Positions 1-28,841 of a DNA stretch of 28,841 nt are shown here, one piece after another. Position 1 is the stretch's first letter; each line of letters opens with the position of its first letter. The translations under genes were made by a program, and so were the position numbers. Where the stretch lies: the IMG/VR virus record IMGVR_UViG_3300010885_003718, positions 1-28,841 of that record; one strand, given 5' to 3'. The DNA comes from a virus. The notes beneath the pieces were generated by a model. It did not search any database. It worked only from the letters and a program-made list of their open reading frames with translations, and was not told where the DNA came from.

Positions 1-123
1 TAATTGTAGATGGCTTTATAAATTTACAAATCAATCGTAATATAAAACCAGCATTGGTTGTTGAAGTAGAACTAGCATAATCTTGTGCTGCATTGTCTAA
101 TGACTCTTTTATAGGGTCTGGAA
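1..123. repeat. Terminal direct repeat, left copy (contig overlap)
   Basis: Bases 1-123 are identical to bases 28719-28841. An exact repeat at the two ends of a contig is what an assembler leaves when it walks round a circular or circularly permuted molecule. The small reading frame starting at 142 continues correctly across the join, which supports true circularity. A genuine short terminal redundancy in the virion cannot be excluded from sequence alone. Confidence 0.95.
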
Positions 124-142
124 TTCTATCTAAATCTGCCAT
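1..142 (-). CDS. Small protein downstream of endolysin, 5' part (gene crosses the contig join)
   Basis: The ATG is at 142-140 and the frame stays open to base 1, where the window ends. On the circle it continues from 28718 to a TAA at 28689-28687, giving 57 residues. The protein begins MADLDRIPDP, has a Ser/Thr-rich middle (about residues 24-30) and a basic, partly hydrophobic C-terminal half (about 32-50). It is the last gene of the late block, 7 nt after the endolysin stop, so a role in lysis or virion completion is possible. I do not recognise the family. Confidence 0.7.
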   Translation of the reverse strand, partial: MADLDRIPDPIKESLDNAAQDYASSTSTTNAGFILRLICKFIKPSTI

Positions 143-149
143 TTTTATT

Positions 150-614
150 TTATTTAAAAATTTCATAATACGTTTTATTATTGTCATTTTTTTTGCCTTT
201 TAAAATTTGCTTTCTATTATGTATTTTAGAATAAGAAACGTGTACCCAATCTGGCTCTTTGTCATTTCCAAATTCCCAAATTAGTTGGTCGAAGTCTAAA
301 TTCTTTTTTATGTAATCAAAAATTTCTTTGTTGCTAGGTTTCTTACCGGACATATCAATATCCATAGCTTGACCTCCGCAATGCTGACTAGTAGAACTTC
401 CTCCTACGGCAACATTTAGAGGTATTCCTCTCCATACACTACTTACAGAAATTGGAGTATTAAAATGCTCTCTAATTGGCTCAAATACTTTTTCAGCTAA
501 TATCTTCATATTTTCAATTGCATCTAAATTTGGATTATTGTTTACAATTCCTAATCTATCAGCAGTTGCTGAATGTGTACATTCTTCAAATGAAAGGTGT
601 TTACTTATCTGCAT
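150..614 (-). CDS. Endolysin, M15 family (D,D- or L,D-carboxypeptidase-like)
   Basis: This 154-residue protein has the zinc-peptidase signature of peptidase M15. It shows SxHxxGxAxD as SQHCGGQAMD (His78, Asp85) and a later WVHVS with His125, which supply the three usual zinc ligands. Such enzymes cut peptide cross-links of peptidoglycan and act as phage lysins. There is no signal peptide or membrane segment, so it should need a holin to reach the wall. The start at 614 lies inside the end of the holin-like gene (601-768), an overlap of 14 nt, which fits a lysis cassette. A virion-bound wall hydrolase is possible but less likely in this position. Confidence 0.9.
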   Translation of the reverse strand: MQISKHLSFEECTHSATADRLGIVNNNPNLDAIENMKILAEKVFEPIREHFNTPISVSSVWRGIPLNVAVGGSSTSQHCGGQAMDIDMSGKKPSNKEIFDYIKKNLDFDQLIWEFGNDKEPDWVHVSYSKIHNRKQILKGKKNDNNKTYYEIFK

Positions 615-768
615 TCTCTTTTTTTGTTAAAAGTTTAAATATCATAATGATTGTGTAAATTATTGAAAGCGACAATAAAAAAAGTCTCATTCCATTTTCA
701 ATATTTGTAAAAGATAGTCCAAATGTTGCTCCATTTACCGCCATCACTTTTATGTGTTCTTGAGTCAT
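601..768 (-). CDS. Holin-like small membrane protein (55 aa)
   Basis: The frame encodes 55 residues with one strong hydrophobic stretch at about residues 29-45 (LFLLSLSIIYTIIMIF), flanked by Arg28 on one side and a KLLTKK tail on the other. One or two membrane segments, a charged C-terminus and a position directly before the endolysin are typical of small holins, which make holes in the inner membrane at lysis. Its start overlaps the previous gene as ATGA (768-765). The holin role is inferred from topology and neighbours only; no family signature is visible. Confidence 0.7.
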   Translation of the reverse strand: MTQEHIKVMAVNGATFGLSFTNIENGMRLFLLSLSIIYTIIMIFKLLTKKENADK

Positions 769-908
769 TTTAAATCTTTATTTTTTTGAAAGTCCAACAA
801 TTTTTTAATATTTGAATTCTTTATTTTATATACTTTTTTTATACTTATTTCTAATTGACCAGTTTCTAATTTTAACTCGCTTTGTTTTATATTTTTATTC
901 TCTTTCAT
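765..908 (-). CDS. Small lysine-rich protein before the holin (47 aa)
   Basis: This 47-residue frame starts with ATG at 908 and ends in TGA that overlaps the holin start as ATGA. That tight coupling is the main argument that it is real. The product is very rich in Lys (about one third), has no membrane segment and could form an amphipathic helix (residues about 10-40). Function unknown. A cytosolic regulator of lysis or a scaffold remnant are guesses only. Confidence 0.6.
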   Translation of the reverse strand: MKENKNIKQSELKLETGQLEISIKKVYKIKNSNIKKLLDFQKNKDLK

Positions 909-918
909 AAAAAAATAT

Positions 919-1422
919 TTATAAAACCCAGCTTACTGGATTAGGTTTTCTATCTGGAAACATATCAGCATTTCTATTCTGCCAATATTCCGGAAACATA
1001 CTACTGGCATAAATACCCATATAGTCCACAAATCTTTGAGAATAAAAGTCAGCAAATGTTCTATGCTTTTGAACAAGCAAATCTAACTCTTCTTTTGTTG
1101 TGCTTTCACTATTTTCTGTTTTATGTTTAAAAACTCCACCATTTCTAATTTGATAATTAGCAAAAGGTAAGTAATCAATTAAAGAATAGTGAATTAACAT
1201 TGGTTGTATGTAATCTGTAACTAAATTTAAATAATCACCAGATAAAGTGTTATTTGTTATTTTATTTGTGATAGAATTGTAAAGTTGTGTTCCTAAATAA
1301 TTCTGAACGTGCATTTGCTGTGCTATCTTTATAAAATTTAAAAAAAGGTCAACATCAACATTTCCATTAATGATGGAGTTTTGCTTTAGGTCGTTTGGTG
1401 TGATAAATAATGTCGTTGCCAT
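919..1422 (-). CDS. Head-tail connector-like protein (DUF6712-type)
   Basis: This 167-residue protein begins MATTLFITPNDLKQ, continues with alternating helices and contains QNYLGTQLYN. From memory this pattern matches a family (DUF6712) found next to portal genes in Bacteroidota phages and thought to be a gp6/gp15-like adaptor between portal and tail. It starts 2 nt after the portal stop codon, so both are surely co-translated. It would sit in the neck, below the portal ring. The family assignment is by recall, not by search. Confidence 0.7.
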   Translation of the reverse strand: MATTLFITPNDLKQNSIINGNVDVDLFLNFIKIAQQMHVQNYLGTQLYNSITNKITNNTLSGDYLNLVTDYIQPMLIHYSLIDYLPFANYQIRNGGVFKHKTENSESTTKEELDLLVQKHRTFADFYSQRFVDYMGIYASSMFPEYWQNRNADMFPDRKPNPVSWVL

Positions 1423-1424
1423 AG

Positions 1425-3188
1425 TTAGTTGTTATATTTCCAAAAGTCGTTATACTCGCTAGCTATCTGTGCCACCTCTATTGGATTAGTTGGGAATTCA
1501 AACTCGCCTCTTAAATTAGGCAGAATTCCTTTAATTATTCTTCTGGCCTCATTAACTGATACTTCTTGGTCATTAATTTGCATAAATACTTTACGCATCC
1601 ACCAGTGTTTACAGTTAACACCGCCTTTATAAAGAAACAAATTATAGCTTGATGCTCCTTCAATTCCAAATCCGGGATTGTTTGTTAAATCTTGGTCTAG
1701 GTCTTCATAACGATAAAGTAAATTAGCTGACATCATCTTTTGGCAAAATTCTCTTTCTGGAGATTGACTTCCAACGTACTGGTATCTTACTTTGAATAAT
1801 AAATTGTCTTGTTCGCTATCATCTCCAGCAGTACTTGGAATAACACTAGCTAAACTAATCTTTTTTAGTTGAGAATTTAAATGCTTGTCATTTTCGTTTG
1901 ACGGCCTAATATCAACCAGCATCCAATTATCTTTTTTTTGTTCTCCTTTTAAGTTTGCTAATATTTGTTTTCCTAACTCGGTGTCTAAACTTGGAACATT
2001 AAGTTGTGGATTGATTTGTGTTGGATTTAACGCATTATTATTGTCTAATGGTATATTTGTTGGTTCTTCAAAAGATAATGGCTGTAATGTCTTAAAATAA
2101 AGATTTAATGAAATATTATTAAAAGCCAGTATTTTTTTTAAATATTTAATTATTAAATTTTGAAACGGTCTAATTACTGTATTGTCCATTAAAATAGATG
2201 CAGTCTTTAATTCATCTGCATTATTACCAAATCCAGTAGTATCTTTAATACCTAATAACATTGGAGAGATAACTCGATGCGATACCATAATCTTTCGCAT
2301 AGACTCATCAGATAAAAATTGATATTGATTATGAGCATCAGATAATTGTACTGGCTCTATTGTAGCACCGTAGGTATTGTTATCATTAAAAGATAATATA
2401 AATCTACCGGCATTGGAAGTCCCAGCAAATTTAGCTTGAATGTCTCTTTCAATTTGTTTCTGCTCTGTTTCAGTAGGCCTTCCGTTATTAAAATTAATTA
2501 ACATTGATGGAGCTAGGCCATTAAGCACATTATTTAAATGATAATTTGAAATTTCCTCCTCAAGCTCGCAATACTGTAATCCGCCTTGACTGTCTACTGG
2601 TGAATAGTAATAAAATCCAGTTTTATATGGCTTTATGTAAAGTATCTCTTCAGACTCTTCGCTTGTACCAAATGCCGGAATTGGAAGTGGCTTGTTTTGA
2701 TAATTAACGTCTAACCAATTTTCAGAATAATAATAAAATTCTACATCTCCATCTTCATTACATTTACCACTTCTTAAAGTTTCAACTGGCCAATGATTAC
2801 ATTCTACAATTCTAGTTCTATCAACAGAATAAACGACTTGAATAGCACACTGCCCCATAGCTTTTAAGTCATAGCACAATCTTTCAACTGTATCATCATC
2901 AAATAAAAGCATAGCTTGTGCATAGTCGTCTGGTTTAATTAGTTTATCTGTACTATCTAAACCTTTTCCAAATATCATTTGGCTAATACCATTTACAATA
3001 GCATTATTAGTCGGACTACCATTAATTCTATCTTGTAAGTAACCAAAATAATCATTGTCTTCTCCATAAGCAATCCATTCTTGATTTCTAACTTCGACAA
3101 TTTTTGGAGATGTATAACTAGATAAATTAACAATACTAATTGATGATTTTTTATTTTGTTCTACTTTTAATTCTAGTTTCTTTGTCAT
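1425..3188 (-). CDS. Portal protein with an extra C-terminal head-morphogenesis-like domain
   Basis: This 587-residue protein looks like a phage portal: an N-terminal wing (GEDNDYFGYLQDRINGSPTN at about 42-61), a helical crown region, and FLSDESMRKIMVSHRVISPM at 291-310 like the portal core. Portals form the dodecameric DNA channel at one capsid vertex and dock the terminase. Beyond about residue 420 there is a region not needed for a portal: FKVRYQYVG, FCQKMMSANLLYRYEDLD, YNLFLYKGGVNCKHWW. This resembles the C-terminal part seen in Mu-F/SPP1-gp7-like minor head proteins. The gene follows the 3185-3523 gene through an ATGA overlap. Confidence 0.85.
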   Translation of the reverse strand: MTKKLELKVEQNKKSSISIVNLSSYTSPKIVEVRNQEWIAYGEDNDYFGYLQDRINGSPTNNAIVNGISQMIFGKGLDSTDKLIKPDDYAQAMLLFDDDTVERLCYDLKAMGQCAIQVVYSVDRTRIVECNHWPVETLRSGKCNEDGDVEFYYYSENWLDVNYQNKPLPIPAFGTSEESEEILYIKPYKTGFYYYSPVDSQGGLQYCELEEEISNYHLNNVLNGLAPSMLINFNNGRPTETEQKQIERDIQAKFAGTSNAGRFILSFNDNNTYGATIEPVQLSDAHNQYQFLSDESMRKIMVSHRVISPMLLGIKDTTGFGNNADELKTASILMDNTVIRPFQNLIIKYLKKILAFNNISLNLYFKTLQPLSFEEPTNIPLDNNNALNPTQINPQLNVPSLDTELGKQILANLKGEQKKDNWMLVDIRPSNENDKHLNSQLKKISLASVIPSTAGDDSEQDNLLFKVRYQYVGSQSPEREFCQKMMSANLLYRYEDLDQDLTNNPGFGIEGASSYNLFLYKGGVNCKHWWMRKVFMQINDQEVSVNEARRIIKGILPNLRGEFEFPTNPIEVAQIASEYNDFWKYNN

Positions 3189-3523
3189 ATTGTGATGTAA
3201 CTATTGTTGTTAATGGTTGGTGTAATATACTGTCCATTATTAATTGAAAATGTATCTATATTTTGATTTGTACAAAATATTCTATCTTTATAAATTACAT
3301 TACTATTCATAATAAGTTTATAATTGTAAAAAGTATTATTTAATAAAAAATTTAAAGTTACATTTAAAAATAAAATATCAGAACTATAACTATAAGAATT
3401 AACTGAAACTGTATAAATCTGCTTTGTAGTTTCATTTTCTACAACAATAGATAAACTATCAGATACTAAGATAGTAGCAATTGATTTTAATGTTTGTGAT
3501 GCATTTGTATTTATGATTGTCAT
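3185..3523 (-). CDS. Small virion-type protein before the portal, first gene after a late promoter
   Basis: This 112-residue protein is rich in Asn, Ser, Thr, Ile and Tyr and looks all-beta. It has a RIFCTNQNIDTFSINNGQYI segment near the C-terminus that I recall from small structural proteins of Flavobacterium-like phages. It has no signal peptide or membrane segment. It is the first gene after a terminator and a putative late promoter, and its stop overlaps the portal start (ATGA). A head-decoration or neck role fits the place, but no function can be assigned. Confidence 0.6.
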   Translation of the reverse strand: MTIINTNASQTLKSIATILVSDSLSIVVENETTKQIYTVSVNSYSYSSDILFLNVTLNFLLNNTFYNYKLIMNSNVIYKDRIFCTNQNIDTFSINNGQYITPTINNNSYITI

Positions 3524-3527
3524 ATAA

Positions 3528-3554
3528 GTATAACGATAAAATTAAAAATTTTGC
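3528..3554 (-). promoter_or_regulatory. Putative phage late promoter 1 (GCAAA-N14-CGTTATAC)
   Basis: Read on the minus strand, GCAAA (3554-3550) is followed after 14 nt by CGTTATAC (3535-3528), then 4 nt and the ATG at 3523. The same arrangement stands before three other structural genes. It starts immediately after the terminator at 3555-3592. The -10-like CGTT and the CAAA upstream box resemble ECF sigma promoters. The assignment is by comparison within this genome. Confidence 0.65.
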
Positions 3555-3592
3555 AAAAAAAAGAGTGATAAACTAATACCACTCTTTTTTTT
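3555..3592 (-). terminator. Rho-independent terminator between the tail-tube-like gene and the next unit
   Basis: A perfect stem of AAAAAAAAGAGTG (3555-3567) and CACTCTTTTTTTT (3580-3592) closes a 12-nt loop. With A and T runs on both sides it could work in both directions, but all genes here read on the minus strand. It follows the stop of the gene at 3612-4151 and is directly followed by a promoter-like motif. Confidence 0.8.
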
Positions 3593-3611
3593 TCTTTGCA
3601 AAGACTTAAAT

Positions 3612-4151
3612 CTATGCTGGAGTAATTTGTGTTGGTGTACCACCTCCAGCAATTTTACTAGTTACTAATGATGCAGTTACAAATTGTGCCATTAATGGCT
3701 CTTGTCCAGAGATTGTTAATGAGTAACCATTCATATCTCCCAACGCCACTCCGCTAGAAATTGTCCCAGTAGTATTAGTTCCTCTTGTCATTCCTACTGC
3801 TAAATAATTACCATTATTATCTTGAACAAATACGTGAGGTCTATTTGTAATTACTTTTTGTAATTCTAATTGTGTTAAAGGGTCTAATTTTGTTAAAACC
3901 AAAGTTAATACTTGGTCATAAAAAGTAGTACCGTTATTTTCATCAGAATTAATTGTTTGCTCTAACCCGGATGCACTCTTTACATCATATTGATATAAAG
4001 TATAACCAGTGTTTGCAAATGCAGTTACATATCCAGTTGCTCCTATTGTTGCAGTTCCTAAAGTTCCATATTCTGCAAGGTAAATTGCTTTTATACCACC
4101 TACGGCATCTTTACAAGCTAATTTACGTCCAGTTGTTAATGTACAAGCCAT
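3612..4151 (-). CDS. Structural protein, tail-tube/major-tail-like (Bacteroidota phage family)
   Basis: This 179-residue protein starts MACTLTTGRKLACKDAVGGI, a beginning I recall from a widespread Bacteroidota-phage virion protein. Its later segments (GLEQTINSDENNGTTFYDQ, NRPHVFVQDNNGNYLAVGM, SGVALGDMNGYSLTISGQEP) are beta-rich and end in a Gly that would suit a ring-forming tube or head-completion protein. It lies directly after the major capsid gene, separated by a terminator-like hairpin. Tail tube is my best guess; a second major head protein is the alternative. Confidence 0.55.
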   Translation of the reverse strand: MACTLTTGRKLACKDAVGGIKAIYLAEYGTLGTATIGATGYVTAFANTGYTLYQYDVKSASGLEQTINSDENNGTTFYDQVLTLVLTKLDPLTQLELQKVITNRPHVFVQDNNGNYLAVGMTRGTNTTGTISSGVALGDMNGYSLTISGQEPLMAQFVTASLVTSKIAGGGTPTQITPA

Positions 4152-4178
4152 ATTGTTATTTTTTAAAAATTAATAGTT

Positions 4179-4201
4179 AAAAAGGGTGTTTCCACCCCTT
4201 T
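4179..4201 (-). terminator. Short GAAA-loop terminator just after the major capsid gene
   Basis: On the minus strand AAAGGGGTG, loop GAAA and CACCCTTT form a GC-rich stem with one bulged base, followed by five T. It begins only 3 nt after the capsid stop codon. This could release or protect the capsid mRNA and lower expression of the next gene, a common way to set a high capsid-to-tail ratio. Confidence 0.65.
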
Positions 4202-4204
4202 AAA

Positions 4205-5158
4205 TTACAATGAAGAATATACTACTGAATCTGAACCAAAACCTACTTGAAGTCCTTGAGTCCATCTCATAATAAATCTCACATTTTTAGAACCGTCAAT
4301 ATCAGCCATATCTATCAATTTTACTAAATTGTAGTCGTCTAATAAACCAGTACCGAAGTAAAGATTTTCAGTTGTAGTCAATACCATAGCATTTCCACTA
4401 TCTACAAAGTTCAAACCATTAGCTACAAATACTGGAACTCCATCAAAACTCAATGCACCACCAGCAGTGTACCATTGTGTTCCTTGTGCGTTTAAACCAT
4501 TTGCTCCAATGTTTGTAGCATAACCTCCTAAAGCAGCTACGTATGCTTTTGCAATTTTTTGTGAAACATATAATTTCAATCCCTCTGTGCCATAAATACC
4601 TTGTGGACAAACTGAAATAACTGACCTCATTTGTGCAATTACATTAGTAGCATCGATAGTAGTTGATGTAACTTTTACTGCTGGATTCAAAGTATCATTT
4701 ACCAATAAATAAGGTAAACCATTTGTAGCATTCCAAATAAAAGTTTCAGTCGCTAATGCAACATCTTTTAAAATTTTACCAATAAAGAAGTCAGAAAATG
4801 AAGCTGGAATTACATCGAATGCAGAATATCCCATTTTTGCTGCATCCCAATCGCTCACAAATGGAGTCTTACAAAGTTGCAAGTTCACTTGCTTTTCTGC
4901 AACTGTTAAAACTTTTTCATTCAAGTTTACTACTCCACTATCGTCAAAATCACAAGTTGCATCTTGAATAATGTTACTAGAAGTTAATGTTTTTACTACT
5001 TCTTTATACTTAATATTTGGCCTTACTGTAATACCATTGTTAGCAATAGTATTTGCAGATAAAATTGCGGCTGCAATATAATCTCCAGCAAATTCTCCAG
5101 CATAACTAGTGCTGATGTTGTTTACTGTACTTAATTTTGTGTTTCTTAAATTTCTCAT
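4205..5158 (-). CDS. Major capsid protein
   Basis: This 317-residue protein has the order and wording of Bacteroidota-phage capsid proteins: YAGEFAGDYIAAAILSANTI (about 19-38), then RPNIKYKEVVKTL, a middle with WDAAKMGYSAFDVIPASFSD, and a C-terminal RFIMRWTQGLQVGF near the end. It should build the icosahedral shell with an HK97-like fold, assembling on the scaffold encoded upstream. Its 5' neighbours are small beta-rich proteins and a likely scaffold, and the protease lies further up. The gene is followed closely by its own terminator. The call rests on recalled similarity and gene order. Confidence 0.8.
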   Translation of the reverse strand: MRNLRNTKLSTVNNISTSYAGEFAGDYIAAAILSANTIANNGITVRPNIKYKEVVKTLTSSNIIQDATCDFDDSGVVNLNEKVLTVAEKQVNLQLCKTPFVSDWDAAKMGYSAFDVIPASFSDFFIGKILKDVALATETFIWNATNGLPYLLVNDTLNPAVKVTSTTIDATNVIAQMRSVISVCPQGIYGTEGLKLYVSQKIAKAYVAALGGYATNIGANGLNAQGTQWYTAGGALSFDGVPVFVANGLNFVDSGNAMVLTTTENLYFGTGLLDDYNLVKLIDMADIDGSKNVRFIMRWTQGLQVGFGSDSVVYSSL

Positions 5159-5188
5159 TTTAATTTATATTTTTTTTTCGTTAATTGA

Positions 5189-5614
5189 TTATGATTCCGA
5201 TACCCACACTCCTTGTCCAGCAGTAATATACCACGCACCCACTGCGATAGCTTTAATGGTAACAAAATCTCCTTTTTTAGAAGTTGCTTTTGTATTTATC
5301 CATTTTTTTGCTACTGTTCCACTTGCTCTGTTCATAGATGCAGTTGAACCAGTTACAAAAGGAAAGCAACCGAAAAATGCATCTGTTGAAGCTGGTGCTA
5401 ATGTGATAATATTGTTTGCATCTGCTCCAGTATTACGGAATGTAAATTCCATACCTAAATTGTCAGCTGAAATAGTTGGTAAAGTGATTGTTAATGCGTC
5501 AGTAGCAATAGAATAGTCTTTTGTGCTATTACCTTCTGAAATAGAAACTGATGTTGTTAATACGTTAGTAGCTCTTCTCTCACGAACTACTTGATTTGAA
5601 ATTGAATTTGCCAT
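5189..5614 (-). CDS. Beta-rich virion protein before the capsid gene (decoration-like)
   Basis: This 141-residue protein is rich in Ala, Thr, Ser and Gly, has the beginning MANSISNQVVRERRATNVL and an Ala/Gly/Thr-rich C-terminal half ending QGVWVSES. The segment LGMEFTFRNTGADANNIITL resembles beta modules seen in phage spike and capsid-decoration proteins. It lies 30 nt upstream of the major capsid start in the same unit, and needs many copies if it decorates the shell. No definite family is recognised. Confidence 0.6.
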   Translation of the reverse strand: MANSISNQVVRERRATNVLTTSVSISEGNSTKDYSIATDALTITLPTISADNLGMEFTFRNTGADANNIITLAPASTDAFFGCFPFVTGSTASMNRASGTVAKKWINTKATSKKGDFVTIKAIAVGAWYITAGQGVWVSES

Positions 5615-5642
5615 TTTTATTATTTATTTTTTTGATTAATTA

Positions 5643-6020
5643 TTATACGACTTTAGCGTAAATTGTTACCGATACTAAATAGCTTGGTGTTGTTCCACTT
5701 AATAAATATGTAGTATCAGTTGAATTTGCTAAAGCTAAATTTGTTGTTAAATTTGTTATTACTGCGTATGCCGTTACCGTTTTTGATGCTACTGTAAAAT
5801 CTGCACTCAATAATGTACTAACTGCACTATTTGTAGCAGTAACAATAGCAGTCATTGTAGCAGATGCAGTAGATGTAGCAGTTCCAGAAAATGTTAATGT
5901 AATTACTTTTGAATTTTGGTAATTATAATCTGAAACTGGAGTTACTGTTGGTGCAGTATAACCACTAGGCAACCTATCAATAGGTAGTCCGTTTTGTGTG
6001 CCATTTAAAGTTAGTGCCAT
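5643..6020 (-). CDS. Ala/Thr/Ser-rich small structural protein
   Basis: This 125-residue protein is made almost entirely of Thr, Ala, Ser, Val and Leu, with few charges and repeated beta-like stretches (SGTATSTASATMTAIV). It starts MALTLNGTQNGLPIDRLPSGY, a beginning suggestive of a virion subunit. It lies between the likely scaffold and the decoration-like gene, 3 nt after the scaffold stop. It is probably part of the capsid or its surface, but the exact role is unknown. Confidence 0.6.
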   Translation of the reverse strand: MALTLNGTQNGLPIDRLPSGYTAPTVTPVSDYNYQNSKVITLTFSGTATSTASATMTAIVTATNSAVSTLLSADFTVASKTVTAYAVITNLTTNLALANSTDTTYLLSGTTPSYLVSVTIYAKVV

Positions 6021-6023
6021 TTT

Positions 6024-6566
6024 TTAGTTATTAATGTTAGCTAATCTTGCAAAAATCAAAGATTGTGGATCGTGTTTAGCAGATTTTAATTCTACTTTTT
6101 GTTCAGTTGGTTTATGTGTCAAAGGTTTTCTAGCTTTTTGAGTTGAAAGTGTTTCTTTCATTGCTACTTGGCCACCACTTAAAGCATCAATTTTAGCTTG
6201 TAAATCATCTAACTTTGGTTGTATAGCATCTACAACTGCTGTTAAAATTTCTTCTAGTGTAGCTGGAACTTCTGCCATTTCAACCTCTTTATTTTTACCA
6301 GCTTCAACTTGTGCTTGTGGTGTATTTGGCATTGCTATTTCTCCAATTACTCCAATTTCGTAAACCTCGATAACCATTCCATCTGCCATAACATATTCTC
6401 CAATTTCTAATGGATTTTTGTTTTCTCCATCAATAGAAAAGATTGGACTTCCAACTGTAAACGCATCAGCTTCTACCACTGTTCCGTTTTCTAAAGTCAT
6501 TTGTTCTAACTTTACTTTTCTATTTAGTAAAGCATTAATTCTGCTTAAAATTTCTGTGTTTTTCAT
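6024..6566 (-). CDS. Putative capsid scaffold or assembly protein
   Basis: This 180-residue protein has an N-terminal beta domain (LENGTVVEADAFTVGSPIFS, then YVMADGMVIEVYEIGVIGEI at about 58-77), a helical acidic middle (about 85-135, with DAIQPKLDDLQAKIDALSGG) and a basic tail. Scaffolds of this length often combine a coiled-coil centre with a basic end that grips the capsid protein. Its place between the protease and the capsid gene supports the idea. It lies 10 nt after the 6577-6972 gene. The function is inferred, not shown by a motif. Confidence 0.55.
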   Translation of the reverse strand: MKNTEILSRINALLNRKVKLEQMTLENGTVVEADAFTVGSPIFSIDGENKNPLEIGEYVMADGMVIEVYEIGVIGEIAMPNTPQAQVEAGKNKEVEMAEVPATLEEILTAVVDAIQPKLDDLQAKIDALSGGQVAMKETLSTQKARKPLTHKPTEQKVELKSAKHDPQSLIFARLANINN

Positions 6567-6576
6567 TGTTGTTTAT

Positions 6577-6972
6577 TTATATTCTTGTTAATGTATTATA
6601 AAAATCAACTGCTGAAGTATTAACATCTTTAAAATTACTTGATAAGTCTGGTAATGAATTATCATAATTAATTCCTAAACTATCTAATTCATTTGCAGTC
6701 TGTAAATATTTATTTTCATAATCACTATATTTACTAGATGCATCTTGAATTATAGTAATTAAATCACTAGCTAAAATTGCTACTTGATTTATAATATCAG
6801 ATACATCTCTATCATAAGTATCAATTACTAATGCAGTCTGTTGTGAAATATCTACTAATGTACCTTGAACTTCTTTAATAGCATCTTCGATAGCACCTAG
6901 ATTTTCTTTTCTTGCTTCTCTTACTTGTTTAATTTTGTTTAGCATTGCTAAAACCTTTGCTTGTGTTTCCAT
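6577..6972 (-). CDS. Helical coiled-coil protein, first gene of a late unit
   Basis: This 131-residue protein is nearly all helical. It has a basic start (MLNKIKQVREARKENLGAIE at about 10-29), then heptad-like Ile/Leu spacing to about 100 and an acidic C-terminus. It has no cysteine, membrane segment or known motif. A putative late promoter stands exactly 4 nt before its ATG. Scaffold accessory, head-fibre stem or chaperone are all possible; none is favoured by the sequence. Confidence 0.6.
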   Translation of the reverse strand: METQAKVLAMLNKIKQVREARKENLGAIEDAIKEVQGTLVDISQQTALVIDTYDRDVSDIINQVAILASDLITIIQDASSKYSDYENKYLQTANELDSLGINYDNSLPDLSSNFKDVNTSAVDFYNTLTRI

Positions 6973-6976
6973 AATT

Positions 6977-7003
6977 GTATAACGATTTAATTAATTTTTT
7001 TGC
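6977..7003 (-). promoter_or_regulatory. Putative phage late promoter 2 (GCAAA-N14-CGTTATAC)
   Basis: On the minus strand GCAAA (7003-6999), 14 nt, then CGTTATAC (6984-6977) lies 4 nt upstream of the ATG at 6972. Both boxes and the spacing are identical to the copy at 3528-3554. No terminator is visible just before it, so readthrough from upstream genes is likely as well. Confidence 0.65.
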
Positions 7004-7007
7004 ATTT

Positions 7008-7151
7008 TTAGTTGTAAAATTCTTTTGTTTCAAAATTATAAAAGTTTCCAGTTGGTTCTCCTTCTATTAAAATTTCATTTTCTGTAATTTCAACTTCTCC
7101 AAAAAATGATTTTAAAACTTGTCCCGTATTTTTATCTATTACTGTTTTCAT
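7008..7151 (-). CDS. Small acidic protein (47 aa)
   Basis: The frame begins with ATG at 7151, one base after the stop of the fibre-like gene, and ends with TAA at 7010-7008. The protein is short and acidic, with alternating hydrophobic residues (EVEITENEILIEGEPTGNFY), suggesting a small beta fold. The tight spacing and normal composition support a real gene. Function unknown; it ends just before late promoter 2. Confidence 0.6.
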   Translation of the reverse strand: MKTVIDKNTGQVLKSFFGEVEITENEILIEGEPTGNFYNFETKEFYN

Positions 7152-7152
7152 A

Positions 7153-8202
7153 TTAATTTGTTACTAAAAAATTTGATTGAAATACTGTATCGGTAGCACT
7201 TGCTAATTGTAATGTGGTAGAAATATAATTATTTACTGTTGGGTCAAAAGCAACGTTACTAAAAGCTATGACTAATGTTCCAACATCAGTTGCAATAGTT
7301 GATGTTGGTGCTAAACATCTTATATTACCACCTCTTATAGTTAATGAACTTCTAGTCATTACACCAGCAAGATTACTAGCTACTATACTTAAAGCTGCAA
7401 TAGTTGTAGCTCCAGAACCATTAGCGTTAGTTCCTACTTTAACTCTCATTGTGGCAGTTCCTACCGTTCCACTTTTTTCAGCCGTAAAAGATGCAATTCT
7501 CATCATATCATTAGCTGAAAACGTATTGGCTGGAATCAAATAAGTTCCTATTATTTGCTCAGTAGTATTTCCAGTAATTGTTGAACTTTGCGTTACATCT
7601 CTAACGATTGTTTTAATTCTACTATTCCAACTTGTTGCACTTGCTATTCTATTGTCTGCAATACTTACGCCATTCCACGTTGCATCTATAATTGAACCAG
7701 CGTATTTTAAAGTATTAGTTGACCACTCTACATTTGACGGTGCTTGTTCGTGACGTTCCCAAACACCAGCACTAATTGAATTATCTAATAATGAAATTTC
7801 AGTATAGCCACCACTTGGCACACTTGCTACTAAAGTGTTTGAATTATTATTAATAGAAATAGCTCCACTTGATTGATTATTATTAAAATAATAAATTGTT
7901 CCTTTTTGTAAAGTTGTTGCGTCTGGTAGCTTAATTGTTTGTCCACCACTACCAGTTACTAAATAACTTGGTACACTTGTAACAGTTAATATAACGTCTG
8001 TTGCACTTGCTACAATAGATACAAAACCACTAAATACATTATTAACTTTTAGATTTTTTGTGCCTAAATTTAAATCTTGTGATGCTCCACTATAAGGAAC
8101 TATACCATTTGTTGAGAATGTAACTGTATCATTAACATCATCATAAGTCAATAGAATGTTGCTACCAGCTATTGCGTAATTTTTAAAATTTTTATTTGCC
8201 AT
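7153..8202 (-). CDS. Tail-fibre or head-fibre-like structural protein
   Basis: This 349-residue protein is rich in Thr, Ser, Asn, Ala and Gly. It contains VPYSGASQDLNLGTKNLKVN (about 35-54), an element common in N-terminal parts of trimeric phage fibres from Bacteroidota. The rest is beta-rich with GGQTIKLPDATTLQKGTIYY and an Ala/Ser/Thr-rich end, which fits a host-binding or surface fibre. Its start overlaps the small Cys-rich gene by 11 nt. It sits in the head module after the protease, so a head fibre is as likely as a tail fibre. Confidence 0.6.
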   Translation of the reverse strand: MANKNFKNYAIAGSNILLTYDDVNDTVTFSTNGIVPYSGASQDLNLGTKNLKVNNVFSGFVSIVASATDVILTVTSVPSYLVTGSGGQTIKLPDATTLQKGTIYYFNNNQSSGAISINNNSNTLVASVPSGGYTEISLLDNSISAGVWERHEQAPSNVEWSTNTLKYAGSIIDATWNGVSIADNRIASATSWNSRIKTIVRDVTQSSTITGNTTEQIIGTYLIPANTFSANDMMRIASFTAEKSGTVGTATMRVKVGTNANGSGATTIAALSIVASNLAGVMTRSSLTIRGGNIRCLAPTSTIATDVGTLVIAFSNVAFDPTVNNYISTTLQLASATDTVFQSNFLVTN

Positions 8203-8419
8203 ATACTAAATTATCGTCTTTTTGTGTTGTTAAATTTAATGCTTTGTTACTTGTTAAATAATATGTTTCAATTCTGTAAATAACTCCTATTCCTTGTGCT
8301 ATCATAGAACCATCACAACATTTTACACTGTATGTATTATCATCGCACAAACAACCTCTAGCACCATTTTTTGGACTTGTCCTACTAGGAGTTTTAAATC
8401 TGTTACTTTTAGTTGCCAT
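8192..8419 (-). CDS. Small cysteine-containing protein (75 aa)
   Basis: This 75-residue protein has a basic N-terminus and a compact motif GCLCDDNTYSVKCCDGSM (residues about 22-39) with four cysteines that might bind metal or form disulphides. I recall similar small proteins near the protease gene of Bacteroidota phages, but with no known role. It overlaps its upstream neighbour (protease) by 11 nt and its downstream neighbour by 11 nt, so all three are co-translated. Confidence 0.65.
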   Translation of the reverse strand: MATKSNRFKTPSRTSPKNGARGCLCDDNTYSVKCCDGSMIAQGIGVIYRIETYYLTSNKALNLTTQKDDNLVYGK

Positions 8420-9020
8420 TAATCAATGATTTTATTTCTAGTAATTCTAAACCAGCTAATATTTCATTTTCAATATCTTGATTATTACTTTTCATAGCAG
8501 TAGGTATTTTATCAGCAAAATATCCCTCTATGCTAAATCCTTTTACCTCTCCAGTTTTTATATAATCATTCCAAATATTTTCATTATCTACTTTAATGCT
8601 TCCCATCCACGTGCCTACTGGTACATTTAAATTGTATAGATTAGACTTATCTTTTTCTAGGTCTTCTACAATCCAACTTTCAACCATAGTCAAACCAGAT
8701 ATTTTTTCCATATGTTCAAAAGTAGCATTAGATTGGTTTCCATTTTTAAAAAACATTTCCATACATTTTCTAATAGTATCTTTGCTAAACCAAATCATAT
8801 ATTCTCCACTGTCGTCTTTTCTATAAATTTGTTTTTCTGGAACTAATAATGCTCCCATAATAATTTTCTTTTCAGAACTTACTTGTGCAAATTTTACTTC
8901 TCTAGACTGCTCTTTTAGAGTTATCCAATTTTCTTCAATGGCTGGTGATTCCACAATTGAAATAGCGTCTATTCCACTTAACTCCATTGTCTCATCAATT
9001 ATTAATTCAATTACTTTCAT
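8409..9020 (-). CDS. Prohead protease, XkdF-like (Peptidase_S78_2 type)
   Basis: This 203-residue protein matches the XkdF-like capsid-protease family. It has MGALLVPEKQIYRKDDSGEY (about 55-74), TFEHMEK with His103, MVESWIVEDLEKDKSN (112-127), PVGTWMGSIKVDN and EVKGFSIEGYF with Ser163. His103 and Ser163 sit where the catalytic His and Ser of herpes-like capsid proteases are expected. It should cleave scaffold and capsid N-termini during head maturation. Putative late promoter 3 stands 4 nt before its ATG, making it the first head gene of that unit. Confidence 0.85.
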   Translation of the reverse strand: MKVIELIIDETMELSGIDAISIVESPAIEENWITLKEQSREVKFAQVSSEKKIIMGALLVPEKQIYRKDDSGEYMIWFSKDTIRKCMEMFFKNGNQSNATFEHMEKISGLTMVESWIVEDLEKDKSNLYNLNVPVGTWMGSIKVDNENIWNDYIKTGEVKGFSIEGYFADKIPTAMKSNNQDIENEILAGLELLEIKSLINGN

Positions 9021-9024
9021 ATCT

Positions 9025-9051
9025 ATATAACGTATTTATTTTTAATTTTGT
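9025..9051 (-). promoter_or_regulatory. Putative phage late promoter 3 (ACAAA-N14-CGTTATAT)
   Basis: On the minus strand ACAAA (9051-9047), 14 nt, CGTTATAT (9032-9025), 4 nt, then the ATG at 9020. It differs from copies 1 and 2 at one base in each box. It lies in the 33-nt gap between the tape measure stop and the protease start, where the tail module ends and the head module begins. Confidence 0.65.
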
Positions 9052-9053
9052 TT

Positions 9054-11003
9054 TTATCCCAATGTAGCAGTATTTACTATATTTCTATCTAATGCTTGTT
9101 GAGTGCTTACGTCTTTACCGACTACATACGCCTTAATAGGTGCTTGACCTCCTAAAGTTGTTGCTAATTGATTAATTCCACTTGCTCCTATAACATTTGG
9201 ACTAGCATTAGTCGGTGTTGGTATTGCAATAGTTGAAGATGGAGGTGTAATTGATTGTGCACTTGGCAAACTAACTCCTCCTCCTCCTCCTCCATTTGGT
9301 GTTTTAACTTCTAATATTTTTTTAATGTTTAATAAACCACTTGCAATAGCAACTCCTCTAAAGACATTTCCTAAAATTGGAGATGCAGTTGTTGGAACTG
9401 GTAGGAAAGCACTTTCATATGCTTTCTGTGCTGATGTATATGTCGAAATGGTTGCCGATGCTACTGCTAGTGTTTTTCCTACTGCTGTACTCTCTCCAGC
9501 CATTTGTGATGCTTGTTGTAAAGCATTTCCAATTCCAGCAAGTTGTTGTTGCTTTGCTTGTAACTGTAATTGGTCTAGTTTCTTTTCTGCTTCTACTGAA
9601 TCCTTTCTTATCTTTACTCTTTTGCTTTCGCTTAATGTTTTGTCAGATAATAATAATGCTTCACGATCTAAAATTAATTGTTTTTTTTGCTCGAACGATG
9701 TTGTATCATCTGCTAATTCTAATTCGAGCATAGCTAGTTTTTCTTCTTTTGCTTTCTCGTCTTTTGTAGTTTGCAGTTCTGCGTCTTGTATGTCAAAATT
9801 AGCTTGTAGATTTTGTCTAGCTACTCTTTTTTCATTCTCACTAGCATTGTCATTTGTTAGTTCTAACTCTAATTGTTTTCTGGCTCTCTCTTGAGTAAGT
9901 GCTAACTTTTCTTCGTCGGTCTTTGCTAATAAAGTTTTTCTATCTTCTTCAAGTTTATTATTTAAAGCTAGTAATTTGTCAGCGTGAGATTTTTCTAATG
10001 CTTCCTCTTTGTCTTGAAAATCTTTTATAATTAATGCTTTAGCTTCTGCCTTTTCTTTTGTAGATAACTTTATTAAATCCAGTTCAGCTAATGCTCTGCT
10101 TTTTTGAAGTGCTAATTTTTCTTCTTCGGTTTTAGCTTCCATATTAGCAATATCATCTCTATACTTTTTTTCTAGGTTTGATAATGATTGTTTTTGTTGT
10201 ATAATAAACTGTTTAGCTTTTTCATTATCAGCTTCTTTTTTTTGTGTTGCTTTGTCTGTAGCTTGTTTTTCGGCTTCTTTTTCTGCAACATAAAAATCTG
10301 CATCAGCATTTTGTTTATCTCTACTATTTTTTTGTCGTAAATCCATTAGCTTTTGCATATTGGTCTTTACTTTTTCTAATGACTTTTGTCTATCCTCTTC
10401 AGTTAAATCACTATTTTTAGCAACTGCTAAATTTTCTGCTTCTAATAATTTTAACTCTTCATCAATTCTATTTTTTTCAGATGCTAAATAACTATCATTT
10501 ATTTTTTTTAACTCTTCTTTTGATGCTCCATTTGCTTTAGCATACTTTAAACTAATATCAGTAACAAACTTTGCACTTTCCCCAACTTTATCAAATGAAT
10601 CAGATTGAGCATCTAAAACTTTATTTAATTCTCCTACTGCCTTTTCACTTTTCTTTTCTGCACTAAAGAAGTCTGATAGTACCGTAATAAGCTCTCCTAA
10701 TGCAATAACTAATAAACCTACTCCAGTAGATGCTATTGCACCTTTTAATCCTTTTAAAGACAAATTTGTAAGGTCTATACCTTTTGCTCCATTTATAAAA
10801 GCATCAGACAGACCTCCAGTAGCTTGACTTAATTTTTGAGTAAGTTGTCCACTTTGTAAAATTTGCTTTCCGTAGTCAACAGACTTTTCTTTTGATGCGG
10901 ACACACTCCGGTCAAGTTTAGTAAATGATTTCTCTAAACTATTAACTCCTTCTACAGCTTGGCCAGTTTCAACTTTTACTTTAACCTCTACTTCTTGTGC
11001 CAT
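9054..11003 (-). CDS. Tail tape measure protein
   Basis: This 649-residue protein shows the tape-measure pattern. The N-terminus is short and basic, a hydrophobic Gly/Ala-rich segment (about 85-113) could cross a membrane during DNA entry, a very long charged coiled coil runs from about 115 to 490, and a second hydrophobic part lies near 505-560, followed by a Gly6 run and a Pro/Thr-rich tail. Related blocks (EEKLAL) recur at about 294, 364 and 420. It sets the tail length; at about 0.15 nm per residue a tail near 100 nm is expected. Gly6 is coded by a (GGA)6 microsatellite. The start overlaps the small gene before it by 16 nt. Confidence 0.85.
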   Translation of the reverse strand: MAQEVEVKVKVETGQAVEGVNSLEKSFTKLDRSVSASKEKSVDYGKQILQSGQLTQKLSQATGGLSDAFINGAKGIDLTNLSLKGLKGAIASTGVGLLVIALGELITVLSDFFSAEKKSEKAVGELNKVLDAQSDSFDKVGESAKFVTDISLKYAKANGASKEELKKINDSYLASEKNRIDEELKLLEAENLAVAKNSDLTEEDRQKSLEKVKTNMQKLMDLRQKNSRDKQNADADFYVAEKEAEKQATDKATQKKEADNEKAKQFIIQQKQSLSNLEKKYRDDIANMEAKTEEEKLALQKSRALAELDLIKLSTKEKAEAKALIIKDFQDKEEALEKSHADKLLALNNKLEEDRKTLLAKTDEEKLALTQERARKQLELELTNDNASENEKRVARQNLQANFDIQDAELQTTKDEKAKEEKLAMLELELADDTTSFEQKKQLILDREALLLSDKTLSESKRVKIRKDSVEAEKKLDQLQLQAKQQQLAGIGNALQQASQMAGESTAVGKTLAVASATISTYTSAQKAYESAFLPVPTTASPILGNVFRGVAIASGLLNIKKILEVKTPNGGGGGGVSLPSAQSITPPSSTIAIPTPTNASPNVIGASGINQLATTLGGQAPIKAYVVGKDVSTQQALDRNIVNTATLG

Positions 11004-11134
11004 TTTATTTTTTTAATTGGTTTAACAGCTTCTTTAAATGTTTCTGGCAATTTATATTTTCCTTTTGCTATTGCAATTAATTCGCTTTCGTGTTCAAAAT
11101 CTAATTTCAAACATTCTAATATTTGTTTTATCAT
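10988..11134 (-). CDS. Small basic protein before the tape measure (48 aa)
   Basis: This short frame begins as ATGA overlapping the stop of the 665-residue tail gene (11134-11131) and ends inside the tape measure start. The protein (48 aa) is Lys-rich, begins MIKQILECLK, and ends in a strongly basic KPIKKIKWHKK. The two-sided coupling with tail genes suggests a real gene, perhaps a tail-assembly helper; no family is recognised. Confidence 0.6.
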   Translation of the reverse strand: MIKQILECLKLDFEHESELIAIAKGKYKLPETFKEAVKPIKKIKWHKK

Positions 11135-13128
11135 ACTGCTACTGTTCTAAAATCACTTAATAGGTCTAGGTTTACTATTCCAGTTGTAAGGTCAGTTGTA
11201 AATTTATTTATTAAATATGCTTTTTGATATAATATAATTCTATCGTTTAATCGTAAATTCAAAATAAGTGATGGTGTTAATTTTGCTCTTACTTTTAAAT
11301 TTCTACTTTTAGGATTGTAAACATTAGCTAAATATTCTTTGTAATAATCAAAATATAAACCATTCTCTATTGGTGTACCTCCAAAAGTTGAAGTTTCATA
11401 TCCAAAATTCATTGAATGACTTAAACTATCAGCTCCAATTATATCTTGACCAAATACTACATTTGAATCTAAATTTACTATTGTATTTGTATCTACTTTT
11501 TTAACTTTTACATTTGAAATATTAAAAATATCATTACGATACAACAAAACTGGTTTAGGTATTAACTTTGTAATATAATCAGTCTTCAAATAATATCCTA
11601 ATTGTAAATCATCTGCTACAATTTTATTAAACAATATATTTTCAAATGGTAAAGTAACATCATATTGACCTCCATCGCTGTTAAATGTCGCTTGTAATTC
11701 TCCATACTCTAAACCGTTATATTGAAAGAATAAAGAATTCATAAAGTTTTCAGATTTTTGATATTTAAAAACAATTTTACTAAATCCTTTTATCCTTTCT
11801 AAATCGTTTTTGTCCTCAACATAAGATGTTAAATCTCTATTTGTTCCATTCAAATAATACTGGTCTAATGGCTCTATTGTATAAATATTATCAACTTCAT
11901 TGTAGATTGTTAAATTAAAAGTTTTTAGTATTCCACTAATAAAATCAATCACTTTCATATCTGGAGCATAACGTGGAGTATCTAACATACCTTCAAATTC
12001 CATATTATAAGTCCTAGATTGCATTAAAAATTTATTAACTCCATCGTTCATTATTCCTCGCACTCTAGTAGCAAATTGCTTCGTACTTTTTGCTTTGAAT
12101 GTATAATAACCAGCATAGTCATATCCAGCACCATCTTCTTGAAAAATTGGAAATTCTAATAATGTACCAGCAGTTCCAGTTCCAGTTAAAGTCTTATATA
12201 AATCAAAACTTTTGTAAACTTCAATAACATAATCTCCACCAGTATCGATTTGAATATATAAACTACCATATTTTGTTCCAGAAAATGGGTTATCTCCAGA
12301 AACATAAACTGTGTCTGTTGACAATGTTGCTACAAAATAACCACCGATACTTGTATAAACTCCACCTATTGCACTTGGGAAAGTTCCACCACCAATAAAA
12401 CTGTTAAAATCTAAATCAACAAACTTTGCAAAAAAAGTAAATAATTCACTATTTTTAAAGTGCATAAATAATTCAGAAAATCTTTTTGTATCAAAAAAAT
12501 TACTTTGAAAAATTACATTGTATTTATAAGCAATAGCATCAAATATTTTCTTAACTCTAACCGCTGGAAACAAATCAGTAGTCAATATTGCACCAGTTGT
12601 AGTTGTAATATCATTAGCTGCTGCACCTTGATTATACTGCCAATATCTATCACTAGAAATTAAAGGAAAACTAATATCGTTATTATTACCCTTTATCCTA
12701 TCATAAACTTCCGTAGGTGTATAATAAAAAGATACTAAATTTGTTAAACTTTTTAGATAATCTTCTTTTATTAAATCTTTTAAATTTACTAGCTTACCAA
12801 AAAAAGTAATATTATAATTTTTAGGTTTACCATTTTCAATCTGTACTTTATTTAACTGTACGTTTCCAGTTTTAAAAACTTTTGTATCTACTAATAAAGT
12901 TGCATCAATTCTATTATTAGCATTAATCGAGTTATCTAAAAAATTTTCATACCAATGTTTGAAAATCTTATTATTAATTTTATCGCAAGGAACTGAAAAC
13001 GATTGTGAAAAGTCTGTCGATGTTTTTGATATGTCGATGATATTTTGAAGTTGTGATGTAACAGAAATAACTTCATCTTTGAATAAAGTAACTCTTTGAC
13101 CAGCAACCAAAAGTTGAACACTAATCAT
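11131..13128 (-). CDS. Large tail protein, distal tail/hub-like
   Basis: This 665-residue protein begins MISVQLLVAGQRVTLFKDE and has ISKTSTDFSQSFSVPCDKIN at about 53-72, wording I recall from large tail proteins of Bacteroidota phages. It is beta-rich, with Tyr, Phe and Asn in plenty, and has no membrane segment or enzyme motif. By size and its place beside the tape measure it may be the tail hub or baseplate protein at the tip. It follows the 13125-14207 gene by ATGA overlap. The exact tail part is inferred. Confidence 0.65.
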   Translation of the reverse strand: MISVQLLVAGQRVTLFKDEVISVTSQLQNIIDISKTSTDFSQSFSVPCDKINNKIFKHWYENFLDNSINANNRIDATLLVDTKVFKTGNVQLNKVQIENGKPKNYNITFFGKLVNLKDLIKEDYLKSLTNLVSFYYTPTEVYDRIKGNNNDISFPLISSDRYWQYNQGAAANDITTTTGAILTTDLFPAVRVKKIFDAIAYKYNVIFQSNFFDTKRFSELFMHFKNSELFTFFAKFVDLDFNSFIGGGTFPSAIGGVYTSIGGYFVATLSTDTVYVSGDNPFSGTKYGSLYIQIDTGGDYVIEVYKSFDLYKTLTGTGTAGTLLEFPIFQEDGAGYDYAGYYTFKAKSTKQFATRVRGIMNDGVNKFLMQSRTYNMEFEGMLDTPRYAPDMKVIDFISGILKTFNLTIYNEVDNIYTIEPLDQYYLNGTNRDLTSYVEDKNDLERIKGFSKIVFKYQKSENFMNSLFFQYNGLEYGELQATFNSDGGQYDVTLPFENILFNKIVADDLQLGYYLKTDYITKLIPKPVLLYRNDIFNISNVKVKKVDTNTIVNLDSNVVFGQDIIGADSLSHSMNFGYETSTFGGTPIENGLYFDYYKEYLANVYNPKSRNLKVRAKLTPSLILNLRLNDRIILYQKAYLINKFTTDLTTGIVNLDLLSDFRTVAV

Positions 13129-14207
13129 ATAAAGTCATTTATTAAATTAAAGTTATATTCTAACTCTATTGTATAATTAATATTCTTTTCTTTGATTGCT
13201 TGTTTCAATACTGTTGTTTTATTTTTTAGCATAACTGGTAAACCATCTAGGGTAATTGTCTCACTCAAAAATAACTGCTCTATTAAAATGTTTGTGGACT
13301 CTTCTACAAAGCCAGTATTAATTGTAATAGATTTGTTTCCATTTGTATTGTATGTTTGTTGTTGTCCTATATTAGCATCAAATGTAGTATAGTTTTGATT
13401 GCTTTTAAATTCTATACCTTTTACGTCTATTGTCTCTTGCTTTGCTTTAAAACAATAGATATGCTCCCACCCTCCCAGCTTACCAATAAAAGATAAAAGC
13501 ATAGGATTATATTTATTTTCACATACAAAATTGACTTGCTTTTCTGTTAGCTTTGTAGCACCGTTTTTAATTCTAAAAAAATAATTGTCTGTTAAAGCAG
13601 AACCATTTGTTAAAATTGGAATCCTATACATTTCAATTCCAGAAACTGTTGTTAAGTTGTAACCGACTATACCATTTTCTATTGTGATTGCACCCACTAA
13701 AACATCCTTGTCAATTAATAAATCTATGTAAGGATATTTATAATTAGCATCAAAATCTTTTATAGGTAAATTTTGTTCTATATTAGCATCACTAGCAAAA
13801 TAATATCCTAAATTATAAGTTACAGTGTTAGTATTTTGTAAACCAAATTGATAACTATTATAGGCATTTACTGCTACATAATTTAAAGTTTGGTCTAGTA
13901 TAAAATTAATATCAGTTTTATAGTAGGTTTTAACTTGAACATTGCACCACATCAACCTACTTTCTTGCTGGTTAATTGTTCCATTTGTTATTGGCATAGT
14001 AGCAGTTAAAAACTCTTGAATTTCATTTGCTAAATTATAAACGCCAATAGGGTTTGCCACACTTACAATCTTTGAACTAAATGTATAGTTTGGCGTTGCT
14101 GGAATGCTATCTGGTTTATTCCAGATAAATAATTCTACTTTAGTTTCTATTTGACCAGCTACTTTTATAATAGCAGAAAATGGACTTCTTGCTTTAATTA
14201 TTTTCAT
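13125..14207 (-). CDS. Tail or baseplate protein (360 aa)
   Basis: This 360-residue, beta-rich protein starts MKIIKARSPFSAIIKV and contains VELFIWNKPDSIPATPNYTF and GGWEHIYCFKAKQETIDVKG. I recall this pattern from tail genes of Bacteroidota phages that lie beside the large hub-like protein. It may be a distal tail or adapter ring. It is bound by ATGA overlaps on both sides, to the gp10-like gene before it and to the 665-residue protein after it, so stoichiometric production is likely. Confidence 0.6.
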   Translation of the reverse strand: MKIIKARSPFSAIIKVAGQIETKVELFIWNKPDSIPATPNYTFSSKIVSVANPIGVYNLANEIQEFLTATMPITNGTINQQESRLMWCNVQVKTYYKTDINFILDQTLNYVAVNAYNSYQFGLQNTNTVTYNLGYYFASDANIEQNLPIKDFDANYKYPYIDLLIDKDVLVGAITIENGIVGYNLTTVSGIEMYRIPILTNGSALTDNYFFRIKNGATKLTEKQVNFVCENKYNPMLLSFIGKLGGWEHIYCFKAKQETIDVKGIEFKSNQNYTTFDANIGQQQTYNTNGNKSITINTGFVEESTNILIEQLFLSETITLDGLPVMLKNKTTVLKQAIKEKNINYTIELEYNFNLINDFI

Positions 14208-14728
14208 TTGTTTTTAAAATTTGATTTTATAATAAAATCCACACTAGATTTTACATCAAGTGACATAGCTTCTTTTAATTGCATCGGTATTATTCCAATA
14301 TTTTTTTTTACTGCATCTGTTAAAAACAAACTCGGTTTTATTCCATTATTAAATATACTTCTTGCTATTGCAAATTGAATTCCTTTTCGTGTTTGAAATT
14401 GTCCTTTATTATTTCTAGGTGCTATTCCTCTAATAACAATCCAACTATCTAATGCTGATGGTGGTGGCATTTTATTTGTATAACTATATGGAGTATCATA
14501 TTTTTTCTTTACTCCACTAACTCCTTTGTCTATAAATGCTCCGTACTTTTCAAATTTAATATTTAATTCTATTGACCTTTTTGAAACTTTTATATTTTGA
14601 ACTTCAATACTATTTAAAAGTTTACCACTTGCAACTTTGTCTCTTGAAGTTAAATTTGCTTTTGCATCTACTACAACCTTGTTTCCAAATTTAGTAAGAG
14701 CAGATTGTAAATTTATTGTATCTAACAT
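14204..14728 (-). CDS. Tail completion protein, HK97 gp10-like
   Basis: This 174-residue protein has features of the HK97 gp10 group: KYGAFIDKGVSGVKKKY (about 61-77) and a later GIKPSLFLTDAVKKN (about 129-143). Members join the neck to the tail or end the tail tube. The start overlaps the previous gene by 7 nt and the stop overlaps the next start as ATGA. Weak family similarity is my main evidence, helped by location just after the chaperone and terminator-like genes. Confidence 0.65.
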   Translation of the reverse strand: MLDTINLQSALTKFGNKVVVDAKANLTSRDKVASGKLLNSIEVQNIKVSKRSIELNIKFEKYGAFIDKGVSGVKKKYDTPYSYTNKMPPPSALDSWIVIRGIAPRNNKGQFQTRKGIQFAIARSIFNNGIKPSLFLTDAVKKNIGIIPMQLKEAMSLDVKSSVDFIIKSNFKNK

Positions 14729-15198
14729 TTGCTTATATCATTTGGAACTGTCAATGTAAATGTAGTCTGATAACCAGCTAACATATTTCCATCTTCTTTA
14801 TTTATAAAATCTGATTGTGGATTTCCCTCTAATTGCCAACCATTATGAAATATTGTACTTTGTTTCAATCTCGCTACTAATCTGTTAATCACATAAAGTT
14901 GGTTAGTCCAAATATAAATTAGATTGTCATTTCCATAAATATCATCTGCTGGTAAATCTTTTGAAACTTCTACTATATCTAAATTAAAAACAGTAACGTT
15001 AAAAGACAAAGAATTATCATTGTGTGTAACATTTTCTAAAGTAATATGTGCCATTGGAAATATAGTCATTTTTGCTAGGTCAACTTCTGTCAAAGTTCCT
15101 TGTGTTACTTTGTTGCAAAATGGATTTGTTTGAAGTTCGTTTCTTATAGCTTCAATAACTCTATACAATGCTTCAACTCCTCTTAAATTATCTGCCAT
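14722..15198 (-). CDS. Tail terminator/completion-like protein (158 aa)
   Basis: This 158-residue protein begins with a helical part (GVEALYRVIEAIRNELQTNP at about 7-26), followed by beta strands (AHITLENVTHNDNSLSFNVT at about 50-69) and a second strand-rich end (YQTTFTLTVPND). This helix-then-sheet plan is like tail terminator or tail completion proteins that cap the tube. The gene overlaps the frameshifted chaperone end by 11 nt and the gp10-like gene by 7 nt. Assignment is by architecture and position. Confidence 0.55.
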   Translation of the reverse strand: MADNLRGVEALYRVIEAIRNELQTNPFCNKVTQGTLTEVDLAKMTIFPMAHITLENVTHNDNSLSFNVTVFNLDIVEVSKDLPADDIYGNDNLIYIWTNQLYVINRLVARLKQSTIFHNGWQLEGNPQSDFINKEDGNMLAGYQTTFTLTVPNDISKC

Positions 15199-15454
15199 TT
15201 TTTCTTTGTGCTTTTTTTAATTCTTGTGCTTCTTTTTTTCTCTTTGCTATTTTGTAACACAAATTTTTTAAGCATTTGTGCATATTCATATCTTCTATCT
15301 CTTCATACTTTGTAAGGTCTCCTCCAGCAAGTTCATCGATTGTTGCATACCAATTCCACTCTCTACTAAATTGACTTGATTCTGAAAGGTCATCTTCTCC
15401 ACTCCCTCCAAAGACTTCATTATATAGTTCGTACAATCCAGTCCTAAATTCCAA
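15188..15454 (-). CDS. Frameshift extension of the tail chaperone (gpT-like part)
   Basis: This frame has no ATG; its first codon is the TTG reached after a -1 shift at the T9 run. With slippage after codon 163 the fused product has 163 + 88 = 251 residues. The added part is acidic at first (GGSGEDDLSESSQF) and then Lys-rich (KRKKEAQELKKAQRKNGR). It overlaps the zero frame for 160 bases. It should not be listed as a free-standing gene. It ends 11 nt inside the next gene. Confidence 0.8.
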   Translation of the reverse strand: MEFRTGLYELYNEVFGGSGEDDLSESSQFSREWNWYATIDELAGGDLTKYEEIEDMNMHKCLKNLCYKIAKRKKEAQELKKAQRKNGR

Positions 15455-15942
15455 AAAAAAACCATTGAACCAACTACTGCTGACATTGGCATTTGCATTA
15501 AAGCATCGTGGTATGTGTCTCCTTTGTATTTTTCTACTAAATACTTATCATTTAACTCTACTGTTATTGGTCTATACAAAACTCCCATTGAAGTAATGAT
15601 TGTTTCCCAATCAGATATGTTTGTAATCAAATCTAATAATTCTCCATAAGGCATATCATCAAGTTTAGGCAACCAACCAAATTGAATATCACCTACTTTA
15701 AATTTTTTAACCAGTGATGGCTCTTCTTTTATAATGCTTGATAATTTCTCTACAATAGAACTTACAAACGTATATTGTATATCTAAAACTTCAACGTGTG
15801 TAAGGTTACAAAATATCTCTAGCATTTTTATTTCTAAAAAACTTTCTTGCGTTTGCTTTTCTGCATCTTTTATAGCTTGTAAATATCTCAAATATTGTGA
15901 TAATGTAATATCAGCTAATGAAGTTGGTACTGTTACTTTCAT
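15295..15942 (-). CDS. Tail assembly chaperone, zero-frame product (gpG-like)
   Basis: This 215-residue protein, mostly helical, stands before the other tail genes where phages keep their tail assembly chaperone. At codons 161-164 the message reads GTT TTT TTT TGG inside a run of nine T, an ideal slippery site. Most ribosomes should finish here (residue 215); some slip back one base and make the longer form. In lambda the pair gpG and gpGT coats the tape measure and recruits tail tube subunits. Late promoter 4 lies just upstream of the ATG. The role is based on the slippery design and gene order. Confidence 0.8.
   Translation of the reverse strand: MKVTVPTSLADITLSQYLRYLQAIKDAEKQTQESFLEIKMLEIFCNLTHVEVLDIQYTFVSSIVEKLSSIIKEEPSLVKKFKVGDIQFGWLPKLDDMPYGELLDLITNISDWETIITSMGVLYRPITVELNDKYLVEKYKGDTYHDALMQMPMSAVVGSMVFFWNLGLDCTNYIMKSLEGVEKMTFQNQVNLVESGIGMQQSMNLLEETLQSMKR
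15453..15463 (-). promoter_or_regulatory. Slippery site for programmed -1 frameshift
   Basis: On the minus strand the zero frame is ATG GTT TTT TTT TGG, with nine T in a row at 15461-15453. T TTT TTT is a canonical X XXY YYZ heptamer. Slipping one base back opens the frame that starts at 15454. A run of nine T is also a place where sequencing errors occur, but the two frames and gene context agree with the known tail-chaperone arrangement. Confidence 0.8.
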
Positions 15943-15946
15943 ATTA

Positions 15947-15972
15947 GTATAACGTATTAATTAATTATTTGC
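15947..15972 (-). promoter_or_regulatory. Putative phage late promoter 4 (GCAAA-N13-CGTTATAC)
   Basis: On the minus strand GCAAA (15972-15968), 13 nt, CGTTATAC (15954-15947), 4 nt, then the ATG of the tail chaperone at 15942. The spacer is one base shorter than in the other three copies. It fills the gap between the terminase stop (15979) and the tail module. Confidence 0.65.
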
Positions 15973-15978
15973 GTGAGA

Positions 15979-17145
15979 TTATCTTATTGCATACTTGCCA
16001 TAGTTAGGCCTTGCTAATTTATCGTACAAGCCATAACGAACTGCATCTATTGTGTGGTTAAACATATCTACCGGAACATTTAAAACTACTCCGTTCTTGT
16101 CCTCTTGCCATTTATAGTTTTTAAATTCCTTAATCATATTTAAACTGTCAGAAGTTATGTTTAGTCTATATCTCTTCATCATATCAATTCCAATATTAAC
16201 ACTACCTTGACCTTTCGTTGCTGGTTTAATATTCCACCCCATACGATATAACTCTTCAATTGATTTTGGCTCTGCACTATCAGCAAATATTTCTTTGCGT
16301 TCTATTCCTAGAAGTCTTAAATGGCTATCAATATCTTTATTAGTCAGTCCAGTTTTAAATAGAAGCTCCCGGAGGTACAAGTCGTCTCCTTGTTTCCAAA
16401 TACCAACTAATGTGGTCGGGTCATTCGTAAAACCAAAGTCCATTCCGTAAGATAGAAAGTCTGCTGTCTCCGGGATGGCTTGACAGTCATTAATTCTAAA
16501 GATAATTGATTTGCTAGTTCCTACTTCTCCAAGACCATAAACTCTCCAGTAGTTATCATCGATGTCTTTTAATCTTTCAATCTCCTTAATTGTTTCCTTG
16601 TCTAAAAAAGGATTGTCTAGGTAGTTTGTTATGAAGAAGTCAACGTCATCTCTTGGTTTAATCTTGTCGTAAATAAAGTGAAACTCATCTGATGGATTGT
16701 AGTCTATTATTACTCTACCAGTAGTTCTAAAAATTAACTGTTGCCAGTCTTCGAAATACATTTCGTTGGCCTCGTTAACGTAAAGTAAGTCCCTTTTCCG
16801 ACCTCGTAATTTTTGAGGTTGGTCTAAGGATATAAATTCAATAAGGTTTCCGTTAAGCAAGTATTCCGAGTTGCTTTTGTTATGGTACTCTTCGTTGTAT
16901 AAATCGTACTTTCTTAATATTTCAAAAAAGTCACGCATACAACTTGAACGGAGTGCTGGGTAAGTTTTTCTGCAGATGGTAACAGTAAGTCCAACATTCT
17001 CAGTCGTGTACTTAAAAATTATCCACATAAGAATATTGTAGGTCTTCCCACTTCGAGTGCCACCTTGCTCTATTACAATTCTCTTGTCACTTTTTATTAA
17101 GTGTTCGAAAACAATGTTAGTCTGTATTTTCTGTTTTTCTGCCAA
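15979..17145 (-). CDS. terL: Terminase large subunit
   Basis: This 388-residue packaging motor has an N-terminal ATPase with Walker A GGTRSGKT (28-35), Walker B-like RDLLYVNEANEM (118-129) and a C-terminal RNase H-like nuclease with GMDFG (Asp236), FADSAEP (Asp289) and TIDAVRYG (Asp367). It pumps DNA into the prohead and cuts it. No ATG is available: a TAG stands in frame just two codons before the TTG at 17145, and the next Met is inside the ATPase (residue 40). A TTG start is therefore most likely. It overlaps the small subunit by 29 nt. Confidence 0.95.
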   Translation of the reverse strand: MAEKQKIQTNIVFEHLIKSDKRIVIEQGGTRSGKTYNILMWIIFKYTTENVGLTVTICRKTYPALRSSCMRDFFEILRKYDLYNEEYHNKSNSEYLLNGNLIEFISLDQPQKLRGRKRDLLYVNEANEMYFEDWQQLIFRTTGRVIIDYNPSDEFHFIYDKIKPRDDVDFFITNYLDNPFLDKETIKEIERLKDIDDNYWRVYGLGEVGTSKSIIFRINDCQAIPETADFLSYGMDFGFTNDPTTLVGIWKQGDDLYLRELLFKTGLTNKDIDSHLRLLGIERKEIFADSAEPKSIEELYRMGWNIKPATKGQGSVNIGIDMMKRYRLNITSDSLNMIKEFKNYKWQEDKNGVVLNVPVDMFNHTIDAVRYGLYDKLARPNYGKYAIR

Positions 17146-17488
17146 TGATTTCTATTTCAAATTGTTTTAGTTCGTGCTTGTTATCTGATTCTATAAACTG
17201 CATTGATAACTTCTTGCGTTCATCATCATCACATAAAACTTTAAAAGCTGATATTTGTAAAGTTGGATTCTCTGATGCAATCCATTTATTAATCATATAA
17301 CTAACTGCTTTTGTTTTGTTTATAGTAATGGCCTCTTTTATACTTTCTGATTTATCTAATTCTAGATTATAAAACTGTGCAGATTTGAGGTCTAAGTAAT
17401 GCGAAAAGATATGTTGTATCTTCATTACTTTGTGTTTTATAATTACTTCTAGTATTTCTTTTTCGTGGTGCTCTTTTGTCTTTCCCAT
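17117..17488 (-). CDS. Putative terminase small subunit
   Basis: This 123-residue protein, nearly all helical, lies directly before terL and overlaps it by 29 nt. It contains LDKSESIKEAITINKTKAVS (about 44-63), YMINKWIASENPTLQISAFK and DDDERKKLS, wording I recall from genes before the large terminase in Bacteroidota phages. Small subunits bind phage DNA and start packaging. A clear helix-turn-helix is not evident, so the function rests on position and recalled similarity. Confidence 0.65.
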   Translation of the reverse strand: MGKTKEHHEKEILEVIIKHKVMKIQHIFSHYLDLKSAQFYNLELDKSESIKEAITINKTKAVSYMINKWIASENPTLQISAFKVLCDDDERKKLSMQFIESDNKHELKQFEIEIIGRKTENTD

Positions 17489-17489
17489 A

Positions 17490-17648
17490 TTAATAGTAAT
17501 TAAAAATATATCCTTTGGCTGTCTTTTGTTTCTCTTTGCAACATTTTAATATTATGTCTCTTTTGATGTTTAATTGTTTGCTGGCATCTGTAACAGAATT
17601 AAATAATTTTATTTTGTCTCCTTCTAAACTCTTTTGTAATACTTTCAT
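17490..17648 (-). CDS. NUMOD1-like DNA-binding protein (52 aa)
   Basis: The likely start is the ATG at 17648 (MKVLQKSLEG); a longer frame from 17690 would begin inside a terminator hairpin. The 52-residue product fits NUMOD1, a helix-turn-helix module of homing endonucleases: FNSVTDASKQLNIKRDIILK, then CCKEKQKTAKGYIFNYY, close to the usual pattern 'S-x-x-A-A-x-x-L-x-I ... K-x-K-T-A-x-G-Y'. No nuclease domain is attached. It stands 1 nt before the small terminase gene and could bind DNA or regulate the packaging genes. Confidence 0.65.
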   Translation of the reverse strand: MKVLQKSLEGDKIKLFNSVTDASKQLNIKRDIILKCCKEKQKTAKGYIFNYY

Positions 17649-17662
17649 AATTTTTGTTTTAT

Positions 17663-17698
17663 AAAAAAACACATTGAACCATCCAAACAATGTGTTTT
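17663..17698 (-). terminator. Hairpin terminator before the terminase block
   Basis: A perfect 11-bp inverted repeat, AAAACACATTG (17666-17676) and CAATGTGTTTT (17688-17698), encloses an 11-nt loop and is followed on the minus strand by a T run. It would end transcripts coming from the methylase genes. The AT-rich stem makes it moderate in strength. Confidence 0.65.
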
Positions 17699-17764
17699 AC
17701 TCCTTTAGTATTTTGCAAACATTTTATCTCTCTAATAAATGTTTTTGTAAGAACGTGATGATTT

Positions 17765-17866
17765 TTAATTTATCGTTTTAAAGTACTCTCGCAAGTACAT
17801 ATTGAAATAATAAGTTTTGTCTTTTAGACCTCTTGCTAAAAAATATCTCTTATAAAAGTACTCCAT
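17765..17866 (-). CDS. Possible tiny aromatic, basic protein (33 aa)
   Basis: The ATG at 17866 is inside the last codons of the methylase gene in another frame (17-nt overlap) and the frame ends at TAA 17767-17765. The product is rich in Tyr, Phe, Arg and Lys (MEYFYKRYFLARGLKDKTYY). Overlap style agrees with its neighbours, but the size is close to chance, so it may be a non-coding trailer. Function unknown. Confidence 0.4.
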   Translation of the reverse strand: MEYFYKRYFLARGLKDKTYYFNMYLREYFKTIN

Positions 17867-19019
17867 TCTTTTTGATGATTAATTTATCATCTAGCTTTTT
17901 CATTCTATCAATTATAACTTGGCAGTATCTTGGGTCAAACTCTATAACATAGCTTTTTCTTTTTAGTTGCTCACAAGCCACCATTGTCGTTCCAGAACCA
18001 CCAAATGCATCAATTACTATGTCTCCTTGCTTTGATGAGTTTTCTATTTGATAAGAAAATAATCCGATTGGTTTCATTGTAGGATGCTCTCCATTTCTTT
18101 GTGGTTTATCCCATTCAATAACGGTTGTTTGCTTTCTATCTGAATACCATTTATGACTGTCTCCTTTTAACCAACCATATAAACAAGGTTCGTGTTTCCA
18201 TTGGTAATCTTGTCTTCCCATTACCATTGAATTATTCACCCATATTAATTGTTGTTTTAAAAGCCATCCAGCATCAACCATTGCTTTGGCAAAGTTTATT
18301 ATTTCTGAAGATGCGTGCCACACATAAATTGCACCACCTTTTTTTACTACTGTAGACTGTGCAGTGTAAAAGTCGTAAAGAAACTTATAAAAGTCATCGT
18401 TGCTCATTGAGTCGTTTTCAATAGTAAGAGCTTCTTTTGTTTTACCTTCGTAAGCTACGTTGTAAGGTGGGTCTGTTATAACCATATCAGCAAGTTGTCC
18501 TTGCATAAGTTTCTCAAAAGTGTCTGTTTGAGTACTGTCTCCACAAAGTAATCTGTGCTCTCCAATCTCGAATAAGTCTCCTAAAACAATATCGGTTTCA
18601 CTTCCACCTTCCGGAACATAAAAGTCGTCGTCTTCTGCCTCTACCGGCTCTGTATTAAAATCAACTGGCAAGTCTAGTCCCCACTCTTCTAACTCTTCTG
18701 CATTCCATTCATTTGCTAATATATCCCAGTCCCACTCTCCACCGCTGGTGTTGTCTTTTATTAAAAACTCTCTTTGTTGCTCTTCTGTGAGGTCTGTTAT
18801 AATTATAGGCACTTCTTTTAGGCCAGCTTCTTTGCAAGCTTTAAAACGCATATTTCCACCAAGTATGACCATATCTTGATTAACTACTATTGGTCTGATG
18901 TCTAGCATTTCCGGGAAGTCCTTTATTGACTGTACAAGCTTTTTAAATTTGTCGTCTTTTATTAATCTTGGATTGTTAGGATTAATCTTTACTTCTGAAA
19001 CTTTTACTATTTTATTCAT
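17850..19019 (-). CDS. ParB-domain DNA methyltransferase (adenine N6 or cytosine N4)
   Basis: This 389-residue fusion has an N-terminal ParB/sulfiredoxin-like domain (about 1-95; VILGGNMRFKACKEAG at 51-66) and a C-terminal amino-methyltransferase. Motif IV is DPPY at 183-186; the S-adenosylmethionine motif FGGSGTT is at 339-345. This order (DPPY first) marks a beta-class enzyme, which methylates adenine N6 or cytosine N4 in a specific site. It probably protects phage DNA from host restriction. The gene overlaps the DnaA-like gene by ATGA. It has no partner endonuclease nearby. Confidence 0.9.
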   Translation of the reverse strand: MNKIVKVSEVKINPNNPRLIKDDKFKKLVQSIKDFPEMLDIRPIVVNQDMVILGGNMRFKACKEAGLKEVPIIITDLTEEQQREFLIKDNTSGGEWDWDILANEWNAEELEEWGLDLPVDFNTEPVEAEDDDFYVPEGGSETDIVLGDLFEIGEHRLLCGDSTQTDTFEKLMQGQLADMVITDPPYNVAYEGKTKEALTIENDSMSNDDFYKFLYDFYTAQSTVVKKGGAIYVWHASSEIINFAKAMVDAGWLLKQQLIWVNNSMVMGRQDYQWKHEPCLYGWLKGDSHKWYSDRKQTTVIEWDKPQRNGEHPTMKPIGLFSYQIENSSKQGDIVIDAFGGSGTTMVACEQLKRKSYVIEFDPRYCQVIIDRMKKLDDKLIIKKNGVLL

Positions 19020-19390
19020 ACAGTCATATTTATGCAGTTATTAATTTGATTTAATTGCTCTTCATTATCTATTGATTTAATTTTTTGCAGAAGCAGAGAT
19101 TTTACACTTGTACGACCTAAAATTTTATCTTTCAATTCTCTTATATCTTCTCTTCTGCTTAATACTTCATCAAATATATTAACTGAATGTAATACGCTAC
19201 AATGATGATAGCTTTTACCTTTTTGTCTAAAAGTATCTCTCACTTGATATAACGTATAATTTAATTCTTTGTGCAATATGTAACAGTAAAGTGCTCTAGC
19301 ATCAACCAGATTTAATTTCCTTGAATTCTGATACAAATCTAATTTTAGTGCTGAACTAATTTGGTCAGCAATATGTTCTTCTTTTGTCAT
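19016..19390 (-). CDS. Stand-alone DnaA domain IV-like protein
   Basis: This 124-residue protein resembles only the DNA-binding end (domain IV) of the initiator DnaA. It has ARALYCYILHKELNYTL (31-47), then QVRDTFRQKGKSYHHCSVLH (49-68), where HHCSVLHS corresponds to the DHTTVLHA signature that contacts the DnaA box, and a last helix to about 92. There is no AAA+ ATPase part. It could bind an origin or compete with host DnaA. It overlaps both neighbours as ATGA. The His-for-Asp change in the signature leaves site specificity open. Confidence 0.7.
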   Translation of the reverse strand: MTKEEHIADQISSALKLDLYQNSRKLNLVDARALYCYILHKELNYTLYQVRDTFRQKGKSYHHCSVLHSVNIFDEVLSRREDIRELKDKILGRTSVKSLLLQKIKSIDNEEQLNQINNCINMTV

Positions 19391-19572
19391 AATTTTTCTA
19401 TTTCATTTTTTACTTCTTGCCAGTATTCGTTGTTATAATAATCCTTATTTAATATTTCATCAACTGCTATTAATGCACATTGTTTATAATATTCAAATTC
19501 AAATTCTTTACCTTTCCAACTTAATAAAGAATATTTTTTAATCAACTCTTTTGCTTTATCTTTTGGTGTCAT
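19387..19572 (-). CDS. Small conserved phage protein, function unknown (61 aa)
   Basis: The start at 19572 (MTPKDKAKEL) is chosen over an earlier in-frame ATG at 19602 because it makes an ATGA overlap with the exonuclease stop. The protein is helical, with KQCALIAVDEILN in the middle and EYWQEVKNEIEKL at the end; I recall such short proteins in many Flavobacterium phages but no function. A similar NYWNEV motif occurs in the 22995-23183 protein, so the two may be related. Confidence 0.7.
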   Translation of the reverse strand: MTPKDKAKELIKKYSLLSWKGKEFEFEYYKQCALIAVDEILNKDYYNNEYWQEVKNEIEKL

Positions 19573-20279
19573 TCTGTTTTTAATTTTAATAGTTGATAGC
19601 ACTCTAAAAACTTCTCACGTGCTTTATTTCGATAGATTTTTTTGTATAGACTAAATACTGCTCTAATGTAGGAATAGTTGCTTAAACAGTCCTTAAATAC
19701 CTTTTTACAGTATGCTTCTCCATAACCTTTGCAGTAGTTCACATTGTCGCAACTGTCTCCAGTTATCATTTGAGTCCAAAAGTTACGCTTTGCTTCTGCT
19801 TCTGATATATCATAAAAACATTGTTTTTTATAGTGATAGTCATAAATTAAGCAAGGGAACTGTTTATAATCTTTGTCGATTGAAACAATCATAACTTCAT
19901 CTCTACCAAAAGTATCAGTTAATGTTTTCCAATAGGTAGCAACTACATCGTCTGTCTCTACCCCGTTACCTCTAATAGCTTCATATTTGTCTATGACATA
20001 ATACTGCAAATCATTTAATATTGGAGGGACTTCTCTGTCTATTCTGTTTGCTTTGTATGTTTTACTTATCTGTTTGCGAAAGTTGCCTCTTGCACCAGCA
20101 AATGTAATTACCTTATCAACTTCGTGATCCAGTTCAATAGTATTGATTATTTTCATTACTACCTCGTTGTATTTGTCTTTGGCCTCTTCGATGTTATGGT
20201 AACCGGTATCCTCTGGAGTTTCTTTTTGCTTATAACAACTACTCCAGATTAAACTGTCTGCGTCTATTAATACTATCAT
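19569..20279 (-). CDS. 5'-3' exonuclease / flap endonuclease (PIN-like, T5/T7-exo type)
   Basis: This 236-residue protein carries the acidic metal-binding set of the FEN/5'-3' exonuclease family: MIVLIDADS (Asp6, Asp8), GVETDDVVA (Glu108, Asp110, Asp111), IVSIDKDYKQ (Asp135, Asp137) and MITGDSCDNV (Asp175, Asp178), then a helix-hairpin-helix-like CKGYGEAYCKK. It trims 5' ends and flaps in replication, and can supply 3' tails to the ERF annealing protein. It starts at the last base of the C5 methylase stop (TAATG) and overlaps the next gene by ATGA. Confidence 0.9.
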   Translation of the reverse strand: MIVLIDADSLIWSSCYKQKETPEDTGYHNIEEAKDKYNEVVMKIINTIELDHEVDKVITFAGARGNFRKQISKTYKANRIDREVPPILNDLQYYVIDKYEAIRGNGVETDDVVATYWKTLTDTFGRDEVMIVSIDKDYKQFPCLIYDYHYKKQCFYDISEAEAKRNFWTQMITGDSCDNVNYCKGYGEAYCKKVFKDCLSNYSYIRAVFSLYKKIYRNKAREKFLECYQLLKLKTE

Positions 20280-20911
20280 TAGAATAATTGTGTTTGGTTA
20301 ATATTTGATTTTTCTACTATGCCTCTAGCAATATTAAAAATAGTTTTACCAGCTTCGTAGTCTACTAGGTTTCGTGCCATTTTTCTAATTGACTGTTTAC
20401 CTTTGTATTTATAAAAATCATAATCGTGAAAATTACATAATCTGTTTACTTCATCTCTACCAACTGAAATCCCTATTGCTGGTCTTTCTCCAATATCATT
20501 TGGCAGTTTAAAGTTTGTCCAGTATAAATGCCTACCTCTTTTTTGTGCTGGTATTAATGGCTCATAATAAGGTATTACATTCTCAACACAATATTTACCT
20601 TCAAAAAAATTATCTAAAAAAATAACTTCTTGATACAAACTCATTTCTGGATATTGCATTTTAATTTTATTTTTATTTGACATTACTAACCTACTATGGC
20701 TAGGGCAAGGAGGCGAACTCCATATAAAATCGAACTCTTTGTAATGGTCTAATAAGTATTGGTGTGCATCAGCTACAATAACAGTATCGTTTGGAAATCT
20801 CTCTTGGTATAATCTAGCAGCTTCTGGGTCGAGTTCAACTGCTGTAACTTCACAATCAGTCCATTTATAACGATTGCCTCCTAAACAAGCATATAAATTT
20901 AAAACTTTCAT
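20279..20911 (-). CDS. Compact C5-cytosine DNA methyltransferase
   Basis: This 210-residue enzyme has the C5-methylase motifs in order: motif I LNLYACLGGN (4-13), Glu26 of motif II, motif IV SSPPCPSHSR with catalytic Cys69, motif VI ENV (110-112), motif VIII QKRGR (123-127) and a motif X-like end (ARNLVDYEAGKTIFNIARGI). It is shorter than usual (about 300-400), with little room for a target-recognition domain, so specificity may be relaxed or unusual. It adds methyl to cytosine C5 and likely blocks restriction. It follows a small coiled-coil gene by ATGA overlap. Confidence 0.85.
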   Translation of the reverse strand: MKVLNLYACLGGNRYKWTDCEVTAVELDPEAARLYQERFPNDTVIVADAHQYLLDHYKEFDFIWSSPPCPSHSRLVMSNKNKIKMQYPEMSLYQEVIFLDNFFEGKYCVENVIPYYEPLIPAQKRGRHLYWTNFKLPNDIGERPAIGISVGRDEVNRLCNFHDYDFYKYKGKQSIRKMARNLVDYEAGKTIFNIARGIVEKSNINQTQLF

Positions 20912-21024
20912 ATCGTTACAAGTCTAGTTATTTCCTCTATTTGCTGCTCTAGTTCTTTTTTGGCTCTTTCTCTGTCTGCTATTATTTCTTTGAGTAGAGC
21001 TTCTGTTTTGATTAATTCATTCAT
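20908..21024 (-). CDS. Small coiled-coil protein leading the exo-methylase operon (38 aa)
   Basis: This 38-residue frame (MNELIKTEAL...RLVTI) is one continuous amphipathic, charged helix with heptad-like Leu and Ile. It is the first gene after the strongest promoter in the genome and its stop overlaps the C5 methylase start as ATGA. It may be a small partner protein or a translational leader that opens the start of the next gene. No family is recognised. Confidence 0.65.
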   Translation of the reverse strand: MNELIKTEALLKEIIADRERAKKELEQQIEEITRLVTI

Positions 21025-21048
21025 ATTATTTTAGTTTTAGTTATTTTA

Positions 21049-21079
21049 CAAAGATAATCTTTTTTAGTTTATTAACAAA
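21049..21079 (-). promoter_or_regulatory. Host-type Bacteroidota promoter (TTTG-N19-TATCTTTG)
   Basis: On the minus strand TTTG (21079-21076), exactly 19 nt, then TATCTTTG (21056-21049). This is a perfect match to the -33/-7 promoter form TTTG-N19-TAnnTTTG of Flavobacterium and Bacteroides. It lies in a 71-nt gap and points at the coiled-coil/C5-methylase/exonuclease genes, so these should be read by the unmodified host RNA polymerase. Confidence 0.85.
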
Positions 21080-21095
21080 TTTTTAGTATTTATTT

Positions 21096-21905
21096 TTAAT
21101 CTGTACATCCTCCAGAGTTACAAGTTGAACCTCCTCCAAAAATAAAGTCAGATTGTAAACCTATTTTTTTAATATTAAAATAAGAAATTTTACTTTTCCA
21201 TTTTCTATTATTTGTTTCTTGCTCTGCAAACCATTGCATCTTTAATTGTTCATCTTCCCAGTTTTTACGAAGTTGTTGTACTGGTTTATGAAAACATCCA
21301 ACGCAATTACTATCTGTAGGAAATATCAAATCAGTTGATAAACTCCATAGGTAAACTTGATAATGGTCTATTTTATCTCTTACTAAAGGATAATCTAATT
21401 CTCTATATTTTTGAGTTATCCATTTGTTTCTACCATTATCAGATAAACCATTATGAAATTTAAAATCTGTATTATTATAATTTACTCTGTTTTCTTCATC
21501 GTATCTAATTCCTAATCGAGTTGAAACAATTTCTTTTATTTCATTTCTACAAAAGTTTGCAATAGGTTTAATTTTCATTTCAGTAGTGCAAAATCGAGTT
21601 ATACTATTTGGAATATATTTTTTCCTTTTAATAACTTCTTCAAATGTTTCTCCAGTAAGCCAAGTTATTTCACTTCCTATAAACTGCTCTAAATCTAAAA
21701 CAACTTTTAAAGTCAAATCGCTTTCTGCTGTTGCAATAAATTCAATTCCTATTTTATCAGATACTAATTGAATTAATTTTTTATCTTTAGGACTGTATCT
21801 TTTATCTTCTATTCTTACAAGTGAAAATACATTATAATCTGCTGGATAGTGCTTTGCTAAATACGATGAAGTTTTACCGCCAGATATACTATTTAAAGTT
21901 TTCAT
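21096..21905 (-). CDS. PAPS reductase-family protein (DndC/adenine nucleotide alpha hydrolase-like)
   Basis: This 269-residue protein begins with the pyrophosphate-binding loop SISGGKTSSY (6-15) of the PAPS reductase/ATP-pyrophosphatase superfamily. Six cysteines (106, 119, 201, 204, 262, 267) include CVGC (201-204) and a C-terminal C-x4-C. Three or four of them could hold an iron-sulphur cluster, as in DndC-like enzymes. The reaction in phages is not settled; sulphur chemistry on DNA, RNA or a nucleotide is likely. It stands 2 nt after the PD-(D/E)XK-like gene and ends just before the host-type promoter. Confidence 0.8.
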   Translation of the reverse strand: MKTLNSISGGKTSSYLAKHYPADYNVFSLVRIEDKRYSPKDKKLIQLVSDKIGIEFIATAESDLTLKVVLDLEQFIGSEITWLTGETFEEVIKRKKYIPNSITRFCTTEMKIKPIANFCRNEIKEIVSTRLGIRYDEENRVNYNNTDFKFHNGLSDNGRNKWITQKYRELDYPLVRDKIDHYQVYLWSLSTDLIFPTDSNCVGCFHKPVQQLRKNWEDEQLKMQWFAEQETNNRKWKSKISYFNIKKIGLQSDFIFGGGSTCNSGGCTD

Positions 21906-21906
21906 A

Positions 21907-22320
21907 TTAATATTTATTAATTATACTTGCTTGACTTTCTGAAATCATATAGCATTGCTTATCTATTAATTTGGAATTTCCGAACTTCTCATTAACTTTA
22001 CAATTTATAGAAGTTGGAAATGGTAATACCAGCTTATCTAAAAAATATAGATAGTTTCCTTTGCAGTCAAACACATAGTAGAACTTCATACACTTTTCTG
22101 CCATTAACTTATCATATTTGTATTTTTCTAAAACTTTAATAGAATAATATTGATACCTTAATTTAAACTCTATAACACAATCAAATCCTTTTGGTGTTTT
22201 GCCTTTCGCATCGTAGTGTTCAAATGCTCCACCAGTCCATTCAAGTTCCCAGCCATCTAAATTCATTAATAAGATAATTCCTTTTTCCCACTGGTGGTGT
22301 GATGTTTCGTTACTTTCCAT
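21907..22320 (-). CDS. PD-(D/E)XK-like nuclease-fold protein
   Basis: The chosen start (22320, MESNETSHHQ) gives 137 residues; a start at 22347 would add nine and overlap the previous gene by 38 nt instead of 11. The centre GGAFEHYDAKGKTPKGFD, then VIEFKLR, fits a PD-(D/E)XK nuclease core with Asp47, Glu51 and Lys53, followed by a helix (SIKVLEKYKYDKLMAEK) and strands. It could be a small nuclease, a Holliday-junction resolvase, or a non-cutting DNA-binding relative. It is coupled to the PAPS-reductase-like gene. Confidence 0.55.
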   Translation of the reverse strand: MESNETSHHQWEKGIILLMNLDGWELEWTGGAFEHYDAKGKTPKGFDCVIEFKLRYQYYSIKVLEKYKYDKLMAEKCMKFYYVFDCKGNYLYFLDKLVLPFPTSINCKVNEKFGNSKLIDKQCYMISESQASIINKY

Positions 22321-22510
22321 TTTCAAATGCTTTGTTAATTTCATCAATCATAGCTTGTATTTTTTCTGGAGAACATTTACAGACATAGTCTACTGGCATA
22401 TCTTTTAGTCTAGCATATATTTCACAAACTTGTTTGTACTCATCATTTTCAAGATAGTTTTTAGTTTCTTTTCTAAACTGTTCCCAATAGTTATAGTCTT
22501 CTTGTATCAT
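22310..22510 (-). CDS. Small acidic helical protein (66 aa)
   Basis: This 66-residue protein begins MIQEDYNYWEQFRKETKNYL and ends KIQAMIDEINKAFENGK; it is helical, charged and has three cysteines in the middle (VCEIY ... VCKCSPEK). Its ATG overlaps the preceding stop as ATGA and its stop lies inside the next gene. No family is recognised; the linked position suggests an accessory part in this early or middle operon. Confidence 0.65.
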   Translation of the reverse strand: MIQEDYNYWEQFRKETKNYLENDEYKQVCEIYARLKDMPVDYVCKCSPEKIQAMIDEINKAFENGK

Positions 22511-22638
22511 TTTCTTGTAAATTTAAAATCATTCATTTTTTGTTTTCTATACTCGCAGTTGCAGTTTGGATTGATTTTTTTTACTAGCCACTTAATTCCA
22601 GTAACTGTAAACAACCACTCCATTTTATCTCCTAGCAT
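22507..22638 (-). CDS. Small Cys-containing protein with rare Shine-Dalgarno-like AGGAG inside (43 aa)
   Basis: I choose the ATG at 22638 (MLGDKMEWLF) by likeness to short phage proteins starting MLGD that end with a C-x-C-x-x-R motif; here it is NCNCEYRKQK (25-34). A second Met, at residue 6, has AGGAG a few bases before it, one of the few such sites in this genome, so a 38-residue form is possible. An ATG at 22641 is a further option. The stop overlaps the next start as ATGA. Function unknown. Confidence 0.65.
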   Translation of the reverse strand: MLGDKMEWLFTVTGIKWLVKKINPNCNCEYRKQKMNDFKFTRK

Positions 22639-22765
22639 CATCTTTTAATTTTTTTAAGTTATTGTTTAAAAAAAAAGCGTAAGACATTCTGAATTTTCCA
22701 TTAGGACAGATATAGAAAATTAAATCTAGTAATTCTATTATTATCCATACTTTTATTTTTTTCAT
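22625..22765 (-). CDS. Small membrane-anchored protein (46 aa)
   Basis: This frame begins as ATGA overlapping the stop of the 22762-22998 gene and ends 14 nt inside the next gene. The product has a hydrophobic N-terminal half (KVWIIIELLDLIFYI, about 5-19) and a basic C-terminal tail, so it may be a single-pass inner-membrane protein. Such small early membrane proteins often disturb host functions or exclude other phages, but there is no direct evidence here. Confidence 0.6.
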   Translation of the reverse strand: MKKIKVWIIIELLDLIFYICPNGKFRMSYAFFLNNNLKKLKDDARR

Positions 22766-22998
22766 AGCCCTTTTTCTTTTTTATAAATTTCTAAATGTTC
22801 TTCCATTGTCTTATATCGCATTACATCATATTTTAAATTATTAAACCACTCTGCAAATCCAATAGCAAATTCATCTGCTACTTTTTCGCATTCTTCTGCT
22901 AATTCTAAATGATTATATTCATAATACATTCTATTTTCAGATTCTCTAATATCAATGTTTGTAATTATTCTATCGTTTAACTTTTCTTTTAGTGTCAT
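22762..22998 (-). CDS. Small acidic protein, function unknown (78 aa)
   Basis: This 78-residue helical protein (MTLKEKLNDRIITNIDIRES ... HLEIYKKEKGL) has ELAEECEKVADEFAIGFAEW in the middle, a pattern I associate with short hypothetical proteins of Flavobacterium phages and prophages. It is coupled to both neighbours by 4-nt overlaps. No motif suggests an enzyme. It sits just after the sigma-factor gene group and may be co-regulated with it. Confidence 0.7.
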   Translation of the reverse strand: MTLKEKLNDRIITNIDIRESENRMYYEYNHLELAEECEKVADEFAIGFAEWFNNLKYDVMRYKTMEEHLEIYKKEKGL

Positions 22999-23183
22999 AA
23001 TCTTAATCTTTTAATTTCTAGTGATACTTCATTCCAGTAGTTGCAAACATTTGTTTCATTTCTTTTTCTGCTTTGTGTTATTATTCCATTTACTATTTCT
23101 TTTAAATAATCGTAAGGATATTTATTTAAAAGTAATACTGCTCTTTCAGTTGCAGTAAATTGTTCTATTAGGTTAAAAATCAT
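22995..23183 (-). CDS. Small protein following the sigma factor (62 aa)
   Basis: This 62-residue protein starts MIFNLIEQFTATERAVLLLN and ends VCNYWNEVSLEIKRLRL. It overlaps the sigma-factor stop region by 11 nt and the next gene by ATGA. It could be an accessory or anti-sigma peptide because many ECF sigma factors are followed by such a partner, but it has no membrane segment and no recognised anti-sigma motif. The end resembles that of the 19387-19572 protein. Confidence 0.65.
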   Translation of the reverse strand: MIFNLIEQFTATERAVLLLNKYPYDYLKEIVNGIITQSRKRNETNVCNYWNEVSLEIKRLRL

Positions 23184-23718
23184 CTCTAATTTGTCTTTTA
23201 ATAATGTTAATAGTGTTTCTTATACTCCAGTAGGATATATTTAATTCCTTGCTTAATTTGGTAACATTTCTTTTTTCTACCAGCACTAATTGATAAAGTG
23301 ATTTGATGTAATATAGTTGTGCTTTCTCTTCTGTATAACCTTTGATGCTATCAATTTTGTTATCTATAAAAATAACCCAACTAGCAACTTTTTGTTTCTT
23401 CAGATAAAAATCATTTGTCTCGATATATTCATCATCATCTATAAAGTCTATGTCTTCATTTAATTCAATTAATATCATTCTATCAGCAGTTCTAATATTG
23501 CTAGTGTACATATTTTTTAAAGTAACATAAACAAAATAGAAGTTTATGCTTGTCTCATCATACATCAAATCATTATCTTTTCTTAAACTATAATCGTATA
23601 ACTTGAGATACATATCTTGCACATAATCTTCTGCATTGTCTTTTGAACAACCAAAAGAGGTCATATATTTTATCCATAGTGTGTGCTTTTCTCCAAGTAT
23701 CTCAAGTATATTTCTCAT
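23173..23718 (-). CDS. ECF-like RNA polymerase sigma factor
   Basis: This 181-residue protein has the size and plan of an ECF sigma factor. Region 2 covers about 11-80 with DNAEDYVQDMYLKLY (27-41), the core-binding helix, and FYFVYVTLKNMYTSNIRTAD (60-79) at the -10-reading part. Region 4 covers about 140-180 with VTKLSKELNISYWSIRNTIN (152-171), a helix-turn-helix for the -35 box. It would redirect host RNA polymerase to phage promoters. Four ECF-type promoter-like motifs before structural genes are its candidate targets. It overlaps the helicase gene by ATGA and its sequence is far from housekeeping sigma. Confidence 0.8.
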   Translation of the reverse strand: MRNILEILGEKHTLWIKYMTSFGCSKDNAEDYVQDMYLKLYDYSLRKDNDLMYDETSINFYFVYVTLKNMYTSNIRTADRMILIELNEDIDFIDDDEYIETNDFYLKKQKVASWVIFIDNKIDSIKGYTEEKAQLYYIKSLYQLVLVEKRNVTKLSKELNISYWSIRNTINIIKRQIRDDF

Positions 23719-24626
23719 AAAAAGTTTAATTGGCTTTCCTTAATAATTCTTAATATTGATTTTCCATTAATACTAAAACCTACATTGTTTTGTAAAGCAA
23801 CAATCTCAATAGGATTGTCAATAGCAGTTGGTCTACCTCCAGTTTCAATTTCTTTTACTTTTCTAATATGTATCATAGTAGTTGTATAAAGTTGTGGATG
23901 CAAAGTTAGTCTGTGAATTACAATAAAATCATCTGCTCTGTTTACAAATTTTCCTCCACCCTCTACATCACTTGCCATTGGTGGTAAAGGATGTCCAGCA
24001 AACTGATGGTCATTCTTATAAACCATTCTTAAAGCATTAGTATTTGCGTGAGTATTTAACCAAAGTGAAACTTTATTTTCTTTGCAAAACATTCGCATCT
24101 CTGTACACGCTTGATAGTCATATTCGTGACCTCCTAAATTCTTCATTTGCTCATTGTCTTTAACCAGTGCATTGTACGGATCTAAAAGAATACCATTGTA
24201 GTTAAATCCTTTCTTTACTTCTTTGAACATTACCAGTGCAGTATGATAGTCATACATAACTGAATTATCAACAAACTTAAAATGCTTATTTATAAAATCT
24301 GTATGCTCTTTGAAGTTGCTTTCAGAAATTAAATTAATTGGTGTTTCGTCTAGGAACTCAACCAGCTTTCTAATTAAAGAGTAACTGTCATTTTCTGTAC
24401 TACAAACTAACCATTTTAAATCGTGCTTTAAAGAATAGCATAACATTAAATACAGTATAGAAGTAGTTTTTCCCACGTTTGCGTGACCAAGTACAATATT
24501 GAAATTTGAGGTCTTAAAACGTATGTATTCGTCTAATTCTGGTATATCAAGTTTCAAACCCTCTTTTAGTTTTCCACTTCTAATATTACGGATAATATCT
24601 AATTGGTCTTTATAATTTATTAACAT
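23715..24626 (-). CDS. Replicative helicase-like RecA-fold ATPase (DnaB C-terminal type)
   Basis: This 303-residue ATPase has Walker A GHANVGKT (47-54), Walker B ILLDP (146-150) and a later segment ASDVEGGGKFVNRADDFIVI like the sensor/arginine region of phage helicases of the DnaB/T7 gp4 class. It lacks the DnaB N-terminal collar and any primase domain, so priming must come from the host. It should form a hexamer that unwinds DNA at the fork; a RecA-like recombinase is the alternative. It starts just after a terminator and a shared 12-base upstream motif, and it is coupled to the sigma factor gene. Confidence 0.8.
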   Translation of the reverse strand: MLINYKDQLDIIRNIRSGKLKEGLKLDIPELDEYIRFKTSNFNIVLGHANVGKTTSILYLMLCYSLKHDLKWLVCSTENDSYSLIRKLVEFLDETPINLISESNFKEHTDFINKHFKFVDNSVMYDYHTALVMFKEVKKGFNYNGILLDPYNALVKDNEQMKNLGGHEYDYQACTEMRMFCKENKVSLWLNTHANTNALRMVYKNDHQFAGHPLPPMASDVEGGGKFVNRADDFIVIHRLTLHPQLYTTTMIHIRKVKEIETGGRPTAIDNPIEIVALQNNVGFSINGKSILRIIKESQLNFL

Positions 24627-24632
24627 AATTTA

Positions 24633-24644
24633 TTTTTAGTGATT
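24633..24644 (-). promoter_or_regulatory. Shared 12-base upstream motif AATCACTAAAAA, copy A (helicase)
   Basis: The minus strand reads AATCACTAAAAA, then 6 nt, then the helicase ATG at 24626. Exact copies stand 9 and 7 nt before two other genes (27582 and 28437). The fixed short distance suggests a translation start signal or the start of a leader. It lies just below the terminator at 24647-24674. Confidence 0.6.
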
Positions 24645-24646
24645 AT

Positions 24647-24674
24647 AAAAAAAGCTGGAGTAATTAACTCCAGC
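24647..24674 (-). terminator. Strong terminator after the SSB-like gene
   Basis: GCTGGAGT (24654-24661) pairs with ACTCCAGC (24667-24674) around a 5-nt loop, and on the minus strand seven T follow. This is a textbook Rho-independent terminator 10 nt after the stop at 24685. It separates the early recombination block from the helicase-sigma block. Confidence 0.85.
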
Positions 24675-24684
24675 CATATTTTTT

Positions 24685-25044
24685 TTAAAATGGTAAATCA
24701 TCATCTTCAACTTCTCCAGTATTTGGATTTAATGATAAATTAGAATTTCTGTCTGGCATAAAGCTACTAGCAGATTTTTCTTTCTCTCCAGTAGTTATTT
24801 TCCAAGCAGTAAGATTAACATAATACTTTCCTTGCCATTCGCTACCTTGCACATTAATTGATACTGTTACAAATTGTCCTATTTTGTAGCCATCTAATAC
24901 ATTACATTTATCTTGAGTAAAATCGATCGGGATAGATTGAGGATATTGGTTATCAGTTTTTATAACTAACTGTCTTTTCTTAAATCCTTTTGCTCCAAAT
25001 GTTTCTGTTTGTCCGATAACTATTATTGTTCCTTGTAATTCCAT
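24685..25044 (-). CDS. DUF3127 / single-stranded DNA-binding-like protein
   Basis: This 119-residue protein starts MELQGTIIVIGQTETFGAKG and continues RQLVIKTDNQYPQSIPIDFT, then QGSEWQGKYYVNLTAWKI: an OB-fold pattern of DUF3127, a Bacteroidota family similar to SSB. The C-terminal linker is Ser/Asn-rich and ends in acidic DDDLPF, like the SSB tip that recruits partners. It should coat single-stranded DNA during replication and annealing. It follows ERF by 2 nt, as SSB and annealing proteins commonly do. Confidence 0.8.
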   Translation of the reverse strand: MELQGTIIVIGQTETFGAKGFKKRQLVIKTDNQYPQSIPIDFTQDKCNVLDGYKIGQFVTVSINVQGSEWQGKYYVNLTAWKITTGEKEKSASSFMPDRNSNLSLNPNTGEVEDDDLPF

Positions 25045-25046
25045 TT

Positions 25047-25622
25047 CTATTTGCTTAATAATTTAGATTTAACTTCTTCAGACAGTTTGTACTTTGTTTC
25101 TACAATAGCAATATCTCCACCACCATCAATATAATCTTTAGCTTTCAAAAAAGCATCAGAGTCAATTACCATAGTTACCTTTTCTTTTACTGTTTTTGGC
25201 TCATTTCCGTGCTTATTAGTTGCATCTGCATCAGAAGTATCATCAATCAATAATAAGTTGCCTAAAGCGTACTTTTTACCATAACTAGAACTACTGCCAT
25301 ATCTTTGTGCAGTTGCCATTCCTTTTTGCTCTAAATCAACTCCAACAATAGATTGACAATCTATACTGTCTTGTGAGTTACAATCCCAAATAGTTGCAAC
25401 AGATGCCATAATAGGTGGATTTGCATTTATCAATGTTTCGTTTATAGTAAAATAAACTCCATACTTTTCATTGATTGGTTTTAATGCCTCTAATATGCTT
25501 TCAGCACTTCTGTAATAATAGTTTCCGAATTTATTATAGCTTCCTTTTTTAGCTTTAAATTCAAACTGTATCATACTTAATTTTTGTCTTAAAGTAAAAT
25601 CTGATAAATTAATCTTTTCCAT
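25047..25622 (-). CDS. ERF-family single-strand annealing protein
   Basis: This 191-residue recombinase shows the ERF pattern: KAKKGSYNKFGNYYYRSAES (24-43), KYGVYFTINETL and the strong ATAQRYGSSSSYGKKYALGN (103-122), then LLLIDDTSDAD. ERF proteins form rings on single-stranded DNA and anneal complementary strands, used to circularise or repair phage genomes. Together with the exonuclease (19569-20279) and the SSB-like protein it forms a Red-like system. It lies 4 nt after a small unknown gene, and there is no separate promoter. Confidence 0.9.
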   Translation of the reverse strand: MEKINLSDFTLRQKLSMIQFEFKAKKGSYNKFGNYYYRSAESILEALKPINEKYGVYFTINETLINANPPIMASVATIWDCNSQDSIDCQSIVGVDLEQKGMATAQRYGSSSSYGKKYALGNLLLIDDTSDADATNKHGNEPKTVKEKVTMVIDSDAFLKAKDYIDGGGDIAIVETKYKLSEEVKSKLLSK

Positions 25623-25626
25623 TTTT

Positions 25627-25842
25627 TTATTTTTTTGTTAGTGTATAATTAAAATTATTAATAAAATTGTAATAACCAGCCATATTATTGCTGACTACTT
25701 CTGCATCTCGAACTTCTATGCTCAGTGCTAGTCGTTCGTTTAAATCTGTCAATCTTGCATTTTCCATTCGTAATGCTTCGTTTGACTGGCTCAAATAATT
25801 TAGCAATTCATCGTTGCTACTGCTTTCAAATCTTTTGTTCAT
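25627..25842 (-). CDS. Small coiled-coil protein before ERF (71 aa)
   Basis: This 71-residue protein begins MNKRFESSSNDELLNYLSQS and has a helical coiled-coil middle, NARLTDLNERLALSIEVRDA (about 28-47), followed by an aromatic end (YYNFINNFNYTLTKK). It lies directly before ERF. The upstream sequence CACTAAAAAC resembles the 12-base motif seen before three other genes. Function unknown. Confidence 0.65.
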   Translation of the reverse strand: MNKRFESSSNDELLNYLSQSNEALRMENARLTDLNERLALSIEVRDAEVVSNNMAGYYNFINNFNYTLTKK

Positions 25843-25854
25843 TGTTTTTTGTTT

Positions 25855-26034
25855 TTAGTGTTCATTATTAATTTCTGTAAATTCGTAATATTCATCATAG
25901 TACAAAGAATATGTCAAATATAAACTTTTGTTTTGATATTTTGTTAATAATTTATCTGCTTCTTCTTTTGTCAAAAAAACAGTATGTGGATAACCCTCCT
26001 CAAGAAGTACCCACCGAGTATCTAGTTTTTCCAT
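25855..26034 (-). CDS. Small acidic, Tyr-rich protein (59 aa)
   Basis: The ATG at 26034 (MEKLDTRWVL) is preferred to one at 26076 because it falls 1 nt after the previous stop, whereas the longer form would overlap that gene by 41 nt. The 59-residue product has FLTKEEADKLLTKYQ and a C-terminus rich in Tyr and Glu (YLTYSLYYDEYYEFTEINN). No family is recognised. Very acidic small early proteins often mimic DNA, but nothing here proves it. Confidence 0.6.
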   Translation of the reverse strand: MEKLDTRWVLLEEGYPHTVFLTKEEADKLLTKYQNKSLYLTYSLYYDEYYEFTEINNEH

Positions 26035-26035
26035 A

Positions 26036-26218
26036 CTAACTAAATTTTTCATAGAGTTCATAAACCATTTGTGCATCTCTATTTAATTCATCTAGCTGGT
26101 CTCCATCCATTGGCACTCCATCATAGTCGCCACTTTCAATATAAATATCTGCTAGGTCTGGATAATCACTCCAGTCAATTCCACAAAATTCTAAATTTGT
26201 AAATAATTCAATATTCAT
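26036..26218 (-). CDS. Small strongly acidic protein (60 aa)
   Basis: This 60-residue protein is rich in Asp and Glu (IDWSDYPDLADIYIESGDYD at 14-33, then DGDQLDELNRDAQMVYELYE). The Asp/Glu surplus and small size are like DNA-mimic or anti-restriction peptides, but this is only composition. It is separated by 1 nt from both neighbours. Function unknown. Confidence 0.65.
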   Translation of the reverse strand: MNIELFTNLEFCGIDWSDYPDLADIYIESGDYDGVPMDGDQLDELNRDAQMVYELYEKFS

Positions 26219-26219
26219 C

Positions 26220-26444
26220 TTATTCGCTTTTTAATTGTTCGTACCATTTCTCAAACTTTATTGAAACATAACTACTGCTAAATTCCTTTCGTTGCTCTTC
26301 TTGTGCTCTTCTCCAGCATCCTCTTAATTGTTCTTTTTCAATTTCTTTGGCTTGTCTAACTGCTACTAAATTGTTAATTTCTCCAATTAGTAATCCTTGT
26401 GATTTTAGTTTTTCTAATAACCATTCTACTGCTGTTTGTTTCAT
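26220..26444 (-). CDS. Small helical protein (74 aa)
   Basis: This 74-residue protein (MKQTAVEWLLEKLKSQGLL...) is of a type common in Bacteroidota phages: short, helical, with VEWLLEKL near the N-terminus, a charged KEIEKEQLRGCWRRAQEEQR centre and KFEKWYEQL at the end. I recall the beginning and end from many phage hypotheticals of unknown role. It is followed after 1 nt by the acidic protein and preceded by a repeated AATTTAAAAACAAATAA element. Confidence 0.7.
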   Translation of the reverse strand: MKQTAVEWLLEKLKSQGLLIGEINNLVAVRQAKEIEKEQLRGCWRRAQEEQRKEFSSSYVSIKFEKWYEQLKSE

Positions 26445-26445
26445 T

Positions 26446-26532
26446 TTATTTGTTTTTAAATTTATCTCTCAATTCTGATACAACGTGTATTGTAGAGAAT
26501 ACAAGTATTATTAATAAAAATGGTGTTTCCAT
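26446..26532 (-). CDS. Tiny single-pass membrane protein (28 aa)
   Basis: The ATG at 26532 and TAA at 26448-26446 give METPFLLIIL...FKNK: a hydrophobic stretch (about 4-18) and a charged tail, as in small membrane peptides. Both its upstream region and its own stop region carry the same 17-base AT-rich element. Because of its size, a real gene is likely but not certain. Confidence 0.5.
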   Translation of the reverse strand: METPFLLIILVFSTIHVVSELRDKFKNK

Positions 26533-26553
26533 AATCTTATTTGTTTTTAAATT
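26446..26553. repeat. 17-base direct repeat before two small genes
   Basis: TTATTTGTTTTTAAATT occurs exactly at 26446-26462 and 26537-26553, read on the minus strand as AATTTAAAAACAAATAA. Each copy lies between two small genes just upstream of a start codon. It may be a translation-start element or the trace of a local duplication. Confidence 0.75.
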
Positions 26554-26554
26554 G

Positions 26555-26785
26555 TTAGTCTTTATTTTCAAAATAAGTTATTACTGCTCTATCAAACTCT
26601 TCTCGCATATCTTCAATAAGATATTCTGCATCTACGCCATTAATTGTAACATTATAAATTTCCCACTCTTCATACTCTTCTGGGTCTTCATAAGTTGCCG
26701 ACATACCAGCAGTATAATTATAATTAAATTCAAATTCTATACCTCGAAATTCTATGCTATCATTTAGCTTCTTTAAATTTGCCAT
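26555..26785 (-). CDS. Acidic protein, function unknown (76 aa)
   Basis: This 76-residue protein has KLNDSIEFRGIEFEFNYNYT (6-25), an EDPEEYEEWEI segment and DMREEFDRAVITYF at the end; strongly acidic. It overlaps the previous gene by 26 nt, a somewhat long but acceptable overlap. No family is recognised. It is another member of the cluster of small, acidic early proteins between RadC and ERF. Confidence 0.7.
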   Translation of the reverse strand: MANLKKLNDSIEFRGIEFEFNYNYTAGMSATYEDPEEYEEWEIYNVTINGVDAEYLIEDMREEFDRAVITYFENKD

Positions 26786-26936
26786 CTTTAAATGTTTTTA
26801 CGTTAATTTTTGCTACTTTTTTTTCTGTGGTTACTTCTTTAATATGAAACAGAACTTCTATGTGAGTAAGTTCTTTGTCTCTTTTAAATACTTCTACCAT
26901 TTGTTCGTAAATTAGTTTATAGTCCTCAAAAGTCAT
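26760..26936 (-). CDS. Small basic/acidic mixed protein (58 aa)
   Basis: The ATG at 26936, 2 nt after the RadC stop, opens a frame of 58 residues (MTFEDYKLIY ... DGKFKEAK) with a helical first half and a beta-like second half (VAKINVKTFKDGKFKEAK). It fills an otherwise unexplained 150-base gap, and the gene-to-gene spacing is typical for this phage. No family recognised. Confidence 0.6.
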   Translation of the reverse strand: MTFEDYKLIYEQMVEVFKRDKELTHIEVLFHIKEVTTEKKVAKINVKTFKDGKFKEAK

Positions 26937-26938
26937 AA

Positions 26939-27352
26939 TTAAAAATTTACTATTGAATAATTGTCTTTCGTAAGAATAATGTGGTCTAATAAAAATATAT
27001 CAAACAACTTTAATGCTTCTCTAACTTTCTTACTCACTTGCTCATCTGCATCACTTTGCTTTGTGTTTCCACTAGGATGATTGTGTGCTATAATTACACT
27101 AGTAGCTAAAGACTCAACTGCATACTTTGCAATAATTCTAACATCTACTACTGTACTAGTAATACCACCTTGACTAATCTTTGCATAGCCAATAGTCATA
27201 TTAGCATTGTTTAAGAGCAGAATGAAACAACTTTCGTATATTTCTATGTCGTCTCCATAAAACTGTCTAATAACGTCTACTGCATCGTAACTTTCCCTAA
27301 TTTTTACGTTAGGGAAGTTAGTCTGCAAACTTTTTAATTCAAACTTTTTCAT
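26939..27352 (-). CDS. radC: RadC-like JAB/JAMM-domain protein
   Basis: This 137-residue protein contains the JAMM metal-binding set: Glu40 (EIYESCFIL), then HNHPSGNTKQSDAD with His90, His92, Ser100 and Asp103 (HxHx7SxxD). It consists mainly of the RadC catalytic domain and lacks most of the N-terminal helix-hairpin-helix part. RadC-like proteins are common beside DNA-repair or anti-defence genes and their substrate is unknown. It starts at the last base of the previous stop (TAATG), in the early block. Confidence 0.9.
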   Translation of the reverse strand: MKKFELKSLQTNFPNVKIRESYDAVDVIRQFYGDDIEIYESCFILLLNNANMTIGYAKISQGGITSTVVDVRIIAKYAVESLATSVIIAHNHPSGNTKQSDADEQVSKKVREALKLFDIFLLDHIILTKDNYSIVNF

Positions 27353-27582
27353 TATACTTCTTTGCTTAAAATAATTCTACAATCACCATTTTTAAATTCA
27401 AATTCATTTGGATTGTCTGCATATACATAATCATACTGTTCAAATCCTTTTAAAAGTACATAAGCGTGTATTTCTTCTGTGTAATTTGCTCTTAATTGAA
27501 TTTCCCATCTGGATATATCCATTCTCCAAAACTTCTCTAGGTCTAAACCTAATGCAATCAATGTTCCTAAATTCTTGTTCAT
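27352..27582 (-). CDS. Small protein before RadC (76 aa)
   Basis: This 76-residue protein begins MNKNLGTLIALGLDLEKFWR and has IQLRANYTEEIHAYVLLKGF and an acidic NPNEFEFKNGD. It may have a small alpha+beta fold. The exact 12-base motif AATCACTAAAAA stands 9 nt before its ATG. It is followed by RadC with a 1-nt overlap. No function known. Confidence 0.7.
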   Translation of the reverse strand: MNKNLGTLIALGLDLEKFWRMDISRWEIQLRANYTEEIHAYVLLKGFEQYDYVYADNPNEFEFKNGDCRIILSKEV

Positions 27583-27591
27583 AATTTCTGT

Positions 27592-27603
27592 TTTTTAGTG
27601 ATT
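27592..27603 (-). promoter_or_regulatory. Shared motif AATCACTAAAAA, copy B
   Basis: An exact second copy of the 12-base motif is found between the 30-residue membrane gene and the 76-residue gene, 9 nt before the ATG at 27582. It partly overlaps the stop of the preceding gene. It is likely a translation or leader signal rather than a promoter, as no -33 box is evident. Confidence 0.55.
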
Positions 27604-27694
27604 AAATATTAATTAAAATTCTGATAATAAAATACAAGCCTATAATAACTCCCGTTACTATCTGTGGCCGTTGGTGTTGTAAAAAGTGTTTCAT
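27602..27694 (-). CDS. Tiny membrane protein leading the early block (30 aa)
   Basis: This 30-residue frame has a basic N-terminus (MKHFLQHQRP) and a hydrophobic C-terminal stretch (IVTGVIIGLYFIIRILINI), so it would be a single-pass membrane peptide. It is the first frame after the likely early promoter at 27718-27748. Size makes it uncertain, but position at the head of the operon and clear amphipathic layout favour a real gene. Confidence 0.5.
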   Translation of the reverse strand: MKHFLQHQRPQIVTGVIIGLYFIIRILINI

Positions 27695-27717
27695 ATTTTT
27701 TTTGGTTTAATTTTAAG

Positions 27718-27748
27718 CAAAGTTATAAAAAAAGTTTTAATAAAAAAG
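27718..27748 (-). promoter_or_regulatory. Likely host-type early promoter (-7 box TAACTTTG)
   Basis: On the minus strand TAACTTTG (27725-27718) matches the Bacteroidota -7 box TAnnTTTG. At the 19-nt distance there is only CTTT (27748-27745) instead of TTTG, in a T-rich stretch. The site is in the 197-nt gap between the NinG terminator and the first early gene, where a promoter is needed. Confidence 0.55.
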
Positions 27749-27783
27749 TTTTATTCGCTTTTTTTTTAATTTATTTTTAAAGC

Positions 27784-27819
27784 AAAAAAAAAGTGCCAGC
27801 ATCATAAGATACTAGCACT
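27784..27819 (-). terminator. Directional terminator after the NinG-like gene
   Basis: On the minus strand AGTGCTAGTATC and GATGCTGGCACT form a 12-bp stem with two G-U pairs around TTAT, followed by nine T. On the plus strand the same places would be A-C mismatches, so the hairpin suits minus-strand RNA. It lies 72 nt after the NinG stop. Confidence 0.85.
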
Positions 27820-27891
27820 CTCTCGTGTTTCACTAAAAACAAAAATTATGAATAATTATTACTAACTCATAAGAGTTGCAAATGTATTAAT

Positions 27892-28437
27892 TTATTTTAT
27901 TTCTTTAATCATAATATCAAATTTTATTTTTTTGGCTATTAGCTCTGCCTTGCTAAATTTATAATCTCTTTTGCTGTCGCTTTCGGATTCCAACTGTTCC
28001 ACATACTGCTGGCCATATCTTTTTATCAACCCGGATCTATACTGAAGCTCATTTCCGTTTAAAAATCTGTTACACTTTCTGCATTGTTTATGGCAGTTTC
28101 TCTCGTCAAAAATTAAACCACTGAATAGCTCTGCTTTAAAATAATGACCACCATCAAACAATTCTGTTTCTTTAACACCACAACTAATGCAAGGCAAGGC
28201 CTCGTCACGCATTCTAACCCACTTTTGAAACGATGTTTTAGCTTCTGCCTCATATTTTCCCAAAGTTTTTAGTTTTGCCCTTAAATCGGCTTTTTGTACG
28301 TTCCACTCTTTTTTTTGTTTAATAGCTTTTAAGTTGTTAGAGTGAACTATTGCACATTTATAACCGCAGACTACTTGTGCAAACTGAACTGGTGTAAATT
28401 TTTCTAAACAAGATTTACATTTTTTTTCTTTTTGCAT
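27892..28437 (-). CDS. ninG: NinG/Rap-like recombination protein with zinc-finger and HNH-like motifs
   Basis: This 181-residue protein matches lambda NinG: an N-terminal zinc-binding C-x2-C (7, 10) with C-x3-C (24, 28), a basic middle (KAIKQKKEWNVQKADLRAKL) and a C-terminal C-x2-C (83, 86), FDGGHYF with His98, and CHKQCRKCNRF (115-125), like an HNH nuclease. NinG (Rap) promotes branch resolution in phage recombination. It is alone between the AT-rich region and a terminator, so it has its own transcript. Motif AATCACTAAAAA stands 7 nt before the ATG. Confidence 0.85.
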   Translation of the reverse strand: MQKEKKCKSCLEKFTPVQFAQVVCGYKCAIVHSNNLKAIKQKKEWNVQKADLRAKLKTLGKYEAEAKTSFQKWVRMRDEALPCISCGVKETELFDGGHYFKAELFSGLIFDERNCHKQCRKCNRFLNGNELQYRSGLIKRYGQQYVEQLESESDSKRDYKFSKAELIAKKIKFDIMIKEIK

Positions 28438-28444
28438 AATTTAA

Positions 28445-28456
28445 TTTTTAGTGATT
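28445..28456 (-). promoter_or_regulatory. Shared motif AATCACTAAAAA, copy C (NinG)
   Basis: The minus strand reads AATCACTAAAAA 7 nt upstream of the NinG ATG at 28437. It is identical to copies A and B and at a similar distance, which argues for a common translation-start or leader signal. Confidence 0.6.
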
Positions 28457-28479
28457 TTTTTTTGTAAAAGTAAATATAA

Positions 28480-28542
28480 TTATATTATATTATAATAATA
28501 TATTAACTAGTATATAATTTATATTATATTAATAATATATTA
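28480..28542. repeat. Tandem-like AT-only repeat pair
   Basis: Two copies differ only by a 2-base insertion: 28480-28505 (26 bases) and 28519-28542 (24 bases), both beginning TTATATTATATT and ending ATAATATATTA. Both are built of A and T alone and can also fold on themselves. Possible roles are DNA unwinding or protein binding sites for replication initiation. Confidence 0.7.
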
Positions 28543-28686
28543 TATTATACTAATAAGCAAATTAAAAAAAAATAAATTAAAATTAAAAAATAGGCGTTTT
28601 AAGGCAATAATATTTTTATAATATACAAATACTCCTAAAAACAAAGTTATTTGCTTAAAATCAAAATTATGGGCTAAATTTTAAGT

Positions 28687-28841
28687 TTACTTGCTTAATT
28701 TGTGTGCAAACATTTTTATAATTGTAGATGGCTTTATAAATTTACAAATCAATCGTAATATAAAACCAGCATTGGTTGTTGAAGTAGAACTAGCATAATC
28801 TTGTGCTGCATTGTCTAATGACTCTTTTATAGGGTCTGGAA
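28687..28841 (-). CDS. Small protein downstream of endolysin, 3' part with stop (start lies at 142)
   Basis: This is the other end of the 57-residue gene that starts at 142. In this copy the first codons are missing because the contig stops at 28841. The frame runs from the repeat into unique sequence and ends at TAA (28689-28687); the last residues read FAHKLSK. It is not a separate gene. Confidence 0.7.
   Translation of the reverse strand, partial: PDPIKESLDNAAQDYASSTSTTNAGFILRLICKFIKPSTIIKMFAHKLSK
28719..28841. repeat. Terminal direct repeat, right copy (contig overlap)
   Basis: This is the second copy of the 123-bp end repeat, identical to bases 1-123. Removing one copy leaves a circle of about 28,718 bp. 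The base before this copy (28718) is followed correctly by the sequence at position 1, so joining the ends breaks no gene. Confidence 0.95.

Follow-up and report, generated by a model that had tools for sequence, protein, structure and literature searches.

A putative phage-encoded ECF-type sigma factor and predicted late promoters set at start codons in a group of Bacteroidota phages

We propose, with a probability of roughly 0.8, that a phage-encoded two-domain (region 2 + region 4) sigma factor of the ECF type reads a set of late promoters in its own genome, producing an early-to-late switch in which transcription would start at the ATG of the promoter-proximal gene. The proposal concerns the window, that is, the whole stretch of 28,841 nucleotides that was analysed, together with its relatives, and it draws on a gene, its predicted fold, a motif, the fixed spacing of this motif to start codons, the co-occurrence of gene and sites and their concerted variation, all of which were computed here. 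The first-pass annotation had suggested that such a switch results from the reading of these sites by a phage ECF-like sigma, and this suggestion was supported by two genomic tests. It would give a testable transcription programme to a widespread aquatic phage group, for which none is described in the literature searched.

The main genes of the window are all located on the minus strand, so transcription runs from high to low coordinates. In that direction the order is NinG, Erf, SSB, DnaB-like helicase, sigma, the PAPS-reductase-like gene, methyltransferase, exonuclease and terminase, followed by the structural block. The sigma gene comes directly after the helicase gene, which overlaps its start by 4 nt. 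The first-pass annotation had reported a 181-residue open reading frame at 23173-23718 with two sigma-like peptides, both of which are present in the product; the strand had to be corrected to minus, the plus strand of this interval being full of stops. Host-type TANNTTTG boxes occupy early intergenic positions, for example at 27725 and 21056. The main features, in the direction of transcription, are the following.

27892-28437, minus strand: NinG, early replication block
27718..27725, minus strand: host-type -7 box TAACTTTG before an early gene, candidate early promoter
25047-25622, minus strand: Erf, early replication block
24685-25044, minus strand: SSB, early replication block
23715..24626, minus strand: DnaB-like helicase, early replication block with SSB, Erf and NinG
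23173..23718 (coding direction 23718..23173), minus strand: putative sigma factor gene, 181 aa (window protein P0001), from the open reading frame and the predicted fold
21096-21905, minus strand: phosphoadenosine phosphosulfate reductase-like gene, between sigma and terminase
21049..21056, minus strand: host-type -7 box TATCTTTG before the gene at 20279-20911, candidate early promoter
15979..17145, minus strand: terminase large subunit, last gene ahead of the first late promoter
15295..15942, minus strand: first late gene, 215 aa, matching PHROG 32199, no assigned function
8409..9020, minus strand: prohead (head maturation) protease-like gene by PHROG match, behind promoter 2
6577..6972, minus strand: late gene of 131 aa, no assigned function, behind promoter 3
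3185..3523, minus strand: gene of 112 aa behind promoter 4, directly ahead of the portal gene
1425-3188, minus strand: portal, structural block
150-614, minus strand: endolysin, structural block

Searched alone against Pfam Sigma70_r2, P0001 fell short of the cut-off (E=0.038). Among the 73 aligned members of its family, 33 matched Sigma70_r2 at E<=0.01 and 5 matched Sigma70_r4_2, and the family shares a conserved pattern, DxVQ..MY in region 2.2 and N..L....D..R in regions 2.3-2.4, which we take to resemble that of ECF sigmas. The AlphaFold2 model of P0001 (pLDDT 82.8) showed two helical domains and a floppy linker; its pTM of 0.43 makes the relative placing of the domains uncertain. Region 2 would comprise residues ~1-85 and region 4 residues ~102-181, on either side of a flexible linker at 90-101 that is the single low-confidence linker of the 181 aa, and no region 1.1 or region 3 is present. 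A Foldseek search of the PDB returned almost exclusively ECF sigma factors as best matches, with M. tuberculosis SigL at the top (6dv9_F, E=7e-5), and in VIA-align region 2 and region 4 each matched ECF domains separately. Thus, residues 1-85 were aligned with the ECF region 2 structures of RpoE (5uxx; Z 8.8, rmsd 2.6, 79 aligned) and 4lup (Z 7.5), and residues 100-181 with region 4 of sigmaE bound to -35 DNA (2h27; Z 7.1, rmsd 3.0, 66 aligned), a Z that is middling for a helical domain. The modelled two-domain fold is that of the bacterial ECF (group IV) sigmas SigL, SigH, SigE and SigW, although the window sigma is phage-borne and its sequence similarity is near the detection limit. Three sigma homologues in relatives (L118, L123 and L124) seem to start at TTG, not ATG, and such starts could keep early sigma levels low.

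Four copies of a motif (G/A)CAAA-N13/14-CGTTATA(C/T) had been noted before structural genes. We recovered these at the same positions, each directly preceding a gene of the late block; the count needed amendment, since the window holds five exact matches, all on the minus strand, of which four are the candidate promoters. The -10 box of ECF sigma factors begins with CGT, as does the phage box, and the -35/-10 spacing of the phage sites is shorter than is usual for ECF sigmas: RCAAA and CGTTATAY are separated by 14 nt in three of the window sites and by 13 nt in that at 15947-15972. In all four, CGTTATAY ends exactly 4 nt before an ATG (at 3523, 6972, 9020 and 15942). This fixed geometry had been overlooked in the first-pass annotation.

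15947..15972, minus strand: predicted late promoter 1, GCAAA-N13-CGTTATAC and then TAAT-ATG, directly after the terminase gene; predicted start 15942
9025..9051, minus strand: predicted late promoter 2, ACAAA-N14-CGTTATAT and then AGAT-ATG; predicted start 9020
6977..7003, minus strand: predicted late promoter 3, GCAAA-N14-CGTTATAC and then AATT-ATG; predicted start 6972
3528..3554, minus strand: predicted late promoter 4, GCAAA-N14-CGTTATAC and then TTAT-ATG; predicted start 3523
19247..19272, minus strand: fifth exact match, intragenic (ORF 19390..19016), no ATG behind

The fifth match is probably a coding coincidence, because in two relatives (G008 and G018) the peptide at this place is unchanged while its codons differ synonymously; less probably, it could serve as an internal promoter of the methyltransferase gene. 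When CGTTATAYNNNTATG was searched with at most one mismatch, five matches (four of them exact) were obtained in the window against 0.34 expected, and none of 100 shuffles reached five. We also scored the window with a matrix built from 87 sites of other phages; neither the window nor its two closest relatives nor the P12024S group contributed to it. The four promoters took the top four scores (20.8-24.1), followed by the intragenic match (18.5) and the next site (6.9), and dinucleotide-shuffled windows yielded 0.05 matches each with a score as high as the fourth-best or higher, none of them placed before an ATG.

Portal and sigma searches recovered relatives in many IMG/VR contigs; among the matches listed, the only isolates were the Nonlabens phages P12024S and P12024L, and a single sigma relative was found in cellular genome contigs, on a Bacteroidia MAG contig. 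In ~57 related phage records we collected 102 non-redundant sites upstream of late genes. CGTTA was found 131 times at -12 from ATG versus ~8 times at other offsets, and CGTTA with CAAA upstream 101 times at -12 versus 0-13 times at other offsets. The proposed check on motif copies at non-start positions thus came out in favour of the promoter reading, the box being enriched only at -12, and this enrichment, together with the CGTTATAYNNNTATG and matrix shuffles, rules out a chance origin of the sites. NCAAA lay 13-15 nt from the box in 98 of the 102 sites, and 98% of site-bearing genes had a gap of at least 20 nt ahead of them, compared with 54% of other genes. All sites except one of 121 were on the strand of the sigma gene; none were found in the 2-8 kb upstream of it, where host-type boxes concentrate. 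Because of these gaps, the spacing and the sites with short leaders described below, the element looks tied to transcription and not to ribosome binding. The idea that relatives without CGTTATA lack the system was ruled out, as drifted boxes stand at the same place.

We then considered where transcription would begin. Distances were measured from the end of CGTTATA to the ATG and counted for sites followed within 40 nt by an ATG that begins a reading frame of 90 codons or more. The distance was 5 in 97 and 6 in 11 of the ~147 sites with such a nearby ATG, and about one quarter leave a leader of 2 to ~25 nt, so that leaderless transcripts would be the rule without being universal. Some of the leadered sites precede genes that match in size the genes found after leaderless sites in other relatives. 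The ATGs behind the boxes are likely to be true start codons, since the product of 15295..15942 matches PHROG 32199 from residue 1 of both, the best PHROG match of the 8409..9020 product begins at residue 1, and in P12024S the ATGs that follow the boxes are those annotated as CDS starts in GenBank. T was found at -1 in 94% of sites versus 43% of other genes, and T-1/A+1 is a favoured initiator. In Flavobacterium johnsoniae, positions -12 to -5 are occupied by the host -7 box, which lies 4-5 nt from the measured transcript start (PMC6847099). The phage box spans the same positions relative to the ATG, and with the host geometry the transcript would start at the A of AUG. The geometry and T-1 thus lend good support to the prediction of late mRNAs with no leader or almost none, starting at or next to the A of the ATG.

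It is possible, if unlikely, that the sites are promoters of the phage sigma from which transcription starts elsewhere, giving normal short leaders, and that the distance to the ATG has no significance. In some relatives the same promoter stands 8-26 nt ahead of the ATG, and most F. johnsoniae mRNAs are leadered, with leaders longer than 10 nt (PMC6847099), as this reading would have it; however, one exact distance recurs in 97 of the ~147 sites, with 11 more off by 1 nt, T-1/A+1 is enriched at the sites, and with only 4 nt between the -10 element and the ATG there is very little space for a leader. Initiation at or next to the ATG is thus retained as the preferred reading.

The first-pass annotation had proposed to check whether sigma and motif co-occur in relatives, and the outcome agreed with its prediction. 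The sigma was present in all 14 records of at least 20 kb (G002-G015) that had first been picked by their portal gene, blind to the sigma, and also in P12024S. A sigma-blind DNA scan yielded 20 records of at least 18 kb, 14 of them with two or more sites (records with a single match may be due to chance). A clear sigma was found in ten of these 14 and a divergent candidate sigma-like ORF (E=0.001) in G056; no sigma was detectable in the other three, namely G071, a shorter record in which the two sites of G056 recur, and the 18-kb fragments G064 and G068. Because of the candidate ORF of G056 and the shorter record of G071, these two were rejected as motif-positive, sigma-negative counterexamples. 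No sites were found in five sigma-less Bacteroidota phages (11b, FCL-2, P12002L, phi10:1 and the first 50 kb of crAss001).

Comparison of the sites between genomes revealed that the box changes together within a genome. All four G013 sites carried CGATATAT, those of G012 carried TGTTATA/TGTTAAA, and CGTTAATA was common to P12024S, G053 and G054; shared non-consensus pairs within genomes numbered 37 versus a permutation mean of 3.1 and a maximum of 15. In the sigma, the near-invariant region 2.4 residues D73 and R76 were both changed in G012, G036, G050 and L477, and the CG box was absent in all four, being replaced by TGTTATAT (G012 and G036), a degenerate box (G050) or GGTTATAC (L477). The D73/R76 rule was seen after the fact; the TGTTATAT boxes of G036 were found after its sigma had suggested loss of C-12. 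On the tree, the D73+R76 changes have two well-supported and up to four origins, all in agreement and too few for significance, since a sign test requires six independent changes. It is therefore suggestive, from these sequence comparisons, that loss of D73+R76 goes with loss of C-12. A rule in which D73 or R76 alone determines C-12 was discarded, as the window, G035, G037, G049 and G056 change one of the two residues and keep CG; the window sigma has S73, yet CG is kept. Two further boxes had no clear correlate among the sigma residues: CGTTAAA(A/G) in G006 (L108), at the same distance from the ATG, and CGATATAT in G013 (L122).

These data also bear on the improbable reading that a host alternative (ECF) sigma recognizes the late promoters, the phage protein being accessory or anti-sigma-like. 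Bacteroidota hosts possess many ECF sigmas of their own, and the phage protein is a predicted reader of the sites. Against a host sigma, non-homologous sites within a single phage genome share their changes of the box, and in 2-4 lineages region 2.4 of the phage sigma changes along with them; where sites are repeated in a near-complete relative, the sigma or a candidate sigma is encoded as well, and the five other Bacteroidota phages are devoid of such sites. The pairing of the phage sigma with these promoters consequently has strong genomic support. That the box is a Kozak-like translation-initiation signal and not a promoter was ruled out as very improbable: its place at -12 to -5 of start codons would suit such a signal, as would its frequent A at -3, since an A there favours initiation in the host group (PMC6847099), but a -35-like CAAA accompanies it at 13-15 nt, it stands almost only before genes with a gap of at least 20 nt (98% vs 54%), chiefly within the late block and on a single strand, and it persists where the ATG is 8-26 nt away.

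In the mechanism that we propose, the sigma gene would be co-transcribed with the replication genes from what are probably host-type promoters (TANNTTTG), and the phage sigma would bind the host core RNA polymerase and redirect it to the predicted late promoters (A/G)CAAA-N13..15-CGTTATAY before the first gene of each structural-gene cluster. Transcription from the four window promoters would begin at or next to the A of the ATG, and the late mRNAs would be translated leaderless or nearly so. Core binding, box recognition by the phage sigma, timing, the start at the ATG and leaderless translation are the steps that we infer. We lean, with less assurance than for the switch itself, towards a broader picture in which, throughout a large and almost uncultured group of Bacteroidota phages, the sigma sets the start at the A of AUG, leaderless late mRNAs couple the switch to the mode of translation, and the equivalents of D73/R76 specify C-12. 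The mRNAs of the hosts are mostly leadered and have no Shine-Dalgarno signals; if late mRNAs were leaderless, the phage would tie its late switch to an alternative translation initiation in non-Shine-Dalgarno bacteria. The sigma/promoter pairs that drift together form a natural series from which the recognition of the -10 box by region 2.4 could be worked out, the motif allows late operons and true gene starts to be annotated directly from metagenomic contigs, and a cultivable relative (P12024S/L) is available for work on the switch.

Two other phages are known to encode late sigma factors that have promoters of their own, phiEco32 gp36 and Salmonella phage 7-11 gp47 (PMC8948821, PMC4331800), which have been called a phage ECF subgroup (PMC7881722). 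They share with the window a small phage sigma, low-copy middle/late promoters before gene clusters and early genes transcribed from host promoters, and a promoter set before late genes that matches the sigma is present here as in that class. The hosts of phiEco32 and 7-11 are, in contrast, enterobacterial, their promoters are tAATGTAtA and GTAAtg-16-aCTA, and the available portions of the reports do not describe a fusion of promoter and start codon. Late transcription by 7-11 gp47 with the host core was shown in vitro. A tblastn search of P0001 against 50,697 phage records, among which the presence of phiEco32 and 7-11 is unconfirmed, gave no match at E<=0.01. The phiKZ late promoters have a start signal that overlaps TATG, with G as the transcript start (cited in PMC5312081); they are read by a multisubunit phage RNA polymerase and not by a sigma, so the likeness is one of motif only. 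The Nonlabens (Persicivirga) phages P12024S and P12024L, of the genus Inhavirus, have a homologous portal and a homologous sigma, gp33, which in P12024S is annotated as a hypothetical protein with the GenBank note 'Sigma-70 region 2'. We found at least five CGTTAATA-N4-ATG promoters in these phages, with late starts predicted in P12024S at the ATGs 3031, 5412, 23961, 25201 and 26802. The two phages differ from the window in their box (CGTTAATA versus CGTTATAY) and in a sigma only ~24% identical to that of the window; no description of this promoter was found in the literature searched. With no prior description of the sigma family, its promoter or its start-codon geometry in the open-access literature, which sets the limit of the statement, the family, the promoter and the fusion with the start codon appear undescribed.

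A per-locus 5-mer search on sigma-centred flanks was uninformative, because most flanks hold few late promoters. In the sigma-encoding 37-kb record G028 no promoter site was found; this record has two different sigma homologues (L313 and L314), one of them at the contig edge, and is possibly a mixed assembly. Finally, G061 (L480) and G069 (L482) carry 3-4 perfect sites, but their sigma is more distant and shorter and has a different region 4, and the system may extend beyond the portal family of the window.
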